64,000 bases of DNA from NCBI RefSeq assembly GCF_040112705.1, contig NZ_CP157804.1, positions 1,792,001 to 1,856,000 on the forward strand, written 5' to 3'. The notes beneath the pieces were generated by a model. The model had not been told where the DNA came from and did not search any database. It saw only the letters and a program-made list of their open reading frames with translations. How positions within the stretch are numbered: the first letter of the stretch is position 1; the number at the start of each line of letters is the position of its first letter. Positions 1-64,000 of this stretch are shown piece by piece. The translations under genes and the position numbers were made by a program. Source of the DNA: Flagellimonas sp. MMG031. GTDB lineage: Bacteria; Bacteroidota; Bacteroidia; Flavobacteriales; Flavobacteriaceae.

Positions 1-2382
1 ATAGCCAGAACGGGAAATCAGTTCCCTAACCATATAGTCGATTTTAAACAGGAAAACGACAAACTATACTTCACCACCCAGAACGGGGTCATTTTGCAAG
101 TCACCATTCTAAGGGACAGCGTTGTCCGATTCAGATATGCCACCGAGCACGTTTTTGAACCCGATTTTTCCTATGCCATCAGTGAAGATGTGAACCTTGG
201 GTATAATGAGCTTACCGTGGAAGATGAGATTCCGGAGTACGTGATCACCACGGCCAAGATCAAGATCTACATCAACAAGACCAACCTCAAGGTGCAGATT
301 GTAGATCTGGATGGGGTAATTTTAGCGGAGGACGAGCTTGGTTTCCATTGGGAGGAGAACTTCGATTATGGGGGCAATGTGGTGAAAATGAGCAAAATTT
401 GCCATGCAGGTGAAAGTTACTACGGTATGGGAGACAAGGCCTCGCACACCAACCTGAAGGGTAAACGGGTGAACAACTGGGTAACCGATTCCTATGCCTA
501 CGGCAAGGACCAAGAACCTTTGTACAAATCCATTCCGTTTTATGTAGGGCTCAAGGAAAGCATTGCCTATGGGATATTTTTTGACAATTCCTTCAGCACC
601 TATTTTGATTTTGCCAACGAGAAGCGGAACGTAACCAGTTTTTGGGCAGATGGTGGGGAAATGAACTATTATTTCTTCTATGGACCCAAAATGAAGGATG
701 TAGTGGAATCTTATACGGATTTGACGGGCGTTCCTGAGCTTCCACCACTATGGGCCCTTGGGTTTCATCAATCCAAATGGAGCTATTTTCCAGAGGATAA
801 GGTGAGGGATATTGCATCAACTTTTAGAAAACTGAAGATTCCGTGTGACGCCATTTATCTGGATATCGATTATATGGAAGGGTTCCGCTGTTTCACTTGG
901 AACAACCAACATTTCCCCAATCCGAAGAAGATGATAGCGGAAATGGCGGAAGATGGCTTTAAGGTGGTTACCATGATTGATCCGGGCATCAAAATAGACC
1001 GCGATTATTGGGTATACCAACAGGCCATGGACCACGGATACTTTTGTAGAAGGGCAGATGGACCGCATTTTAAGGGAAAAGTATGGCCCGGGGAGTGTAA
1101 ATTCCCTGATTTTACCAATCCAGAAGTACGGGAATGGTGGGCCGGTCTTTACAAAGAGATGATTGCCGATATGGGCGTGAGCGGTGTTTGGAACGACATG
1201 AACGAACCTGCTGTAATGGAAGTGCCCACCAAAACGGCCAATCTCGATGTACGCCACGATTACGATGGGCACCCATGTAGCCACAGAAAAGCACACAACG
1301 TTTATGGCATGCAGATGGTAAGGGCCACTTACGAAGGGGTCAAAAAATACATGTTTCCTCGACGTCCCTTTGTGCTTACTAGGGCGGCCTATGCTGGTAC
1401 CCAGCGTTACTGTGCCACTTGGACGGGCGATAATGTGGCCACTTGGGAACATTTATGGATTGCCAATGTACAGATGCAGCGCATGTGCATGAGCGGATAT
1501 TCTTTTGTAGGTTCCGATATTGGTGGATTTGCCGAGCAGCCCAATGGAGAACTTTTTGCCCGTTGGATGCAATTGGCGGTGTTCCACCCCTTTTGCAGGG
1601 TACATTCCAGTGGTGACCACGGCGATCAGGAGCCATGGTCGTTTGGAGAGGAGATAACCGATATTGTCCGGGAATTTATCGAGTTGAGGTATCAATTGAT
1701 GCCCTATCTCTACACCATGTTCTACAACTACATTAAACAGGGCTTTCCCATGTTGCAGTCCTTGGTGTTTTACGATCAAGAGGACCAGCAAACGCATTTC
1801 CGTACGGATGAATTCATCTTTGGAAAACAAATATTGGTCTGTCCCGTGCAGGAACCCAACGCACAGGGCAGAAGAATGTACTTCCCAAAGGGAAATTGGT
1901 ACAACTACTGGACCGATGAACTCAACGAAGGCGGTATCGAAAGATGGGTTTCTGCGGAAATCCACCGAATGCCACTGTTCATCAAAGAAGGGGCTATGAT
2001 CCCAAAATACCCTGTGCAGCAATACATAGGGGAAAAGGAAATCGAAAAGCTTGTTATCGATGTTTATTATAAGGAAGGAACCGAAAATTCCCAGGTGTAC
2101 GAAGACCAACAAGAAGGATACGATTATAAAAAAGGCCGTTTCAGCTTGAGGCGATTCAAATTGACAGGAAAGAAAAACGAATTGATCATCCAGCAGTTCA
2201 AGGACGGTAACTACATTACCCCGTACAAGAATTTTAAGATGAGTTTCCACGGTCTGCCCTTTAAGATTGATTCCGTAGAGTTGGATAACGAAGAGGTGAA
2301 TCTGGACGATATCAAACTGAATGGAAACAACTCCATTGAAGTAAGCAAGGATTTCACGGAACTTCACATTTTCGGAAAATAA
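1..2382 (+). CDS. GH31 alpha-glucosidase family protein (5' end outside window)
   Basis: Hydrolyses alpha-linked glucosides (the family also contains alpha-xylosidases and transglucosidases). The frame is open from base 1 with no start codon, so the gene begins upstream; about 793 codons are visible. An N-terminal beta-sandwich is followed by the TIM barrel: WALGFHQSKWSYF opens the barrel, CDAIYLDIDYM is typical, and GVWNDMNEPAV carries the catalytic Asp nucleophile (codon about 399 of the window). WTGDN downstream fits the acid/base region and GSDIGGF the substrate pocket. A C-terminal beta domain follows. No export signal can be judged because the N-terminus is missing. Family assignment is secure; the natural substrate (starch oligosaccharides are likeliest) is inference. 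Confidence 0.95.
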   Translation: MARTGNQFPNHIVDFKQENDKLYFTTQNGVILQVTILRDSVVRFRYATEHVFEPDFSYAISEDVNLGYNELTVEDEIPEYVITTAKIKIYINKTNLKVQIVDLDGVILAEDELGFHWEENFDYGGNVVKMSKICHAGESYYGMGDKASHTNLKGKRVNNWVTDSYAYGKDQEPLYKSIPFYVGLKESIAYGIFFDNSFSTYFDFANEKRNVTSFWADGGEMNYYFFYGPKMKDVVESYTDLTGVPELPPLWALGFHQSKWSYFPEDKVRDIASTFRKLKIPCDAIYLDIDYMEGFRCFTWNNQHFPNPKKMIAEMAEDGFKVVTMIDPGIKIDRDYWVYQQAMDHGYFCRRADGPHFKGKVWPGECKFPDFTNPEVREWWAGLYKEMIADMGVSGVWNDMNEPAVMEVPTKTANLDVRHDYDGHPCSHRKAHNVYGMQMVRATYEGVKKYMFPRRPFVLTRAAYAGTQRYCATWTGDNVATWEHLWIANVQMQRMCMSGYSFVGSDIGGFAEQPNGELFARWMQLAVFHPFCRVHSSGDHGDQEPWSFGEEITDIVREFIELRYQLMPYLYTMFYNYIKQGFPMLQSLVFYDQEDQQTHFRTDEFIFGKQILVCPVQEPNAQGRRMYFPKGNWYNYWTDELNEGGIERWVSAEIHRMPLFIKEGAMIPKYPVQQYIGEKEIEKLVIDVYYKEGTENSQVYEDQQEGYDYKKGRFSLRRFKLTGKKNELIIQQFKDGNYITPYKNFKMSFHGLPFKIDSVELDNEEVNLDDIKLNGNNSIEVSKDFTELHIFGK

Positions 2383-2420
2383 ATTTTTGTAAATTCAGAA
2401 GACAAAAACACTACAGCCAT

Positions 2421-3230
2421 ATGAAAAAAATAGTTTTGATAGCGGTGGCTTTCCTCATGGTATCGGCTTGCAAGACCAATCCGTTTACAGGAAAGAGTAC
2501 CCTTAATTTTTACTCCAATAGTCAAATGTTCCCCATGGCATTTGCCCAGTACGACCAATTTTTGGAGAGTAACAAGGTGGTAAAGGGAACTTCAGAAGCC
2601 GAGATGATTCAACGGGTAGGGCAACGCATTGCTTCTGCCGCTGAACGCTGGCTGGATGCCAACGGTTACCCAGGATACCTTAAGGATTACAAATGGGAAT
2701 ATAATTTGGTTCAAGATGAGACCGTGAATGCTTGGTGCATGCCGGGTGGTAAGATTGTTTTTTACACCGGAATATTACCGATTACCCAGAACGAAACGGG
2801 CGTAGCGGTTGTAATGGGCCATGAGGTGGCACATGCCTTGGCCGACCATGGTGCGCAACGTATGAGTGCGGGAACCTTACAGCAAATTGGTGCCGTGGCA
2901 GGGAATGTGGCGATCCAAGACCCAGAAAAACGAAATATGTTCAATCAAGCGTATGGCATTGGTTCACAGGTGGGGGTCATGTTGCCCTTTAGTAGAAGCC
3001 ATGAAACCGAAGCGGACAGGATAGGACTTCAGATTATGGCCATTGCAGGATATGATCCCAGCGAAGCTGCCGAACTTTGGAAACGCATGAAAGCAAAATC
3101 GGGAGGACAGGCACCGCCAGAGTTTTTGAGCACCCATCCTTCCAACGACACCAGAATCAATAATTTGACGGCATGGGCACCGGCAGCCAAACAGGAAGCC
3201 CGTAAATTTGGGGTAACCTCCTTCAAATAA
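2421..3230 (+). CDS. M48-family metalloprotease lipoprotein (LoiP/BepA-like)
   Basis: A zinc endopeptidase of the cell envelope. The 269-residue protein starts with a lipoprotein signal whose lipobox Cys is about residue 17 (VSAC). GHEVAHALADHG holds the HExxH zinc site at residues 134-138, and SHETEADRIGL supplies the third ligand and the EAD signature. The C-terminal STHPSNDTRI motif is typical of this family. It has no multi-span membrane region, so it resembles the periplasmic LoiP/BepA branch rather than HtpX. It lies 38 bases after the GH31 gene with no terminator between, so co-transcription is possible. Envelope protein quality control is the known role of relatives; the targets here are unknown. 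Confidence 0.93.
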   Translation: MKKIVLIAVAFLMVSACKTNPFTGKSTLNFYSNSQMFPMAFAQYDQFLESNKVVKGTSEAEMIQRVGQRIASAAERWLDANGYPGYLKDYKWEYNLVQDETVNAWCMPGGKIVFYTGILPITQNETGVAVVMGHEVAHALADHGAQRMSAGTLQQIGAVAGNVAIQDPEKRNMFNQAYGIGSQVGVMLPFSRSHETEADRIGLQIMAIAGYDPSEAAELWKRMKAKSGGQAPPEFLSTHPSNDTRINNLTAWAPAAKQEARKFGVTSFK

Positions 3231-3249
3231 ATCAAAATAAATAATTGGG

Positions 3250-3323
3250 AATGTCACTTCGAAACAGACGAAAAATCCAAACGATACCAAAAATGGGTTT
3301 TTCCAAGGAAGCGAAGTGACATT
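3250..3323. repeat. Inverted repeat with 12-bp arms, REP/MITE-like, possible terminator
   Basis: AATGTCACTTCG (3250-3261) is exactly complementary to CGAAGTGACATT (3312-3323). Inside, AAAAATCC can pair with GGGTTTTT, so the whole 74 bases fold into one long hairpin. A run of seven T follows the right arm, so the element could also end transcription of the M48 gene. The TGTCACTTCGA-type arm recalls short dispersed palindromes common in flavobacterial genomes; that resemblance is from memory. Confidence 0.6.
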
Positions 3324-3338
3324 TTTTTATGATAGGAC

Positions 3339-4661
3339 ATGGCACAGACATTGGCATTAAAAGGAAGTAAAAAACTGTTGAACGCATGGGCTTTTTATGA
3401 TTGGGCCAATTCGGTGTACAGTTTGGTAATCTCATCCGCCATTTTTCCACTTTTTTATGGGTTATTGTTCCGTACCGCTGGTATTGAGCAAGTAACCCTA
3501 TTTGGAGGCGAGATTGCAAGAGCTCCTTTGATCAGCTATGTGACTTCTTTGGCCTTTGTTTTCATAGCAATCGTAACCCCGTTGGTTTCCGGGGTGGCCG
3601 ATTATTTGGGAAACAAAAAGGTGTTCCTCAAGTTTTTCTGCTATCTGGGGGCCGCCTCTTGCATAGGACTGTACTGGTTCTCGTTGGAAAATATCTATTT
3701 TGGACTGGCCTGTTACTTTTTTGGACTGGTAGGGTTTTGGGTGAGTTTTGCCATCAATAATTCGTATTTGCCAGACATTGCCTATCCAGAGCAACAGGAC
3801 AGTATCAGTGCCAAAGGATTCTCTTTGGGCTATGTGGGCAGCGTCATACTTTTGGTGTTCAATTTGTTTATGGTGATGGAACCAGATTTTTTTGGCATTA
3901 CCGATAATGGTGGTGAAATTGCTGAAATCAAGGCGATGAAGTACTCTTTTATCTCCGTAGGCATTTGGTGGATATTGTTCAGTCAGTATACATTTAAACA
4001 TTTACCCAAAGGGTATAAACGGGAAGGGGAGCGACACCATATCATTTTGAACGGTTTCAAGGAATTAAAGCTTGTATGGTATCAACTCGGAGAAAACAGG
4101 AGACTGAAACGCTATTTAGGGGCATTTTTCACTTACAGTATGGCGGTACAGACCATAATGCTGATTGCCACTTACTTTGGGGAAGAAGAAATTGTTTGGG
4201 GTTCGGATAATGAACGCACCATGGGACTCATCATAAGTATATTGTTGATACAGATTGTGGCCATTTTGGGTGCAACGCTTACGGCAAGGGCATCCAAGGC
4301 GTATGGAAACATCAAAACATTGATCGTGATCAATGTGATATGGGGGCTACTTTGCGTTTACGCCTATTTTTTACAAACTCCTATGGATTTCTATATCGCG
4401 GCTGGATTGGTCGGTGTGGTGATGGGAGGTATACAGGCACTATCGCGGTCCACTTACTCCAAATTTTTGCCGGATACTACCGATACCACTTCCTTTTTCA
4501 GTTTTTACGATGTGGCCGAAAAAATAGGCATCATCATTGGCACGCTCATGTACGGTATCGTGGCACAACTTACGGGAAGCATGCGCAACAGCACCATCTT
4601 TTTGGGGTTGTTTTTTGTAATCGGTATCTTTTTGCTCACTAGGGTCAACAAAAAAAGCTAA
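3339..4661 (+). CDS. UMF1-family MFS transporter (Atg22-like)
   Basis: A polytopic inner-membrane carrier of 440 residues with about 12 hydrophobic segments. The N-terminal NAWAFYDWANSVYS is the hallmark of the UMF1 (unknown major facilitator 1) family, the bacterial relatives of the yeast vacuolar effluxer Atg22. MGGIQALSRSTYSKFLPD in the second half is the other conserved family stretch. The substrate of bacterial members is not established. The stop codon is only 4 bases before the next start, so it is probably co-transcribed with the YdjC-like deacetylase; coupling of sugar or amino-sugar uptake with that enzyme is speculative. Confidence 0.92.
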   Translation: MAQTLALKGSKKLLNAWAFYDWANSVYSLVISSAIFPLFYGLLFRTAGIEQVTLFGGEIARAPLISYVTSLAFVFIAIVTPLVSGVADYLGNKKVFLKFFCYLGAASCIGLYWFSLENIYFGLACYFFGLVGFWVSFAINNSYLPDIAYPEQQDSISAKGFSLGYVGSVILLVFNLFMVMEPDFFGITDNGGEIAEIKAMKYSFISVGIWWILFSQYTFKHLPKGYKREGERHHIILNGFKELKLVWYQLGENRRLKRYLGAFFTYSMAVQTIMLIATYFGEEEIVWGSDNERTMGLIISILLIQIVAILGATLTARASKAYGNIKTLIVINVIWGLLCVYAYFLQTPMDFYIAAGLVGVVMGGIQALSRSTYSKFLPDTTDTTSFFSFYDVAEKIGIIIGTLMYGIVAQLTGSMRNSTIFLGLFFVIGIFLLTRVNKKS

Positions 4662-4665
4662 GCAG

Positions 4666-5583
4666 ATGAAACAAATTTTTATTATTTCCTTTTCCTTGTT
4701 ATTTATGGCAGTACAGATTCAGGCTCAAAAAAACGTTCAAGAACGTTTAGGATATCCCTCCGATGCCAAGTTATTGATTGTACATGCCGATGATCTTGGG
4801 GTCATACATACCGCAAACCAAGCCACGTTCAAAGCTTTCAATGAAGGTTCGGTAAACAGTGCCAGCATTATGGTGCCAACCCCATGGTTGTCCGAGGTGG
4901 CCGAATATGCCAAAGCCAACCCAGACCATGATATGGGTATTCACTTAACGTTGACCAGTGAGTGGAATTATTTAAGATGGGGACCGGTGGCATCAAAATC
5001 AGAGGTGTCCAGCTTGTTGGACGACAACGGCTATTTCTATCCCGATTGTGCCCAACTATGGGAAAATGCCAAGATTGAGGAAGTGGAGATCGAGTTAAGG
5101 GCCCAAATAGATAAAGCCATTGCCATGGGTATCCAACCTACCCACTTGGATAGTCACATGGGGTGCTTGTTTTCCACAGACCCGAGATACTACGAGCTTT
5201 ATGTGAATCTGGCCAAGGAGTATGGTATTCCGGCTATGATCAATCATCAAATCGAAGAACTGGGAGGCAAGGAAGGTACCAAACAGCCCGTTCTCGTCAA
5301 TCGAATATTTGGAGCAGGGCCCGCTGATTTTGATACGGACATGGCCGCTTATTATGCCAATACCCTCCGTAATATGGAACCGGGTGTCCATGTGATGATC
5401 ATACACTGCGGATTTGACAATTTGGAAAGTCAGGGCATGTCTGTGGAGCATCCCTATTGGGGTGCTAGATGGCGCCAACAGGACTATAATTTCTTTACCA
5501 GTGAAGCATGTGCCCAAATCTTGGAAGAAGAAAACATCTATTTGGTGACTTGGAAAGAAATTGGAGCGTTATTAAAAAAATAA
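4666..5583 (+). CDS. Exported YdjC/ChbG-family carbohydrate deacetylase
   Basis: A metal-dependent deacetylase-like protein of 305 residues. A signal peptide ends near residue 20 (IQAQ). LLIVHADDLGV carries the metal-binding Asp of the ChbG/HpnK family, and DMGIHLTLTSEW and THLDSHMGC carry the conserved His residues. E. coli ChbG removes acetyl groups from chitooligosaccharides in the cytosol; this copy appears to be periplasmic, which differs. It sits 4 bases after the UMF1 transporter. It could act on N-acetylated sugars arriving through the outer membrane; the substrate is unproven. Transcription probably ends at the hairpin 20 bases downstream. Confidence 0.88.
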   Translation: MKQIFIISFSLLFMAVQIQAQKNVQERLGYPSDAKLLIVHADDLGVIHTANQATFKAFNEGSVNSASIMVPTPWLSEVAEYAKANPDHDMGIHLTLTSEWNYLRWGPVASKSEVSSLLDDNGYFYPDCAQLWENAKIEEVEIELRAQIDKAIAMGIQPTHLDSHMGCLFSTDPRYYELYVNLAKEYGIPAMINHQIEELGGKEGTKQPVLVNRIFGAGPADFDTDMAAYYANTLRNMEPGVHVMIIHCGFDNLESQGMSVEHPYWGARWRQQDYNFFTSEACAQILEEENIYLVTWKEIGALLKK

Positions 5584-5602
5584 AATTCGATTCAAACCAT
5601 AA

Positions 5603-5634
5603 AAAAAAGCCCCGACATTCATCGGGGCTTTTTT
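5603..5634. terminator. Bidirectional intrinsic terminator
   Basis: GCCCCGA (5609-5615) pairs with TCGGGGC (5622-5628), flanked by an A-run on the left and a T-run on the right. It serves the + strand deacetylase gene and the convergent minus-strand head-GIN gene. Confidence 0.9.
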
Positions 5635-5655
5635 GGTGAATCCTGTAAGTAAGGA

Positions 5656-6381
5656 CTATACTTTTGTAATATCCCCCGAGCCAGAGGCCTTGGAATGTAC
5701 CTTTTTGGGATTTCCCCTGTACTGGATGTCTCCAGAACCCGAAACCCTGGCATCCAAGGATTGGTTTGCGGTCACTTTGATATCGGCCGAGCCTGAAACG
5801 GTGGCCTCCACAAATTCAGCCTCTAAATCGAAAGCTTTGATGTCCCCGGAACCGGAAACCGAAACTGAAAAATCGGTTACTTTTCCGGACAGGTTGATAT
5901 CCCCGGAGCCCGAAAGGGCAGCTTCCAGCTCATTGGCCTCTACGGTCAGCGATACATCCCCGGAACCGGACATACTGGCATCAAACTTATCCGCTTGAAT
6001 GGTCGTTTTTCCTACGATGTCCCCTGAACCGGATAGGCTTACAAAGTCAATGGAAGATATGGGAACCGTAATGCGGATACCCCTGTTCCAACTGGATGGC
6101 CTAAGGTTCATGCCATTTTCGGCCTTAATGACCAGCTTTCCGTTCTTGACCTCGGTTTTAATGTGCTCCAAAAGGTTGGATTCGCCTTCAAGGGTCAGTT
6201 CGCCTTCGGTCCCAGAAACCAGTTCCACATCAAACCAACCTGCAAGGGCAACGCCATCATACTCCCCAACAGAGCGTTCCAAGGTTACATAATCCCCGTT
6301 TCCTTTGACCCGTTTGCCCCACTGGGCGTTGGTACAGGCTATCATTCCCAAGGCTAGGGCAAAAGTGATAAGTTTTTTCAT
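5656..6381 (-). CDS. Exported head-GIN domain protein (DUF2807) with SGSGDI repeats
   Basis: A secreted protein of 241 residues with a signal peptide (ALGMIACTNAQ; the Cys could also be a lipobox). The second half repeats S-G-S-G/A-D-I/V about every 20 residues (SGSGDIV, SGSGDVS, SGSGDIN, SGSGDIK, SGSADIK, SGSGDIQ, SGSGDIT), the pattern of the putative auto-transporter adhesin head-GIN domain, which folds as a right-handed beta-helix. The function of this Bacteroidota-rich family is not known. It is the last gene of the ECF sigma operon and has the same architecture, with different turn residues, as the gene upstream. The repeats make this stretch of DNA repetitive as well. Confidence 0.9.
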   Translation of the reverse strand: MKKLITFALALGMIACTNAQWGKRVKGNGDYVTLERSVGEYDGVALAGWFDVELVSGTEGELTLEGESNLLEHIKTEVKNGKLVIKAENGMNLRPSSWNRGIRITVPISSIDFVSLSGSGDIVGKTTIQADKFDASMSGSGDVSLTVEANELEAALSGSGDINLSGKVTDFSVSVSGSGDIKAFDLEAEFVEATVSGSADIKVTANQSLDARVSGSGDIQYRGNPKKVHSKASGSGDITKV

Positions 6382-6413
6382 GATCTTGTGTTTAAATTGT
6401 TTTTTGATTGCTA

Positions 6414-7514
6414 TTAATTTTGATAAAATGAGATACCCCCGTAGTCGCTGGTAATGCTGACCCTGTTTCCAGAATTGGCCTTGCCATAGAACCCACGATA
6501 ATATTTTTCGGTCGATTTTTCCTTACTGATGTTGATTTCAAAATCTTCCTTGCCACTTACACCGGCATATTCGGTACTGATCTCAAAATCGAAGTGGTAA
6601 GCCGGGTCATAACCAATCTTGATGCCCGTGTAATCTGAACCAATCTCAATATTTCCGGCATCGGCGGCCATGCGATCAATTTTAATGGACCCATAGTCGC
6701 TGGTGATGGCTACGTTCCCGTGTACATTGCCCAGTTTTACACCGATATAGTCCCCGTTGCCTTCCACATTGTTTACGTTCCGTACGTCGATGGAACCATA
6801 ATCACTGCCGTATTGCAGGTTGTCCATTTCTTCCACGACTGCATTGGTATAGTCCGCCTTAATGTTGAGGTTGCCTGCCTTTTCGATGGTAAAACCGGAA
6901 TAATCCGCAATGATCTCGGCACTGTTGATGTAATCGAAGGTGGATCGGGAAGTGTAGTCGAAACGTAGTTCATTGTTGCGACCACGTAGCTCTCCAATTT
7001 CCAATTTACCGTAGTCACAGCTGATCTTGGCGTGGCCATCGATACGGTCCAAAATAATGCTACCATAATCGTTGCTGAGGTTAACACTGTTCTTTACGGG
7101 CAATTTTATGGTATAGTTGACCTGTACGCTGACTTTTTTGCGTCCACCCCAGCTCCAGCCCCAGCTATTGCTACGATCTCCGAACCGAGTAGTGGCAGAG
7201 ACCATATCGGGACTATTTTCAAACTCCACGTCAATTTCGTCCAATCGTTCCTGCACCCGGTCCTCGTCGTTGCCGTTGGTTTTGATGTGCACCTCAATTT
7301 CCACGCGGTTCTCGTTCCACGAGGTAAGGTTAACATTCCCATAGCTGTTTTTTACTTTAAAGAGCGCATCCGGATTAACGTTATATTCTTTTTTAATGGT
7401 CTTTTCCTTGGTGTACCTGCCGTTCAGCTTATCGCTGTCCACATGGCCCATAGCCACAAGGGGAATCAAAGCCAAGGCGAAAAAGAGGGATTTAAATGGT
7501 AAAACTTTCATCAT
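6414..7514 (-). CDS. Exported DUF4097-like beta-helix protein with DYG/DYT repeats
   Basis: 366 residues, signal peptide ending near residue 24 (LVAMGHV). From about residue 145 to the end, a D-Y-G/T/S/I motif returns about every 20 residues: NDYGSI, CDYGKL, FDYTSR, ADYSGF, ADYTNA, SDYGSI, GDYIGV, SDYGSI, SDYTGI, TEYAGV, SDYGGI. Each rung should place an Asp-Tyr pair at the same turn of a beta-solenoid. A long N-terminal segment (residues 30-140) precedes the repeats. The first 23 bases overlap the end of the anti-sigma gene, which suggests translational coupling. It is probably a surface or periplasmic protein made when the ECF factor is active; its molecular role is unknown. Confidence 0.85.
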   Translation of the reverse strand: MMKVLPFKSLFFALALIPLVAMGHVDSDKLNGRYTKEKTIKKEYNVNPDALFKVKNSYGNVNLTSWNENRVEIEVHIKTNGNDEDRVQERLDEIDVEFENSPDMVSATTRFGDRSNSWGWSWGGRKKVSVQVNYTIKLPVKNSVNLSNDYGSIILDRIDGHAKISCDYGKLEIGELRGRNNELRFDYTSRSTFDYINSAEIIADYSGFTIEKAGNLNIKADYTNAVVEEMDNLQYGSDYGSIDVRNVNNVEGNGDYIGVKLGNVHGNVAITSDYGSIKIDRMAADAGNIEIGSDYTGIKIGYDPAYHFDFEISTEYAGVSGKEDFEINISKEKSTEKYYRGFYGKANSGNRVSITSDYGGISFYQN

Positions 7515-8052
7515 GTTGTGATTTTAGATTCTTAATATTTTCTATTTGGCTCAAAACTTCTTTCAAAAGGTCGATACGGGTCTGGAAATTGGTGATCATC
7601 GCACTTAATATGATCTTGATATCTCCACCATCGACCAGATCTTGCTCCAACGTTCGGTAATCTTTGTCCAGTTTGGCCAATTGTGCCAAAGTGTCGTCTA
7701 CCAGTTGGGCCGTTTCCGGTGTTTTTTCTTCCTTGAGTTCTTCAACTTGCGCTTCTATCAAACTGGCAAAGTAGAACTCGGTCTGGGAAACTTCCGGTGC
7801 AATTTTGGTGACCTGTCGTTTAATGCTGGGCTCTGGGCCGAAGGCTTGGTACCCCAGCATGGCCACAAGGACTATGGATGCGGCGATGGACAACGGTTTC
7901 CACCAGGAGGTCTTTTTCTTGCCCAAGGCAATGGTGCCCTGTTGCCGGTTCAATTTTTCCAAAAACCGCTCTTGGTGCCCGTTTTCCGGCTCCGCCACAT
8001 CGAACTCTCCTTGGAGACGCTCGAACAAATGGTCTAAATTATCCTTCTTCAT
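7492..8052 (-). CDS. Anti-sigma factor, single membrane span
   Basis: 186 residues. A short charged cytoplasmic N-terminus (about 50 residues) is followed by one membrane span near residues 53-70 (SIAASIVLVAMLGYQAF) and a periplasmic part rich in Glu/Lys helices. The gene starts 2 bases after the ECF sigma stop codon, the usual sigma/anti-sigma pairing. No sequence signature of a named anti-sigma domain (FecR, zinc-binding ZAS) is visible, so the call rests on topology and position. It presumably holds the sigma factor at the membrane until an envelope signal releases it. Confidence 0.75.
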   Translation of the reverse strand: MKKDNLDHLFERLQGEFDVAEPENGHQERFLEKLNRQQGTIALGKKKTSWWKPLSIAASIVLVAMLGYQAFGPEPSIKRQVTKIAPEVSQTEFYFASLIEAQVEELKEEKTPETAQLVDDTLAQLAKLDKDYRTLEQDLVDGGDIKIILSAMITNFQTRIDLLKEVLSQIENIKNLKSQHDESFTI

Positions 8053-8054
8053 AA

Positions 8055-8612
8055 CTAAACATTTACGGTCAATTTTTTTCTCAGGCTTTCTTTGGCCCTC
8101 GAAATGGTGGTCCTACAATTAGCATAGCTAATGTTCATGATATCACTGATTTCTTCGTAATCGTACCCTTCAATTAAATGTAAGGTCAAAGAAACTCTGT
8201 AATTGTCTTTCAAACTTTTCATGGTTTCCATCACTTTTTGAGCCTTCAGTTCTGTATAACCATTTTGGTCCGAAGCAGCTACATCGTTATCTTCGACCTT
8301 GTACATTACATCATCCAAGTCCACAGCGCGTTTTTTCTGCTGTTTTTTGTAATGATAGATACTGTTATTGATCACGATCCGCTTTAACCATGCCCCAAAG
8401 GCGACGTCTCCTTTAAAGGTGTGCAGCTTGGTAAATGCGTTCAGGAACGATTCCTGCATCACATCCTCTGCCTCTGCCGTATGTTTTACAATCCTCAAAG
8501 CGGTATTGTACATCGCTTTGTAATAGCGGTTGTAAACCTCTAGCTGTGCGCTTTGTTTGCCCTGCTTGCACAATTCGAGCAGCGTGTCAATATGTTCATT
8601 TTGTCGGCTCAA
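8055..8612 (-). CDS. ECF-type RNA polymerase sigma factor
   Basis: 185 residues, the normal size for group 4 sigma factors. Region 2 is clear (NTALRIVKHTAEAEDVMQES, then FGAWLKRIVINNSIYHYKK) and region 4 is the C-terminal helix-turn-helix (GYDYEEISDIMNISYANC, then RAKESLRKKL). It heads the operon with the anti-sigma factor and two beta-helix proteins, so those proteins are its most likely regulon. A TGTAACAATT box on the minus strand at 8651-8660, 39 bases upstream, resembles the -35 of autoregulated ECF promoters. Confidence 0.95.
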   Translation of the reverse strand: MSRQNEHIDTLLELCKQGKQSAQLEVYNRYYKAMYNTALRIVKHTAEAEDVMQESFLNAFTKLHTFKGDVAFGAWLKRIVINNSIYHYKKQQKKRAVDLDDVMYKVEDNDVAASDQNGYTELKAQKVMETMKSLKDNYRVSLTLHLIEGYDYEEISDIMNISYANCRTTISRAKESLRKKLTVNV

Positions 8613-8650
8613 AAAATGATTGGTTTGTCTTATAGATTATGGAATTTACC

Positions 8651-8660
8651 AATTGTTACA
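8651..8660 (-). promoter_or_regulatory. Possible ECF-type -35 element for the sigma operon
   Basis: Minus-strand TGTAACAATT resembles the AAC-containing -35 boxes of ECF sigma factors and would allow autoregulation of the sigma gene 39 bases downstream. The matching -10 is not clear. The remaining divergent gap up to lon (8661-8830) shows no confident site. Confidence 0.35.
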
Positions 8661-8830
8661 CTTTTTTCTTAAAATTTGAATTTTAAATGGCACAGGAATT
8701 GCCAATTAATGGGTGATACTAAGCTTGCAAATCACTATAAACATTGATTTTTAGGGATTTATGTAGCTGTTGATGTTGAACAAAAATGCGGGTTGTTGGT
8801 CGATTATGACAAAATGACCGAAAAGATGAT

Positions 8831-11281
8831 ATGGGAGAGATGAAAATTACCAAATTTGACAATATAGACCTTCAGGGATTGGACGAGGATGCCGAATTGA
8901 TTCCGTTGTTGACCCCTGAGGACGAGGAGCAGATGAATAGGGAAAGTCTGCCCGAAACTTTACCCTTATTGCCGCTGCGCAATACCGTTTTGTTTCCCGG
9001 TGTTGTGATTCCTATTACGGCCGGCAGGGACAAATCCATCAATTTGATCAAAGATGCCAACAATGGTTCCAAGGTCATCGGGGTGGTTTCCCAAAAGGAC
9101 GAAAGCGTTGAGAATCCAGGGCCGGAGGATATCAATACCGTGGGAACAGTGGCTCGTATCCTACGGGTGCTTCAAATGCCGGATGGCAATACCACTGTGA
9201 TCATTCAAGGGAAGAAGCGATTTAAGATTGATACACTCTTGACCGAGAAGCCCTATATCACTGCTAAAGTGAGCGAAGCGGCAGAGGAGCGTCCCGACGA
9301 CCAAAGCGGCGAATTCGAGGCCATTATCGATTCCATTAAGGAATTGGCGTTCAAGATTATCAAGGACAATCCAAATATTCCCAGCGAGGCCACCTTTGCC
9401 ATCAAAAACATACAGAGCAATCCGTTCTTGATTAATTTCGTATCCTCTAATTTGAACCTATCCGTTTCCGAGAAGCAGCAGCTTTTGGAGATGCCAAATT
9501 TACAGGAGCGCGCCTTGGCCACCTTGAAGTACATGAACATGGAACTTCAAAAATTGGAGTTGCGCAACGATATCCAAAGCAAGGTCCGTAGCGATATGGA
9601 CCAGCAACAGCGGGAATATTTCCTCCACCAACAGATGAAGACCATCCAAGAAGAGTTGGGCGGACTTTCGTATGAAGAGGAGGTGGACGAAATGACCGAA
9701 AAGGCCAAGACCAAAAAATGGAGCAAAAAGGTAGAGGAGCATTTTGAGAAGGAGTTGGCCAAAATGCGCCGCATGAACCCTCAGGTGGCCGAGTATTCCA
9801 TCCAACGCAATTATTTGGACCTGTTGCTCGACCTGCCATGGAACGAATACTCCAAGGATAAGTTCGATTTGAAAAAAGCACAGCAAATCTTGGATAGGGA
9901 CCACTACGGTCTAGAGGACGTTAAGCGCCGTATCATCGAATATTTGGCTGTACTCAAATTGCGGAACGATATGAAATCGCCCATCCTTTGTTTGTACGGA
10001 CCTCCTGGGGTGGGTAAAACCTCTTTGGGGAAATCGGTGGCAGAGGCCTTGGGTCGTGAATACGTTCGCATGTCCTTGGGCGGACTCCGCGATGAGGCGG
10101 AAATCCGCGGACACCGAAAAACATACATTGGTGCCATGCCGGGAAGGATCATTCAGAGTTTGAAAAAAGCGGGAACCTCTAACCCTGTTTTCATTCTGGA
10201 TGAAATCGATAAATTGGCAAGCAGCCATCAGGGGGACCCATCTTCTGCCATGCTGGAGGTATTGGACCCTGAGCAGAACAGCGATTTCCACGATAACTTT
10301 TTGGAAATGGGCTACGACCTTTCCAAGGTGATGTTCATTGCCACGGCGAACAATTTATCCACCATTCAGCCAGCACTTCGTGACCGTATGGAAATCATCA
10401 ATGTGACGGGCTACACCATCGAGGAAAAAGTGGAGATTGCCAAACGACACTTGTTGCCCAAGCAATTGGAGGAACACGGACTGTCCAAAAAGGACCTAAA
10501 GATTGGAAAGCGACAGTTGGAAAAAATCGTGGAGGGTTACACCCGCGAATCAGGTGTGCGTAGTTTGGAAAAACAAATCGCCAAAGTGGTGCGCTACGCT
10601 GCCAAATCCATTGCCATGGAAGAGGAATATAACGTAACCGTGACCAACGAGGACGTTGAAAAGATTTTGGGCCCAGCACGATTGGAGCGCGATAAGTACG
10701 AAAACAACGATGTGGCCGGGGTCGTTACCGGTTTGGCGTGGACGAGTGTAGGAGGTGATATTTTATTTATCGAGTCCATACTTTCCAAAGGAAAGGGTAC
10801 AATGAACATCACGGGTAACCTCGGCAAAGTGATGAAGGAATCGGCTACCATTGCGATGGAATACATTAAGTCGAATGCAGAGACTTACGGTATTGACCCG
10901 ACGGTTTTCGATAAGTACAATGTACACATTCACGTACCCGAGGGAGCTACACCAAAAGATGGCCCCAGCGCGGGGATTACCATGCTAACTTCTTTGGTAT
11001 CGCTATTTACGCAACGCAAAGTGAAAAAGAGCTTGGCCATGACCGGTGAAATCACACTTCGTGGTAAGGTATTGCCGGTGGGCGGCATCAAAGAGAAAAT
11101 CTTGGCGGCCAAAAGGGCGCGGATCAAAGAAATTATCCTTTGTGCAGACAATAAAAAGGACATCGAAGAAATCAAAGAAGAGTACCTGAAAGGTTTGACG
11201 TTCCATTATGTGACCGACATGAGCGAGGTAATCGATATTGCCATCACCAAGCAGAAGGTAAAACATGCCAAGGAGCTTTAA
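8831..11281 (+). CDS. lon: ATP-dependent protease La
   Basis: Cytosolic AAA+ serine protease that degrades misfolded and regulatory proteins. The 816 residues cover the N-terminal LON domain (about 45-250), a coiled linker, the AAA+ module ([13 protein letters not shown]alker [10 protein letters not shown] Walker B) and the protease domain, where [11 protein letters not shown] holds the catalytic Ser (about residue 713) and [16 protein letters not shown] the catalytic Lys. Start: an ATG at 8831 is used here; a second ATG at 8840, preceded by GGGAGAG, is an equally plausible start and would shorten the protein by 3 residues. The next gene, cmk, follows after 49 bases. Confidence 0.97.
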
Positions 11282-11330
11282 TTGACAGAAGTCATAACCG
11301 TATAAGCGCTTTTCTGCCTATTTTTGGCCT

Positions 11331-12029
11331 ATGGGAAAAATTACGATTGCCATTGATGGATATTCCTCCACGGGAAAGAGTACCATTGCCAAACGACTGG
11401 CGGCTAGCCTCAACTATATTTATGTAGATACCGGTGCCATGTACCGTGCCGTAACACTTTTTGCGTTGCAAGAGGGCATTATTGATAAGGACGGGCATTT
11501 GGACGAAGCTGCGTTGGTAGACAAACTATCCGAAATTCACCTCCAGTTTGTGCCCAACGAAGAAACTGGGCGTTCCGAGATGTACTTGAACGACCAGAAT
11601 GTGGAGCAAGAGATTCGCACCCTGCATGTCTCGGGATTTGTCAGCAAGGTGGCGGCCATTAAGGAAGTACGTGAAAAATTGGTGAAGATGCAGCAGGCCA
11701 TGGGCAAGGATAAGGGTATTGTGATGGATGGCCGTGATATTGGTACCGTAGTGTTTCCCGAAGCCGAACTAAAATTGTTTATGACGGCCTCCCCAGAAAC
11801 CCGGGCTACCCGTCGTTATAAAGAACTTTTGGAAAAGGGCGAAGCGGTAACTTATGAGGAGGTGCTGAGAAATGTGGAGGAGCGCGACCGAATCGACTCT
11901 ACCCGTACCGTTTCCCCATTGACCAAGGCCAAGGATGCCATCGAGTTTGACAATAGCGATATGGGCCTGGAAGAGCAGTTTGAGCGTATCCACGATTTTG
12001 CGCAAAGGGTGATTGCGAAGGTGGGGTGA
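11331..12029 (+). CDS. cmk: (d)CMP kinase
   Basis: Phosphorylates CMP and dCMP with ATP in pyrimidine nucleotide metabolism. 232 residues, a normal length. The P-loop GYSSTGKST is at the N-terminus, [12 protein letters not shown] is the family signature, and [12 protein letters not shown] plus the lid region [11 protein letters not shown] are present. It lies 49 bases after lon on the same strand; no promoter was recognised between. It converges on the serine hydrolase gene, only 10 bases away. Confidence 0.97.
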
Positions 12030-12039
12030 AAGTCGACTT

Positions 12040-13146
12040 CTAAAGAGTCTCCATAAGTCCAAAACAGAGTTGGTCAATATGTATCATAAGGTCACCAAGA
12101 GCTGAAACGTTGGATAAGACAATAACGGCATTCTTTCTTTCTGTATTCATTACCAAACAGGATGTATATCCCCCAGTTCCGCCATTGTGCCATATCCAGT
12201 TCTCGCCTGATGGTTTCTTTTGTATGTGCCACCCCAAACCTACACTGGAATCTTCGTTTAGAGCATGTGTTGCCGCTCTGGTCATTGCCAAAACTTCATT
12301 ATCTGCTTGAAATTGTGCCAACACAAATTGGGAAAGATCTTCAGCAGTGGAAATGATGTCACCGGCGCCGGACAAAGAGGCCAAATTCCAATTTTGCACC
12401 GGTCGCCCTTCCGGGCTTTGCCCTTGCACTAATGAAGTGGGTACATTTTCGCTTCCAATAGTGCTGTTGGGCATGTCATATTTTGTAAATATCCTTTCTT
12501 GGAACAATTGGCTCAAGGGCTTTTTTTCAATTTTTGACAAGGTATACCCCAAAAGGCCAGCTCCCAAATTGGAATACTCATATGTTCTATCATCATCAAA
12601 AGATAGTTCCATGTCATTCGTCAAATATGCTCTTAACTTTTCATTGTCGTAAGACGCAAAAGGGTCTTGGTTACTGATATCAAAATCAAAATTAGAGGGC
12701 ATTCTTGGAAGTCCAGAGGTATGGTTTGCCAATCTTTTAAAAGTGATTTCCTGATTTTTATGGAACACAAAATCATAAAAAAGATTGATGCTATCATCCA
12801 AATTTACTGTATGGTCCAACACCAAATCGGCCAAAACTGTACTGGTGAATACTTTGGTAATGGAACCGATTTCAAAGGCATTTTGATGATTTTGAACTGA
12901 AAGAATGGAGTCGTTTCTTTTCTCCACACCGTAGAACTGTACCCTGCCATTCTTAATAAAGGCGAAAGCGAGTTGGGTGTTGTTCGGAAAGACTTTGGTA
13001 TGTTCAAAAATCAAATCGGATTGGGCTTTTGTAATAACCCGCTCGTTAACAGTTTGATGATCGATGGTTGTTTTGGCGTTAGGATTACCACAACTGAATA
13101 ACAGAATACATATGGGGCAAAAGATGACAAGGATATTTTTCATCAT
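12040..13146 (-). CDS. Serine hydrolase lipoprotein (beta-lactamase class C/AmpC-like fold)
   Basis: 368 residues with a lipoprotein signal (Cys about residue 19). The penicillin-binding-protein/class C motifs are all visible: SITK at 95-98 (nucleophile Ser plus Lys), YSN at 191-193, and HNGG in WIWHNGGTGGYTS near the C-terminus in place of KTG. This set is typical of the broad beta-lactamase-related serine hydrolases (D-aminopeptidases, esterases, Pbp4*-like), most of which are not true beta-lactamases. The stretch looks AT-richer than its neighbours. It is a single gene with its own upstream gap. Antibiotic hydrolysis should not be assumed. Confidence 0.9.
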   Translation of the reverse strand: MMKNILVIFCPICILLFSCGNPNAKTTIDHQTVNERVITKAQSDLIFEHTKVFPNNTQLAFAFIKNGRVQFYGVEKRNDSILSVQNHQNAFEIGSITKVFTSTVLADLVLDHTVNLDDSINLFYDFVFHKNQEITFKRLANHTSGLPRMPSNFDFDISNQDPFASYDNEKLRAYLTNDMELSFDDDRTYEYSNLGAGLLGYTLSKIEKKPLSQLFQERIFTKYDMPNSTIGSENVPTSLVQGQSPEGRPVQNWNLASLSGAGDIISTAEDLSQFVLAQFQADNEVLAMTRAATHALNEDSSVGLGWHIQKKPSGENWIWHNGGTGGYTSCLVMNTERKNAVIVLSNVSALGDLMIHIDQLCFGLMETL

Positions 13147-13252
13147 ACATGTAATGGTATAAGTAAGGATGATGTTAACATCAAAAAAAGATTACTTTTA
13201 TCAAATGTCGTTGAAATAACAGCACGCTTACAATTGAAAAATCAATTAAAAA

Positions 13253-14959
13253 CTATCTCTTGTACACGGAAACCCCATTTTTAATCGTTTCAAGAACCTG
13301 AATATTTTTTATATCACTTTCCGGCACCTTCAACGGGTTTTTGTCCAAGATGACCAAGTCGGCAACCTTACCAGCTTCCAGCGTTCCTTTGGAATCTTCC
13401 TCAAAATGTTGGTAAGCGGACCATTCGGTGATTCCTTTTAGGGCTTCGTAAGAGGTGAGTTTTTCGTTTTCGCCGATCACTTGTCCAGAACGGGATTTGC
13501 GCTCCACGGAAATGCCTACCATGCGCATCAAGTTGGGCAGTGCCACGGGCGCATCGGTATGAATGGTAATATTCAAGCCTTTGTTTAAAGCGGTACGTGT
13601 AGGGCTGATTTTATTGCCCAGGCTGTCCCCGATAATCTGTTTGTGCCAATCGCCCCAATAAAAGGTGTGCAACGGGAAAAGGGATGCAATCACATCCAAT
13701 TTTTTGAGGGAGTCCAATTGGTCTTCGCGCACGTATTGCCCATGAATCAATACACTCCTCCGGTCTTCGTTGCCATGGGTTTGGGCGGCAGTTGTCATGG
13801 TCCGGATCATTTGGTCGATGGCAGCGTCGCCATTAGCATGGGTCAAAATTTGCCAGTTATTTTTGAAGGCTTTGTTGTAAATGGCTGTGACCACGCTGTC
13901 TTGAGGAATGGCAGGGTACCCGCTATATGTTTCGCTGGCACCATCTGGCGGAATCAAATAGGGTCTGGTGCGCCATGCAGTTCTGCCTTGGGGAGAACCA
14001 TCCAAAGTAACCTTCATTCCTCCAATCCGGTAATGGTTATTGTAGCTGTTGCTCTTCCATTCGCTGTTCAGATACTTGTCCACAAAAAGGTAATCCACAT
14101 AGCTCACTACGTCCAATTTCAATTTTTGGGCATTGGCCAGTTGTGCAAATTGATCCACATTCCCCATATCCCTTCCTTCTTGCGCGGTGGTATAACCGTA
14201 GGAAAGGGCCATCTCCTGACCTGCTTCAAAAAAGCGATTGGCCGCTTCGGCGGTCGCCGGTGTCAAGGCTTTTGCATAGTATGGAATGGCGGCAAGTTCT
14301 TCCAGTACACCATTGGGTTCGTTATTGCCTTCCCTTCGGATGATACCTCCTTCGGGATCAGGGGTGCTGGCATCGATGCCCAAAAGCTCAAGCCCTTTGG
14401 AATTGACCGAGGCAAAATGCCCGGAAATGTGCACAATCATAATGGGAAACTCAGTGGTTACTTGATCTAGGTCGTGTTTGGTAGGAAATCTGTTTTCTTC
14501 TAGGACAGAATCATCAAAGCCCATCCCAAAGATCCATCCCGTAAGTGCTCGGTTTTCTGGTGTGTTCCATTCCTTTAAAACCGAAATCAAGGTAGGGATG
14601 TCTTTTGCCCCGGCATCGGGAGGCGGTAATATTTGTGCTCCGATGGCCTGTGCGGAAAAGGATGAAAAGTGAGCGTGGCCATCGATTAAACCCGGCAGCA
14701 TGGTACGACCTTCCAAATTCACCATTTGATGACCTTTTCCGACCATTTGCATAGCTTCACTTGCAGTTCCTGCAAAGGTGATAATCCCGTCTTTTACTAC
14801 AAGTGCTTCTACATAATTGGGCGTATTACCGGCCATGGTAATGATGTCGCCGCCGTGGTACACCACTGCAGCTTCTTCGGCTGATGGACTTTGGTCGGAT
14901 TTGCATGCGATAAAAAGCAAGAGCAGCGAAAAAAGGCTGAAAGTTTTAAAATGATGCAT
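13253..14959 (-). CDS. Exported amidohydrolase (YtcJ-like, amidohydrolase 3)
   Basis: A metal-dependent hydrolase of 568 residues. I chose the ATG at 14959 because it opens a lipoprotein signal (LLLLFIACKSD); the frame continues 47 codons upstream but that stretch has no protein-like character. GLIDGHAHFS gives the metal-binding HxH, and HANGDAAID and HTDAPV supply the other ligands expected in the family. C-terminal GKVADLVILDKNPL is the usual end of the beta-sandwich. Family members hydrolyse cyclic amides and N-formyl compounds; the substrate is unknown. A lipoprotein form points to action in the periplasm or at the outer membrane. Confidence 0.9.
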   Translation of the reverse strand: MHHFKTFSLFSLLLLFIACKSDQSPSAEEAAVVYHGGDIITMAGNTPNYVEALVVKDGIITFAGTASEAMQMVGKGHQMVNLEGRTMLPGLIDGHAHFSSFSAQAIGAQILPPPDAGAKDIPTLISVLKEWNTPENRALTGWIFGMGFDDSVLEENRFPTKHDLDQVTTEFPIMIVHISGHFASVNSKGLELLGIDASTPDPEGGIIRREGNNEPNGVLEELAAIPYYAKALTPATAEAANRFFEAGQEMALSYGYTTAQEGRDMGNVDQFAQLANAQKLKLDVVSYVDYLFVDKYLNSEWKSNSYNNHYRIGGMKVTLDGSPQGRTAWRTRPYLIPPDGASETYSGYPAIPQDSVVTAIYNKAFKNNWQILTHANGDAAIDQMIRTMTTAAQTHGNEDRRSVLIHGQYVREDQLDSLKKLDVIASLFPLHTFYWGDWHKQIIGDSLGNKISPTRTALNKGLNITIHTDAPVALPNLMRMVGISVERKSRSGQVIGENEKLTSYEALKGITEWSAYQHFEEDSKGTLEAGKVADLVILDKNPLKVPESDIKNIQVLETIKNGVSVYKR

Positions 14960-15147
14960 AGGTTGGATATTAAATTTTTCTAGGGAACAGGTTAATGTAT
15001 TTTGTTGATAGTCAACTAAATTTAGTGATTTTAGCCATATGGGCGATAAAAAAAATGAGGACCTGAATACATATTGTTTTTGATATTTTTGGCTTGACAA
15101 GCTTGGAGATTATTTCCACACCTTATCCCGCCCGTGGGGAAAAATTG

Positions 15148-15155
15148 TAGTTTTG
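15148..15155 (+). promoter_or_regulatory. Bacteroidota -7 promoter element for the thioesterase
   Basis: TAGTTTTG matches the TAnnTTTG consensus exactly. It ends 4 bases before the ATG at 15160, so the transcript would start at or near the start codon (leaderless). No clear -33 TTG is seen at the right distance. The rest of the 200-base divergent gap (14960-15147) shows no other supported site. Confidence 0.5.
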
Positions 15156-15159
15156 GTCT

Positions 15160-15588
15160 ATGGATGAAAAAACAAAGGAGCGACTGATTCGATTGGCCGA
15201 GGAGGAAATCCCGATACACCGCTATTTGGGATTAAAGGTGGAGACCATCGAAAAGGAATTTATACGGGTACGGATTCCGTTCCGGGAGGATTTTGTTGGG
15301 GATATCCGTACAAAGCGTTGGCATGGCGGGATTATGGCCACGGTAATGGATTCCGTAGGAGGTGCCATAGGAATCGCCAATTTTGAGTCACCGGAAGATA
15401 AGCTTTCCACCATTGACCTGCGGGTAGATTATTTGCGGTTTGCGGAAGGTAAGGACCTACTCTTTGAAGGTAAACTGGTTCGTATGGGCAACCGAATCAT
15501 GGTCACCAAAATGAAGGCATTTCAAGACGGGATGTTGGTAGCGGAAGGTAGGGGAGTCTATAATTTTATAAGGGCGTTGCAGGAGTAG
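15160..15588 (+). CDS. PaaI-type hotdog-fold thioesterase
   Basis: 142 residues of the hotdog superfamily, hydrolysing acyl-CoA (or a similar acyl thioester). HGGIMATVMDSVGGAIGI matches the HGG...D pattern of PaaI/HGG-motif enzymes, and STIDLRVDYLR is the conserved strand that follows. It is a single-gene unit between divergent and convergent neighbours. The physiological acyl group is not predictable from sequence. The start is supported by the adjacent -7 box, which leaves no room for a normal leader. Confidence 0.9.
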   Translation: MDEKTKERLIRLAEEEIPIHRYLGLKVETIEKEFIRVRIPFREDFVGDIRTKRWHGGIMATVMDSVGGAIGIANFESPEDKLSTIDLRVDYLRFAEGKDLLFEGKLVRMGNRIMVTKMKAFQDGMLVAEGRGVYNFIRALQE

Positions 15589-15616
15589 CAAACGATTTAA
15601 ATTGTAATTCAAAGAA

Positions 15617-15647
15617 AACAGTCCGAGACCAAAGGCCCCGAACTGTT
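15617..15647 (-). terminator. Intrinsic terminator, minus-strand specific
   Basis: On the minus strand a 14-bp stem with a TTT loop forms using three G-U pairs; on the plus strand the same three positions are A-C mismatches. It is followed on the minus strand by TTTTCTTT. The asymmetry says it evolved to end the LysM gene rather than the thioesterase gene. Confidence 0.8.
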
Positions 15648-15655
15648 TATCAATC

Positions 15656-16036
15656 TTACAAATTGGGAATCACCAAAACTTGGTCAGGGTGAATCACATC
15701 TGGATTCTTCAGTATATTGGTGTTGGCCTCAAAAATCTTGTTGTATTTCATGGGGTCGCCATAATAATGCTTGGCAATCTTGCTCAGCGATTCCCCGCTC
15801 TTCACCGTATGTCTGTGATAAACGGATTCGTCCTCCACGGTAATATTGGCCTTGATATCCGATGGTTTTTCCCCGCCAATCTCCTTGATTTTGTCCCATA
15901 ATAGGTTCTTTTCGTATTGGGTCTTGGTCGTGCCCTTGATTTTTAGGACATCTCCCTCAACGGTGACATCGCCATGTTGTACATTCAATTTTTCACCTAG
16001 GTCGAGTACTGGTTGATACTTTGCTTTTACGCTCAT
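15656..16036 (-). CDS. BON-LysM protein, Kbp (YgaU)-like
   Basis: A small protein of 126 residues without signal peptide. Residues about 10-70 resemble a BON domain (LNVQHGDVTVEGDVLKIKG), and the C-terminus is a LysM domain (YHRHTVKSGESLSKIAKHYY to HPDQVLVIPNL). This order and size match E. coli Kbp/YgaU, a cytoplasmic K+-binding protein, so potassium sensing or osmotic stress is a reasonable but unproven role. The absence of an export signal argues against a peptidoglycan-binding role for this LysM. Confidence 0.85.
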   Translation of the reverse strand: MSVKAKYQPVLDLGEKLNVQHGDVTVEGDVLKIKGTTKTQYEKNLLWDKIKEIGGEKPSDIKANITVEDESVYHRHTVKSGESLSKIAKHYYGDPMKYNKIFEANTNILKNPDVIHPDQVLVIPNL

Positions 16037-16146
16037 AAGGGTACTTTTTTATAGTTAACAATTAGAAGTCTCAAGATAAACATTCTCTTATTATTTTGCC
16101 ACCCAACCAAAGGAATACTTTTTTTGTTGAAACCTTGCTTGTAGGC

Positions 16147-16177
16147 TTTGTATATCCATAATTTAATTGTATTTTCG
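16147..16177 (+). promoter_or_regulatory. rpsA promoter (-33 TTTG, -7 TATTTTCG)
   Basis: TTTG at 16147-16150, a 19-base spacer, then TATTTTCG at 16170-16177, one base off the TAnnTTTG consensus. Spacing agrees with known Bacteroidota promoters. Transcription would start near 16184, leaving a leader of about 110 bases. Confidence 0.65.
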
Positions 16178-16183
16178 CACCCC

Positions 16184-16296
16184 TTTTAGCAAGGAGGCAA
16201 GAGCGAAAGGGACTATAGAAAATCAATTTAAAACCGCTTTCACGGTAATTGTTGGGCTCTTGTAAAACGTGGAATACAAATTTTAATCAGCAACGT
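16184..16296 (+). promoter_or_regulatory. Candidate structured 5' leader of rpsA
   Basis: CAAGAGC (16198-16204) can pair with GCTCTTG (16256-16262), and inside it GAAAG (16205-16209) with CTTTC (16237-16241). A competing stem pairs CCCTTT near 16182 with AAAGGG near 16206. A perfect AGGAGG (16192-16197) lies about 100 bases before the start codon with no start codon near it. Autogenous control of S1 synthesis is known in E. coli; an analogous role here is inference. Confidence 0.4.
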
Positions 16297-18132
16297 ATGG
16301 CTGAAGAAAAACAAAACGTTGAGGTAGAAGAAACTGCCTTGGCACCAGAAGTAAAGGAAGCAAAACAACCCGAACAAGATCCTCAGGAATTTCTTGAAAA
16401 CTTTGATTGGGACAAGTACGAAGAAGGAATTGAGCGCGTAGATGATACCAAGCTCAAGGAATTTGAAAACCTTGTTGAGGAAAACTTTGTGGACACTGCC
16501 GATGAGGAAGTTGTGGAAGGAAAAGTGGTTCACATGACAGACCGTGAGGCAATCATTGACATCAATGCCAAGTCCGAAGGTGTGATTTCCTTGAATGAGT
16601 TCCGCTACAATCCCGATCTTAAAGTTGGTGATAAAGTTGAGGTACTTATAGATATCCGTGAAGACAAGACCGGTCAATTGGTGTTGTCCCACAGAAAAGC
16701 AAGGACCATCAAAGCTTGGGAGCGCGTGAACAACGCCCATGACAAGGAAGAAATCGTTACTGGTTTCGTTAAATGCCGTACCAAAGGTGGTATGATTGTT
16801 GACGTATTCGGTATCGAGGCGTTCTTGCCAGGTTCCCAAATCGATGTGAAGCCTATCCGTGATTACGATCAGTATGTAGGCAAGACCATGGAGTTTAAGG
16901 TAGTGAAGATCAACCACGAGTTCAAGAACGTAGTGGTATCCCACAAAGCCTTGATCGAAGCGGACATCGAAGAGCAGAAAAAAGAGATCATCGGCCAATT
17001 GGAAAAAGGTCAAGTATTGGAAGGTGTGGTCAAGAACATTACATCATACGGGGTATTTATCGACCTTGGAGGTGTGGATGGATTGGTTCACATTACCGAC
17101 CTTTCCTGGAGCCGTATCAACCACCCGAACGAGGTGGTGGAGCTAGACCAAAAATTGAACGTGGTTATCTTGGACTTCGACGACAACAAGTCCAGAATCC
17201 AGTTGGGTCTTAAGCAATTGGAGAAACACCCATGGGACGCCCTTGGTGATGAGATCAAAGTAGGAGACAAGGTGAAAGGTAAAGTAGTCGTTATCGCAGA
17301 TTACGGTGCATTTATCGAAGTTGCCGAAGGTGTGGAAGGTTTGATCCACGTTTCTGAAATGTCTTGGAGTACTCACCTAAGATCAGCCCAAGATTTCGTT
17401 AACGTAGGAGACGAAGTTGAGGCCGAGGTATTGACCTTGGATAGAGAAGATCGTAAAATGTCGTTGGGTATCAAGCAATTGACTCCTGACCCATGGACCG
17501 ATATCACTTCCAAATATCCAGTGGGATCAAGACACAAAGGAATCGTTAGAAACTTTACCAACTTTGGAGTATTTGTAGAGTTGGAAGAAGGAATCGACGG
17601 TTTGATCTATATCTCCGACCTTTCTTGGACCAAGAAAATCAAGCACCCATCCGAGTTTGTGACCGTAGGTGACACCTTGGAGGTGGAAGTATTGGAATTG
17701 GACGTGGAAGGCCGCAAGTTGAGCCTTGGACACAAGCAGACTACAGAGAACCCTTGGGACAAGTACTCCGAGGAGTTTGCTGAAGGTACCATCCACAAAG
17801 CTGCCATCGCTGAGGTGGTTGACAAAGGAGCTACCATCAACTTTAACGAGGATATCGTAGGGTTTGTGCCACAGCGACACATGGAGAAGGAAGACGGTAA
17901 AAAACTCCAAAAAGGAGAAGAGGCCGAATTCAAGATCATCGAGTTCAACAAAGATTTCAAGCGAGTTGTGGCTAGCCACACTGCTATCTTTAGAGAGCAA
18001 GAGGACAAGAATGTGAAAGCTGCCAAGAAAAGAGCCGCATCATCCGATGAAGCTGCTCCAACCCTTGGAGATGCCAACTCACAGTTGCAAGCCTTGAAGG
18101 ACAAAATGGAAGCTGATTCCAAGAAAAAGTAA
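16297..18132 (+). CDS. rpsA: 30S ribosomal protein S1
   Basis: RNA-binding protein of 611 residues that helps mRNA loading on the 30S subunit. Six S1 (OB-fold) domains are visible at about residues 56-130, 145-210, 230-300, 315-385, 400-470 and 490-555, with the typical G-x-V-x-x-I-x-x-y/f-G-a/v-F-I core, clearest in domains 3-5 (SYGVFIDLGG, DYGAFIEV, NFGVFVEL). The acidic N-terminus and Lys-rich tail are common in Bacteroidota S1. The ATG at 16297 is preferred: a TTG-initiated frame reaches 16 codons further up, but the product would start unusually and the leader would be cut. Codon use looks highly optimised. Confidence 0.96.
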   Translation: MAEEKQNVEVEETALAPEVKEAKQPEQDPQEFLENFDWDKYEEGIERVDDTKLKEFENLVEENFVDTADEEVVEGKVVHMTDREAIIDINAKSEGVISLNEFRYNPDLKVGDKVEVLIDIREDKTGQLVLSHRKARTIKAWERVNNAHDKEEIVTGFVKCRTKGGMIVDVFGIEAFLPGSQIDVKPIRDYDQYVGKTMEFKVVKINHEFKNVVVSHKALIEADIEEQKKEIIGQLEKGQVLEGVVKNITSYGVFIDLGGVDGLVHITDLSWSRINHPNEVVELDQKLNVVILDFDDNKSRIQLGLKQLEKHPWDALGDEIKVGDKVKGKVVVIADYGAFIEVAEGVEGLIHVSEMSWSTHLRSAQDFVNVGDEVEAEVLTLDREDRKMSLGIKQLTPDPWTDITSKYPVGSRHKGIVRNFTNFGVFVELEEGIDGLIYISDLSWTKKIKHPSEFVTVGDTLEVEVLELDVEGRKLSLGHKQTTENPWDKYSEEFAEGTIHKAAIAEVVDKGATINFNEDIVGFVPQRHMEKEDGKKLQKGEEAEFKIIEFNKDFKRVVASHTAIFREQEDKNVKAAKKRAASSDEAAPTLGDANSQLQALKDKMEADSKKK

Positions 18133-18151
18133 TCAGAACTTTCAATCATAC

Positions 18152-18182
18152 AAAGCCCCGCTGGAAACAGTGGGGCTTTTTT
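18152..18182 (+). terminator. Intrinsic terminator of rpsA
   Basis: AAAGCCCCGCTG (18152-18163) pairs with CAGTGGGGCTTT (18168-18179) around a GAAA loop with one G-U pair, followed by a T-run. Confidence 0.92.
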
Positions 18183-18209
18183 ATGCGCTAAACATTTTAA
18201 AGAATTGCT

Positions 18210-18217
18210 TACTTTTG
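18210..18217 (+). promoter_or_regulatory. Bacteroidota -7 promoter element for pyrR
   Basis: TACTTTTG matches TAnnTTTG exactly, 29 bases before the pyrR ATG. The predicted leader of about 23 bases is too short to hold a PyrR-type attenuator. Confidence 0.55.
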
Positions 18218-18246
18218 TAATCAACCGAGTTGGTCGTACACAGCCT

Positions 18247-18783
18247 ATGAGTCAAAAAGTTCTGCTTACTTCAAAGGAAATCAACATCATACTGCACCGG
18301 TTGGCCTGTCAGCTCATGGAAAACCATTTGGATTTTACCGATACCGCCTTAATAGGTATTCAGCCCAGAGGTGTTTTTTTGGCAGAGCGATTGGTCAAGA
18401 TTCTCAAAAAGGAATACAAGATCAAACATATTGACCTTGGATTCTTGGACATCACATTTTTTAGGGATGATTTTGGACGAGGGGAAATCCTCAAGGCCAA
18501 TTCCACACAGATGAATTTTTTGGTGGAAGACAAAAAAGTAGTCTTTATCGATGATGTCCTCTACACAGGTAGAAGCATTCGGTCGGCCCTTACGGCCATT
18601 CAGTCCTTTGGCAGACCAAGCAATATTGAGCTTTTGACATTGATCGACAGACGTTTTAGCAGGCACTTGCCCATTCAGCCCACCTATCGTGGCCGACAAG
18701 TGGATGCCATTAACGAAGAAAAGGTAAAAGTGATGTGGGAAGAAAACGACGGTGAGGATAAAGTATATTTAGTAAGCAAATAA
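18247..18783 (+). CDS. pyrR: Bifunctional pyr operon regulator / uracil phosphoribosyltransferase
   Basis: 178 residues of the type I phosphoribosyltransferase family; converts uracil plus PRPP to UMP and, in Firmicutes, binds pyr mRNA. The PRPP motif VVFIDDVLYTGRSIRSAL is clear, as is LIGIQPRGVFLAERL. Start at the ATG 18247: a TTG frame begins 14 codons earlier but overlaps the promoter -7 box. It is 6 bases upstream of pyrB and presumably the first gene of the operon. No terminator/antiterminator is seen in the leader, so RNA-based control by this protein is not supported by the local sequence. Confidence 0.93.
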   Translation: MSQKVLLTSKEINIILHRLACQLMENHLDFTDTALIGIQPRGVFLAERLVKILKKEYKIKHIDLGFLDITFFRDDFGRGEILKANSTQMNFLVEDKKVVFIDDVLYTGRSIRSALTAIQSFGRPSNIELLTLIDRRFSRHLPIQPTYRGRQVDAINEEKVKVMWEENDGEDKVYLVSK

Positions 18784-18789
18784 AAGGGA

Positions 18790-19716
18790 ATGAGCGAGTT
18801 AAGCGTAAACCACTTGTTGGGAATCAAATATCTGAACCAAAAGGATATATCGCTCATTTTTGAAACGGCAGACCATTTTAAGGAGGTCATCAACCGTTCC
18901 ATAAAAAAAGTGCCCACCCTTCGCGATATTACCATTGCCAATATCTTTTTTGAGAACAGTACCCGTACCAAGCTTTCTTTTGAGCTCGCGGAAAAGCGAC
19001 TTTCGGCAGATGTGGTGAATTTTTCCGCAGGGCAATCCTCTGTGAAAAAAGGCGAAACCCTTATCGATACGGTCAACAATATCCTCTCCATGAAGGTAGA
19101 TATGGTGGTGATGCGGCACCCCAATCCCGGAGCGGGTATATTTTTGTCACAACACGTAAAAGCATCCATTGTAAATGCAGGTGACGGCGCCCATGAGCAT
19201 CCGACGCAAGCCTTATTGGATTCTTTCTCCATACGGGAAAAATTGGGTGACGTAGGCGGAAAAAATGTGGTCATCGTGGGGGATATTTTGCACTCTCGGG
19301 TAGCCCTCTCCAATATTTTCGCCTTGAAGCTGCAAGGGGCCAATGTAAAAGTTTGTGGACCAAAAACGCTTATTCCAAAGCATATCGAATCCTTGGGTGT
19401 GGGCGTAGAGACCAATTTGAGGAAGGCCTTGGAATGGTGCGATGTGGCCAATATGCTTCGGGTACAGAACGAGCGTATGGACATCAGCTACTTTCCATCC
19501 ACACGGGAATACACCCAGCAATTTGGGGTGAACAAGGAGCTGTTGGACAGTTTGGACAAGCAAATTGTGATCATGCACCCGGGACCTATTAACCGTGGCG
19601 TAGAAATTACCAGTGATGTGGCCGATTCCGACCAATCCATTATCCTGCACCAAGTAGAAAATGGTGTAGCCATTCGAATGGCCGTACTATATCTTTTGGC
19701 ATCTAAAATAAAGTAA
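18790..19716 (+). CDS. pyrB: Aspartate carbamoyltransferase catalytic subunit
   Basis: Forms N-carbamoyl-aspartate from carbamoyl phosphate and aspartate, step two of UMP synthesis. 308 residues, the expected length. FFENSTRTKLSFELAEKRL carries the STRT carbamoyl-phosphate site, GDGAHEHPTQALLDS the HPTQ motif, and IVIMHPGPINRGVEI the C-terminal signature. It lies 6 bases after pyrR and 5 before the STAS-like gene. No regulatory subunit gene (pyrI) is adjacent, which fits an unregulated catalytic trimer. Confidence 0.97.
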   Translation: MSELSVNHLLGIKYLNQKDISLIFETADHFKEVINRSIKKVPTLRDITIANIFFENSTRTKLSFELAEKRLSADVVNFSAGQSSVKKGETLIDTVNNILSMKVDMVVMRHPNPGAGIFLSQHVKASIVNAGDGAHEHPTQALLDSFSIREKLGDVGGKNVVIVGDILHSRVALSNIFALKLQGANVKVCGPKTLIPKHIESLGVGVETNLRKALEWCDVANMLRVQNERMDISYFPSTREYTQQFGVNKELLDSLDKQIVIMHPGPINRGVEITSDVADSDQSIILHQVENGVAIRMAVLYLLASKIK

Positions 19717-19721
19717 GCGAT

Positions 19722-20054
19722 ATGATCATCGACAAAGAAGGAACCACCACCATCGTCTTTCAAGAGAAGACCACGCTTTCCGGATTTATGGAAAATCTGC
19801 AGAATGCCTACCCGAAACTGAAGCACGACAATATCGTGGTCAATCTTTTTTCCTTCAAAAAACTCACGGTGGATGACCTGTTGGAGTTTTTGGATCTCTC
19901 AAACACCCATAAGGCCGGTGGACAATCCTTTGTTTTGGTCACGGATGCCGTTAGTTATGATGACATTCCAGAAGAGTTGAGTGTAGTGCCCACTCTTCAA
20001 GAGGCAAAGGACATCATCGAAATGGAAGAAATTGAACGCGACCTTGGCATATGA
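19722..20054 (+). CDS. STAS-like small protein (often mislabelled ribonuclease Z)
   Basis: 110 residues of alternating strands and helices, with no catalytic motif and no zinc ligands. Its size and pattern (IVVNLFSFKKLTVDDLLEFL, QSFVLVTDAVSYDDIP) suggest a STAS/anti-sigma-antagonist-like fold. Its stop overlaps the rnz start by 4 bases (ATGA), so the two are almost certainly translationally coupled. Flavobacterial databases tend to carry this protein under the name of its neighbour. A partner or regulator of RNase Z is a reasonable guess, not a demonstrated role. Confidence 0.7.
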   Translation: MIIDKEGTTTIVFQEKTTLSGFMENLQNAYPKLKHDNIVVNLFSFKKLTVDDLLEFLDLSNTHKAGGQSFVLVTDAVSYDDIPEELSVVPTLQEAKDIIEMEEIERDLGI

Positions 20055-20962
20055 AGCTTACCGTACTCGGTTGTTATGCCGCCACACCACGAACATTTAC
20101 CAATCCTACCGCTCAGGTACTCGAAATCAAAAACCACCTATTTTTGATAGATTGTGGCGAAGGGACCCAAGTGCAGCTTCGAAAATATAAGGTCAAGTTT
20201 TCCAGAATCAACCATATTTTTATCTCCCACCTCCATGGAGACCATTTTTTTGGTCTGCCCGGATTGATTTCCACCTTTCGATTGTTGGGAAGGGATAAAG
20301 AGCTTCATATTTACGGACCCAAAGGCATCAAACAGGCCATTACCCTCTTTTTAAAATTGGGGGATTCCTGGACCAATTACCCACTGGTGTTCCACGAATT
20401 GGAATCCAAGGAATCCGAACTCATTTTTGAAGATGAAAAAGTGACCGTACGCACCGTACCCTTGATACACAGGGTGTATACCAATGGATTTCTATTTCAG
20501 GAAAAGGAGTCACCCAGAACTTTGGATGTTCAGGCCGCACGAAAATATGGGGTGGACAGGAGTCAGTTCAACAACATAAAAAATGGGGCCGATGGCGTTG
20601 ATGCTTCGGGCCGCACGGTTCCGAACCGAAAGTTGACCTTGGACCCTCCGGAACCGAAAAGCTATGCTTTTTGCAGTGACACCATGTATAACGAGACCGT
20701 TGTGCCCATTATCCAAGACGTGACCGTATTGTACCACGAGTCTACTTTTCTGGAATCCGAAGCGCATTTATGCGAGAAAACAAAACATTCCACGGCGATG
20801 CAGGCAGCCCAAATAGCCCAAGGAGCCAATGCGAAACTTTTGATTTTGGGCCACTATTCCACACGATACAAATCCATCCGACTCTTTAAAGAGGAGGCGG
20901 AAACCATTTTCACTCCGGTTGATTTAGCGGACGACGGTAAGGTGTTTGACTTTGGCGATTAA
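20051..20962 (+). CDS. rnz: Ribonuclease Z (tRNA 3' endonuclease)
   Basis: Zinc-dependent metallo-beta-lactamase-fold nuclease that removes 3' trailers from tRNA precursors. 303 residues, the short form. Motif II HLHGDHFFGLPG is intact. LIDCGEGTQVQLRK, the acidic CSDTMYN motif, HESTF and the C-terminal LGHYSTRYK are all RNase Z signatures. The ATG overlaps the preceding stop. The tail ends shortly before the pdxH promoter. Confidence 0.95.
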   Translation: MKLTVLGCYAATPRTFTNPTAQVLEIKNHLFLIDCGEGTQVQLRKYKVKFSRINHIFISHLHGDHFFGLPGLISTFRLLGRDKELHIYGPKGIKQAITLFLKLGDSWTNYPLVFHELESKESELIFEDEKVTVRTVPLIHRVYTNGFLFQEKESPRTLDVQAARKYGVDRSQFNNIKNGADGVDASGRTVPNRKLTLDPPEPKSYAFCSDTMYNETVVPIIQDVTVLYHESTFLESEAHLCEKTKHSTAMQAAQIAQGANAKLLILGHYSTRYKSIRLFKEEAETIFTPVDLADDGKVFDFGD

Positions 20963-21006
20963 AAATTTTACCAAAGTTTTACAAACTTCCCGTTTTGAGG
21001 AGACCC

Positions 21007-21014
21007 TATTTTTG
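21007..21014 (+). promoter_or_regulatory. Bacteroidota -7 promoter element for pdxH
   Basis: TATTTTTG matches TAnnTTTG exactly, 14 bases before the pdxH ATG; no good -33 TTG at normal spacing. Confidence 0.45.
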
Positions 21015-21028
21015 ACGATCTTCACCTT

Positions 21029-21676
21029 ATGCAAAAAGATCTCAGCGATTACCGAAAATCCTACGAAAAAAGCGAGCTTACCGAAACATCCATCAGGGAG
21101 AACCCCATGGAACAGTTCCAAAAGTGGTTCCATGAGGTGGAAGCCTCGGAGGGCGTGGATGAACCCAATGCCATGACGGTATCCACCATTGGTTTGGACG
21201 GATTTCCCAAAAGCAGGGTGGTATTGATGAAAAAATTCACTTTTGAGGGATTTATTTTTTATACCAACTATCGGAGTGAAAAGGGGAAGGCCATTGCTGC
21301 CAACCCTTCCGTATGTCTTTCCTTTTTTTGGCCCAATATGGAACGTCAAGTTATCATAAAGGGGAAAGCGGAAAAGATTGCTGAAAATCTTTCCGACGGC
21401 TATTTTGAGTCCCGGCCCAAAGGCAGCCAATTGGGCGCAGTGGTGTCGGACCAGAGCCAAGTGGTGCCTTCCCGTGAACATTTGGAAGGCAAACTAAAGG
21501 AGCTCGAACAAGAATATGAGGGAAAGGAAGTACCAAGACCCGATTATTGGGGAGGTTTTTTGGTGAGGCCTGTATCCATCGAGTTTTGGCAGGGCCGCCC
21601 CAATCGATTGCATGACAGGATACGATACACCTTGGATGAAGACTATGATTGGAAAATTGAACGACTGGCACCTTAA
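21029..21676 (+). CDS. pdxH: Pyridoxamine 5'-phosphate oxidase
   Basis: FMN enzyme that oxidises pyridoxine/pyridoxamine phosphate to pyridoxal phosphate in vitamin B6 synthesis. 215 residues. MTVSTIGLDGFPKSRVVLMK is the FMN-binding strand region, FYTNYRSEKGKAI and FFWPNMERQVIIKG follow in order, and the C-terminal WQGRPNRLHDRIRY is the family signature. The start at 21029 is favoured by the promoter box just upstream. The next gene starts 11 bases later. Confidence 0.96.
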   Translation: MQKDLSDYRKSYEKSELTETSIRENPMEQFQKWFHEVEASEGVDEPNAMTVSTIGLDGFPKSRVVLMKKFTFEGFIFYTNYRSEKGKAIAANPSVCLSFFWPNMERQVIIKGKAEKIAENLSDGYFESRPKGSQLGAVVSDQSQVVPSREHLEGKLKELEQEYEGKEVPRPDYWGGFLVRPVSIEFWQGRPNRLHDRIRYTLDEDYDWKIERLAP

Positions 21677-21687
21677 CACCTAAAACA

Positions 21688-22176
21688 ATGAAACAACTGA
21701 TATTGATGCGACATGGAAAATCCTCATGGGATTATGATGTCTCTGATAAAGACCGGCCCTTACAGGAACGTGGCATAAATGATGCCCACAAGGTATCCAA
21801 GACCTTTGGATTGCATGCGCCCAAAATTGATTTTATCTTTTCCAGCCCTGCCAACAGGGCCCTGCATACCAGTATGATTTTTGTGAGGAACCTGGAGTAC
21901 GACCTATCCAATTTTAGGGTAAACCATATGCTCTATGACTTTTCCGGTAATAGTGTGGAGCAGTTCGTACAGCAATTGGACAATGCCATGGATACCGTGG
22001 CGCTCTTTGGCCATAATAATGCCTTTACCTCGCTTGCAAATACTTGGGGAGATCAGTATATTGACAACGTTCCCACGGCAGGATTGGTCCATATTACATT
22101 TGGTGTGGACGATTGGTCCAAAGTAAGCAGGGGAACCACCAAACAAATGATCTTTCCAAAACACTTGAAGAAATAG
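21688..22176 (+). CDS. sixA: SixA-type histidine phosphatase
   Basis: 162 residues of the histidine phosphatase (phosphoglycerate mutase-like) superfamily. MKQLILMRHGKSSWD contains the RHG catalytic His, and IFSSPANRALHTS and ALFGHNNAF supply the other phosphate-pocket residues. E. coli SixA dephosphorylates phosphohistidine on phosphotransfer proteins. Here the stop codon touches the ppk1 ATG with no gap, so the pair is probably co-translated; Ppk1 works through a phosphohistidine intermediate, which makes a functional link attractive but unproven. Confidence 0.88.
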   Translation: MKQLILMRHGKSSWDYDVSDKDRPLQERGINDAHKVSKTFGLHAPKIDFIFSSPANRALHTSMIFVRNLEYDLSNFRVNHMLYDFSGNSVEQFVQQLDNAMDTVALFGHNNAFTSLANTWGDQYIDNVPTAGLVHITFGVDDWSKVSRGTTKQMIFPKHLKK

Positions 22177-24252
22177 ATGGTAAAAACAACAAACGAATAT
22201 ATCAATAGGGAAATCAGTTGGTTACAGTTTAATGCAAGGGTATTGCAAGAGGCGAAAGACCACCGGGTACCCTTAATTGACAGGCTACGATTTTTAGGAA
22301 TTTTCAGCAATAACCTTGATGAGTTTTTCAAAGTACGCTACGCTACGGTGAAACGTATCGTGGATGCTGGAAAAACAGGAAAAAGTGTTTTGGGTGGAGA
22401 AAAGGCCAAGGATCTGTTGGAAGAAATCACCAAAATTGTAATCGACCAGCAGGCACGAAGTTTGGAGATTTTTAAACAGATCGATAGGGAGCTTCGACAG
22501 GAGAACATCTTCATCATTAGGGAAACCGAGGTTAGTGAAAGCCAAGCTGAATTTATTCGGGATTACTTCTTCAAAAAGGTCAACCAAGAACTGATGACCA
22601 TTATTTTGAACGACCTGACCGAATTCCCCTTGTTGAAGGATACCGCTGCCTATTTGGCCGTAAAGGTGGTCATGAAAAACGGAACGCCCCGTGGAAAGCA
22701 CAATCGATATGCGCTTATAGAAATCCCGAAGGGAATCGACCGTTTTGTGGTATTGCCCAAAGAAGGGGACAAGGATTATGTGATTATGTTGGATGATTTG
22801 ATTCGTTACTGTTTGGACAGTGTTTTTACCATGTTCGAATTCGATTCCATTTCGGCACACATGATCAAAATTACCCGCGATGCCGAACTTGATATTGACA
22901 ATGATCTGAGCAAGAGCTTTATCGAGAAAATTTCTTCCAGTGTGGAGGATAGAAAGATAAGCGACCCCGTGCGTTTTGTATACGATAAGAGCATTGATAA
23001 AGACACTCTGCAGTTCCTCAAGGATAAAATGGACATAATGGATACCGATAGTGTCATTCCCGGCGGGCGTTACCATAACCGTAGGGACTATATGGGCTTT
23101 CCAAGTCTTGGGCGAAACGACCTGATGTACGACAAGATAGAGCCTTTGCCTGTGAAAGGGTTGAGCATGAAGGGAAGTTTGCTGGATATGATCGCACATA
23201 AGGATTATATGATCTATGCACCCTATCATACCTTTAGTTATGTGACCAAATTCTTGCGCGAAGCCGCTTTAGATCCAAGGGTGCGAACCATAAAGATTAC
23301 CATTTATCGTTTGGCCAGTGAAAGTCAAATTGCATCGGCCTTGGTCAATGCCGTGAAGAACGGGAAGCAGGTCACTGTACAAATTGAACTCCAAGCGAGA
23401 TTTGATGAACAGAACAATATTGAGTACGCCAACTACTTACAGGACGAAGGAGTTAATTTGATTTTTGGTGTACCAGGGCTTAAAGTACACAGTAAAATAT
23501 GTTTGATAGAACGAGAGGAAGGACACACCATTAAACGATATGGTTTCATCAGTACAGGAAACTTCAACGAGTCTACTGCCAAAATCTATACTGACTATAC
23601 CTTGTTTACTGCGCACCAAGGCATCTTGAAAGACATGAACAAAGTGTTCGGGTTTTTCGAGACTAATTATAAAATCAACAAGTACAAACATCTAATTGTA
23701 TCCCCTCATTACACGAAGTCGACTTTTATGAAGTTGATCGACAAGGAAATTGCCCTTGCCAAAGCAGGAAAACAGGCTTACATCAAAATAAAGATGAACA
23801 GTCTCACCTCCTACAAAATGGTCGATAAACTGTACGAGGCCAGTAGGGCAGGGGTGAAGATACAAATGATTGTTCGGGGTATTTGCTGTCTTATCCCCGG
23901 GGTCGAGGGCATGAGCGAGAATATAGAGGCCATCAGTGTGGTGGATAAGTTTTTGGAACACCCCAGACTCTTCATTTTTGGCAACGACGGTAACCCAAAG
24001 ATTTATATTTCCTCAGCAGATTGGATGACCCGCAATTTGGATTTTAGGGTAGAGGTGGGGTGTCCCATTTATGACCCGGATATTAGACAGGAACTGCTCG
24101 ACACCTTTGAAATTTCTTGGAATGATAACTCGAAGGCCCGTGTGTTCTCTGCGAAACAGGACAATGCTTACAGAAAAAGACCCAAAGGTCAGCCTGAGCT
24201 AAGATCCCAGTTTGAGATGTACGATTATTATAAAAAGAAGTTAGAGGAATAA
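22177..24252 (+). CDS. ppk1: Polyphosphate kinase 1
   Basis: Makes inorganic polyphosphate from ATP via an autophosphorylated His. 691 residues, standard length. N-terminal domain: NREISWLQFNARVLQEA and FLGIFSNNLDEFFKVRY. Catalytic domains: VHSKICLIEREE carries the phosphorylated His, FISTGNFNESTAKIYTD follows, and ISSADWMTRNLDFRVEV is the C-terminal signature. It forms a unit with sixA; no exopolyphosphatase gene is adjacent. It converges with miaE, with a 10-base gap that contains a weak CACGG/CCGTG hairpin. Confidence 0.97.
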   Translation: MVKTTNEYINREISWLQFNARVLQEAKDHRVPLIDRLRFLGIFSNNLDEFFKVRYATVKRIVDAGKTGKSVLGGEKAKDLLEEITKIVIDQQARSLEIFKQIDRELRQENIFIIRETEVSESQAEFIRDYFFKKVNQELMTIILNDLTEFPLLKDTAAYLAVKVVMKNGTPRGKHNRYALIEIPKGIDRFVVLPKEGDKDYVIMLDDLIRYCLDSVFTMFEFDSISAHMIKITRDAELDIDNDLSKSFIEKISSSVEDRKISDPVRFVYDKSIDKDTLQFLKDKMDIMDTDSVIPGGRYHNRRDYMGFPSLGRNDLMYDKIEPLPVKGLSMKGSLLDMIAHKDYMIYAPYHTFSYVTKFLREAALDPRVRTIKITIYRLASESQIASALVNAVKNGKQVTVQIELQARFDEQNNIEYANYLQDEGVNLIFGVPGLKVHSKICLIEREEGHTIKRYGFISTGNFNESTAKIYTDYTLFTAHQGILKDMNKVFGFFETNYKINKYKHLIVSPHYTKSTFMKLIDKEIALAKAGKQAYIKIKMNSLTSYKMVDKLYEASRAGVKIQMIVRGICCLIPGVEGMSENIEAISVVDKFLEHPRLFIFGNDGNPKIYISSADWMTRNLDFRVEVGCPIYDPDIRQELLDTFEISWNDNSKARVFSAKQDNAYRKRPKGQPELRSQFEMYDYYKKKLEE

Positions 24253-24261
24253 CCCACGGAG

Positions 24262-24843
24262 TTACCCGTGCATGGTTTCCTTTTTTCCGAGATTTTTCAT
24301 CAGTTGGGCCTCGTACTCCAAAAGGTCGTTCCACTTTTGGTCCACTTCCTCCTTTTTTCCGTATTTGCGGGCAAACTTAAGGAACATAGTGTAGTGGTTG
24401 GCCTCACTGATCATGAGGTTGCGGTAGAATTCCGATAGCTCTTGGTCATCAATTTCCTCGGAAAGCAACCTAAAACGTTCGCAGCTCCGGGCCTCTATCA
24501 ACGCAGCGTAAAGTAATTTGTGTACCAAATGGGTCTCTCGGCTACCACCCTTGGGGAAAAATTTCATCAGTTCAATGACGTATTCATCCTTACGTTCTCG
24601 ACCCAAAACCCATCCACGTTGCATAATTTTATCGTGAACCATATTGAAGTGTCCCATTTCCTCACGTGCCAATGCAGTCATTTCCTTTACTAGTTCCGAT
24701 TTTTCAGGAAACCCGATAATCAACGAAATAGCTGTGCTAGCAGCTTTTTGCTCGCAATACGCGTGGTCCGTCAAGATCTCCTCAATGTTCTTTTCAACAA
24801 TATTTACCCATCTTGGGTCGGTAGGTAATTTTAAGCCTAACAT
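24262..24843 (-). CDS. miaE: tRNA-(ms2)io6A hydroxylase
   Basis: Di-iron monooxygenase that hydroxylates the isopentenyl side chain of modified A37 in tRNA. 193 residues, a ferritin-like helical bundle. Ligand residues fall as expected: DHAYCEQKAAS, REEMGHFNMVHDKI, ARSCERFRLL and EANHYTMFLKFA. It stands alone, divergent from the ebo cluster. Members occur in Bacteroidota without the classical enteric gene order, so the assignment rests on sequence only. Confidence 0.92.
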   Translation of the reverse strand: MLGLKLPTDPRWVNIVEKNIEEILTDHAYCEQKAASTAISLIIGFPEKSELVKEMTALAREEMGHFNMVHDKIMQRGWVLGRERKDEYVIELMKFFPKGGSRETHLVHKLLYAALIEARSCERFRLLSEEIDDQELSEFYRNLMISEANHYTMFLKFARKYGKKEEVDQKWNDLLEYEAQLMKNLGKKETMHG

Positions 24844-24904
24844 GGTTATCTAATTTTGGGCAAAGATAATCTGATAGGATTAAATAAAATCGCTGAACGC
24901 TGGT

Positions 24905-24912
24905 TATATTTG
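24905..24912 (+). promoter_or_regulatory. Bacteroidota -7 promoter element for the ebo cluster
   Basis: TATATTTG matches TAnnTTTG exactly, 28 bases before the eboA ATG. No convincing -33 TTG at normal spacing. No other promoter-like break is seen before the end of the TMEM220 gene at 31691. Confidence 0.55.
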
Positions 24913-24940
24913 TAAGTCCAACACATTGCAGTCGGGACCT

Positions 24941-25786
24941 ATGACAAAAACCGCAAAGGAATATCTTTCCGATATCCTGATACTAAACTTGGAAAAAACA
25001 GAATTTGAATGGTTGATGGATGCCATAGCGCAGGTCGTTGATGCTAAAAGCAGAAAAGATCTGTATATGACCTATAGCCTATCTACATCAAAAATAAAGG
25101 ATGCCCCAATCCATGATTTTGGTGAGAAGGATTTCCAGTGGAGGAGCTATTTGGAACAGCAGAACGCCTCCACCCTGGAAATGTCACGAATTTTGCTCTT
25201 GTTATCTGTTTTGGAGTCAGATGAGGTTTTTTTAAAGCCCGTTCAGCAACTGATACAAATATCGGATAAGACCGAATTGGAAACTTTTTTGAAATACTTG
25301 GTTCTTTTACCGAAATCAGAGCATTTTAAATTTGCTGCGGTGGAAGCGCTACGTACCAATATCGCGACGGTGTTCAACGCCATTTCCCAACATAATCCCT
25401 ATCCCGCAAGGTATTTTACCAACGCGGAATGGAATCAAATGTATCTGAAAGCTGCATTTATGCAGCAGGATTTGAAGAAGATTCCAGACGTGGACAACAT
25501 GGCCAACAAAGATTTGACAAGAATCGTATCAGACTACGCCCATGAACGATGGGCAGCCTCACGGGATATTGATCCCATGTTCTGGAGACCGGTCTCCCCA
25601 TTTTTGGAAGGCGCTTTGATCGAGGATATGGAACGCTTGTTTCAAAGCGAAAATGAAAGGGAGCAAAAAGCGGCCACATTGGTCTGTTTTCATTCGGATA
25701 CCGAAGCGGGAAAAAAATTATTGAAAACACACAACACTCACTTAGAACAAGTAGAAAAAGGGGAGTTAACTTGGAAAAATTTGTAA
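24941..25786 (+). CDS. eboA: EboA family protein
   Basis: 281 residues, all-helical in appearance, no signal peptide, no catalytic motif. Conserved-looking parts are RYFTNAEWNQMYLKAAFM and DYAHERWAASRDIDPMFWR. Recognised as EboA by order and content of the genes that follow. The function of EboA is unknown; in cyanobacteria the cluster is needed to bring a scytonemin precursor to the periplasm. The ATG at 24941 is chosen over a TTG 15 bases upstream, which would add MQSGP. Confidence 0.85.
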   Translation: MTKTAKEYLSDILILNLEKTEFEWLMDAIAQVVDAKSRKDLYMTYSLSTSKIKDAPIHDFGEKDFQWRSYLEQQNASTLEMSRILLLLSVLESDEVFLKPVQQLIQISDKTELETFLKYLVLLPKSEHFKFAAVEALRTNIATVFNAISQHNPYPARYFTNAEWNQMYLKAAFMQQDLKKIPDVDNMANKDLTRIVSDYAHERWAASRDIDPMFWRPVSPFLEGALIEDMERLFQSENEREQKAATLVCFHSDTEAGKKLLKTHNTHLEQVEKGELTWKNL

Positions 25787-25790
25787 TAGC

Positions 25791-26699
25791 ATGGATGATA
25801 AATTAATGATCATAGACCCACACGTTCACATGACCTCCAGAACTACGGATGATTACGAGGCCATGGCGGCAGCTGGGGTAGTCGCGGTGATAGAACCTTC
25901 ATTTTGGTTGGGGCAACCCAGAACACAGGTAGGTTCTTTTCAAGACTATTTCAGCAGTTTAGTAGGGTGGGAACCTTTTAGGGCTTCTCAATTCGGAATC
26001 AAACATTATTGTACCATCGGGCTTAACTCCAAAGAGGCGAATAATGTACCCTTGGCCGAAGAGGTTATGGAATTATTGCCTTTATATCTGCACAAGGAAA
26101 ATGTGGTGGCCATTGGAGAAATCGGATATGACGACCAGACCGAGGCAGAGGATAGGTTCTTTCGGGAACAATTGGAGCTGGCCAAGGAATTCAATATGAT
26201 GGTTCAAGTACATACGCCCCATAGGGATAAAAAGGCAGGGACCATTAAGAGTATGGAAGTCTGTATAGAGCACGGGATTGACCCTGGAATGGTGGTCATC
26301 GACCATAATAATGAGGAAACGGTAAAGGAAGTTTTGGACCGCGGATTTATTGCCGCCTTTACCATATATCCAAAAACCAAAATGGGCAATCAGCGTATGG
26401 TGGAAGTCGTCAAAAAATTTGGAAGTACAAATATTATTGTGGACAGTTCTGCGGATTGGGGTGTTTCCGACCCGTTGGCGGTTCCCAAAACGGCCAACCT
26501 AATGCTGCAAAATGGCGTTTCCCGTGAAGATGTGGTAAAAACTTGCTACCAAAATGCACTGGACTTTTTTGGCAGGTCGGGAAAAATGAAAGCCGAACAT
26601 TGGTTGAACCCTGAAGCTATCGACCAACGGAAATTGTTTAATGATAATAGTGTCCTACGAGGGCAGGAACCCAAAGTAGAGGATAACAAAATCGTTTAA
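25791..26699 (+). CDS. eboB: EboB, TatD-like metal-dependent hydrolase
   Basis: 302 residues of the TatD/amidohydrolase superfamily. IIDPHVHM gives the first metal-binding HxH, GEIGYDDQ the bridging acid, VQVHTPHR and VVIDHNNEE the next His residues, and VDSSADWGVSDP the catalytic Asp. Sequence is distinct from DNA-processing TatD, and its place directly after eboA identifies it as the cluster hydrolase. The substrate is unknown. Starts 4 bases after eboA and overlaps eboC by one base. Confidence 0.9.
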   Translation: MDDKLMIIDPHVHMTSRTTDDYEAMAAAGVVAVIEPSFWLGQPRTQVGSFQDYFSSLVGWEPFRASQFGIKHYCTIGLNSKEANNVPLAEEVMELLPLYLHKENVVAIGEIGYDDQTEAEDRFFREQLELAKEFNMMVQVHTPHRDKKAGTIKSMEVCIEHGIDPGMVVIDHNNEETVKEVLDRGFIAAFTIYPKTKMGNQRMVEVVKKFGSTNIIVDSSADWGVSDPLAVPKTANLMLQNGVSREDVVKTCYQNALDFFGRSGKMKAEHWLNPEAIDQRKLFNDNSVLRGQEPKVEDNKIV

Positions 26700-27598
26700 T
26701 GAGTCCACGCTTAAAGGCATATCTCCAATTGTGTAGACCGGCCAATTTACCTACGGCAGCTGCCGATGTTTTGGCAGGAACCGCTATTTCTGGTCTGTTT
26801 GCAGTTGAGGGAGCTTTTCAATTGGCGGACATCGCAGTTTTACCTTTTTTGTTGCTGGTGATGGCTTCCGTTTTCCTGTACGCAGGCGGAGTGGTACTCA
26901 ATGATGTATTTGATATTGAAATCGATAGGGTGGAGCGACCTGAACGCCCTATTCCCAGCGGAGTAGTGCCTTTGGGAAAGGCAAGGTCTCTTGGTTTTGT
27001 CTTGCTTGCGGTCGGAATCGGACTTGCATTTTTCGTGGGTAAAACTACTGGCTTAATCGCTGTTTTTTTGGCATTGTCCATTTTGCTGTACGATAAATTT
27101 GCAAAGCATCATCCTATATTGGGACCATTGAATATGGGTGTTTGCAGAGGGCTCAACCTTTTAATGGGTATTTCGTTGTTGGGAACCTTTCAGTATTGGC
27201 CTTATGTGCTGCTTCCGGTTGTTTTCATCTTTGCGGTGACCATGATCAGTAGGGGTGAAGTACATGGCAAGAATAAAGGAAATATCCTGATGGCAGGATT
27301 GCTCTATGGAATGGTTATCACTGCTTTGGTTTACCTCCATTACACTTATGCCAAAAATGATTTTTGGTATGTATTGTTTTTGGTACTCTTCGGGCTAATG
27401 GTCTTCCGACCCTTGATCATCGCTTATAGGAACAATACCCCAAACCATATTAAAAATGCCGTAAAATCTGGCGTTTTGTCCATTGTATTGCTGGATGCCT
27501 CCCTGGCCGTAGCACATTCGAACCTTCTACTGGGGATTCTCATACTATTATTATTACCGTTGTCCATCTTTTTGGCCAAACAATTTGCAGTAACCTAG
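26699..27598 (+). CDS. eboC: EboC, UbiA-like prenyltransferase
   Basis: Polytopic membrane protein of 299 residues, about 8-9 hydrophobic segments. NDVFDIEIDRVERPERPIPS holds the first Asp-rich NDxxDxxxD motif of UbiA enzymes. The second Asp motif region (YDKFAKHHPILGPLNMGVCR) is weaker, with YDKFAKHH in place of the usual second DxxxD. Either a true prenyl transfer onto a metabolite or a role in the membrane step of the pathway is possible. The start codon overlaps the eboB stop (TAATG). Confidence 0.88.
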   Translation: MSPRLKAYLQLCRPANLPTAAADVLAGTAISGLFAVEGAFQLADIAVLPFLLLVMASVFLYAGGVVLNDVFDIEIDRVERPERPIPSGVVPLGKARSLGFVLLAVGIGLAFFVGKTTGLIAVFLALSILLYDKFAKHHPILGPLNMGVCRGLNLLMGISLLGTFQYWPYVLLPVVFIFAVTMISRGEVHGKNKGNILMAGLLYGMVITALVYLHYTYAKNDFWYVLFLVLFGLMVFRPLIIAYRNNTPNHIKNAVKSGVLSIVLLDASLAVAHSNLLLGILILLLLPLSIFLAKQFAVT

Positions 27599-27601
27599 TT
27601 T

Positions 27602-28768
27602 ATGAATACAAATTTACCTCCCATACGCCAGGCGTTTCAAGTAAGGTATGATTATCAATTGCTTTTTACCCAGCACCTGTTTGCCGTGGAGAACCCTTTG
27701 TTCAAAAATGTACTGTCGGAATATAGACCTAATGAGCCGATCAAATGTCTATTTATCGTCGATCAAGGGGTCATGGACTGTCACCCATTGTTGGAGACCC
27801 ATATCAAACAGTATTGCGAGCAGTACAAAAATCAAATACAGTACACGGAATTAGTTGTAGTGCCGGGAGGTGAGCAAAGTAAAAAGGACCAAACGAGTGT
27901 GGATAGGTGCCTTACCGCCATTAATGAGAATGCCATTTGCCGGCATTCCTTTGTGGTGGCCATAGGTGGCGGAGCCGTAGTAGATATGGTAGGTTATGCG
28001 GCTACTATCGCGCACCGAGGGGTGCAGCTCATTAGGGTACCCACTACCGTTTTGGCCCAGAACGATGCCGCTGTGGGGGTCAAGAACAGTGTGAACGCCT
28101 TTGAAAAGAAAAACTTTTTGGGCACGTTTTCCGTGCCCTACGCGATTATCAACGATCTGGAATTTTTAAAAACCCTGGAGCAAAGGGATTGGGTGGCCGG
28201 AATCGCAGAAGCCATTAAAGTGGCGTTGATCAAGGACAAGACATTTTTTGAATACATTGAAAACAATGCCCAGGCTTTGGCCAACAGGGATATGGAGGTC
28301 ATGGCCTATCTTATCCATCGCTGCGCCGAGCTGCACATGGAACATATTTCCAAAGGAGGAGACCCTTTCGAAAGTGGTTCGTCCAGACCCTTGGATTTTG
28401 GTCATTGGTCCGCCCATAAAATGGAATATATGACCGATTATCAACTTCGACACGGTGAGGCCGTTGCCTTGGGTATGGCCATAGATATGGTATATGCCAG
28501 TCTAATCGGGATTTTGGAAGACGATTTAGATCGAGTGTTGAACGTTATCAAAAAAGTGGGGTTCCAACTCGAAATGCCTTTTGAAAGCGATCAAGAGATC
28601 AAGGAAGTGCTCCATGGAATTGAAGAATTTAGGGAACATTTGGGTGGTAAGCTAACCATCCCCTTGATTCCCAAAATCGGAACAAAGACCGATGTACATC
28701 AAATTGACTACACCCTAATGGAACAGGCTATCCGAAGCTTTGTGCGCAAACCGGAAAGTTCCCTATGA
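27602..28768 (+). CDS. eboD: EboD, 3-dehydroquinate-synthase-like sugar phosphate cyclase
   Basis: 388 residues of the sugar phosphate cyclase superfamily. NAD binding: VVAIGGGAVVDMVGYAATIA. Metal ligands: GIAEAIKVALIKD (Glu), DFGHWSAHKMEY (His) and LRHGEAVALGMAID (His), all as in AroB. The substrate loop differs: DHQ synthases have VGGKTA-N, whereas this has VGVKNSVN, so the substrate may not be DAHP. It is about 30 residues longer than E. coli AroB, mostly at the N-terminus. Overlaps eboE by 4 bases (ATGA). Confidence 0.9.
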   Translation: MNTNLPPIRQAFQVRYDYQLLFTQHLFAVENPLFKNVLSEYRPNEPIKCLFIVDQGVMDCHPLLETHIKQYCEQYKNQIQYTELVVVPGGEQSKKDQTSVDRCLTAINENAICRHSFVVAIGGGAVVDMVGYAATIAHRGVQLIRVPTTVLAQNDAAVGVKNSVNAFEKKNFLGTFSVPYAIINDLEFLKTLEQRDWVAGIAEAIKVALIKDKTFFEYIENNAQALANRDMEVMAYLIHRCAELHMEHISKGGDPFESGSSRPLDFGHWSAHKMEYMTDYQLRHGEAVALGMAIDMVYASLIGILEDDLDRVLNVIKKVGFQLEMPFESDQEIKEVLHGIEEFREHLGGKLTIPLIPKIGTKTDVHQIDYTLMEQAIRSFVRKPESSL

Positions 28769-29955
28769 AAATCAATGAAAAATATCACCTTACCTATTGC
28801 ACCAATATTCATGCTGGTGGGAATTGGGAAGAAACATTTACAAGCTTAAAGGAAAATGTGCCCCAAATCAAGAGTGCTGTTTGTCCAGATAAACCCTTTG
28901 GATTGGGACTTCGTTTGGGAAACACTGCCGGTTTGGAACTCGACCAAGGGCAGCTCAAGGAATTTAAGGAATGGTTGGATAAGGAAGATTGCTACGTATT
29001 CACCATGAACGGTTTTCCCTATGGGAATTTTCATGGCGAACCCGTCAAGGATCAAGTGCATGTTCCGGATTGGACCACACAGGAACGTTTGGAGTATACC
29101 CTGAGGTTGTTCAAACAATTGAATGTTTTGGCGCCCGAAGGTATGGAATGTGGTATTTCCACTTCCCCGGTTTCCTACAAACATTGGTTCGATTCGGAAG
29201 AGGATAAGCGAAAAGCATTGACCAGTGGGGCCAAAAATATGGTTCGCGTAGCTGTTGAGCTGTATCAAATGGAGAAAGCTTCGGGCAGGTATATGCATTT
29301 GGATGTGGAGCCCGAACCCGATGGTTTTTTGGAAAATACGCAAGAGGTGCTCGATTTTTATGCGGAATACCTAGTCCCCACGGCTATTAAAGCTTTTGGG
29401 GAATACCAATTCAATCCCGAAAAGATAACCGAGTTGCTCAAGCGTTATATCACGATATGTTATGACGTTTGTCATTTCGCATTGGCTTATGAAGCCCCAA
29501 ATTGGACCTTTGAAAAGTTGAAGGAATCTGATATCAAGATTGGTAAGATTCAGGTGAGTGCCGCCCTAAAAATTATATACGACCAAGACAAAGCGGATGA
29601 CATTTGGAACACCTTGGCAAAGTTCAATGAACCGGTTTATCTACATCAAGTAACTCAAATGGTCGATGGCAAGGTGAAAACATACAACGATTTACCCGTA
29701 ATTTTGGAAAAGAGGGCACCATTTACCGAATTGCGCTCGCACTTTCATGTGCCCATCTTTTTAAAGGATTACGGTTTGCTCCAATCCACACAAGACCAGA
29801 TTGAGAGCGTATTGGCTTATTTGAAAAGTCATTTGGTGAGCCAACATATCGAGGTGGAAACCTACACTTGGGATGTTTTACCCAAGGATCTTAAAATGCC
29901 GATTACAGAATCCATAGCGCGGGAACTGAATTGGATGAAATCAAGATTGGAATGA
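28765..29955 (+). CDS. eboE: EboE, TIM-barrel sugar-isomerase-like protein
   Basis: 396 residues resembling xylose-isomerase-like TIM barrels. Candidate metal/catalytic residues sit at barrel-strand ends: YLTYCTNIHAG-like start (HLTYCTNIHAGG), MHLDVEPEPDG, ICYDVCHFALAYE and VYLHQVTQ. Databases call the family metabolite traffic protein EboE. The function is inferred only from the cluster. It begins inside the eboD stop and ends inside the eboF start, so the three genes are translationally chained. Confidence 0.88.
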   Translation: MKINEKYHLTYCTNIHAGGNWEETFTSLKENVPQIKSAVCPDKPFGLGLRLGNTAGLELDQGQLKEFKEWLDKEDCYVFTMNGFPYGNFHGEPVKDQVHVPDWTTQERLEYTLRLFKQLNVLAPEGMECGISTSPVSYKHWFDSEEDKRKALTSGAKNMVRVAVELYQMEKASGRYMHLDVEPEPDGFLENTQEVLDFYAEYLVPTAIKAFGEYQFNPEKITELLKRYITICYDVCHFALAYEAPNWTFEKLKESDIKIGKIQVSAALKIIYDQDKADDIWNTLAKFNEPVYLHQVTQMVDGKVKTYNDLPVILEKRAPFTELRSHFHVPIFLKDYGLLQSTQDQIESVLAYLKSHLVSQHIEVETYTWDVLPKDLKMPITESIARELNWMKSRLE

Positions 29956-31325
29956 AGAAGACCGTAGTGATCAATATTGTAGGATTGACCCATAGATTGA
30001 TAGGGGAGCATACCCCTTTCATCAAATCATTCTTGGAAAAAGGCAAAAGCAGTGTGGTAAAGCCCGTATTGCCCGCCGTGACCTGCTCTGCCCAAAGTAC
30101 CTATCTCACGGGAAAATGGCCATCCGAACACGGTATTGTTGGGAATGGATGGTTTTTTAAGGATGAACTGGAGGTGAAGTTTTGGAGACAGGGAAACCCT
30201 TTGGTGCAATCCCCTAAAATTTGGGACGAACTAAAGACATTGGATGCCAATTTTACCTGTGCCAATATGTTTTGGTGGTACAATATGTACAGCACAGTTG
30301 ATTTTAGCGCCACCCCGCGCCCCAATTACTTGGCGGATGGCAGAAAGATTCCGGATATTTATACCTATCCGGCCGAACTGAGAGACAAGCTTCAAGCCAA
30401 ATTGGGTACGTTTCCCTTGTTCAAGTTCTGGGGACCCAAAACCTCCATTGCATCGAGTAGATGGATTGCCGATGCTACTATGGAAATGGACCGTGAGCAT
30501 GACCCCACCCTGACCTTGGTGTATCTGCCCCACTTGGATTACAATACGCAACGCCATGGAATCAACTTTGATATTCTACAAAAGGATTTAAGGGAGATTG
30601 ATGCCGTTGTCAAGGATTTGGTGCAGTATTACGAGGTAAAGTCTGCCCATGTGGTGCTATTGTCCGAGTATGGTATCACCGATGTGTCCAATCCCATCCA
30701 TATTAACCGTTACCTCAGGAAAAAGGGGTATTTGGGTATTCGGATGGAAAGGGGATTGGAACTCTTGGATGCCGGTGCGAGTAAAGCCTTTGCCGTTGCC
30801 GACCATCAAGTGGCCCATGTGTATGCCAAGGAAGCTGACGATTATGAAGCATTGCACTCCTATTTAAAGACCATACCCGGTGTGGAAAAAGTCATTCCGA
30901 AAAATGAACTGGAGTCACATCAGCTTAACCATAATCGGGCCGGGGATTTCGTCCTTGTTGCGGATAAGGATAGTTGGTTTACCTATTATTTTTGGGAGGA
31001 TGATGCCGTAGCACCTGATTATGCCCGAATGGTAGATATCCATAAAAAGCCTGGCTACGACCCTGTTGAAATGTTCACCGACCCTTCTGACCCGTTTGTG
31101 ATGCCCAAAGTGATCTGGAAACTTCTTAAAAAGAAATTGGGCTTTAGGACGGTGATGGATGTGATTCCCCTAAAAGCTGAGTTGGTCAAAGGCTCGCATG
31201 GCAGAATCCCAGAGGATAAACAAGATTGGCCTATCTTGGCTACCAATGCCCAAGACCATTTGCCCAAAGCGGAATTATTGGCCACCGATGTTTATGAAGT
31301 ACTGAAAAACCACATAACCCAATAA
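29952..31325 (+). CDS. eboF: EboF, alkaline-phosphatase-superfamily phosphodiesterase/pyrophosphatase
   Basis: 457 residues related to nucleotide pyrophosphatase/phosphodiesterases. AVTCSAQSTYLTGKWPSEHG carries the nucleophile (Thr/Ser) region, YLPHLDYNTQRHG the His/Asp pair and KAFAVADHQVAHV another ligand set. Where most relatives have SDHG, this one reads LLSEYGITDVS, so the Asp-His pair is Glu-Tyr; one metal site may be altered. No signal peptide, so it is probably cytosolic. The ATG at 29952 overlaps the eboE stop; a longer frame from 29931 is less likely. Confidence 0.88.
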   Translation: MKKTVVINIVGLTHRLIGEHTPFIKSFLEKGKSSVVKPVLPAVTCSAQSTYLTGKWPSEHGIVGNGWFFKDELEVKFWRQGNPLVQSPKIWDELKTLDANFTCANMFWWYNMYSTVDFSATPRPNYLADGRKIPDIYTYPAELRDKLQAKLGTFPLFKFWGPKTSIASSRWIADATMEMDREHDPTLTLVYLPHLDYNTQRHGINFDILQKDLREIDAVVKDLVQYYEVKSAHVVLLSEYGITDVSNPIHINRYLRKKGYLGIRMERGLELLDAGASKAFAVADHQVAHVYAKEADDYEALHSYLKTIPGVEKVIPKNELESHQLNHNRAGDFVLVADKDSWFTYYFWEDDAVAPDYARMVDIHKKPGYDPVEMFTDPSDPFVMPKVIWKLLKKKLGFRTVMDVIPLKAELVKGSHGRIPEDKQDWPILATNAQDHLPKAELLATDVYEVLKNHITQ

Positions 31326-31328
31326 ATA

Positions 31329-31691
31329 ATGGAAACCTTTTTTAAAATTTTTGCAGTTGTCTTCACGCTGTTGTTCGGATACGCGATAGCTGTTCAGTTC
31401 AATGACCCTGACGCTGTAAAATGGATTTTAATTTATTTTGCAGCAGCACTGGCCTCAGTACTTTTCTTGTTGAAAAAGCTGAAGTCCGGTATCTATTTTT
31501 TTCTTTCGGGATTCTTCATCATGCTTTTTATTCTATATTGGCCGGAAACCTGGGAAGGAGTTCAGTTGGACCATGGGATGAAAACCGTGAATATCGAGGA
31601 GGGCCGTGAGTCCTTGGGGTCTTTGATAGCGGGAATTGTGATGTTGGTCTATGGCTTTAGGACCCGTTTTATCGGCCGATCAAAAATCTAG
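31329..31691 (+). CDS. TMEM220-family membrane protein, last gene of the ebo unit
   Basis: 120 residues with four hydrophobic segments (about 5-22, 31-47, 52-70 and 95-112). AVQFNDPDAVKWILIY matches the QxNDPDPxxW signature of the transmembrane protein 220 family, which also occurs in animals; function unknown. It starts 3 bases after the eboF stop and no terminator lies between, so it should be transcribed with ebo. Its last 12 bases overlap the end of convergent dnaX. An accessory role in ebo metabolite movement is a testable idea. Confidence 0.85.
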   Translation: METFFKIFAVVFTLLFGYAIAVQFNDPDAVKWILIYFAAALASVLFLLKKLKSGIYFFLSGFFIMLFILYWPETWEGVQLDHGMKTVNIEEGRESLGSLIAGIVMLVYGFRTRFIGRSKI

Positions 31692-33461
31692 GTCAAACTC
31701 CTTCCGGAGCAAATCCAAGTTCGGGTTTTTCTCCCGTAACTTTTCATACTTTTCTTGAGGGGTAAAGGCAAACTTTTTGGCTACCTCTTCGTTTACCGTA
31801 ATATGTAACGAGATGGAGTAGTTGTTCAGTTTTTGCTTAAGGTAATCCAGCATCAAACTTTGTTCCCGCTCTATCTCCTTTTTCATGGTGCCATTGGGAA
31901 GTTCTATCCAAATGGTATTTTCATTCTTGAGTTTGGGCACATCGGTCTGTAAATTGCTTGCCAGTATTTTTCTGCCTTGTTGCTCCAATTGGTTGACAAA
32001 ATCATCCCAATGTTCTTGCATTTCCTTTTCCTCAAAAGTATCCTTGGGAAGGTCCTTTTCGTCAACACTGGGTGCTTTGGTGTTTTGATGCTCTTTTTTG
32101 ACCTTGATGCTGGATAGGGATAGACCCGAGACCCTTTTTTCAGCACCTTTTATGGCAATCTTTTTAGGTTGATAGCTTTTTTCGGGTTCGCTGACCAGTT
32201 CTTTTTCAACTTCGTTTTCATCTGGCGCATCATCCACCTTGGGCACCATTTCTTGGGTTGATGCCATGGTCGCCTGTTCTATTGGTGTCTTTTTTGAAGG
32301 AGTTTCAGGTGAATGGGTTTCAGGGACTTTAATACCGTTTGAAACGATTTTTGTCTCCTTGAAATGTGAAGCAGGTATTAAGAAATTAGAGTTTTTTTTT
32401 TCTCCATCGAAAGTGATGGACGCTAGCTTCATGAGTGTGAGTTCTACCAGCAGACGTTGATTTTTACTGGTCTTGTACTGCAAATCGCACTCGTTGGCCA
32501 TATCTAGAGCTTTCAACAAAAACGCTTTGGATGCCTTTTTGGATTGCTCTTGATATTGACCTACCACATCTTCACCTACTTCCAATAAACTTAAGGTATC
32601 CTTGTGCTGGCACACCATCAAATCCCTGAAATGGGAGGCAAGGCCGGTTATAAAGTGATGACCGTCAAAACCAAGGGACAAGGTTTTATTGAACAGGACC
32701 AAAAGTTCGGGAATGTTGTTGTCCAAGATCAAATCTGTGGCGGAAAAATAAATGTCGTAATCCAGCACATTCAGGTTTTCCGTAACGGCCTTTCTGGTGA
32801 GTTCTTTCCCAGAAAAACTTACTACGCGATCAAAAATGGAAAGGGCATCGCGCATAGCACCGTCCGCTTTTTGCGCTATGATGTGCAGTGCACTTTCTTC
32901 CGCATCAATGCCTTGTTGTTCCGCAATGTACTTTAAATATTCAGTGGCATCCTTAACGGTGATACGCTTAAAGTCAAAAATTTGACAACGCGAAAGGATG
33001 GTTGGAATGATCTTGTGCTTTTCCGTGGTCGCCAAAATAAAAATGGCATGCTTTGGTGGCTCCTCCAAGGTCTTCAAAAAAGCATTGAAGGCCGATTGGG
33101 AGAGCATGTGCACCTCGTCGATGATGTACACTTTGTATTTGCCCGTCTGTGGAGGAATACGCACCTGATCTATAAGGCTTCGGATATCATCCACAGAATT
33201 ATTAGAAGCTGCATCGAGCTCAAAAATATTGAAGGCGAAATCCTCATCTTCCCTTTCGGTACCATCTTGATTTATTTTTTTGGCCAAGATTCGGGCACAA
33301 GTTGTTTTACCAACGCCCCTTGGGCCACAAAATAAAAGAGCCTGTGCCAAATGATTGTTTTCAATGGCATTCATTAAGGTGTTGGTTATGGACTGTTGGC
33401 CCACAACATCCTTAAACGTCTGGGGTCTATATTTTCTAGCCGATACAATAAATGGTTCCAA
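31680..33461 (-). CDS. dnaX: DNA polymerase III subunit gamma/tau
   Basis: Clamp-loader ATPase of 593 residues. GPRGVGKTT (46-54) is Walker A, YIIDEVHMLS Walker B, LEEPPKHAIFILATTEKHKI and LSRCQIFDFKRI the sensor/arginine-finger region, and VELTLMKLASITF ends the collar domain III. Beyond residue about 360 comes a low-complexity linker rich in Thr, Glu and Lys, then a tau-specific C-terminal domain. A run of ten A (codons 354-357, bases 32392-32401) lies exactly at the domain III/linker border; slippage there would make a gamma-like product (see findings). It is divergent from rnpB. Confidence 0.95.
   Translation of the reverse strand: MEPFIVSARKYRPQTFKDVVGQQSITNTLMNAIENNHLAQALLFCGPRGVGKTTCARILAKKINQDGTEREDEDFAFNIFELDAASNNSVDDIRSLIDQVRIPPQTGKYKVYIIDEVHMLSQSAFNAFLKTLEEPPKHAIFILATTEKHKIIPTILSRCQIFDFKRITVKDATEYLKYIAEQQGIDAEESALHIIAQKADGAMRDALSIFDRVVSFSGKELTRKAVTENLNVLDYDIYFSATDLILDNNIPELLVLFNKTLSLGFDGHHFITGLASHFRDLMVCQHKDTLSLLEVGEDVVGQYQEQSKKASKAFLLKALDMANECDLQYKTSKNQRLLVELTLMKLASITFDGEKKNSNFLIPASHFKETKIVSNGIKVPETHSPETPSKKTPIEQATMASTQEMVPKVDDAPDENEVEKELVSEPEKSYQPKKIAIKGAEKRVSGLSLSSIKVKKEHQNTKAPSVDEKDLPKDTFEEKEMQEHWDDFVNQLEQQGRKILASNLQTDVPKLKNENTIWIELPNGTMKKEIEREQSLMLDYLKQKLNNYSISLHITVNEEVAKKFAFTPQEKYEKLREKNPNLDLLRKEFDLDF
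32392..32401 (-). other. A10 slippery tract in dnaX
   Basis: Ten consecutive A on the coding strand (GAA AAA AAA AAC). One extra A, or a -1 shift, gives stop TAA after four more codons (358-residue product). Loss of one A, or a +1 shift, gives TAA after codon 360. Both alternative frames stop at once, right after domain III. Confidence 0.6.
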
Positions 33462-33557
33462 TGCTGGGAAAAATAGATTTCATACAAATATAAAAATAGC
33501 AACGGCTAAAGTTTGTCGCAAGTGAAGAGTTCCCTCTTTTTTTATTAACAATTGGAT

Positions 33558-33565
33558 TACCTTTG
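33558..33565 (+). promoter_or_regulatory. Bacteroidota -7 promoter element for rnpB
   Basis: TACCTTTG matches TAnnTTTG exactly and ends 5 bases before the first base of stem P1, as expected for a transcript starting at P1. Confidence 0.75.
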
Positions 33566-33570
33566 CAGCC

Positions 33571-33938
33571 AGCAGGCCACCTTATCGCCGTGTACTGAAC
33601 TTGTTTCAGTGCCTTCATGGGAATCAAACCGATTCCCTTGGAGGTCCCAGATCAAGTCTGGGACAAGGAGGAAAGTCCGGACACCGTAGTGCGGCATAGC
33701 GGGTAACGCCCGTCCGCCGAAAGGCGAGGACCAGTGCAACAGAAAGCAAGTACAGTTCGGCTGTAGTGAAATCAGGTAAACTCTATGCGGTGAAACGTCA
33801 TGTAAACCAATGTTTGAGGGCTGCACGCCCGAGTTGGAGGGTAGGCGGTTGGAACACTTGGGCAACCATTTGTCTAGATAAATGATAAGGACTCCCAAAG
33901 TTAATTTGGGATGCACAGAATCCGGCTTATGGCCTGCT
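33571..33938 (+). ncRNA. rnpB: RNase P RNA
   Basis: Catalytic RNA of RNase P, which matures tRNA 5' ends. Ends are set by stem P1: AGCAGGCCA (33571-33579) with TGGCCTGCT (33930-33938). P2 is CCTTATC (33580-33586) with GATAAGG (33884-33890). GAGGAAAGTCC (33668-33678, start of P4) and ACAGAATCCGGCTTA (33915-33929) are the universal signatures. Between P2 and P4 there are about 80 bases forming three hairpins (see findings). The 3' end lies one base from the stop codon of convergent rsmD, and P1 followed by a U-rich stretch may itself end transcription. Confidence 0.97.
33594..33664 (+). repeat. Three tandem palindromes inside the rnpB P3 region
   Basis: Hairpin 1: ACTGAA/TTCAGT (33594-33610). 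Hairpin 2: CCTTCATGGGAATC with GATTCCCTTGGAGG (33612-33644), one mismatch. Hairpin 3: GTCCCAGA/TCTGGGAC (33644-33664). The motifs CTGAACTTGTTTCAG and CCCAGATCAAGTCTGGG look like dispersed flavobacterial palindromic repeats (recalled, not searched). Confidence 0.55.
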
Positions 33939-33939
33939 T

Positions 33940-34485
33940 TTATTCTTCTTTTTCTTCAAAAAAACTGAAAATGCTTCCCCCATATTTTCGCTGCTCGGAA
34001 AACTTAGGGTGCTCCGAAAGGTCGGTTTGGTCGGAATGTTCAATAATCAAAACTCCATCTGGCAGCAAAAGGTCCTCTGCGAAGACCAAATCTGCGATTT
34101 TCAAAAATTGTTCTGTATCAAAATCATAGGGTGGGTCAGCAAAAATGAGGTCAACTGGTTCCGATGTCCCCTCCAGAAATTTGTAAACATCCGATTTAAC
34201 GGTATTAATGGAAAAATCGAGTTCATTGGCTGTATTGGAGATGTACCGCACACAACCTTGAAAACTATCAACGGCCGTAATCTGTTCCGTTCCCCTTGAA
34301 GCAAATTCAAAACTAATGTTTCCCGTGCCCGAAAATAGGTCCAGCACCTTGAGTTCATCAAAATAAAACCTATTGTTCAATATATTGAACAGGGCTTCCT
34401 TGGCCATGTCGGTGGTCGGCCGGACGGGCAATTTTTTTGGTGCGGTCAACCGCTTTCCTTTATATTTTCCAGAAATGATGCGCAT
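33940..34485 (-). CDS. rsmD: 16S rRNA (guanine966-N2)-methyltransferase
   Basis: SAM-dependent methyltransferase of 181 residues. MRIISGKYKGKRL is the typical start, VLDLFSGTGNISFE the SAM-binding motif I, and LIFADPPYDFD the catalytic DPPY motif. The last residues (FFEEKEE) end one base from rnpB. The gene follows the DUF3822 gene directly (stop 34486, start 34485), as in other Flavobacteriaceae as I recall them. Confidence 0.95.
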   Translation of the reverse strand: MRIISGKYKGKRLTAPKKLPVRPTTDMAKEALFNILNNRFYFDELKVLDLFSGTGNISFEFASRGTEQITAVDSFQGCVRYISNTANELDFSINTVKSDVYKFLEGTSEPVDLIFADPPYDFDTEQFLKIADLVFAEDLLLPDGVLIIEHSDQTDLSEHPKFSEQRKYGGSIFSFFEEKEE

Positions 34486-35262
34486 TTAGAGCGAGCTTAA
34501 AATGGAAAAATCGATGCTTTCGTTTTCCAATTGTTCCAAAGGAAAGGACGGATTGCTCGGGACAAATACGGAAACGTTTTTGATGTATTGGTAGCAGATA
34601 TCATAGATAGGGTCACCTTCTTCAATGGCACCAAAGAGTTTGAGCTGTACTCGTTCAAGGTCTATCTGCAATTGTTCCAAACTGAATAACAGGTAGTACA
34701 GAAAATCCTCTTTGGTCTTGTATTCAAATTGGTTGTAGAAGAGCAGTTTTTTATCGGAAATTACCATCATTTCCATTTCTCCTTTGGAAACCTGAACGTA
34801 ACAAATGGGTTCGGTGGTAGTTCTGTTTTGGTTCAAAAGGGTGTTGATAAGGACGGTGCCACTATGTTTGAACTCAAATTCCCCGAAAAGGTCAAAAATA
34901 TAATTGTTGACATTGGTATAGGGCACGTATACATTGACAATATCCTGATTGGGTATCTCATCATAGGCGATTAAATCGTTCGCCATAATCTTGGTGTTGA
35001 ACTTGAGATAGTTGGGGAGCTCCTCTTTATGAAAAAGCGGTTTGGGCACAAGTCCAAAAAGGTTGTTTTTGTGAATCACCATTACTTCGGAAAAGTTATG
35101 GCCCACCTCGCCTTGTTTACCCAATTTTTCCTTGAGTTCCTTGAGCATAAGATAGGGGGTAAGCTGCGATTTGAAGTCTACCCGTTCAAAGGCAAGGATT
35201 TTATGGGATACGGTATCCAGTACACAAAAAGAAAGTCCATTCAAGCCAGCTTGAATGGACAA
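34486..35262 (-). CDS. DUF3822 family protein
   Basis: 258 residues with a weak actin/pilus-ATPase-like (ASKHA) look: LSFCVLDTVSHKILAFE near the N-terminus and VSKGEMEMMVISDKKLLFYN in the middle. DUF3822 is found mainly in Bacteroidota and has no known function. There is no ATG or GTG at the 5' end: the in-frame stop lies near 35338 and the only good candidate is TTG at 35262. Its neighbours (rsmD after it, the membrane-anchored protein before it) suggest a stable operon. Confidence 0.82.
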   Translation of the reverse strand: MSIQAGLNGLSFCVLDTVSHKILAFERVDFKSQLTPYLMLKELKEKLGKQGEVGHNFSEVMVIHKNNLFGLVPKPLFHKEELPNYLKFNTKIMANDLIAYDEIPNQDIVNVYVPYTNVNNYIFDLFGEFEFKHSGTVLINTLLNQNRTTTEPICYVQVSKGEMEMMVISDKKLLFYNQFEYKTKEDFLYYLLFSLEQLQIDLERVQLKLFGAIEEGDPIYDICYQYIKNVSVFVPSNPSFPLEQLENESIDFSILSSL

Positions 35263-35300
35263 TTTTCTATGAGTGCTATTTGTGGTGTTCTGTACTATAG

Positions 35301-36038
35301 CTAGTTGTTCTTTTTCCTGTCGTAAACAGGTGGCCAGTTACCGTTGGTACTAACATCGGTCAATGAGCCAACTTTGATTTCCGTGCCATTTACCTCTTCC
35401 ACACTTTGGTAAGAGTTTTCTTTTTCTACCAAGTCTTGTGGTTGATCGTAAAGCACTACGTTCTTTTTCACTTTGGCCTCGAATACAGGGGCCTTATAGC
35501 CACTTTTATCGATGATGTCCGCTTTCATTTCAAACTTCTCATCGTTCTGCGCGTAAGGTACGTTCATCATGGTTTTGTAACGGTCGTCTGCTCCAAAAAG
35601 TGAATCCTTAACCTTAACTGTGCCCAAGGTATCGATGATGACAGTGTCTTGTTGCATCTCAATTTGGTACACTCGGTCGTATCTCATAAAAGAGGAATCA
35701 CGTTGCGTGGTGATGGTATAATTTCCGGTGTCGATAAATTTGATTAAGCTTTCAAAATCGTTGGCGTATTTTCCGTTCACCGTTTTGTAGGCTTCCTGAG
35801 AATCCCGGATGTCCTTTAGTTTGTTGATTACCTTGGCAAATCTTTCGTTTCTTACCTTGTTAAATTCGATGGGAGCATTAATGGAATCGTATATTTTGTA
35901 TCCTAGGAAAATGCTCAAAATTCCAAAGAGAATCACCAGTACAGGCTTCACTTTTTGAGGTAAAAATCTATCGATCAAGAAAACAAGCCCTACGGTCACA
36001 AGGCATATTAAAACAACAATAAGAATTAAGTTTAACAT
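35301..36038 (-). CDS. Membrane-anchored protein of unknown function
   Basis: 245 residues. Two hydrophobic segments at the N-terminus (about 2-22 and 33-50), then a soluble domain that is probably periplasmic. FAKVINKLKDIRDSQEAYK followed by VNGKYANDFESLIKFI recalls the helix-plus-domain pattern of type IV pilin-like proteins, but no prepilin cleavage motif is present. I do not recognise a named family. It precedes the DUF3822 gene by 38 bases, so the two may act together, for example as membrane anchor and ASKHA partner. Confidence 0.75.
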   Translation of the reverse strand: MLNLILIVVLICLVTVGLVFLIDRFLPQKVKPVLVILFGILSIFLGYKIYDSINAPIEFNKVRNERFAKVINKLKDIRDSQEAYKTVNGKYANDFESLIKFIDTGNYTITTQRDSSFMRYDRVYQIEMQQDTVIIDTLGTVKVKDSLFGADDRYKTMMNVPYAQNDEKFEMKADIIDKSGYKAPVFEAKVKKNVVLYDQPQDLVEKENSYQSVEEVNGTEIKVGSLTDVSTNGNWPPVYDRKKNN

Positions 36039-36145
36039 ATCTGATACTGTCTTTCAAAGTTAATTTAGTGGTTAAAGACAAATCTACAATATTTTTTTTA
36101 TTGGGAAACTTTTTGCTTTAAAAAAGACCACTATATTTAGGCTCC

Positions 36146-37579
36146 ATGAATGATGCTACCGTACCTACATTTTTAAAAATTTTAACCGAGAAATTTCCCC
36201 ATTCACCTACCTTAAAACAGGATGTAGCCCTTAATAAGCTGGCTAACTTTGTTTTAGGAAAACAAAAGGACAGACTGTTCCTTTTAAAAGGATTTGCAGG
36301 AACGGGAAAAACGACACTGGTAGCTACCCTGGTGAGCAGTTTATGGAAGGTGAAAATGAGTGCGGTATTGATGGCCCCGACAGGTAGGGCGGCCAAAGTG
36401 ATGTCCGTTTATTCCGGAAACAAGGCCTTTACCATTCATAAAAAGATATATTTTCCCAAAAAGCAGTCAGGCGGAGGAATCCAATTTGTGTTGGCTCCGA
36501 ACAAACATCGCAACACCATTTTTATTGTGGATGAAGCTTCCATGATTCCTGATACCCCAGCGGATTCCAAATTGTTCGAAAACGGTTCGCTTTTGGATGA
36601 CTTGATGCAGTACGTGCATTCGGGACATAACTGTAAATTGATATTGATCGGGGATACTGCGCAGTTGCCTCCCGTAAAGCTGGAACTCAGTCCTGCACTG
36701 GATGAGGGCCGCTTATCCTTACATTATAACAAGGATGTCGAATGTTTGGAACTCGATGAGGTGATGCGACAATCGGGCGATTCCGGTATCCTTCACAATG
36801 CCACCAACCTCCGTGAGCAATTGCAATCCGAGTTTTTTGAGGAGTTTAAGTTTGAGCTCGGCCATTTTACCGATATCGTTAGGCTTATCGATGGCAACGA
36901 AATCCAAGAGGCGATTGATTCGTCCTACAGTGAAAACGGCAAGGAACAAACAGCTATCATTGTACGTTCCAACAAGAGGGCCAACCTGTACAATCAAAAT
37001 ATTCGTGAACGTATCCTTTTTTTGGAAAATGAAATTGCCGTAGGTGATTATATGATGGTGGTCAAGAACAACTACTTCTGGCTAAAGCCCAATTCCGAGG
37101 CGGGGTTTATTGCCAATGGTGATATTATAGAGGTGCTCGAACTGTTTGCCATAAAGGAGTTGTATGGCTTCAAGTTTGCCGAAGTAAAGGTAAAAATGGT
37201 GGATTATCCCAATCAAAGGCCCTTTGAGACGGTTCTACTGTTGGATACCATTACAGCGGAAACACCATCACTTTCCTATGAGGACGGAAATAAACTGTAC
37301 CAAGAGGTGATGAAGGACTACGCCCATGAAAAAACCAAATACCGCAAGTTTTTAGGTGTCAAAAACAACAAGTTCTTCAATGCCCTGCAGGTAAAATTCT
37401 CCTATGCCATTACCTGCCATAAGTCCCAAGGGGGACAGTGGGATACGGTATTCGTGGAACAACCATATTTGCCCAATGGGGTGGACAAGGATTACCTGAG
37501 GTGGTTGTATACCGCCGTAACAAGGGCCGAGCGTCAACTCTATTTAATAGGTTTCAAGGATGATTTTTTTCTTGGCTAG
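36146..37579 (+). CDS. RecD-like superfamily 1 DNA helicase
   Basis: 477 residues. GFAGTGKTT is Walker A (about 51-59), IFIVDEASMI motif II, LILIGDTAQLPPV motif III, and AITCHKSQGGQWDTVFVEQ plus LYTAVTRAERQLYLIGF motifs V/VI of the UvrD_C_2 region. It is shorter than RecD2 and lacks its long N-terminal part; no RecB or RecC gene is near. This is the AAA+/RecD-like helicase common in flavobacteria, probably used in DNA repair or transfer; the exact role is unknown. Confidence 0.9.
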   Translation: MNDATVPTFLKILTEKFPHSPTLKQDVALNKLANFVLGKQKDRLFLLKGFAGTGKTTLVATLVSSLWKVKMSAVLMAPTGRAAKVMSVYSGNKAFTIHKKIYFPKKQSGGGIQFVLAPNKHRNTIFIVDEASMIPDTPADSKLFENGSLLDDLMQYVHSGHNCKLILIGDTAQLPPVKLELSPALDEGRLSLHYNKDVECLELDEVMRQSGDSGILHNATNLREQLQSEFFEEFKFELGHFTDIVRLIDGNEIQEAIDSSYSENGKEQTAIIVRSNKRANLYNQNIRERILFLENEIAVGDYMMVVKNNYFWLKPNSEAGFIANGDIIEVLELFAIKELYGFKFAEVKVKMVDYPNQRPFETVLLLDTITAETPSLSYEDGNKLYQEVMKDYAHEKTKYRKFLGVKNNKFFNALQVKFSYAITCHKSQGGQWDTVFVEQPYLPNGVDKDYLRWLYTAVTRAERQLYLIGFKDDFFLG

Positions 37580-37603
37580 GAAAAGGCTAATTTAGACATC
37601 GGC

Positions 37604-38176
37604 ATGAACATTGAACCAGATACCATAATAAGTTTGTTTTTAGGGATAGGATTGGCGGCCTCCGCCGGTTTTCGTGTGTTTTTGCCCCTTTTTGCCCTTA
37701 GTTTTGCGGCTTATTTAGGGGTGTGGGAACTCAACGATAACTGGCAATGGATTGGGAGTTTAACCGCGCTCATTACCCTGGGTATTGCCACAGTGGTCGA
37801 GATATTTGCCTATTTTATACCATGGGTCGACAATGCCCTGGATACCATAGCCCTGCCTTTGGCCGGGATAGCTGGCACTGCCGCAGTGGTAAGCACCGCA
37901 AGCAATATGGATCCGGTGATTACTTGGTCTTTGGCCATCATTGCCGGGGGAGGAACCGCTACGGCCATCAAAGGAGCCAATGCTACGGGTAGGTTGGCTT
38001 CCACAGGGACCACGGGTGGATTGGCCAACCCATTGGTATCGACCGTTGAAACGGGAGCGGCCGTTGCCGTGAGTACCGCCTCCATATTAGTGCCGCCCAT
38101 TGCTGCAATATTGGTCATCATCATTTTGCTGATCATCTTCAGAATTTACCGAAAAATACGGCCCAGAGCCAAATAA
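37604..38176 (+). CDS. DUF4126 family membrane protein
   Basis: 190 residues, mostly hydrophobic, about five membrane segments. Gly/Ala/Thr-rich stretches ([35 protein letters not shown]) are characteristic of DUF4126. Function unknown. It follows the helicase by 24 bases and precedes kdsB by 26, so it may be a passenger in this run of + strand genes. Confidence 0.85.
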
Positions 38177-38202
38177 CCTTTGTTCAAACCAAAAACCTAA
38201 AA

Positions 38203-38931
38203 GTGAAGATAATATCCATGATTCCCGCTCGCTATCAAGCCTCGCGCTTTCCTGCCAAATTGATGCAGGATCTCGGTGGGAAGCCTGTCATTGTAAGAAC
38301 CTACGAAGCGGCGGTCCATACTGGACTTTTCGACGATGTATTTGTAGTGACCGATAGCTCCATTATTGCCGAAGTCATTGAAGCTATTGGCGGAAAAGTC
38401 ATTATGAGCAAAAAAACACATGAAAGCGGCAGCGATAGAATTGCCGAAGCCGTAGAAGATATGGATGTGGATGTGGTAATCAATGTGCAAGGTGATGAGC
38501 CTTTTATCGATGCAGATAGTTTGGGAAAAATCATCAAAGTGTTTAAAAATGATACCGAGCAGGAAATTGACCTGGGTTCGTTGATGACACCCATTACCGA
38601 TTGGGACGAAATATCCAACCCCAATACGGTAAAGGTCGTTGTGGATAATCAGGGGTTTGCCCTGTATTTCTCGCGTTCGCCGATTCCCTATCCTCGGGAT
38701 GAGAAAGTGGATGCCACCTATTACAAACATAAAGGCGTCTACGTATTCAGAAAAAGGGCGCTGATGGATTTTCAAAAGTTGCCCATGTTGCCTTTGGAAG
38801 CCAAGGAAAAAATAGAGGCCATTCGCTTTTTGGAATATGGCAAAAAAATAAAAATGGTAGAGACCCATGTCACCGGTATCGAAATTGATACACCTGAAGA
38901 CTTGGAACGTGCACGAAAAGTATGGAAGTAG
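38203..38931 (+). CDS. kdsB: 3-deoxy-manno-octulosonate cytidylyltransferase
   Basis: Activates KDO to CMP-KDO for lipid A core assembly. 242 residues. [19 protein letters not shown] is the nucleotide-binding loop, [12 protein letters not shown] the CMP-sugar motif, and [13 protein letters not shown] and [13 protein letters not shown] end the protein as usual. It starts with GTG at 38203, and no upstream ATG in frame fits better. It overlaps the HAD gene by 10 bases. With the kdnB-like gene two genes on, it suggests that 8-amino-KDO or KDO is the pathway product. Confidence 0.96.
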
Positions 38932-39626
38932 ATTTCAGCAATATAAAAACCATTGGTTTTGATGCCGATGATACCCTTTGGGTCAACGAGACCTATTTTA
39001 GGGACACCGAAGAAAAGTTTGCGGAACTTTTGGAAGGCTACGAAACCAAGAACAAAATAGACCAAGAGCTCTTTAAAATGGAAATGGCCAATTTGGACAG
39101 CTACGGTTACGGCATCAAGGGGTTTATGCTTTCCATGATAGAATCCGCATTGGACCTTTCCAACAACAAGGTCCCGCAAGAGACCATTGCCCAAATCTTG
39201 GAGCTAGGTAAAAAAATGATTTCGCATCCCGTGGAACTCCTCGATGGGGTGGAGGAAGTACTTGCCAAACTATCGGGAAAATACAGATTGATTGTACTTA
39301 CCAAAGGCGATCTTTTAGATCAGGAACGAAAGTTGGAAAGATCGGGACTTTCCCAATATTTTCATCATGTGGAGGTGTTGAGCGATAAAAAGGAAAGCAA
39401 TTACAAGAATCTGTTGGACCACTTGAATATCGATGTCAAAGAATTTTTGATGATAGGAAACTCCTTAAAGTCGGATGTATTGCCTATCTTGAATATTGGA
39501 GCGCAAGCGGTTCATGTGCCCTTTCATACCACTTGGGCCCACGAGATGGTATCGGAAGATGAAATGGTCAATAACCACTTGAAATTGAACCGTCTAAAGG
39601 ATGTTTTGAAGTATTTGGACAACTAA
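38922..39626 (+). CDS. HAD-superfamily phosphatase
   Basis: 234 residues. [11 protein letters not shown] holds the catalytic Dx[14 protein letters not shown] motif II/III and [12 protein letters not shown] motif IV, with an alpha-helical cap (residues 20-100). This is the YjjG/nucleotidase-like class rather than KdsC, which is smaller and lacks a cap. Its 10-base overlap with kdsB and abutment to kdnB nevertheless suggest a sugar-phosphate or nucleotide substrate in the same pathway; this is inference. Confidence 0.88.
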
Positions 39627-40757
39627 ATGAAGACAGCGAATAATTTGAAGAAGCAAGAAGAAATAGCCTCAACCCACAAAACGGCCCATAAAAATTTTCC
39701 CATGGTACCCAGGGTCATTTTTGGGGCGGGATGTTTTTCGCAATTGGGCGACATTTTATTGCCCCAACGAAAAAGTTCGGAGGCCCCCTTTATATTTTTG
39801 GTGGATGATTTTTTTGAGAACACCGAGTTCATGGCCAAAGTGCCCCTTATGTTCAATGATGAAATCATATTCATCTCAGCCGAAGAAGAACCCAAAACGG
39901 CCCAAGTAGATGCTTTGGTTGCCCAAATACGTGAAAAGTACAAGGAAATGCCCTCAGGTATCATTGGAATCGGTGGGGGAACCCTGCTCGATCTGGCCAA
40001 GGCCGTATCCATATTGTTGAACAACAAAGGATTGGCCAAGGACTATCAAGGGTGGGACTTGGTGAACAAGCCAGCACTGTATCACGTGGGTATTCCTACG
40101 ATTAGCGGAACTGGGGCAGAGGTTTCACGGACCACGGTACTCTTGGGTCCAGAAAAAAAGTTGGGAATCAATTCCGATTTTACCCCCTTCGACCAAGTGC
40201 TGTTAGATCCCGATTTTAGTGAAACCGTGCCCAAGGAGCAATGGTTCTACACGGGAATGGACTGCTATATCCATTGCGTGGAATCGTTAACAGGCACTTA
40301 TTTGAACGCTTTTAGCCAGAGTTACGGTGAAAAGGCGCTGGAATTGTGCAAGGAAGTCTTTTTGGAAGATGTACCGGCTGAGGAATCCCGCGATAAATTG
40401 ATGATGGCCTCCTGGCATGGTGGAATGAGCATCGCCTATTCACAAGTAGGGGTGGCACATGCCATGAGCTATGGTCTATCGTATTTATTGGGTGTAAAGC
40501 ATGGTATCGGAAACTGCTTGGTGTTCCAGCATTTGGAGGAATTTTATCCCGAAGGAGTGGCACTGTTCAAAAAAATGATGGACAAGCATTCGATTACATT
40601 GCCCAAAGGTATCTGTGCGGATCTTACCCAGAATGACTTTGATGTAATGGTCAATGTTTCGATGGGATTGGAGCCACTTTGGGAAAATGCCTTGGGAAAG
40701 GATTGGAAAACCAAAATGACGCCCGAAAGACTTCAGGCCTTGTTCGAAAAAATATAG
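39627..40757 (+). CDS. kdnB: Iron-containing alcohol dehydrogenase, KDO 8-oxidase-like
   Basis: 376 residues of the group III metal alcohol dehydrogenases. GIGGGTLLDLAKAVSILLNN binds the nucleotide, GIPTISGTGAEVSRTTVL is conserved, and the metal ligands come from GMDCYIHCVESLTG, AHAMSYGLSYLLGVKHGIGN. In Shewanella, KdnB oxidises KDO at C8 before KdnA aminates it to 8-amino-KDO. Position one gene from kdsB supports that assignment. KdnA (a PLP aminotransferase) is not in this window. Starts at the base after the HAD stop codon. Confidence 0.82.
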   Translation: MKTANNLKKQEEIASTHKTAHKNFPMVPRVIFGAGCFSQLGDILLPQRKSSEAPFIFLVDDFFENTEFMAKVPLMFNDEIIFISAEEEPKTAQVDALVAQIREKYKEMPSGIIGIGGGTLLDLAKAVSILLNNKGLAKDYQGWDLVNKPALYHVGIPTISGTGAEVSRTTVLLGPEKKLGINSDFTPFDQVLLDPDFSETVPKEQWFYTGMDCYIHCVESLTGTYLNAFSQSYGEKALELCKEVFLEDVPAEESRDKLMMASWHGGMSIAYSQVGVAHAMSYGLSYLLGVKHGIGNCLVFQHLEEFYPEGVALFKKMMDKHSITLPKGICADLTQNDFDVMVNVSMGLEPLWENALGKDWKTKMTPERLQALFEKI

Positions 40758-40790
40758 GATTGGTTCTACAAGGAACGAATCCTTCAAATC

Positions 40791-41333
40791 ATGCAGTCAC
40801 TAGCGAAGTTTATTTATTTTAAGTTGTTGGGTTGGAAACTCAACGGACAGTTTCCAAAATTGGATCAATGTGTCGTCATTGTGATTCCGCATACCCATTG
40901 GTTGGATTTTTTTCTCGGCCTGTTGATTCGAAAAGTCATCAAGGAAGAAATCAACTACATTGGAAAAAAGAGTCTTTTCAAGCCTCCGTTCGGATGGTTT
41001 TTTCGTTGGACGAGAGGAGCACCCGTAGATCGTTCCAAAAGCTCCAATACGGTGGACAATATCGTTCAAATCTTCAAAGAACGAAAAGTATTCCGCTTGG
41101 CATTGGCACCTGAAGGTACCCGTAAAAAAGTAATCCAATTGCGAACCGGGTTTTATCATATTGCCCAAAAGGCCAATGTACCCATTGTGATGGTGGCCTT
41201 CGATTTTGGCAAGAAAGAAATCAAAATTGGCGATCCATTTTGGGTAACCGATAATCAGGAAAGCGATTTTGCAAAAATCCGTGATTTCTATAGGGGGGTA
41301 AAAGGCAAAATACCAGCCTACAGTTTTCCTTGA
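40791..41333 (+). CDS. 1-acyl-sn-glycerol-3-phosphate acyltransferase family protein
   Basis: 180 residues of the PlsC/LPLAT family. VVIVIPHTHWLDFFLG carries the H-x4-D motif (here HTHWLD; the second H aligns), GAPVDRSK and LALAPEGTRKK the phosphate-binding EGTR motif, and NVPIVMVAFDFGKKEI the fourth block. Shorter than typical PlsC (about 240), like other small flavobacterial copies. It follows kdnB by 33 bases; an acyl step in lipid A or phospholipid synthesis is plausible. Confidence 0.9.
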   Translation: MQSLAKFIYFKLLGWKLNGQFPKLDQCVVIVIPHTHWLDFFLGLLIRKVIKEEINYIGKKSLFKPPFGWFFRWTRGAPVDRSKSSNTVDNIVQIFKERKVFRLALAPEGTRKKVIQLRTGFYHIAQKANVPIVMVAFDFGKKEIKIGDPFWVTDNQESDFAKIRDFYRGVKGKIPAYSFP

Positions 41334-41342
41334 ATCTTGAGT

Positions 41343-41355
41343 GACAATAATTGTC
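41343..41355. repeat. Perfect 13-bp palindrome after the acyltransferase gene
   Basis: GACAAT-A-ATTGTC, 10 bases past the acyltransferase stop. Too short to terminate; its size suits a dimeric repressor site in front of the RNA candidate that follows. Confidence 0.4.
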
Positions 41356-41369
41356 CATAAGATTTTCTA

Positions 41370-41562
41370 CCCTACAACCAAACCACTTCTACCTAATTTC
41401 CGTACGTAAAAGTACAGCGACCAATTCGTCGGACTAACCAAAAAGGTCTTGTTTGCCTTTCGGTATTAAATCTTAGTACGAGTTAGTGGTTTACATTGTT
41501 TTAGGTTAGGTTAATTAGGTGTCTTAAGGATCTACAGTTTTGTAGGTCCTTTTGATTTTTTA
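41370..41562 (+). ncRNA. Candidate structured RNA in the 41.3-41.7 kb gap
   Basis: No ORF of note in this 350-base gap. AAACCACT (41380-41387) is complementary to AGTGGTTT (41485-41492), and ACCTAATT (41391-41398) to AATTAGGT (41513-41520). The order a-b-a'-b' is a pseudoknot or a pair of alternative folds. Small hairpins lie between: GTAC/GTAC around 41402-41415 and TGCC/GGTA around 41454-41465. It ends in an intrinsic terminator at 41526-41562. No consensus promoter was found, so the 5' end is unknown. No known RNA family was recognised. Confidence 0.4.
41526..41562 (+). terminator. Intrinsic terminator
   Basis: AAGGATCTACA (41526-41536) pairs with TGTAGGTCCTT (41541-41551) around GTTT with one G-U pair, then TTGATTTTTT. 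It lies 190 bases after the acyltransferase stop and 120 before the peptidase start. Confidence 0.85.
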
Positions 41563-41683
41563 GTGCCGTTGTTTCCTCGTGGTAAGCATTCCATAAACTT
41601 TATAAATGGATTTGGTCCCAAGGCCTGGCGAATTTTTGAGCATTATAAACCCTATATTTAGGCAACCAAAACTAACTCAAATT

Positions 41684-43804
41684 ATGAAGCTCAAAAATTC
41701 GAGAAAAAATTCTAGGTATCTCATTGCCTTTGCAGGTTTAATGCTTACTTCGACATTATCCGCACAAGATTGGAACGGGTACACCCCCTCCTCCATGGAA
41801 AAACAAGCACAAACAGAGGCTACTTTTCTGAAAACCGTGGATTTTCCAAAATATAGGGAGCATCTTCAAAAACTCACGGAAAAACCCCATGTGGCCGGAA
41901 CTGCTGCCAATGAAGAAGTGGCCAATTATATGGCCACCGTCATGGAAAATGCTGGGATGAAAGTGGATTTCTATCCTTATGATATTTATATGTCCACTTC
42001 TGGTGGAAGCTCCTCGGTGGAACTGGTTACGCCCTACCGTAGGCCATTGAACCAGCAGGAAAATATTTTGGATGAAGACCGGTTTTCTTCTGACCCTACC
42101 TTGGAGAAGGGCTGGAACGCCTATTCAGGAAACGGTGATGTAACCGCTGCGGTGGTGTATGCCAATTATGGGACCAAGGAAGACTTTGAACGCCTCGCTG
42201 AAATGGGTATTGATGTAAAAGGAAAAATTGTTATTGCCCGTTATGGACGGAATTTTAGGGGATACAAGGCCAAATTTGCGGAGCAATATGGTGCAGCGGG
42301 ACTTATTATGTATACCGACCCTGCCGATAGCGGGTACACCAAAGGCTTGGTCTATCCCGAAGGATACACCTATAATGAAAGTGCTATACAACGGGGCTCC
42401 GTTCTTACTTTGGACTATCAAGGAGACCCACTGACCCCTTTTGAACCTGCACTTCCCTTGGACAGCAAAATGAAAGTTCAGCGGATGGACCCATCAGAAA
42501 CCACCTTGCATACCATACCCGTGTTGCCGTTGCCCTACGGTTCGGCAAAAGAAATTATTGGCAACATGAAAGGAAAACCGGTCCCGCAAGAATGGCAGGG
42601 CGGCTTGCCCTATACCTACCGACTTGAAGGTGGCGAGGAATTGACAGTTCGGCTATTTGTAGACCAACCCAAGGAATTTGTTCGTGTGAGCAATGTGGTG
42701 GGAACATTCAAGGGTACCGAATATCCAGATGAATGGATCATTCTAGGGTGCCATTACGACGCTTGGGCCTTTGGAGCCACGGACCCCAACAGCGGAACGG
42801 CCATGCTGTTGTCACTGAGCGAAAGCATTGGAAAATTGGTCAAAAGTGGAAACGGTCCCAAAAGATCTATCCTGATTGCACATTGGGATGCCGAGGAGCA
42901 CGGTGTGATAGGATCCTCCGAATGGGTAGAGCAGCTCAAGGATGAATTGGGGGCCAAAGCGGTTGCCTACCTCAATTTTGATGGAGGTGTATCCGGAAAA
43001 AACTTTGGTGCATCTTCCTCTCCAACCTTGAAAAACTTGGTCTCTGAAATGGCCAAAAAAGTGGATTACCCCTATTCGGAAAAGTCGCTCTATGATCAGT
43101 GGAGAGGTGATAAGGAGGAGCCCACTATTGGTAATTTGGGAGGAGGTTCCGACCATATCGGTTTTTATATGCATGTAGGGGTTCCTTCGTTGAGCGGTGG
43201 AGCAGGAGGCCCTACCTTGTATCACACCAACTACGACAGTTTCCACTTTTACGAAACTTTTGTGGACCCCGAGTTTAAAATGGGAGGTACCATTGAGCAA
43301 TGGACGGGACTCATGACCTTGCGTATGGCCAATGCCGAATTGATTCCGTATGACGTAGAACGATATGCTGTGGATTTGAAAGGGCACTTTGCCAAGGCCG
43401 TGGAAAAAATCAAAGGATTCCATGCCGAATTTGAAGGTTTTGATCAAGTGGACCAATCCATTACTACCTTGGAAAAGAACACCCAGCTTTTGGATGAAGC
43501 TTTGGCCAACGCCTTGTCGTCGGGCGCATTGTCCAAAAAGGAGATCAAGGACATCAACAAGCAATTGATTGCCCTGGAAAAAAGCTTTATCGATGAAAAA
43601 GGGATGTATTATGGATCCTGGTTCAAATCCTTGTACGCTTCAACAGATCCTTTCAGCGGATATGCTTCATGGATTTTACCTGGATTGGAATATGAGATTT
43701 CCTTGAAATCCACAGATCGATTGGAAGAGTGGGACCAACGTTACGCCAACGCTATCTCGTCCTTGGCTAACAAGGTTTTGACTTTGGCTCAAAGTATTCG
43801 ATAA
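41684..43804 (+). CDS. Exported M28 peptidase, glutamate carboxypeptidase II-like
   Basis: 706 residues from the ATG at 41684, which opens a signal peptide ending in TLSAQ; the frame extends 26 codons upstream without signal-like sequence. Layout: PA domain (about 110-330), M28 catalytic domain (330-560; zinc ligands in CHYDAWAFGATDPNSG, DAEEHGVIGS and HTNYDSFHFYE) and a transferrin-receptor-like helical dimerisation domain at the C-terminus. It degrades peptides, perhaps acidic dipeptides, in the periplasm. A -7-like TATATTTA sits about 30 bases upstream. Confidence 0.92.
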   Translation: MKLKNSRKNSRYLIAFAGLMLTSTLSAQDWNGYTPSSMEKQAQTEATFLKTVDFPKYREHLQKLTEKPHVAGTAANEEVANYMATVMENAGMKVDFYPYDIYMSTSGGSSSVELVTPYRRPLNQQENILDEDRFSSDPTLEKGWNAYSGNGDVTAAVVYANYGTKEDFERLAEMGIDVKGKIVIARYGRNFRGYKAKFAEQYGAAGLIMYTDPADSGYTKGLVYPEGYTYNESAIQRGSVLTLDYQGDPLTPFEPALPLDSKMKVQRMDPSETTLHTIPVLPLPYGSAKEIIGNMKGKPVPQEWQGGLPYTYRLEGGEELTVRLFVDQPKEFVRVSNVVGTFKGTEYPDEWIILGCHYDAWAFGATDPNSGTAMLLSLSESIGKLVKSGNGPKRSILIAHWDAEEHGVIGSSEWVEQLKDELGAKAVAYLNFDGGVSGKNFGASSSPTLKNLVSEMAKKVDYPYSEKSLYDQWRGDKEEPTIGNLGGGSDHIGFYMHVGVPSLSGGAGGPTLYHTNYDSFHFYETFVDPEFKMGGTIEQWTGLMTLRMANAELIPYDVERYAVDLKGHFAKAVEKIKGFHAEFEGFDQVDQSITTLEKNTQLLDEALANALSSGALSKKEIKDINKQLIALEKSFIDEKGMYYGSWFKSLYASTDPFSGYASWILPGLEYEISLKSTDRLEEWDQRYANAISSLANKVLTLAQSIR

Positions 43805-43824
43805 GTAGTTAAATGATTTAAACT

Positions 43825-43860
43825 AAAAAGGGGCATGGTCTGAAAACTATGCCCCTTTTT
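43825..43860. terminator. Bidirectional intrinsic terminator
   Basis: AAAAAGGGGCATGG (43825-43838) pairs with CTATGCCCCTTTTT (43847-43860), one G-U pair, between convergent M28 and yebC genes. Confidence 0.92.
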
Positions 43861-43878
43861 ATATTGTTGATTTGGTAA

Positions 43879-44589
43879 CTATTCCTTCATGGTGTGATAT
43901 ACGTTCTGCACGTCATCATCCTCTTCAATTTTCTCGAGTAGTTTTTCCACATCGGCTGCCTCTTCTTCGTTGAGTTCTTTGGTTACCTGTGGAATACGCT
44001 CAAATCCTGAGGAGATAATCTCGATTCCCTTGGATTCCAGTTCCTTTTGAATGGCCCCAAAATTTTCGAAGGGCGCATAAATATGAATACCGTCCTCATC
44101 TGTGAACACCTCTTCGGCCCCAAAGTCGATCATCTCCAGTTCCAATTCCTCTGGGTCGATGCCTTCGCCGTTGACGGTGAAGTTGCAAGTGTGATCAAAC
44201 ATAAATTCAACCGAACCGGATGTTCCCAAACTACCATTACATTTATTAAAGTAGCTACGGATGTTGGCCACTGTTCGCGTGTTGTTATCGGTGGCGGTCT
44301 CGATTAAAATGGCGATACCATGGGGTGCGTAGCCCTCAAAGAGTACTTCTTTATAATCCCCTTGGTTTTTGTCAGAAGCTCTCTTGATAGCACGCTCAAT
44401 ATTGTCCTTGGGCATGTTTACCGCCTTGGCATTTTGAATGACGGCACGGAGCTTCGCATTGGCATCTGGGTCGGGACCACCTTCCTTGACCGCCATTACA
44501 ATGTCTTTCCCAATTCTGGTAAACGCTTTGGACATCGCTGCCCAGCGCTTCATTTTTCGTGCTTTTCTAAACTCGAACGCTCTTCCCAT
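43879..44589 (-). CDS. YebC/PmpR family protein
   Basis: 236 residues. MGRAFEFRKARKMKRWAAMS is the typical start, followed by DPDANAKLRAVIQNAKAVNM and GYAPHGIAILIETATDN. The family was long described as transcription regulators; more recently members have been reported to act on ribosomes stalled at proline-rich sequences. No evidence here separates the two. It follows the pterin dehydratase gene by 65 bases on the same strand. Confidence 0.94.
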   Translation of the reverse strand: MGRAFEFRKARKMKRWAAMSKAFTRIGKDIVMAVKEGGPDPDANAKLRAVIQNAKAVNMPKDNIERAIKRASDKNQGDYKEVLFEGYAPHGIAILIETATDNNTRTVANIRSYFNKCNGSLGTSGSVEFMFDHTCNFTVNGEGIDPEELELEMIDFGAEEVFTDEDGIHIYAPFENFGAIQKELESKGIEIISSGFERIPQVTKELNEEEAADVEKLLEKIEEDDDVQNVYHTMKE

Positions 44590-44654
44590 AACATCTTACA
44601 TTCTGGATGCTGGCAAATTTAGCAAAAAATGCCCCTTTGTCAAGTCGATAATTT

Positions 44655-44942
44655 TTAACGCTGACCCACAATTTTTTCGATGGATTTTGCCAGGTCAATA
44701 TCCTTTTGGGTAACACCTCCTGCATCGTGTGTGCTCAGGTGTATGTTGAGGGTGTTGTAGACATTTTCCCAATTGGGATGGTGGTTTTGCTTTTCACATG
44801 CAAAGGCAATTTGTGTCATCACAGAGAAAGCTTCCATAAAATCCCCAAAAGTGAAAGATTTTTGAATCATGTCATCCTTTAAGGTCCAGCCTGATAGATT
44901 TTTAAGGGCGTCTTTGATTTCTTCGGTATGTAATTTTTTCAT
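44655..44942 (-). CDS. 4a-hydroxytetrahydrobiopterin dehydratase (pterin-4-alpha-carbinolamine dehydratase)
   Basis: 95 residues, the normal size. CEKQNHHPNWENVYNTLNIH holds the active-site HHP...W pattern and LSTHDAGGVTQKDIDLAK the last His/Asp. It recycles the cofactor of aromatic amino acid hydroxylases, though some bacteria use it otherwise. No hydroxylase gene is nearby. Confidence 0.95.
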   Translation of the reverse strand: MKKLHTEEIKDALKNLSGWTLKDDMIQKSFTFGDFMEAFSVMTQIAFACEKQNHHPNWENVYNTLNIHLSTHDAGGVTQKDIDLAKSIEKIVGQR

Positions 44943-44989
44943 AAATACGTGCTTTTTTAAAAGATAACCAATTTTAATGAGCTCAAAAT

Positions 44990-45019
44990 AAAAAAGGCAT
45001 ACGGATTAGGTATGCCTTT
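44990..45019 (-). terminator. Intrinsic terminator of the Kelch lipoprotein gene
   Basis: AAAGGCATAC (44993-45002) pairs with GTATGCCTTT (45010-45019); on the minus strand a T-run follows. Confidence 0.88.
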
Positions 45020-45041
45020 AAAATTTATATTCCATCAGGTT

Positions 45042-46661
45042 TTATTCCAAATCAGCCATGTAAATTTTCCACTCTTGGAGAGGCCAATAAAAGTTATCCT
45101 CATTGGCCAAACTTTCATCTCGATCACCGTACAATAAAAACATTTTTCCGTTGAATATCGCCATTTGGTGTACAGCACTACCTCCGTTTGGATTGGATAG
45201 ATTATGGGACAATTCCTTTAGACTATTATCTTCTGTATCGAACGCCCATATTTTGGTATTGTCATAGTTGACAGTTACATTTCCTAATCCTTGATCAGTA
45301 AAATCTAAAATTTTGTAACCCGTTACATAAATAATATTGTCATCTTTTTGAACAAAACTATGCTGAATTTCAGAGCCCAAATTTAGGGTTTGGATACTGT
45401 CAGGATTGTTCATGTCAATAATATAAATAGTGTCGGTGGCAGGTGTTAAATAACCAAACTCTGGTGAGCCGCCAAAAACATACATTTTATTGTCAACAAT
45501 GGTTCCCCTTGCCCCGAATCGCGGTTCAGGAAGTTGCGCAAAAAACGTCAGGGAGTTATTGTTCAAATCCAACCTATAAATGTTTTTAGTCTCCTCAATG
45601 GCTCCTTGCCATTCATCCCCAAACCAAGTTGTTGCACCGCCTATGATGTAGACATAATCGTCTTGAACCGCCATGCCAAACCTTGACAAAACAATTTCGG
45701 TCCCAAATTCTTCTGAAATAAGTCCTGAATTGTAGTCGCTGATTACCTGATTTGTTAAATCAAAATCATATTTCCTTATTGAGCCTCCGCCAATACTAAT
45801 CAGTTCATTATTTATAATATGTAACTGTTTTGTAGCCGAGCCTATATTTTCATAGTCTACAAATTCAGTTTGAGACATATCATCCAAATCAAATTTCACA
45901 ACTCTATCTGGACGAATTTGTTGAGGATTATCAGGGTTTCCATAAGTATAGCCATCCTCACGAGTTACATAGAAGAAGCTATTGTCACTATTGGAACCAA
46001 TCATTCCAGGGGAGTGGGTTTCAACTGATGCTGTTTCTACGGTAAAGGCTTCGGAAAAAACCAAGTCGTCAGGTGCAAACTTGTAATCGTTAGGAACCTT
46101 CGGAGTCAAAACAAAGTTGACTTGTACATCTAAGTCTTTGTTCGTTATATTTTTTGATTTTGCTGTTGCATTACTACCTAAAGTAAGTAATACACTGGAT
46201 TCATCAGATATTTGAATATCAAAATCATCGGATGTCAAAGTTGAGTCGCTCTCTCCAACAAACGAAAATGGAGAGCTCTTTGGAGACCGATAATAGTCTA
46301 GAAGGGTTTCTTCAATATTTTGGGCTGATAGGTTTATGTCATGGCCTTTTCTCCATTCAAGTGAACCATTTTCTTTGTTTCCAGAAAAAACAATCTCATC
46401 GTCCAAAACATTAAAGTTATCAGATATATCAAACGATTCAGTTCCATTTGTTACTATTGCAGAAGATACTTTCCAAACTTTTAAATCTCCATTGTTTGTC
46501 AAAAAATCGACAGTTTTGTCCTGTAATTCAGATGTTGTTGGTTCGTTTTCGGTTGGTACTTCATCAGAAATAGGATCTTTAACAGGTGTGGCATCATCGG
46601 AACTACATCCATAGACAAATAACCCCAAGGTACATACAATTAAGTTTGCTTTAATTTTCAT
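45042..46661 (-). CDS. Kelch-repeat lipoprotein
   Basis: 539 residues; lipoprotein signal with Cys near residue 19 (FVYGCSSDD). Residues about 45-200 form a domain I do not recognise (VDFLTNNGDLKVWKVSSAIV). The C-terminal 330 residues are a Kelch-type beta-propeller: IINNELISIGGGSIRKYD, VQDDYVYIIGGATTWFGDEW, VDNKMYVFGGSPEFGY, and IFNGKMFLLYGDRD with blades about 50 residues apart. Probably exposed on the cell surface, binding a ligand or partner. The DNA looks AT-richer than the surroundings. Three 21-bp direct repeats lie about 75 bases upstream of the start. Confidence 0.88.
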   Translation of the reverse strand: MKIKANLIVCTLGLFVYGCSSDDATPVKDPISDEVPTENEPTTSELQDKTVDFLTNNGDLKVWKVSSAIVTNGTESFDISDNFNVLDDEIVFSGNKENGSLEWRKGHDINLSAQNIEETLLDYYRSPKSSPFSFVGESDSTLTSDDFDIQISDESSVLLTLGSNATAKSKNITNKDLDVQVNFVLTPKVPNDYKFAPDDLVFSEAFTVETASVETHSPGMIGSNSDNSFFYVTREDGYTYGNPDNPQQIRPDRVVKFDLDDMSQTEFVDYENIGSATKQLHIINNELISIGGGSIRKYDFDLTNQVISDYNSGLISEEFGTEIVLSRFGMAVQDDYVYIIGGATTWFGDEWQGAIEETKNIYRLDLNNNSLTFFAQLPEPRFGARGTIVDNKMYVFGGSPEFGYLTPATDTIYIIDMNNPDSIQTLNLGSEIQHSFVQKDDNIIYVTGYKILDFTDQGLGNVTVNYDNTKIWAFDTEDNSLKELSHNLSNPNGGSAVHQMAIFNGKMFLLYGDRDESLANEDNFYWPLQEWKIYMADLE

Positions 46662-46736
46662 TTTTTTTGATTTAATTAATCGGGGTTATGTGCGGATGCT
46701 GGCAATTTATATTTTTCAGTTGGGATTTTTCATTCC

Positions 46737-46791
46737 CAATTGACGGATGCCCCTTTTCAATTGACGGATGCCCCTTTTCAATTGACGGATG
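46737..46791. repeat. 2.6 copies of a 21-bp direct repeat upstream of the Kelch gene
   Basis: CAATTGACGGATGCCCCTTTT at 46737-46757 and again at 46758-46778, then CAATTGACGGATG at 46779-46791. On the coding (minus) strand the core reads CATCCGTCAATTG three times with a 21-bp period, two turns of the helix. This suits cooperative binding of a regulator on one DNA face. Confidence 0.75.
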
Positions 46792-46866
46792 AATATTTGT
46801 TTAAAATGATGTAAGAATAAAATGACCTATTCCTTGGATTTTTATGAGTTGGAATCCATGAAGCAA

Positions 46867-47694
46867 TTAAACATCATTTCCAGTAAAATGCTTCTCAATA
46901 ATCTCCTGACAACTGATACGAAGGTTCTTGGGCAGGATATTATCCTTGGGCAAAGCGGCCAAATACCTATCCTCATTGGTCGTGTACACCCTTTTGTACA
47001 CGGGATGGTAATTGCCCAAGTGGGCTATGACCTCTTTGATGAACTCCTCATGCTGGATAAGGTCACTGCTCCCCAAATGATAGATTCCCGTTTTGTTCCT
47101 GTTGATCAGGTAATGGATTTGTTGGGTAAGCCTATCGTCGTTGGTCACATTGATGATCAGGTTGGGAAATACCTCAATCGGTTCATTGTTTTCAATATGT
47201 TCCTTGATTTCCCGAATTCGGGGAGAAGCATTGCCAAAGACCATGGGCACCCTTAAAATGGCCGTTTTTTCCTTGGGCAACCGCATCATCATGTTCTCGA
47301 TCTTGATTTTGAGCCTACCATAAACACTCAACGATAAAGTCTTGTCATATTCGTAGGATGGAAATTTGCTGTAGGCATCGAACACGTTGGCCGAAGAAAT
47401 AAAGTAGAGTTTGGCCTTGGTCCGCACCAAATACTCCATCAAATGCTGATGTGCCTGTATCTGTGAGGGAAAGTTTCCCCTAAGGGCCGATACAATAATG
47501 TCCGGGCGCACCTGTTCCAATACCTGAAAAATGTCGTCCTCTTCCAGATCGTAGCGCATAAACTGCTTGTTCTTGGCAAAAGAACGATTGGAATAATAGG
47601 TGCCATAGGTATCAAAATAGGAGCAAAGCTCTTTGTATATGGCATTGCCCACAAATCCGCTCGCTCCTAATATCAATATCTTTTTTTTATCCAA
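46867..47694 (-). CDS. RmlD-like NAD(P)-dependent sugar nucleotide reductase
   Basis: 275 residues of the extended short-chain dehydrogenase family. KILILGASGFVGNAIYKEL is the GxxGxxG nucleotide-binding start, and YEYDKTLSLSVYGRLKIKIE holds the catalytic Y-x3-K (YGRLK). The closest broad class is dTDP-4-dehydrorhamnose reductase, but no rml genes are adjacent. The next gene upstream is gcvT, 7 bases away, so it is transcribed with gcvT for reasons not visible. Confidence 0.85.
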   Translation of the reverse strand: MDKKKILILGASGFVGNAIYKELCSYFDTYGTYYSNRSFAKNKQFMRYDLEEDDIFQVLEQVRPDIIVSALRGNFPSQIQAHQHLMEYLVRTKAKLYFISSANVFDAYSKFPSYEYDKTLSLSVYGRLKIKIENMMMRLPKEKTAILRVPMVFGNASPRIREIKEHIENNEPIEVFPNLIINVTNDDRLTQQIHYLINRNKTGIYHLGSSDLIQHEEFIKEVIAHLGNYHPVYKRVYTTNEDRYLAALPKDNILPKNLRISCQEIIEKHFTGNDV

Positions 47695-47701
47695 AGGCTA
47701 A

Positions 47702-48790
47702 CTAAGTGTTTTTATAAAATGGCAGTTTTACCACCGTTGCAGGTACCTTGTTGATTCGTATTTGAATAAAAATTGGGGAGTCCACCTTGGAATGTTCCAT
47801 GGTAACATATCCCAAACCGATTCCTTTGGAAAGGGAAGGGGACATGGTGCCCGAGGTCACCTTGCCTATTTGATTGGCCTGACCGTCCAAAATTGGATAG
47901 CCAGCCCTTGGAATCCCACGTTCCTCCATCTGGAAGGCAACAAGTTTTCTTTTGGAACCGTCTGTCTTTTCCTTCGATAGGTTTTCGCTGTTCACGAATT
48001 CCTTGGTGAATTTGGTAATCCAGCCCAAGCCAGCTTCCAACGGGGAGGTGGTGTCGTCAATATCGTTTCCGTAGAGGCAGTAGCCCATTTCCAAACGCAA
48101 CGTATCACGGGCCGCCAAACCAATGGGCTTGATGCCGAAATCGGCGCCGGCTTCCAACACTTTGTCCCATACCTGTTGTACTTCGGAGTTTTTGCAATAG
48201 ATTTCAAAACCGCCCGAACCAGTATAACCCGTTGCAGAAATGATGACATGCTCAATACCGGCAAAATCGCCGACCACAAAGCTGTAGAAGCTAATGGACG
48301 CCAAATCAACAGAAGTCAAACTTTGCATCGCCTCCACCGCCTTTGGGCCCTGAATGGCCAAAAGTGAATAATCGTCGGATATATTTCTCATGTCGGCACC
48401 AATGCCCTCGTTGTATTTGGAAATATGGTCCCAATCCTTATCAATGTTGGATGCGTTCACCACCAAAAGATAAGTTTCTTCCTTGACCCGATAAATGATC
48501 AAGTCGTCCACAATACCCCCCGTTTCGTTGGGCATGCAACTGTACTGCGCCTTGCCGACAGTCAATTTGGAAGCGTCGTTGGTCGTCACTTTCTGGATCA
48601 GTTCCAAAGCTTTGGGCCCTTCGACCAAAAACTCGCCCATATGTGACACATCGAACACACCCACCGCCTTGCGAACGGTTTCATGTTCCACATTTACACC
48701 TTCATAAGAAACGGGCATGTTGTAACCCGCAAAGGGCACCATTTTGGCTCCCAACGCTTTGTGCGTTTCGGTAAGTGCAGTATTTTTCAT
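47702..48790 (-). CDS. gcvT: Glycine cleavage system T protein (aminomethyltransferase)
   Basis: Transfers the aminomethyl carbon of glycine to tetrahydrofolate. 362 residues from the ATG at 48790, which gives [20 protein letters not shown], a typical start; an upstream TTG adds eight residues and is less likely. [24 protein letters not shown] and [12 protein letters not shown] are family motifs. Other gcv genes are elsewhere in the genome. Confidence 0.96.
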
Positions 48791-48931
48791 CGGCTCTAAT
48801 TTTACGATGGGCAAATTTATAGAATTAATTAAGGATACCCTTATTTTCGGGTATTATGATTTTGCTAAAACTGAGGTCATATTCCATTTTTGATATGCCC
48901 AAAATTTGTATTTTCATCAAAATATGTAATC

Positions 48932-50548
48932 ATGTCAAAAATCAAATGGAGCCTTTTGTCGGCTATTTTATTCATAACCGCTGGTATTTCCCAGGATTTG
49001 CCCACTGACTATCTTCCGGCCGATTTTCATAAGGATAGAAGGGATGCCGTAAGAGCTAAACTGCCTCCTAATACCGCAGTAGTGCTTTTTGCCAACGCAG
49101 AACGCAATCGGGCAAACGATGTGGACTACGTGTACCATCAGGACCCCAATTTTTACTATTTGACAGGGTACAAGGAGCCGAATGCCGTGCTGATTCTTTT
49201 CTCCGAACCCCAGACCGATGCCTCCGGAAATACGTTTGATGAAATATTTTATGTGCAAGAGCGAAATGCAAGAGCCGAGCAATGGACCGGAAAACGCTTG
49301 GGTGTTGAAGGCGTTAAGGAAAAGCTGGGTTTCAATATGGTTTTTAATGGTAGTGAATTTGAGAATTTCCCCTTGGATTTTCAATCTTTTGATAACGTTT
49401 CCTTTGTTGATTTTCATAACGACTATCGTGATAAACCAGGAACGGCAGATTTGTTTGATTTGGTCAAAACCTTCAAGATAAAGGCAAACTACCCTGCCGA
49501 TTATAACCCCATACGAAACCAGTTGTACAAAAGAATTGCTGGGGCCACTGTCGATAATTGGGGTGAGGTCGCCGAAACTATCCAAAGATTTATGGAGCGG
49601 AATCCCGAATTGCAAGAGGATGATTTGCTCAACGATTTCGTGGAGGCGAATTCCGATGAGATCCGCGATGAAATCAAAAACAAAGTGTTCGTGGTCCAAA
49701 GATCTTCCAATCTGGATTCCAGCATCCTGCCTTCGGTGATGGCCGAATTGCGACAGGATAAAACCCCAGAGGAATTGAAATTGCTCAAAAAGGCCATCGA
49801 AATTTCCGCAGTAGGTCAAATAGAGGTGATGAAGGCCATGCACCCCAATATGTCCGAGACTGAGATACAGGGCGTTCACGAATATGTGTACAAAAGGTAT
49901 GGTGCCGAGTACGAGGGTTATCCCTCCATTGTTGGCGGTGGCCATAACGGCTGCATTCTTCACTACATCGAGAACAACAAGACCAAGGTTGGGGATGATT
50001 TGGTGCTGATGGATTTGGGAGCGGAATATCATGGTTATACTGCTGATGTGACCCGCACTATCCCTGCCAACGGAAAGTTTTCGCCAGAGCAGAAAGCTAT
50101 CTACGACATCGTTTATAATGCCCAGGAAGCCGGGATTGCCGCGAGTGTCGTCGGTGCATCCTTTGGGGAGCCGCACAAGGCCGCTTTAACGGTGGTGACC
50201 CAAGGGTTGATGGATCTCGGAATCATTAAGGATGCCAAAGAGGCGAGAATCTATTTTCCACACGGAACCTCTCACTATTTGGGGCTCGATGTCCACGATG
50301 CAGGTACCTACCAAGCCTTCAAGCCCAATCAAGTGATTACTGTTGAGCCGGGAATTTATATACCCGAAAACAGTGCCTGTGATGAAAAGTGGTGGGGCAT
50401 TGCCGTCCGAATCGAAGATGATATCTTGATTACGGAAGATGGGCCAGTCAACCTTTCTGCCATGGCACCACGCACCACTGAGGCTATCGAGGAAGTGATG
50501 AAGCAGCCTAGTCCGTTGGACAGTTTTAAACTGCCCAAACTGGATTAA
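48932..50548 (+). CDS. Exported Xaa-Pro aminopeptidase (M24B)
   Basis: 538 residues from the ATG at 48932, which opens a signal peptide (LLSAILFITAGISQ). N-terminal domain about 25-230, then the pita-bread fold: LMDLGAEYHGYTADVTRT (two metal Asp), FPHGTSHYLGLDVHD (metal His), TVEPGIYIPE and VRIEDDILIT (two Glu). It removes N-terminal residues next to proline, here probably in the periplasm. The stop shares bases with the stop of convergent thrC. Confidence 0.93.
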   Translation: MSKIKWSLLSAILFITAGISQDLPTDYLPADFHKDRRDAVRAKLPPNTAVVLFANAERNRANDVDYVYHQDPNFYYLTGYKEPNAVLILFSEPQTDASGNTFDEIFYVQERNARAEQWTGKRLGVEGVKEKLGFNMVFNGSEFENFPLDFQSFDNVSFVDFHNDYRDKPGTADLFDLVKTFKIKANYPADYNPIRNQLYKRIAGATVDNWGEVAETIQRFMERNPELQEDDLLNDFVEANSDEIRDEIKNKVFVVQRSSNLDSSILPSVMAELRQDKTPEELKLLKKAIEISAVGQIEVMKAMHPNMSETEIQGVHEYVYKRYGAEYEGYPSIVGGGHNGCILHYIENNKTKVGDDLVLMDLGAEYHGYTADVTRTIPANGKFSPEQKAIYDIVYNAQEAGIAASVVGASFGEPHKAALTVVTQGLMDLGIIKDAKEARIYFPHGTSHYLGLDVHDAGTYQAFKPNQVITVEPGIYIPENSACDEKWWGIAVRIEDDILITEDGPVNLSAMAPRTTEAIEEVMKQPSPLDSFKLPKLD

Positions 50549-51840
50549 TGCTGCAGCAAGTATTGTTTCAGCTCTTCGTAATTCGCGATTCGATGTGATT
50601 TTTTCACCTTGTCCATCACTTTCTGAATCTGCGCGGGAATAGCTGGGCCTATACCCAGTGTTGCTTCCACCACATCCAAAAACTTGACGGGATGGGCCGT
50701 TTCCAAGAAAATACCAAAGGTATCGGGATGGGATTTTTGATATTCCTTTAACCCAAGATACCCTACTGCACCGTGGGGGTCCATTACGTAGCCCGTTTTG
50801 GTATACACCTCTTTCATGGTTTTTTTGGTAGCTTCATCCGAAAAGGAATAGGAGGAGAGGTTGTTTTGAAGTGTTTCCAAATCGTTCTGGTACAAATGCC
50901 TTATCCGCACAAAATTACTGGGGTCTCCCACATCCATGGCATTGGAAATTGTCGCTACGGAAGGCATAGGTTCATACACGCCTTTTTCCATGTATTTAGG
51001 GACCACATCGTTTACATTGGTAGATGCCACAAAATGCTTGATGGGCATGCCCAATTTTTGGGCCACCATTCCAGCACAGACATTTCCAAAATTACCCGAA
51101 GGCACTGAAAATACAATATCCTTTCCTTTTGATTTGGCTTGCTTGTAGGCAAACAAAAAGTAGAACAGTTGGGGCAGCCATCGGGCCACATTGATGCTAT
51201 TTGCCGAGGTCAATTTTTTATGGTCCGTGATTTCAGTATCCAAAAACGCTGTCTTCACCATACGCTGGCAATCGTCAAAAACACCATCCACTTCCATGGC
51301 CTCGATATTTTGGCCCAGAGTGGTCAGTTGTTTTTCTTGGATTTCACTCACCTTGCCGCTGGGGTAGAGGATGACCACTTTTACCCCATCAACCCCTAAA
51401 AAGCCATTGGCAACGGCACCGCCGGTATCTCCAGAAGTAGCCACCAATACCGTAACATCCTGTTTTTGCCCTTGTGAAAAGTAGCCCAAACAGTTTGCCA
51501 TAAATCGGGCGCCGACATCCTTAAAGGCCATGGTGGGCCCATGAAAAAGCTCCAAAGTGGCTACGTTTTTTTCAATGTCGACCACTGGAAACTCAAAATC
51601 CAAGGTGTTCGCTATGATTTCTTTCAGGATTTCATCGGGAATATCGTCGCTCACAAACTGGTGAATGGCTTTGAAAGCTATTTCGTGATTGGAAACCTTT
51701 TCAATAGTTTTAAAAAAATCGGTATTCAGTGGAGTAATTTTCTCCGGAAAGTAAAGGCCTTTATCCGGCGAAATTCCAGCAATGACCGCTTCCTTGAACG
51801 ATGCCCTTATATGTTGATTGTTTAAACTGTAAAATTTCAT
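50545..51840 (-). CDS. thrC: Threonine synthase
   Basis: PLP enzyme making threonine from O-phosphohomoserine. 431 residues. FHGPTMAFKDVGARFM carries the PLP-binding Lys, LVATSGDTGGAVANGF the phosphate-binding loop, and FSVPSGNFGNVCAG the conserved glycine loop. Last gene of thrABC; starts 5 bases after thrB. The 3' end overlaps the pepP-type gene by 4 bases, so no terminator lies between the convergent units. Confidence 0.96.
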   Translation of the reverse strand: MKFYSLNNQHIRASFKEAVIAGISPDKGLYFPEKITPLNTDFFKTIEKVSNHEIAFKAIHQFVSDDIPDEILKEIIANTLDFEFPVVDIEKNVATLELFHGPTMAFKDVGARFMANCLGYFSQGQKQDVTVLVATSGDTGGAVANGFLGVDGVKVVILYPSGKVSEIQEKQLTTLGQNIEAMEVDGVFDDCQRMVKTAFLDTEITDHKKLTSANSINVARWLPQLFYFLFAYKQAKSKGKDIVFSVPSGNFGNVCAGMVAQKLGMPIKHFVASTNVNDVVPKYMEKGVYEPMPSVATISNAMDVGDPSNFVRIRHLYQNDLETLQNNLSSYSFSDEATKKTMKEVYTKTGYVMDPHGAVGYLGLKEYQKSHPDTFGIFLETAHPVKFLDVVEATLGIGPAIPAQIQKVMDKVKKSHRIANYEELKQYLLQH

Positions 51841-51845
51841 GGGCT

Positions 51846-52769
51846 TTAGGTAATTTTTTTTACGCCTTGGCTGTTTACTTTGGAAATATGGATGTCGAAA
51901 TCGATACCTATATTTTGATAGGTTTCCTTCATGGATGCTGCCACTTGTTGGGCTATCGTTTCACCTTTGCTCAAGGCAAAAATAGAGGGTCCGGAGCCTG
52001 AAATACCACTGCCGAGTGCCCCTGCCTTTAAGGCGTTGGCCTTGATGTCGTCAAAAGCGGGAATCAAAATGGAACGGATGGGTTCTACGATATGATCCTC
52101 CAAGGAACGACTTATCAAATCATAATCATTCTGAAAAAGCCCGGCGATGAGTCCGCCCAAATTGCCCCATTGCCGAATGCCTTGTTGCATGGAAATGGTC
52201 GTCTTCAAAATTTTTCGGGAATCGGACGTCTTGATTTCAATTTGTGGGTGGATTACCGTTGCGTACAATTCCGAAGGTGTCGGTATGGGGATAATGTCCA
52301 AAGGTTCGTAGCTCCGGACCAACGTAAAACCACCATAAATGGCCGGGGCCACGTTATCGGCGTGGGCCACATCGCTTGCCAGTTTTTCTCCCTGCATGGC
52401 AAACTCGACCAATTCGAGCTTTGAAAAGGGCTTCCCCAAGAGTTCGTTCATGGCCCAAACCGCTCCAGAGGAGCTGGCTGCGCTGCTGCCAATACCACTC
52501 CCAGGTTTGATGCGCTTATCAATTTCAATCTCAAATCCGCCCTCGTAATCACTTTTGTCCAAAAGCGCCAAACCAGCAACACCTGCAACATTTTGCTCAG
52601 CTTCCAAAGGAAGGTCTTGCCCCATGATTTTTGAAATACGAATCCCTTTTTCGGGAATCTTGCGAACCGTCATTGCATCACCCACCGAATCCAACGCCAA
52701 ACCGAGCACATCGAATCCGCAGGATACGTTGGCTATGGTCGCCGGGCAAAATACCTTGATTTCTTCCAT
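51846..52769 (-). CDS. thrB: Homoserine kinase
   Basis: GHMP-family kinase of 307 residues phosphorylating homoserine. PGSGIGSSAASSSGAVWAMN is the ATP-binding GHMP motif, ATIANVSCGFDVLGLALD the N-terminal signature and GSGISGSGPSIFAL the C-terminal one. Middle gene of the threonine operon, 3 bases after thrA. Confidence 0.97.
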   Translation of the reverse strand: MEEIKVFCPATIANVSCGFDVLGLALDSVGDAMTVRKIPEKGIRISKIMGQDLPLEAEQNVAGVAGLALLDKSDYEGGFEIEIDKRIKPGSGIGSSAASSSGAVWAMNELLGKPFSKLELVEFAMQGEKLASDVAHADNVAPAIYGGFTLVRSYEPLDIIPIPTPSELYATVIHPQIEIKTSDSRKILKTTISMQQGIRQWGNLGGLIAGLFQNDYDLISRSLEDHIVEPIRSILIPAFDDIKANALKAGALGSGISGSGPSIFALSKGETIAQQVAASMKETYQNIGIDFDIHISKVNSQGVKKIT

Positions 52770-52772
52770 GGG

Positions 52773-55217
52773 TTAAAAATTTCCGATTCGTACAATATCT
52801 GCAAAGATACCCGATGCAGTCACATCTGCCCCCGCCCCGGCACCTTTTATGATCAAGGGTTGGTTCACATAACGGTCGGTAAAGAACAAAACGATATTGT
52901 CACTGCCTTCCAAATTATAAAAATCGTGCCCCTTAGGAATTTGCTGTAGGCCCACTTTCGCCTTTCCATCCTCAAACTGTGCCACATATTTTAATTTGCA
53001 GTCTTTCGCAGCTGCGTCGCTGTACAATTTTTGGAAATCGTCCTCATATTTTATCAAGCTTTCAAAAAAGGCTTCATTCGAATCGGTATCCAAGCTTTCT
53101 TTCGGCAGAAAAGATTCATTTTCAATGTCATCGATATCCAATTGATGACCGCTCTCCCTAGCCAATATCAAAATCTTTCGCATCACGTCCACGCCGCTCA
53201 AGTCGATGGTCGGGTCCGGTTCGGTGTACCCTTGTTCCTGTGCCTGTTTTACCACATCGTGAAAGGTGGTGGAATCATCGAAGGTGTTAAAGACAAAATT
53301 GAGACTGCCCGATAGCACTGCCTGTATTTTTCGGACCCTGTCCCCAGAGGCAATCAAATGCTTTAAGGTGTCGATGATGGGCAATCCGGCCCCTACATTG
53401 GTCTCAAAGAGGTAGGGGGCGCTATATTGTTTGGCCAATTGTTTCAACTCCTTGTAGTAGGCATAGTCCGAAGAAGAAGCAATTTTATTGCAGGTCACCA
53501 CCGAAATGCTGTTTTTGAGGTAGCTCGCATAACTTTTCGAGACTTCTTCGCTCGCCGTGTTGTCTACAAAAATGCTGTTGCGGTAGTTCAAGGTATTGAT
53601 GCGGTCGAAAAATTTCTGCTTGTCCGCCGGTTCCCCTTGCTCCAATATGCTTTCCCAATCCTTTAGGGAAATCCCGTTTTCATCAAAGGCCATGGTTCTG
53701 GAGTTGCTCATGCCGATGACGCGTACATTCAGTTTTAGCTCTTCTTTTAAATATTTTTTCTGCTGACGGATTTGTGCCAGGAATTTGGAGCCTACGTTTC
53801 CAACACCCATTACAAAAAGGTTGAGCTGCTTGATGTTTTCCTCAAAAAAGGTCTCATGAAGCGAATTGAGCGCTTTTTTGACGTCCTCTTTTTTGATGAC
53901 AGCCGATATGTTTCGCTCGGATGCTCCTTGTGCAATGGCCCGAATGTTCACATTGTTTTTGCCCAAGGTGCTGAACATTTTACCGCTCAGTCCTTGATGG
54001 CTCTTCATATTATCACCGACCAAGGCTACAATGGTAAGGTCTTTTTCAACGATGACCGGCTTTATCTTTTTCGTGGAAATCTCGAATTCGAAAGTTTCGT
54101 TTACGGCCTCCGCTGCCACATCCACATCTTGGTCGGCAATACCTACGCAGATGGAATGTTCGGATGAGGCTTGGGTAATCAGCACAATACTGATGTTCTT
54201 GACCGAAAGCGTCTCAAAAAAGCGTTTGGAGATACCTGGAATTCCAATCATTCCGGGACCTTCAAGCGATAATAGACTAATGTTACCCACATGACTGATG
54301 CCTCGCACGGTTTTGCCATTTCCATTGGTGTTTTTGGCCACTAGCGTACCTGGGTTTTCAGGGTCGAAAGTGTTTTTTATGGCAATCGGAATTTCCTTGC
54401 CCAATACGGGTTGAATGGTAGGCGGATAGAGTACCTTGGCTCCAAAATGGGAAAGTTCCATGGCCTCTTGATAGCTGATGTGGGCCACGCACTTCGCCTG
54501 TTTCACCAACTTGGGGTTGGCCGTGTACATTCCGCTTACATCGGTCCATATTTCCAACATATCGGCATCTACAGCGGCGGCGATGATTGCAGCGGTGTAG
54601 TCGGAACCTCCCCTGCCCAAAGTAGTCAAATCGCCACTTTTACTGGAAGCCACAAATCCAGGCAATAGGGTGATTTGATGTTCGGCGGAGTCAAAATAGG
54701 CCTTGCAATTGGCATTGGTGATTGCAAAGTCGACATTGGCCTTGCCAAAATGGTTGTCGGTTTTGATGAGTTCCCTACTGTCCTTGTAAACTGCATCCAA
54801 TCCTTCGGATTTCAAAAATTCACTGATGATAAATGAGGAAAGGAGTTCCCCATAGCTGACGATTTTATCGGAAAGCTTTGGCGTTATCTCCCCAATCAAA
54901 AAAGAACCTTCCAAAAGGGTTTCCAGTACGTTCAGCTCGCTTTTTACCTTGCTCAACGCCGCACTTTGTGACTTGACGGGAATCAGTTCGCGAATGGCCG
55001 ATATGTGCCGGTCCTCAATCGCCTTGAGGCTATTTTTATAGTCGATATCTTGTTGGGAAGCCGCTTGAGAGGCGTTAAGAAGCACGTCGGTCACCCCTCC
55101 AAAGGCGGAAACGACTACCGCAATTTGCTGCTCTTTCTGTTGGGCCAAGATAGATTTGACCTTATTGATGTTTTCTGGATTGGCTACGGAAGTGCCTCCA
55201 AATTTTAGAACTTTCAT
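52773..55217 (-). CDS. thrA: Bifunctional aspartate kinase / homoserine dehydrogenase
   Basis: 814 residues. Aspartate kinase domain 1-290 (KFGGTSVANPENI start, GRGGSDYTAAIIAAA), two ACT domains about 310-460 for allosteric control by an end product (Thr inhibits the E. coli enzyme), then homoserine dehydrogenase from about 465 (VMGVGNVGSKFLAQI, NAD(P) loop; LSGSLNFVFNTF; GVDVMRKILILARE). First structural gene of thrABC. A 29-codon leader ORF with the run T-I-T-I-T-T ends 65 bases upstream of its ATG, so transcription or translation probably responds to threonyl/isoleucyl-tRNA charging. Confidence 0.97.
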   Translation of the reverse strand: MKVLKFGGTSVANPENINKVKSILAQQKEQQIAVVVSAFGGVTDVLLNASQAASQQDIDYKNSLKAIEDRHISAIRELIPVKSQSAALSKVKSELNVLETLLEGSFLIGEITPKLSDKIVSYGELLSSFIISEFLKSEGLDAVYKDSRELIKTDNHFGKANVDFAITNANCKAYFDSAEHQITLLPGFVASSKSGDLTTLGRGGSDYTAAIIAAAVDADMLEIWTDVSGMYTANPKLVKQAKCVAHISYQEAMELSHFGAKVLYPPTIQPVLGKEIPIAIKNTFDPENPGTLVAKNTNGNGKTVRGISHVGNISLLSLEGPGMIGIPGISKRFFETLSVKNISIVLITQASSEHSICVGIADQDVDVAAEAVNETFEFEISTKKIKPVIVEKDLTIVALVGDNMKSHQGLSGKMFSTLGKNNVNIRAIAQGASERNISAVIKKEDVKKALNSLHETFFEENIKQLNLFVMGVGNVGSKFLAQIRQQKKYLKEELKLNVRVIGMSNSRTMAFDENGISLKDWESILEQGEPADKQKFFDRINTLNYRNSIFVDNTASEEVSKSYASYLKNSISVVTCNKIASSSDYAYYKELKQLAKQYSAPYLFETNVGAGLPIIDTLKHLIASGDRVRKIQAVLSGSLNFVFNTFDDSTTFHDVVKQAQEQGYTEPDPTIDLSGVDVMRKILILARESGHQLDIDDIENESFLPKESLDTDSNEAFFESLIKYEDDFQKLYSDAAAKDCKLKYVAQFEDGKAKVGLQQIPKGHDFYNLEGSDNIVLFFTDRYVNQPLIIKGAGAGADVTASGIFADIVRIGNF

Positions 55218-55282
55218 AAATAAAAGGTGTTGAAAAAAGTTGTAAACAGATTAAAAAACGGACGGATTGATATATAGCAGAC

Positions 55283-55372
55283 TTACCCCAAAGGGGTGGT
55301 AATAGTAATGGTGAAGATAGATGAACAAGTATTCATCAAATTCCAGTTGTTATCCGTTTGTTTTATCTCCAT
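55283..55372 (-). CDS. thrL: Threonine operon leader peptide
   Basis: A 29-codon ORF (or 17 codons from the inner ATG at 55336) between the thrA promoter and thrA. The C-terminal part reads FTITITTPLG, i.e. Thr-Ile-Thr-Ile-Thr-Thr, as in enteric ThrL (TTITTTITITT). It ends with TAA at 55283-55285, 65 bases before thrA. A hairpin CCCC-TTT-GGGG overlaps the stop codon, and ACGGAT (55352-55357) could pair with ATCCGT (55262-55267) just before a T6 run. The classical attenuator layout is not fully clear. Confidence 0.75.
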   Translation of the reverse strand: MEIKQTDNNWNLMNTCSSIFTITITTPLG

Positions 55373-55390
55373 TGCTCACAATTGAGGTGT

Positions 55391-55421
55391 TAAATGTAGT
55401 ATTTTTGATAACCGCATCAAA
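55391..55421 (-). promoter_or_regulatory. thrA operon promoter (-33 TTTG, -7 TACATTTA)
   Basis: Minus strand TTTG (55418-55421), 19-base spacer, TACATTTA (55391-55398), one base off TAnnTTTG. Transcription would begin near 55384, about 12 bases before the leader-peptide ATG. Confidence 0.65.
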
Positions 55422-55474
55422 TCATACGAGTTGGTTTTGCGAAATCTGTATTAATACACCATATTTTTTGCTGA

Positions 55475-57010
55475 ATGAAAATATTTTCTGCCGATCAAAT
55501 CTATCAAGCTGATAAATCCACAATTGAAGAAGAACAGATAAAGAGCGAGGAGCTTATGGAACGAGCTGCGGACCAACTCTTTGAGTGGCTGCATTCCCGT
55601 TTGCGGGGCACCCAAGTAAATATTCAATTGTTTTGCGGCATTGGTAACAATGGTGGCGATGGTTTGGTACTGGCCAGAAAGTTGCGGCAACATGGGTACT
55701 CCATCGGGGTACATGTGGTCAATTATAGCGATAAGCGTTCGGAGGATTTTCTGCTGAATCTGAAACGGTTAAAAGAGAGCAAAGTATGGCCCAATGTGAT
55801 CGCTGAGGAAAGTGATCTGCCTGAACTATCGGCCAATGACATTATTGTAGATGCTATTTTTGGGATTGGTCTCAACCGTGCCCCGGACGATTGGGTGGGA
55901 AATTTGATTGCCCATATCAATGCTTCCCAGGCCTTTGTTTTATCCGTTGATATTCCCTCGGGGTTGCCTGTGGACAAAGCTCCATGGAACCCCGAATACG
56001 TGATACAGGCCAGTTATGTGCTTAGTTTCCAATTTCCAAAGTTGGTGTTCTTTTTGCCAGAGACAGGTGTGTATCTCAACCAATGGGAGATTTTGGATAT
56101 AGGTCTGGATGCTGATTACATTACCAAGACCGAGACTACGTTTGAATTGATTGGTAGACCAGAGGTTTTGCCGCTTTATCGACCTAGATTAAAATTTTCG
56201 CATAAGGGAAATTATGGCCACTCGGTCATTATAGGAGGAAGTTATGGGAAAATTGGGGCCGTTCAATTGGCGAGCAATGCCTGTTTGACTGTTGGAAGCG
56301 GATTGGTAACGGCCTTTGTGCCCAAATGCGGTTACGATGCTCTTCAAACTGCGGTTCCAGAGCTTATGGTTTTGACAGGTTCCCGCGAAAAGTACATTTC
56401 AGATATTGAAATTCCATTTGAGGCCACCGTTGTTGGGGTAGGTATGGGAATGGGCATGGACGATGATACGGTTTCGGCCTACGCCGGTTTTTTGAAGAGT
56501 TCCGACGCGCCCATGGTAATCGATGCCGATGGGTTGAACATTTTGTCCCAAAACCCGGAAATGTTGAAAGATGTGCCGAAAATGTCGGTACTAACACCCC
56601 ATCCGAAAGAATTGGCCCGCCTAATGGGCTATTGGAATTCAGATTTTGAAAAATTGGAAAAAGCCATGGCCTTTTCGGCGAAGTATGACGTGGTCCTTGT
56701 ACTTAAAGAGGCGCATACGATTACCGTATATAAGGATAGGGGCTATGTGAACACTACGGGGAATCCCGGTATGGCAACCGCTGGTTCAGGAGATGTGCTC
56801 ACTGGAATGATCACAGGTCTTATCGCGCAAGGATACGAATCTTTAGAAGCTGCGATGTTTGGTGTTTATCTGCACGGCTTGGCGGGAGATTTGGCGGTGT
56901 CTGTAAAAGGATATGAGGCCATGAAGGCATCCGATATAGTGGAACATATCGGGAACGCTTATAAGGAGTTATTTCGTCAACCCGAAGTGGAACAGAAGGA
57001 CAATGCTTAA
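55475..57010 (+). CDS. nnrDE: Bifunctional NAD(P)HX epimerase / ADP-dependent dehydratase
   Basis: Repairs hydrated NADH and NADPH. 511 residues: N-terminal YjeF epimerase domain (IFSADQIYQADKSTIEEEQI, LFCGIGNNGGDGLVLARKL, VDAIFGIGLNR) and C-terminal ribokinase-like dehydratase domain (HKGNYGHSVIIGGSYGKIGA, LTPHPKELARL, NTTGNPGMATAGSGDVLTGM). Size and order fit the E. coli fused protein. Divergent from thrA; the 257-base gap 55218-55474 belongs to the thr leader. Confidence 0.97.
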   Translation: MKIFSADQIYQADKSTIEEEQIKSEELMERAADQLFEWLHSRLRGTQVNIQLFCGIGNNGGDGLVLARKLRQHGYSIGVHVVNYSDKRSEDFLLNLKRLKESKVWPNVIAEESDLPELSANDIIVDAIFGIGLNRAPDDWVGNLIAHINASQAFVLSVDIPSGLPVDKAPWNPEYVIQASYVLSFQFPKLVFFLPETGVYLNQWEILDIGLDADYITKTETTFELIGRPEVLPLYRPRLKFSHKGNYGHSVIIGGSYGKIGAVQLASNACLTVGSGLVTAFVPKCGYDALQTAVPELMVLTGSREKYISDIEIPFEATVVGVGMGMGMDDDTVSAYAGFLKSSDAPMVIDADGLNILSQNPEMLKDVPKMSVLTPHPKELARLMGYWNSDFEKLEKAMAFSAKYDVVLVLKEAHTITVYKDRGYVNTTGNPGMATAGSGDVLTGMITGLIAQGYESLEAAMFGVYLHGLAGDLAVSVKGYEAMKASDIVEHIGNAYKELFRQPEVEQKDNA

Positions 57011-57013
57011 GGA

Positions 57014-57433
57014 TTAAGCGCTGTTCCGCCCTTTTTTGAGACCTAGTCTTTTTTGTACCCAAGCTAGGGCATTGTCATATTCGATAAAAAACTCCATGGG
57101 TTTTTTGTAGAACATCTTTTCAATATTGAAATTGTGCATATCAATTTCTTTCTTGGAAACAATGGCGAAGGCCTTGAGGTTGTCCAACCCCCTCAAATAA
57201 TTGTACACGGTGGGATCTATCGCATAGGAATTCTTTCTCAGGCTGATGTAACCAAAGTCCTTGTCCCTAAAATGTATTTCAGAAATACCGATGATTTGAT
57301 AGGTCCTCTCCAGTGTTATGGTGGCACCTTCATCGAAAGAAGCGACCATGTAGTTGTCAAAGACCTGCACGGTTCCCACCTCCAGCTGATACTCGCGTAC
57401 CACCACAGTCTTCTTATTAGAAGTTATTTTCAT
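57014..57433 (-). CDS. Small conserved protein, STAS/SpoIIAA-like fold suspected
   Basis: 139 residues, no signal peptide or membrane segment. Alternating strands and helices end in FNIEKMFYKKPMEFFIEYDN and a basic tail. I do not recognise a named family; SpoIIAA-like proteins have a similar size and layout. Start at ATG 57433; a TTG two codons upstream is possible. It converges with nnrDE, 3 bases apart. Confidence 0.65.
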   Translation of the reverse strand: MKITSNKKTVVVREYQLEVGTVQVFDNYMVASFDEGATITLERTYQIIGISEIHFRDKDFGYISLRKNSYAIDPTVYNYLRGLDNLKAFAIVSKKEIDMHNFNIEKMFYKKPMEFFIEYDNALAWVQKRLGLKKGRNSA

Positions 57434-57544
57434 CCCCAAGTGTAATTATAGTGTCTCGCTTACGAAAGTATGTGTGGATCACACTTAACGAAAAAATAAT
57501 AGATTAAACGCTAAAATATCGTTTATACGGTAAATACAGGGCAT

Positions 57545-57577
57545 AAAAAAAGCTGACGACTGTCAGCTTTCTTTTTT
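57545..57577 (-). terminator. Intrinsic terminator of clpC
   Basis: AAAGCTGAC (57549-57557) pairs with GTCAGCTTT (57562-57570) around GACT; on the minus strand it is followed by a T7 run. It lies 18 bases after the clpC stop. Confidence 0.9.
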
Positions 57578-57594
57578 ATGATCATCCTGTGAAG

Positions 57595-60150
57595 TTACTT
57601 TTCGGCTTCAGGTGATTTCTCTGCTTTTTTAATCTCGATGGTGAGTTCCTCTTTTTTCTCGTCAAGTTCCATGAAGATGCTATCACCCTCTTCCAATTTG
57701 GAATTTACGATTTCTTCCGCCAGAGCATCCTCAATATACTTTTGGATGGCTCTCTTTAGCGGTCGTGCCCCATATTGTTTATCGAAACCTTTGTCAGCAA
57801 TATAATCCTTGGCTTCATCGGATAGTTTTAGTTCGTAACCAATATCCTTGATGCGCTGGTACAGTTTGTTGAGCTCGATGTCGATGATTTTGTGGATATC
57901 CTCCCGCTCCAATGGGTTGAAGACCACTACATCGTCTATCCTATTCAAGAATTCAGGGGCAAAAGCTTTTTTCAGGGCGTTTTCAATGACACTTTTCTGG
58001 TGGGTGTCGGCCTGCGCTTTTTTGGCAGCTGTTCCGAAACCGACGCCTTGCCCGAAATCCTTCAACTGTCTGGCCCCAATATTGGAGGTCATGATGATGA
58101 TGGTATTCCTAAAATCGATTTTGCGCCCAAGGCTATCCGTTAGGAAGCCATCGTCCAATACCTGCAGCAACATATTAAATACATCCGGGTGGGCTTTTTC
58201 CACCTCATCGAGTAGCACTACGGAGTATGGCTTGCGACGAACTTTTTCCGTCAATTGTCCACCTTCTTCATAGCCTACGTATCCGGGAGGCGCTCCCACC
58301 AATCGCGATATGGCGAACTTTTCCATGTACTCGCTCATATCGATTCGGATAAGGGCATCTTCGGAGTCAAAGAGTTCCTTGGCCAAGATTTTGGCCAGCT
58401 GGGTCTTACCGACACCGGTCTGTCCCAAGAAAATGAACGAACCTATGGGTTTGTTCGGGTCTTTAAGTCCTGCTCTGTTCCGTTGTATGGCCCTGGCAAC
58501 CTTGGATACCGCTTCATCTTGACCGATAACAAAACCTTTGATGAGGTTGGGCAGTTCGGCCAGTTTGTTGCTTTCGGTTTGTGCAATTCTATTAACGGGA
58601 ATTCCGCTCATCATGGAAACTACATCGGCCACATTGTCTTCGGTAACGGTTTCCCGGTGCAGTTTGCTTTCTTCTTCCCAGCGTTCCTGAGCGGTGGCCA
58701 ATTCCTTTTCAAGACGCTTTTCATCGTCCCTTAGCTTGGCCGCTTCTTCGTATTTCTGTTTTTTGACGACACTGTTCTTCAGTTCGCGCACATCTTCCAA
58801 TTGGCTTTCCAGTTCCAAGATTTGCTTGGGAACATCCATATTGACGATGTGTACACGCGAACCGGCTTCATCCAAGGCGTCTATGGCCTTGTCCGGTAGA
58901 AAACGGTCGGTCATATATCTGTTGGTCAATTTTACGCAGGCCAAAATGGCTTCGTCCGTGTAATTGACATTGTGGTGCTCTTCGTACTTGGCCTTGATGT
59001 TCATCAGGATCTCAATAGTTTCCTCCACGGAGGTGGGCTCTACCATTACCTTTTGGAAGCGACGTTCCAAGGCACCGTCTTTTTCAATGTACTGCCTGTA
59101 CTCATCCAGTGTGGTGGCACCGATACATTGTATTTCGCCTCTGGCCAATGCAGGTTTGAACATGTTGGAAGCATCCAAACTGCCCGTTGCCCCACCGGCT
59201 CCTACGATGGTATGTATCTCATCAATAAATAGTATGATGTCATCGTTTTTCTCCAATTCGTTCATCACGGCTTTCATCCGCTCCTCGAACTGTCCACGAT
59301 ATTTGGTTCCGGCCACCAAAGAGGCCAAATCCAAGGTCACAACTCTTTTGTTGTACAGGATTCGTGAAACCTTTTTGTTGATAATGCGCAATGCCAATCC
59401 TTCGGCGATGGCACTTTTACCCACACCGGGCTCACCAATAAGGAGAGGATTGTTCTTTTTTCGCCTGCTCAATATTTGAGAAACGCGCTCAATTTCCTTT
59501 TCCCTGCCCACTACGGGGTCCAATTTGTTTTCCTCGGCCAAGCGGGTAAGGTCCCGTCCAAAATTGTCCAGAACCGGGGTCTTGGACTTTTTGCTTCCTT
59601 TTTGGGAAGCACCTGAGCCGAAGGAACTTTCTTTGCTATCTCCCATATCATCTGTGTCCCCAGGGAAAGATTCCGCTTGGGGTGTATCTATATAATCATC
59701 GTCGCTGGTGATCATGGATTTGAATTGTTCCTTGACGTTATCATAATCCACTTTCAGTTTGTGCAACAGCTTGGTAGTTGGATCGTTCTCGTTACGCAGA
59801 ATACAGAGCAACAGGTGCGCTGTGTTGATGGAAGAACTCTGGAAAAGCTTTGCTTCCAGAAAAGTGGTCTTCAACGCCCGTTCCGCTTGGCGGGTGAGGT
59901 GAAGGTTCTTCTTATCTTTCTGCATAGTGCCCGTATTTGGGTTTGCCGGACTCAGGATTTCCACCTTTCTACGCAGGTGGTCCAAGTCCACATCGAGTGC
60001 ATCCAATATATTTATGGCTTTGCCATTTCCGTCTCTTAAAAGACCAAGCATCAGGTGTTCCGTGCCAATAAAGTCATGGCCCAGTCTGAGGGCTTCCTCC
60101 TTGCTGTATGCTATAACGTCCTTTACGCGGGGGGAAAAATTATCGTCCAT
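57595..60150 (-). CDS. clpC: ClpC-type ATP-dependent Clp protease ATPase subunit
   Basis: Hsp100 unfoldase, 851 residues from ATG 60150 (MDDNFSPRVKDVIAYSKEEA, the usual start; an upstream frame adds six residues). Two Clp N repeats (5-145), AAA1 (GEPGVGKSAIAEGLA, FIDEIHTIVGAGGA), an M-domain with UVR-like coiled region (KQKYEEAAKLRDDEKRLEKE) and AAA2 (GQTGVGKTQLAKIL, LLDEVEKAHPDVFNMLLQV). It feeds ClpP. No mcsAB or ctsR gene is adjacent, so regulation differs from Bacillus. The 261-base divergent gap to gyrA (60151-60411) shows no promoter that I can defend. Confidence 0.96.
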   Translation of the reverse strand: MDDNFSPRVKDVIAYSKEEALRLGHDFIGTEHLMLGLLRDGNGKAINILDALDVDLDHLRRKVEILSPANPNTGTMQKDKKNLHLTRQAERALKTTFLEAKLFQSSSINTAHLLLCILRNENDPTTKLLHKLKVDYDNVKEQFKSMITSDDDYIDTPQAESFPGDTDDMGDSKESSFGSGASQKGSKKSKTPVLDNFGRDLTRLAEENKLDPVVGREKEIERVSQILSRRKKNNPLLIGEPGVGKSAIAEGLALRIINKKVSRILYNKRVVTLDLASLVAGTKYRGQFEERMKAVMNELEKNDDIILFIDEIHTIVGAGGATGSLDASNMFKPALARGEIQCIGATTLDEYRQYIEKDGALERRFQKVMVEPTSVEETIEILMNIKAKYEEHHNVNYTDEAILACVKLTNRYMTDRFLPDKAIDALDEAGSRVHIVNMDVPKQILELESQLEDVRELKNSVVKKQKYEEAAKLRDDEKRLEKELATAQERWEEESKLHRETVTEDNVADVVSMMSGIPVNRIAQTESNKLAELPNLIKGFVIGQDEAVSKVARAIQRNRAGLKDPNKPIGSFIFLGQTGVGKTQLAKILAKELFDSEDALIRIDMSEYMEKFAISRLVGAPPGYVGYEEGGQLTEKVRRKPYSVVLLDEVEKAHPDVFNMLLQVLDDGFLTDSLGRKIDFRNTIIIMTSNIGARQLKDFGQGVGFGTAAKKAQADTHQKSVIENALKKAFAPEFLNRIDDVVVFNPLEREDIHKIIDIELNKLYQRIKDIGYELKLSDEAKDYIADKGFDKQYGARPLKRAIQKYIEDALAEEIVNSKLEEGDSIFMELDEKKEELTIEIKKAEKSPEAEK

Positions 60151-60411
60151 ACGTTTCTCTTTCAGCAATTAAAATTAATAAAAGTATTGTTATGGTGGTC
60201 AAATACCGTACCCTTATTCGATAAAGTAATGGTAAATGTCGGAATAATTAATGTTTTTTGGCGATTTAACAAACCTTTATTATGGCAACTTCCGCAATAG
60301 CCCAACTGTTGATAATTTTTTTAATAAAGTATTCGCAAAGGGCTATAAAGGCTGCTATTTTCTGTATATTGCCATGATAATTTAACCACAAAATAACAAT
60401 ACAAAATAAGG

Positions 60412-62934
60412 ATGGCGGAAGGAGAAAAGTTAATTCCTATCAACATTGAGGATGAGATGAAATCTGCCTACATTGATTATTCAATGTCGGTCATTGTGTC
60501 ACGTGCCCTGCCAGATGTTCGTGATGGTTTAAAGCCGGTCCACCGAAGAGTGCTCTACGGAATGCACGATTTAGGGGTAAGGGCCAATAGTTCGCACAAA
60601 AAATCGGCCCGTATTGTAGGGGAGGTTTTGGGTAAGTATCACCCACATGGTGATTCTTCCGTTTATGATACCATGGTCCGTATGGCCCAGGAATGGAGCC
60701 TTAGGTATATGTTGGTCGATGGCCAAGGTAACTTTGGTTCCGTGGACGGTGACAGTCCAGCGGCCATGCGTTACACCGAGGCCAAAATGCGAAAGATCGC
60801 CGAAGAGATGTTGGCCGATATCGATAAGGATACCGTAGATCATCAGCTCAATTTTGATGACACCATTGAGGAGCCCACAGTGCTGCCTACCCGTATTCCC
60901 AACCTTTTGGTAAATGGTGCTTCGGGTATTGCCGTAGGTATGGCCACCAATATGCCGCCCCACAATCTGTCCGAAGTGGTGGACGGTACCGTGGCCTACA
61001 TTGACAACAATGATATCGAAATCGATGAATTGATTACGCACATCAAAGCTCCCGATTTCCCAACAGGGGGAATCATTTACGGGTATGATGGTGTAAAAGA
61101 GGCCTTCCATACTGGCCGCGGTCGCGTAGTGATGCGTGCCAAAGCCAATATCGAAGAGGTGCAAGGAAAGGAATGTATCGTTGTTACCGAGATTCCTTAT
61201 CAGGTCAACAAGGCGGATATGATCAAAAAAACCGCCGATTTGGTCAACGAAAAGAAAATAGAAGGCATATCCAACATTCGTGATGAGTCCGACAGGAACG
61301 GGATGCGTATCGTTTACATTCTAAAGCGCGACGCGATTCCGAACATTGTGCTTAACATGTTGTACAAGTACACGGCGCTTCAGTCCTCTTTTAGTGTGAA
61401 CAATATCGCACTTGTCAACGGAAGGCCAGAATTGTTGAACCTCAAGGACATTATCTACCATTTTGTAGAGCACAGGCATGAGGTTGTTGTAAGACGTACC
61501 AAATTCGAGCTGAAGAAAGCTGAAGACAGGGCCCATATCTTGGAAGGACTAATCATAGCCTCCGATAACATCGATGAGGTCATTGCCATCATCCGAGGGT
61601 CCGCCAATGTAGAAGAAGCCCGAAACAGTTTGATGGAGCGCTTCAAATTGACAGAAGTCCAAGCCAAGGCCATTGTGGAAATGCGTTTGCGTCAATTGAC
61701 TGGTCTGGAGCAGGACAAGCTGCGCGAAGAGCATGCCGAATTGTTGAAAACCATCGAAGACCTTAAGGACATTCTGGAGAAGAAAGAGCGCAGAATGCAG
61801 ATCATCAAAGATGAACTTTTGGAGATCAAGGATAAATACGGTGACAACAGAAGGTCTGAAATCAATTATGCCGGTGGAGATTTGAGCATTGAGGACATGA
61901 TTCCTGATGAACAAGTGGTCATTACCATTTCCCACGCAGGTTATATCAAAAGAACACCACTTTCCGAATACAAGACCCAAAATAGGGGAGGAGTGGGGCA
62001 AAAAGCCTCATCCACCCGTAATGAGGACTTTTTGGAACACCTATTTGTGGGTACCAACCACCAGTATATGCTGTTCTTTACACAAAAAGGAAAGTGTTTC
62101 TGGATGCGTGTTTTTGAAATTCCGGAAGGAAGCAGGACATCCAAGGGTAGGGCCATCCAAAACTTGATCAACATTGAGCAGGATGATAAGGTGAAAGCCT
62201 TTATCTGTACCCAAGATTTGAAGGATGAGGAGTACGTGAACAGTCATTTTGTGATTATGGCCACCAAGAAGGGTACGGTCAAAAAGACATCTTTGGAGCA
62301 GTATTCCAGACCACGACAAAATGGTATCAATGCCATCACCATTCGTGAGGATGATGAGCTTTTGGAAGCTAAACTGACCACAGGTACCAGTCAGATATTC
62401 CTTGGTCTTAAATCAGGGAAAGCCATTCGCTTTGAGGAATCCAAGACAAGGCCAATGGGCAGGAATGCATCCGGTGTTCGTGGTATTACCTTGGCCGATG
62501 ACAACGATGAAGTTGTAGGTATGGTTTCGGTACACAATTTTGAGGACGATATCTTGGTGGTTTCCGAAAGGGGCTACGGGAAACGTTCCAATATAGAGGA
62601 TTACCGTATTACCAACCGTGGCGGAAAAGGAGTGAAGACCATTTCCATCACCGAGAAAACTGGCGGTTTGGTCGCGATTAAGAACGTGACGGATACGGAT
62701 GACCTCATGATCATCAATAAATCTGGAATTGCCATACGAATGGGGGTTGAGGACCTAAGAGTTATGGGAAGAGCTACCCAAGGGGTGCGCTTGATCAATC
62801 TTAAGGATAACGATTCCATCGCCGCAGTGGCCAAAGTCGTTAAAGAAGACGATGATGTCGATGAGGTTGATATACGTGACATCGAGGTAAAAGGAGAAGA
62901 TGGCACGGCTATTGATGAAAATAGGGACGAATAA
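60412..62934 (+). CDS. gyrA: DNA gyrase subunit A
   Basis: Type II topoisomerase subunit that cuts and rejoins DNA. 840 residues. [10 protein letters not shown] contains the catalytic Tyr. In the quinolone-determining region [20 protein letters not shown] keeps the Ser and Asp equivalents of E. coli Ser83 and Asp87, i.e. wild type. The C-terminal domain has six beta-pinwheel blades; a GyrA-box-like TNRGGKG is seen near residue 740. The acidic tail ([12 protein letters not shown]) is typical. Start supported by an ATG after an A-rich leader. Confidence 0.97.
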
Positions 62935-62991
62935 CAATAATTTGTATATTAAGGAGTAATCGATAAACACTAAATAATTTCAATTTTAAAC

Positions 62992-64000
62992 ATGAAAACA
63001 AGATTATTAATACTAACAGCCATAGGAGTATCCGCAATGGGTTTTGCCCAAAAGGATGAGATGAAGACGGCGGAAAAGGCGTTAAAGGACGGTGATGCCG
63101 CAGCAGCAAAAGCTGCATTGGTAAGTGCTGCTTCTACCATTGATTCGGCCAAGGAAAAAGATCAGGCCGAGTATTATGCCCTTTTGGGAAATGCCAACTA
63201 CGAATTGGCCAAAAAAGGCGACGTAGCCTCCTTCCAGTCCGCTTTGGATGCCTATAAAAAGGTGATTGCCGTGGAAGAAGCCAGCGGAAAGGAAAAGTAT
63301 ACTTCCGTGGCCCGGGAGAAGATGGGGCAGATGACCGCTGATTTGGTCAACGCCGCCGTTGAGGACAACAACAACCAAAAGTTTGCCGAAGCTGCCGAAA
63401 AGTTGTACATGGGTTACAAACTTAGCCCACGCGATACCGTGTATCTATACTACGCGGCCAGTAGTGCCGTGAATGGACAACACTACGATGAAGCCCTTAA
63501 ATACTATAAGGAGCTTAAGGATCTCGGCTATAACGGTGAATCTGTGACCTACACAGCGGTGAATGTGGAAACTGGGGAAACAGAGACCATGGACAAGTCG
63601 ACCCGAGACCTTTATGTAAAAGCGGGAACGCACAAGGATCCCAAAGAAGAAGTGAATCCATCCAAAAAGCCAGAAATCGTTAAAAATATCGCGTTGATCT
63701 ACCAACAAATGGGAGAAAATGAAAAAGCGATTGCAGCTTATGCCGATGCAAGGGCGGAAAATCCGGACGATGTCAACTTGGTTTTGGGCGAGGCTAACTT
63801 GCACTACACCATGGGCGATAAGGAGAAGTTTAAGGAATTGATGGGACAGGCATCTGCCATGGCCCCGGACAATCCAGATTTGCTCTACAATATTGGTGTA
63901 ATCAACATGGAACAAGGCAATTTGGAAGATGCAAGGGATGCTTACAAAAAAGCATTGGCCATCGACCCAGGTTATATCAATGCATTGTTGAACCTTTCCA
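62992..64000 (+). CDS. Exported TPR protein (3' end outside window)
   Basis: 336 codons are visible and the frame stays open to the last base. Signal peptide MKTRLLILTAIGVSAMGFAQ. Tetratricopeptide repeats appear throughout, clearest at QHYDEALKYYKELKDLGY, MGENEKAIAAYADARAENPD and GNLEDARDAYKKALAIDPGY. Probably a periplasmic scaffold; partner unknown. It follows gyrA by 57 bases with no terminator seen between. Confidence 0.85.
   Translation, partial: MKTRLLILTAIGVSAMGFAQKDEMKTAEKALKDGDAAAAKAALVSAASTIDSAKEKDQAEYYALLGNANYELAKKGDVASFQSALDAYKKVIAVEEASGKEKYTSVAREKMGQMTADLVNAAVEDNNNQKFAEAAEKLYMGYKLSPRDTVYLYYAASSAVNGQHYDEALKYYKELKDLGYNGESVTYTAVNVETGETETMDKSTRDLYVKAGTHKDPKEEVNPSKKPEIVKNIALIYQQMGENEKAIAAYADARAENPDDVNLVLGEANLHYTMGDKEKFKELMGQASAMAPDNPDLLYNIGVINMEQGNLEDARDAYKKALAIDPGYINALLNLS

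Follow-up and report, generated by a model that had tools for sequence, protein, structure and literature searches.

The ebo locus of Flagellimonas sp. MMG031 raises the question of whether the operon ends at eboF, or whether the gene directly behind it – a member of the TMEM220 family of membrane proteins – belongs to the same unit, and if so what it might contribute. We analysed the locus in a window of 64,000 nucleotides (the whole stretch of DNA considered, positions 1,792,001 to 1,856,000 of contig NZ_CP157804.1).

Gene calls agree with the original prediction in placing six genes in the order eboABCDEF, with overlaps of 1-4 bases or gaps of under 5 bases, an exact TAnnTTTG box ahead of them, and a TMEM220-family gene 3 bp past eboF on the same strand (Table 1). 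The eboABCDEF unit extends over 24941-31325 and is intact, with no internal stops; gaps of 4 bp and 3 bp separate eboA from eboB and eboC from eboD, and there are overlaps of 1 bp at B/C and of 4 bp at both D/E and E/F, where the eboF ATG at 29952 overlaps the eboE stop. With one ebo family after another from A to F on a single strand, the locus has the layout of an ABCDEF-type operon. EboC and EboE both reach their equivalog cut-offs, and EboA reaches its domain model while scoring below the cut-off of the subfamily model NF035937 (153 bits, cut-off 320). The source genome has one TMEM220 copy.

Table 1. Features of the ebo locus and its flanks (window coordinates).
Feature	Coordinates	Strand	Basis
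TATATTTG, Bacteroidota-type -7 box (TAnnTTTG) of ebo operon	24905..24912	+	exact match; recurs in congeners
eboA	24941..25786	+	EboA domain NF035938, 148 bits, cut-off 50
eboB, TatD-like metal-dependent hydrolase	25791..26699	+	PF01026 TatD_DNase, 70 bits, cut-off 27; DPHVH motif
eboC, UbiA-like prenyltransferase	26699..27598	+	NF035940, 377 bits, cut-off 250; NDVFDIEID motif
eboD, sugar phosphate cyclase superfamily	27602..28768	+	DHQ_synthase, 123 bits, cut-off 24; PF01761 and PF24621
eboE, xylose-isomerase-like TIM barrel	28765..29955	+	NF035939, 474 bits, cut-off 250
eboF, phosphodiesterase / nucleotide pyrophosphatase family	29952..31325	+	PF01663 Phosphodiest, 210 bits, cut-off 23
TMEM220-family gene, apparent seventh of unit	31329..31691	+	PF15071, 72 bits, cut-off 27; co-occurrence, varied linkage, block relocation
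Block found at another locus in four congeners	24847..31670	+	blastn of L255, L256, L257 and L258 against window
Flanking miaE-like gene, outside unit	24262..24843	-	PF06175; left behind in G694 (L265)
Flanking dnaX, outside unit	31680..33461	-	PRK14971; convergent, 12 bp overlap with TMEM220

TAnnTTTG is common in the window (74 occurrences, against a mean of 57 in shuffled sequences), so a single box by itself carries little weight. Either TATATTTG or TATCTTTG lies upstream of eboA in all nine congener loci inspected, and also in three relocated copies of the block described below, those whose inspected stretch reaches the box. By eye, no -33 TTG is seen at the usual spacing from TATATTTG. 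Within eboF there is a TATTTTTG, 342 bp upstream of TMEM220.

The association of TMEM220 with ebo extends well beyond this locus. Both EboE and TMEM220 were searched for in three samples of Bacteroidota genomes, in which TMEM220 is present in 21/28 EboE-positive and 23/317 EboE-negative genomes (phylum), in 43/46 and 19/203 (Flavobacteriaceae), and in 20/20 and 3/51 (genus), although the p-values of these co-occurrences are overstated because the genomes sampled are related. It is also found in 44 of 49 named ebo-positive Bacteroidota, at least three of which repeat genomes of the phylum sample. When genomes with linked genes are removed, the difference persists at 14/21 versus 23/317 in the phylum sample and 5/8 versus 19/203 in the family sample. 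A control family, Bac_rhodopsin, is enriched 2.3-fold in the phylum sample (10/28 EboE-positive versus 44/317 negative genomes). The dependence is one-sided, in that EboE without TMEM220 is rarer than the converse in each sample (0 versus 3 genomes in the genus, 3 versus 19 in the family, and 7 versus 23 in the phylum).

Seven of the phylum sample's 28 EboE-positive genomes, and five of the 49 named ones, lack TMEM220. Of those seven, five belong to one family (f23), in which ebo thus either works without TMEM220 or differs. Whether Pfam had missed the gene in ebo-positive genomes was rechecked with a wider profile, A2, in 42 genomes including four positive controls. The four controls are matched, as are G119 (E 0.009, with two in-frame stops) and G211 (E 0.07), and nothing is found at E <= 0.1 in 13 of the 15 Bacteroidota or in any of the 23 non-Bacteroidota genomes.

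Where the genes are linked – within a 10 kb stretch at 12 of the 49 named loci – their relative positions and orientations vary. Restriction of the adjacency to the source lineage had been set in advance as a sign against the proposal, and the adjacency is not so restricted: TMEM220 lies 25 bp after eboF in a Hymenobacter, 7 bp after it on the opposite strand in a Cyclobacteriaceae MAG, and 219 bp after it on the same strand in another. In further families it is at the other end of the cluster, before eboA, and the tight same-strand form with a gap of a few bases occurs, among the loci compared, only in Flavobacteriaceae. Linked loci are spread over 11 separate groups in the EboE tree, which like our other trees is a midpoint-rooted, single-gene FastTree with uneven support, and whose labels include one locus (L030) given as 'after eboF' though two genes intervene and some given as 'far' where the stretch ended.

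In four congeners the block from the promoter through eboA-F to TMEM220 is at another locus, with miaE and dnaX absent from it; the blastn matches start at 24847-24862 and end at 31669-31670. Muricauda sp. MAR_2010_75 is a strain with the relocated block. In G694, miaE and dnaX are 54 bp apart and the block is elsewhere in the genome. TMEM220 also lies between miaE and dnaX without ebo at nine Flavobacteriaceae loci.

Co-occurrence beyond that of the control family, the several arrangements and the shared relocated block place TMEM220 in the unit. On this comparative genomic evidence it appears, as predicted, to be a real seventh component of ebo in Bacteroidota, associated above chance, and a functional partnership between the two is very probable.

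The further suggestion that TMEM220 is the general missing membrane partner for ebo trafficking is not supported, because a search of 31 ebo-positive genomes from outside the Bacteroidota, of which 23 are cyanobacterial, matched no TMEM220. Twenty-three of the 31 were those searched again with the wider profile and positive controls; Nostoc species are among the 31, N. punctiforme itself is not. The first search had no match in any genome, a concern answered by the positive controls of the A2 search and of the search of named Bacteroidota. A few neighbours of cyanobacterial clusters, read by eye for a stand-in, include one with a catalase-like start and another, of 100 codons, whose start is signal-like.

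The four spans predicted for the protein correspond to four helices in an AlphaFold2 model (pLDDT 93); a simple hydropathy cut finds the first three, and the fourth fails it. Residues Q23, N25, D26, D28, W32, Y36, E90, R93, E94 and G97 are near-invariant, the helix ends in the model bring residues 23-28 to the same side as residues 90-97, and charge bias favours termini inside in 98 of 101 sequences. The conserved side is thus likely, according to the model, to face the periplasm. Fold relatives were sought, VKOR-type quinone-binding four-helix proteins being among those considered. Foldseek returns 62 matches with E values of 10 or less, none of which reaches E <= 0.001, VIA-align gives helical-bundle-level Z scores (best 8.9, to an engineered ROP bundle), and a PDB sequence search yields a single chance-level match (E 0.26); nothing is built on these.

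TMEM220 also occurs without ebo, and is then often near exported sugar-redox genes. A first count, using families chosen after some of the counted loci had been viewed and including two loci from one genome (L224 and L259), found such genes at 16/74 ebo loci, 17/54 TMEM220 loci away from ebo, and 2/40 arbitrary regions, the last hand-picked at round positions in related genomes. Once the discovery loci and repeats from the same genus are left out, the enrichment near ebo falls short of significance (8/66, p 0.19), and that near TMEM220 away from ebo remains (15/47, p 0.001; 11/38, p 0.005, without look-alikes), in a count that ignores kinship of the regions and uses locally trained profiles without Pfam cut-offs. 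The five-family p is slightly too large, having been computed with six of 40 control regions where five is correct, and the group 'ebo at miaE-dnaX' includes a locus without either flank (L037).

These observations suggest a scheme in which EboA, B, D, E and F would act in the cytosol and, together with the membrane enzyme EboC, would build a prenylated small molecule. TMEM220, as a predicted four-helix inner-membrane protein with its near-invariant residues on the periplasmic side, may receive, release or use that product there, perhaps for exported oxidoreductases. We consider the reading as a whole – TMEM220 as a membrane partner of ebo in Bacteroidota that faces the periplasm and handles or uses the product – to have somewhat better than even chances; the particular role, suggested by topology and context, is by itself less likely than not.

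Of the other explanations, one takes the ebo product to be bioactive and TMEM220 to shield the membrane of the producer, with ebo-less copies as retained immunity. It fits the one-sided dependence, the retention of TMEM220 where ebo is missing (G673, G675 and G723), and the antimicrobial or protective product suggested in part of Yurchenko et al. (2016, PMC5133447), but is unlikely given that the 31 ebo-positive genomes of other phyla yielded no TMEM220 and that immunity leaves the sugar-redox genes near ebo-distant TMEM220 unexplained. A role in a flippase-like step that moves an ebo-linked metabolite over the inner membrane, in line with the original prediction but in Bacteroidota only, would suit a protein modelled as small and membrane-located, and yet is quite unlikely: export is reported in Cyanobacteria, where no TMEM220 was matched in 23 ebo-positive genomes, and the invariant polar residues appear to lie on one face, with none deep within a helix. 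Common lineage and habitat with chance proximity and no functional tie, as the enrichment of the unrelated, patchy Bac_rhodopsin and the nine ebo-less loci between miaE and dnaX (by which the position after eboF could stem from one inherited event) might suggest, is very unlikely, since TMEM220 enrichment is far above that of Bac_rhodopsin and persists in unlinked genomes, linkage varies in arrangement on separate branches, and the relocated block includes TMEM220 and neither miaE nor dnaX.

Within the periplasm-facing partnership, a bolder version has a slim chance of being right: that the ebo product is prenylated, resides in the membrane and serves periplasmic-side enzymes as a redox carrier or cofactor, with TMEM220 as its docking protein in Bacteroidota. 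TMEM220 would then couple exported sugar oxidoreductases to the membrane, namely ThuA-GSDH-cytochrome c lipoproteins, Tat-type Gfo/Idh/MocA and TIM-barrel enzymes, and secreted 3-keto-disaccharide hydrolases. It would parallel cyanobacteria, with ebo serving periplasmic oxidation of the scytonemin monomer, and export would be one result of a broader support of oxidation in the periplasm.

A gene that usually accompanies ebo in Bacteroidota and can move with it provides a handle on the function of both, and a membrane-embedded seventh component with a predicted periplasmic face points to where the ebo product may act in this phylum. The block that four congeners carry elsewhere indicates what evolution can treat as a complete unit, and the TMEM220 family, which humans share, is given a genetic partner and a context in bacteria. 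Part of a report on the human protein describes disturbance of the Golgi and of glycoprotein secretion upon knock-down (PMC6979480); the likeness is to the Pfam family by name alone, and that part contains nothing bacterial.

The ABCDEF order has been described for several phyla including Bacteroidota (Yurchenko et al. 2016, PMC5133447), and the present locus shares its six families in identical order, with the difference that TMEM220 comes straight after eboF. The main text of that paper makes no mention of TMEM220, and parts of it treat genes flanking ebo as outside the operon; the small-molecule pathway of the original prediction is a restatement of the same work. The paper also reports a Bacteroidota origin for ebo in Leptospira. 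In Nostoc punctiforme, the ebo cluster serves export of the scytonemin monomer to the periplasm (Klicki et al. 2018, PMC6282210), a need for ebo in moving a metabolite there that is shown for Nostoc alone. Its eboA, B, C, E and F are homologous to those here, whereas eboD is separate there and TMEM220 is unmentioned in the paper. Another comparison is with Ubi-297/EboC of Maribacter, Zobellia and Algoriphagus, which according to sections of PMC9235831 farnesylates 8-hydroxyquinoline-2-carboxylic acid in vitro and is an EboC orthologue from a marine flavobacterial ebo cluster; eboF and TMEM220 both go unmentioned in that paper, and Algoriphagus machipongonensis has TMEM220 (P0100). The variant with eboG for eboA (PMC5133447) likewise shows a phylum-dependent change of gene content around a common core, but there a core gene is replaced, and here a membrane gene is added.

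Gene calls and family matches confirm the original prediction of a canonical, tightly spaced eboABCDEF series with TMEM220 3 bases on: the window holds six intact genes of the ebo families, arranged as published, and neighbouring genes overlap by at most 4 bases or are separated by at most 4. The source genome, a single 3.76-Mb contig, has one copy of TMEM220, and the named proteins among its 17 closest relatives come from Muricauda, Allomuricauda and Flagellimonas. Genome comparison makes it highly probable that ebo and TMEM220 are functional partners, and shows the partnership to be one-sided and, with no TMEM220 in the 31 ebo-positive genomes of other phyla searched, limited to Bacteroidota.

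Positions and arrangements of features of the ebo unit in the window (Flagellimonas sp. MMG031) and in fetched loci (L) of comparison genomes (G)
Feature	Position	Orientation	Context
ebo box TATATTTG (TAnnTTTG)	window 24905-24912		before eboA
TATCTTTG, possible -7 box of miaE	window 24861-24868	minus strand	36 bp from ebo box
eboA-F	window 24941-31325
TMEM220-family gene	window 31329-31691		120 codons; starts three bases past eboF
miaE-like gene		divergent	flank of ebo unit
dnaX		convergent	flank of ebo unit; 12 bp shared with TMEM220
TMEM220, Maribacter and Arenibacter	after eboF, 6 and 1 bp	same strand	between miaE and dnaX, as in window
TMEM220, Cyclobacteriaceae MAG	after eboF, 219 bp	same strand
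TMEM220, Hymenobacter	after eboF, 25 bp	opposite strand
TMEM220, second Cyclobacteriaceae MAG	after eboF, 7 bp	opposite strand
TMEM220, two Adhaeribacter	after eboF, 1.2 and 2.2 kb	opposite strand
TMEM220, Salegentibacter, Cytophagaceae MAG, Mucilaginibacter, Flagellimonas algicola	before eboA, within about 140 bp	same strand
TMEM220, Chitinophaga	before eboA, 519 bp	opposite strand
Two TMEM220 genes, G572	L029:4719-4976, L029:7071-7463		upstream of one ebo cluster; formate/nitrite transporter-family gene between
Weak TMEM220-like stretch, L275	G119 C287:40236-40448		two stop codons
ThuA-GSDH-PKD proteins	L216:3395-6754, L112:13120-16470, L132:13837-17001, L031:873-4028, L025:12780-16001, L259:12080-15430		in or near ebo, or near TMEM220 without ebo
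Salegentibacter series	L191:418-6043		TMEM220, 3-keto-disaccharide hydrolase, cytochrome c protein, second TMEM220, then eboABCDEF

Every genome of three samples was screened for both EboE (NF035939) and TMEM220 (PF15071). Among 345 genomes sampled across the phylum, EboE occurs in 28, TMEM220 in 44 (43 above cut-off) and both in 21, against 3.6 expected; the family sample (249 genomes, 235 genera) gives 46, 62 (61 above cut-off) and 43, against 11.5 expected, and the genus sample (71 genomes) gives 20, 23 and 20, with neither in 48. With linked genomes removed, TMEM220 is present in 14/21 EboE-positive versus 23/317 EboE-negative genomes of the phylum (p 2e-10) and in 5/8 versus 19/203 of the family (p 6e-4), p values that assume independent genomes where these are in fact related. 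Shared ecology could also produce such an excess, and an unrelated patchy family taken as a control, Bac_rhodopsin, is itself enriched in the same phylum set (10/28 EboE-positive vs 44/317 EboE-negative); lineage or habitat therefore explains part of the association, far less than the TMEM220-EboE excess.

A profile built from 11 EboE proteins confirmed at least 584 loci, the best 80 of which were by record title 49 from Bacteroidota (at least 3 of them also in the phylum sample) and 31 from other phyla: 23 Cyanobacteria, two Herpetosiphon, Thermomicrobiales, two Acidobacteria, Chthonomonas, Abditibacterium and a record titled Tatlockia. In the genomes behind these best 80 of at least 584 loci, TMEM220 was found in 44/49 ebo-positive Bacteroidota and in 0/31 of the others. 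TMEM220 therefore accompanies ebo in Bacteroidota and is no universal component of it; the latter count does not support a role as the missing membrane partner of ebo trafficking in general. A wider TMEM220 profile had no match in the 23 genomes re-searched out of the 31. Of 15 Bacteroidota with ebo but no Pfam match to TMEM220, 13 again gave nothing, and two hold weak TMEM220-like stretches, one interrupted by stops. The stretch at L275, possibly a pseudogene, lies in an ebo-positive genome without an intact TMEM220.

Linkage takes several forms. For the 46 EboE-positive genomes of the family sample, TMEM220 lies directly after eboF in 32, before eboA in 5, 4.6 kb downstream in 1, unlinked in 5, and is absent from 3; among named Bacteroidota it is linked in 12/49 loci (within the 10 kb fetched). 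The gene thus adjoins eboF beyond this family too, as in Hymenobacter and the Cyclobacteriaceae MAGs, which counts against a pairing restricted to this lineage. By coordinates, three more Chitinophaga place TMEM220 approximately 12-16 kb upstream of eboE, and genome G328 has a rearranged series, TMEM220-E-F-A-B-x-C, with TMEM220 first. Linked cases fall into 11 groups on the EboE tree and several on the TMEM220 tree.

Seventeen congeners have TMEM220 behind eboF, with the block beside miaE in 13 and elsewhere in four (G694, G703, G717 and G695), where a 719-codon and a 208-codon gene come after it. The relocated blocks align to the window from 24847-24862 to 31669-31670, a span that includes the promoter, eboA-F and TMEM220 and no part of miaE or dnaX, and would mark the natural outline of the ebo-TMEM220 unit. 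Their EboE groups with that of the window on the EboE tree, which places the move between loci, in one direction or the other, within the genus. In G694 miaE and dnaX are 54 bp apart (L265), and of 30 miaE loci fetched from 70 found, 23 have dnaX as the neighbour of miaE (in one case a 60-codon frame intervenes), whereas miaE leads to eboA in 4, to TMEM220 alone in 2 and to another gene in 1. TMEM220 without ebo lies between miaE and dnaX in G673 and G675, and in G723 beside a 1116-codon gene of the type found after eboF in G662 and G711. Genome G364 (L039) has a lone eboE between miaE and dnaX, likely a remnant; the fetched stretch contains neither TMEM220 nor any further ebo gene.

The predicted promoter box is an exact match, and TATATTTG or TATCTTTG precedes eboA in 9/9 congener loci examined, with varying adjacent bases; it also moves with the relocated block, a count that rests on L255, L256 and L258, since the sequence examined in L257 ends before the box position. 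Taken alone, however, the box is weak evidence, because the window has 74 TAnnTTTG matches against a shuffle mean of 57. The 3-bp gap to eboF leaves no space for a promoter directly before TMEM220, and a separate start inside eboF may exist because TATTTTTG occurs there, 342 bp upstream of TMEM220, in the window and 4/6 relatives checked.

Several TMEM220 loci away from ebo contain TonB receptors, 3-keto-disaccharide hydrolases, and both Gfo/Idh/MocA oxidoreductases and TIM barrels resembling xylose isomerase whose starts carry a twin-arginine-like motif, identified by script. A recurrent protein of about 1050-1120 residues, likewise present at such loci, combines ThuA, glucose/sorbosone dehydrogenase (GSDH) and PKD domains, with a cytochrome c domain in most of those scanned and a lipobox-like start in several; it is also found within or close to ebo clusters in Arenibacter (where it separates eboA from eboB), L112, L132, L025, L031 and Flagellimonas. 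ThuA, GSDH or 3-keto-hydrolase genes occur at 17/54 TMEM220 loci away from ebo, 16/74 ebo loci and 2/40 control regions, or 15/47 and 8/66 for the first two without discovery loci and repeats. This excess is fair evidence for TMEM220 away from ebo and a hint near ebo; none is seen at the miaE-dnaX locus (4/43 with ebo, 0/9 with TMEM220 alone), nor are such genes found at ebo loci of other phyla (0/31). At four loci without ebo (L072, L073, L075 and L079), TMEM220 belongs to a second sequence group, and its neighbours are MocA and TIM-barrel enzymes of the twin-arginine type together with a TonB receptor of roughly 940 residues.

The four-span architecture first proposed agrees with an AlphaFold2 model (pLDDT 93, pTM 0.85) with helices at 2-23, 29-47, 53-69 and 86-114. 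N25, D26, W32, Y36, E90, R93, E94 and G97 are invariant in 43 diverse members, and Q23, D28, F16 and A20 nearly so, with similar conservation across 101 sequences; with some ten of its 120 residues near-invariant, the protein would more likely bind a ligand or act in catalysis than serve as a passive anchor. Charge distribution favours termini inside in 98/101 sequences, and the conserved residues are thus predicted on the periplasmic side. UbiA-type active sites face the cytoplasm, and if that holds here TMEM220 would act after prenyl transfer.

Topology and context tentatively suggest that TMEM220 might meet the ebo product at the periplasmic face, perhaps serving exported redox enzymes; self-protection and a transport accessory are rival roles. 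A term search finds no "TMEM220" in the main texts of PMC5133447, PMC6282210, PMC9235831 and PMC6092422, and of the open-access papers listed, those on TMEM220 deal with human or animal genes and none reports the pairing. From literature and family assignments, EboD would make a cyclitol-like ring (Yurchenko, PMC5133447), EboC would act as a prenyltransferase, its orthologues farnesylating quinoline acids in vitro (PMC9235831), and EboB, EboE and EboF would be modifying enzymes.
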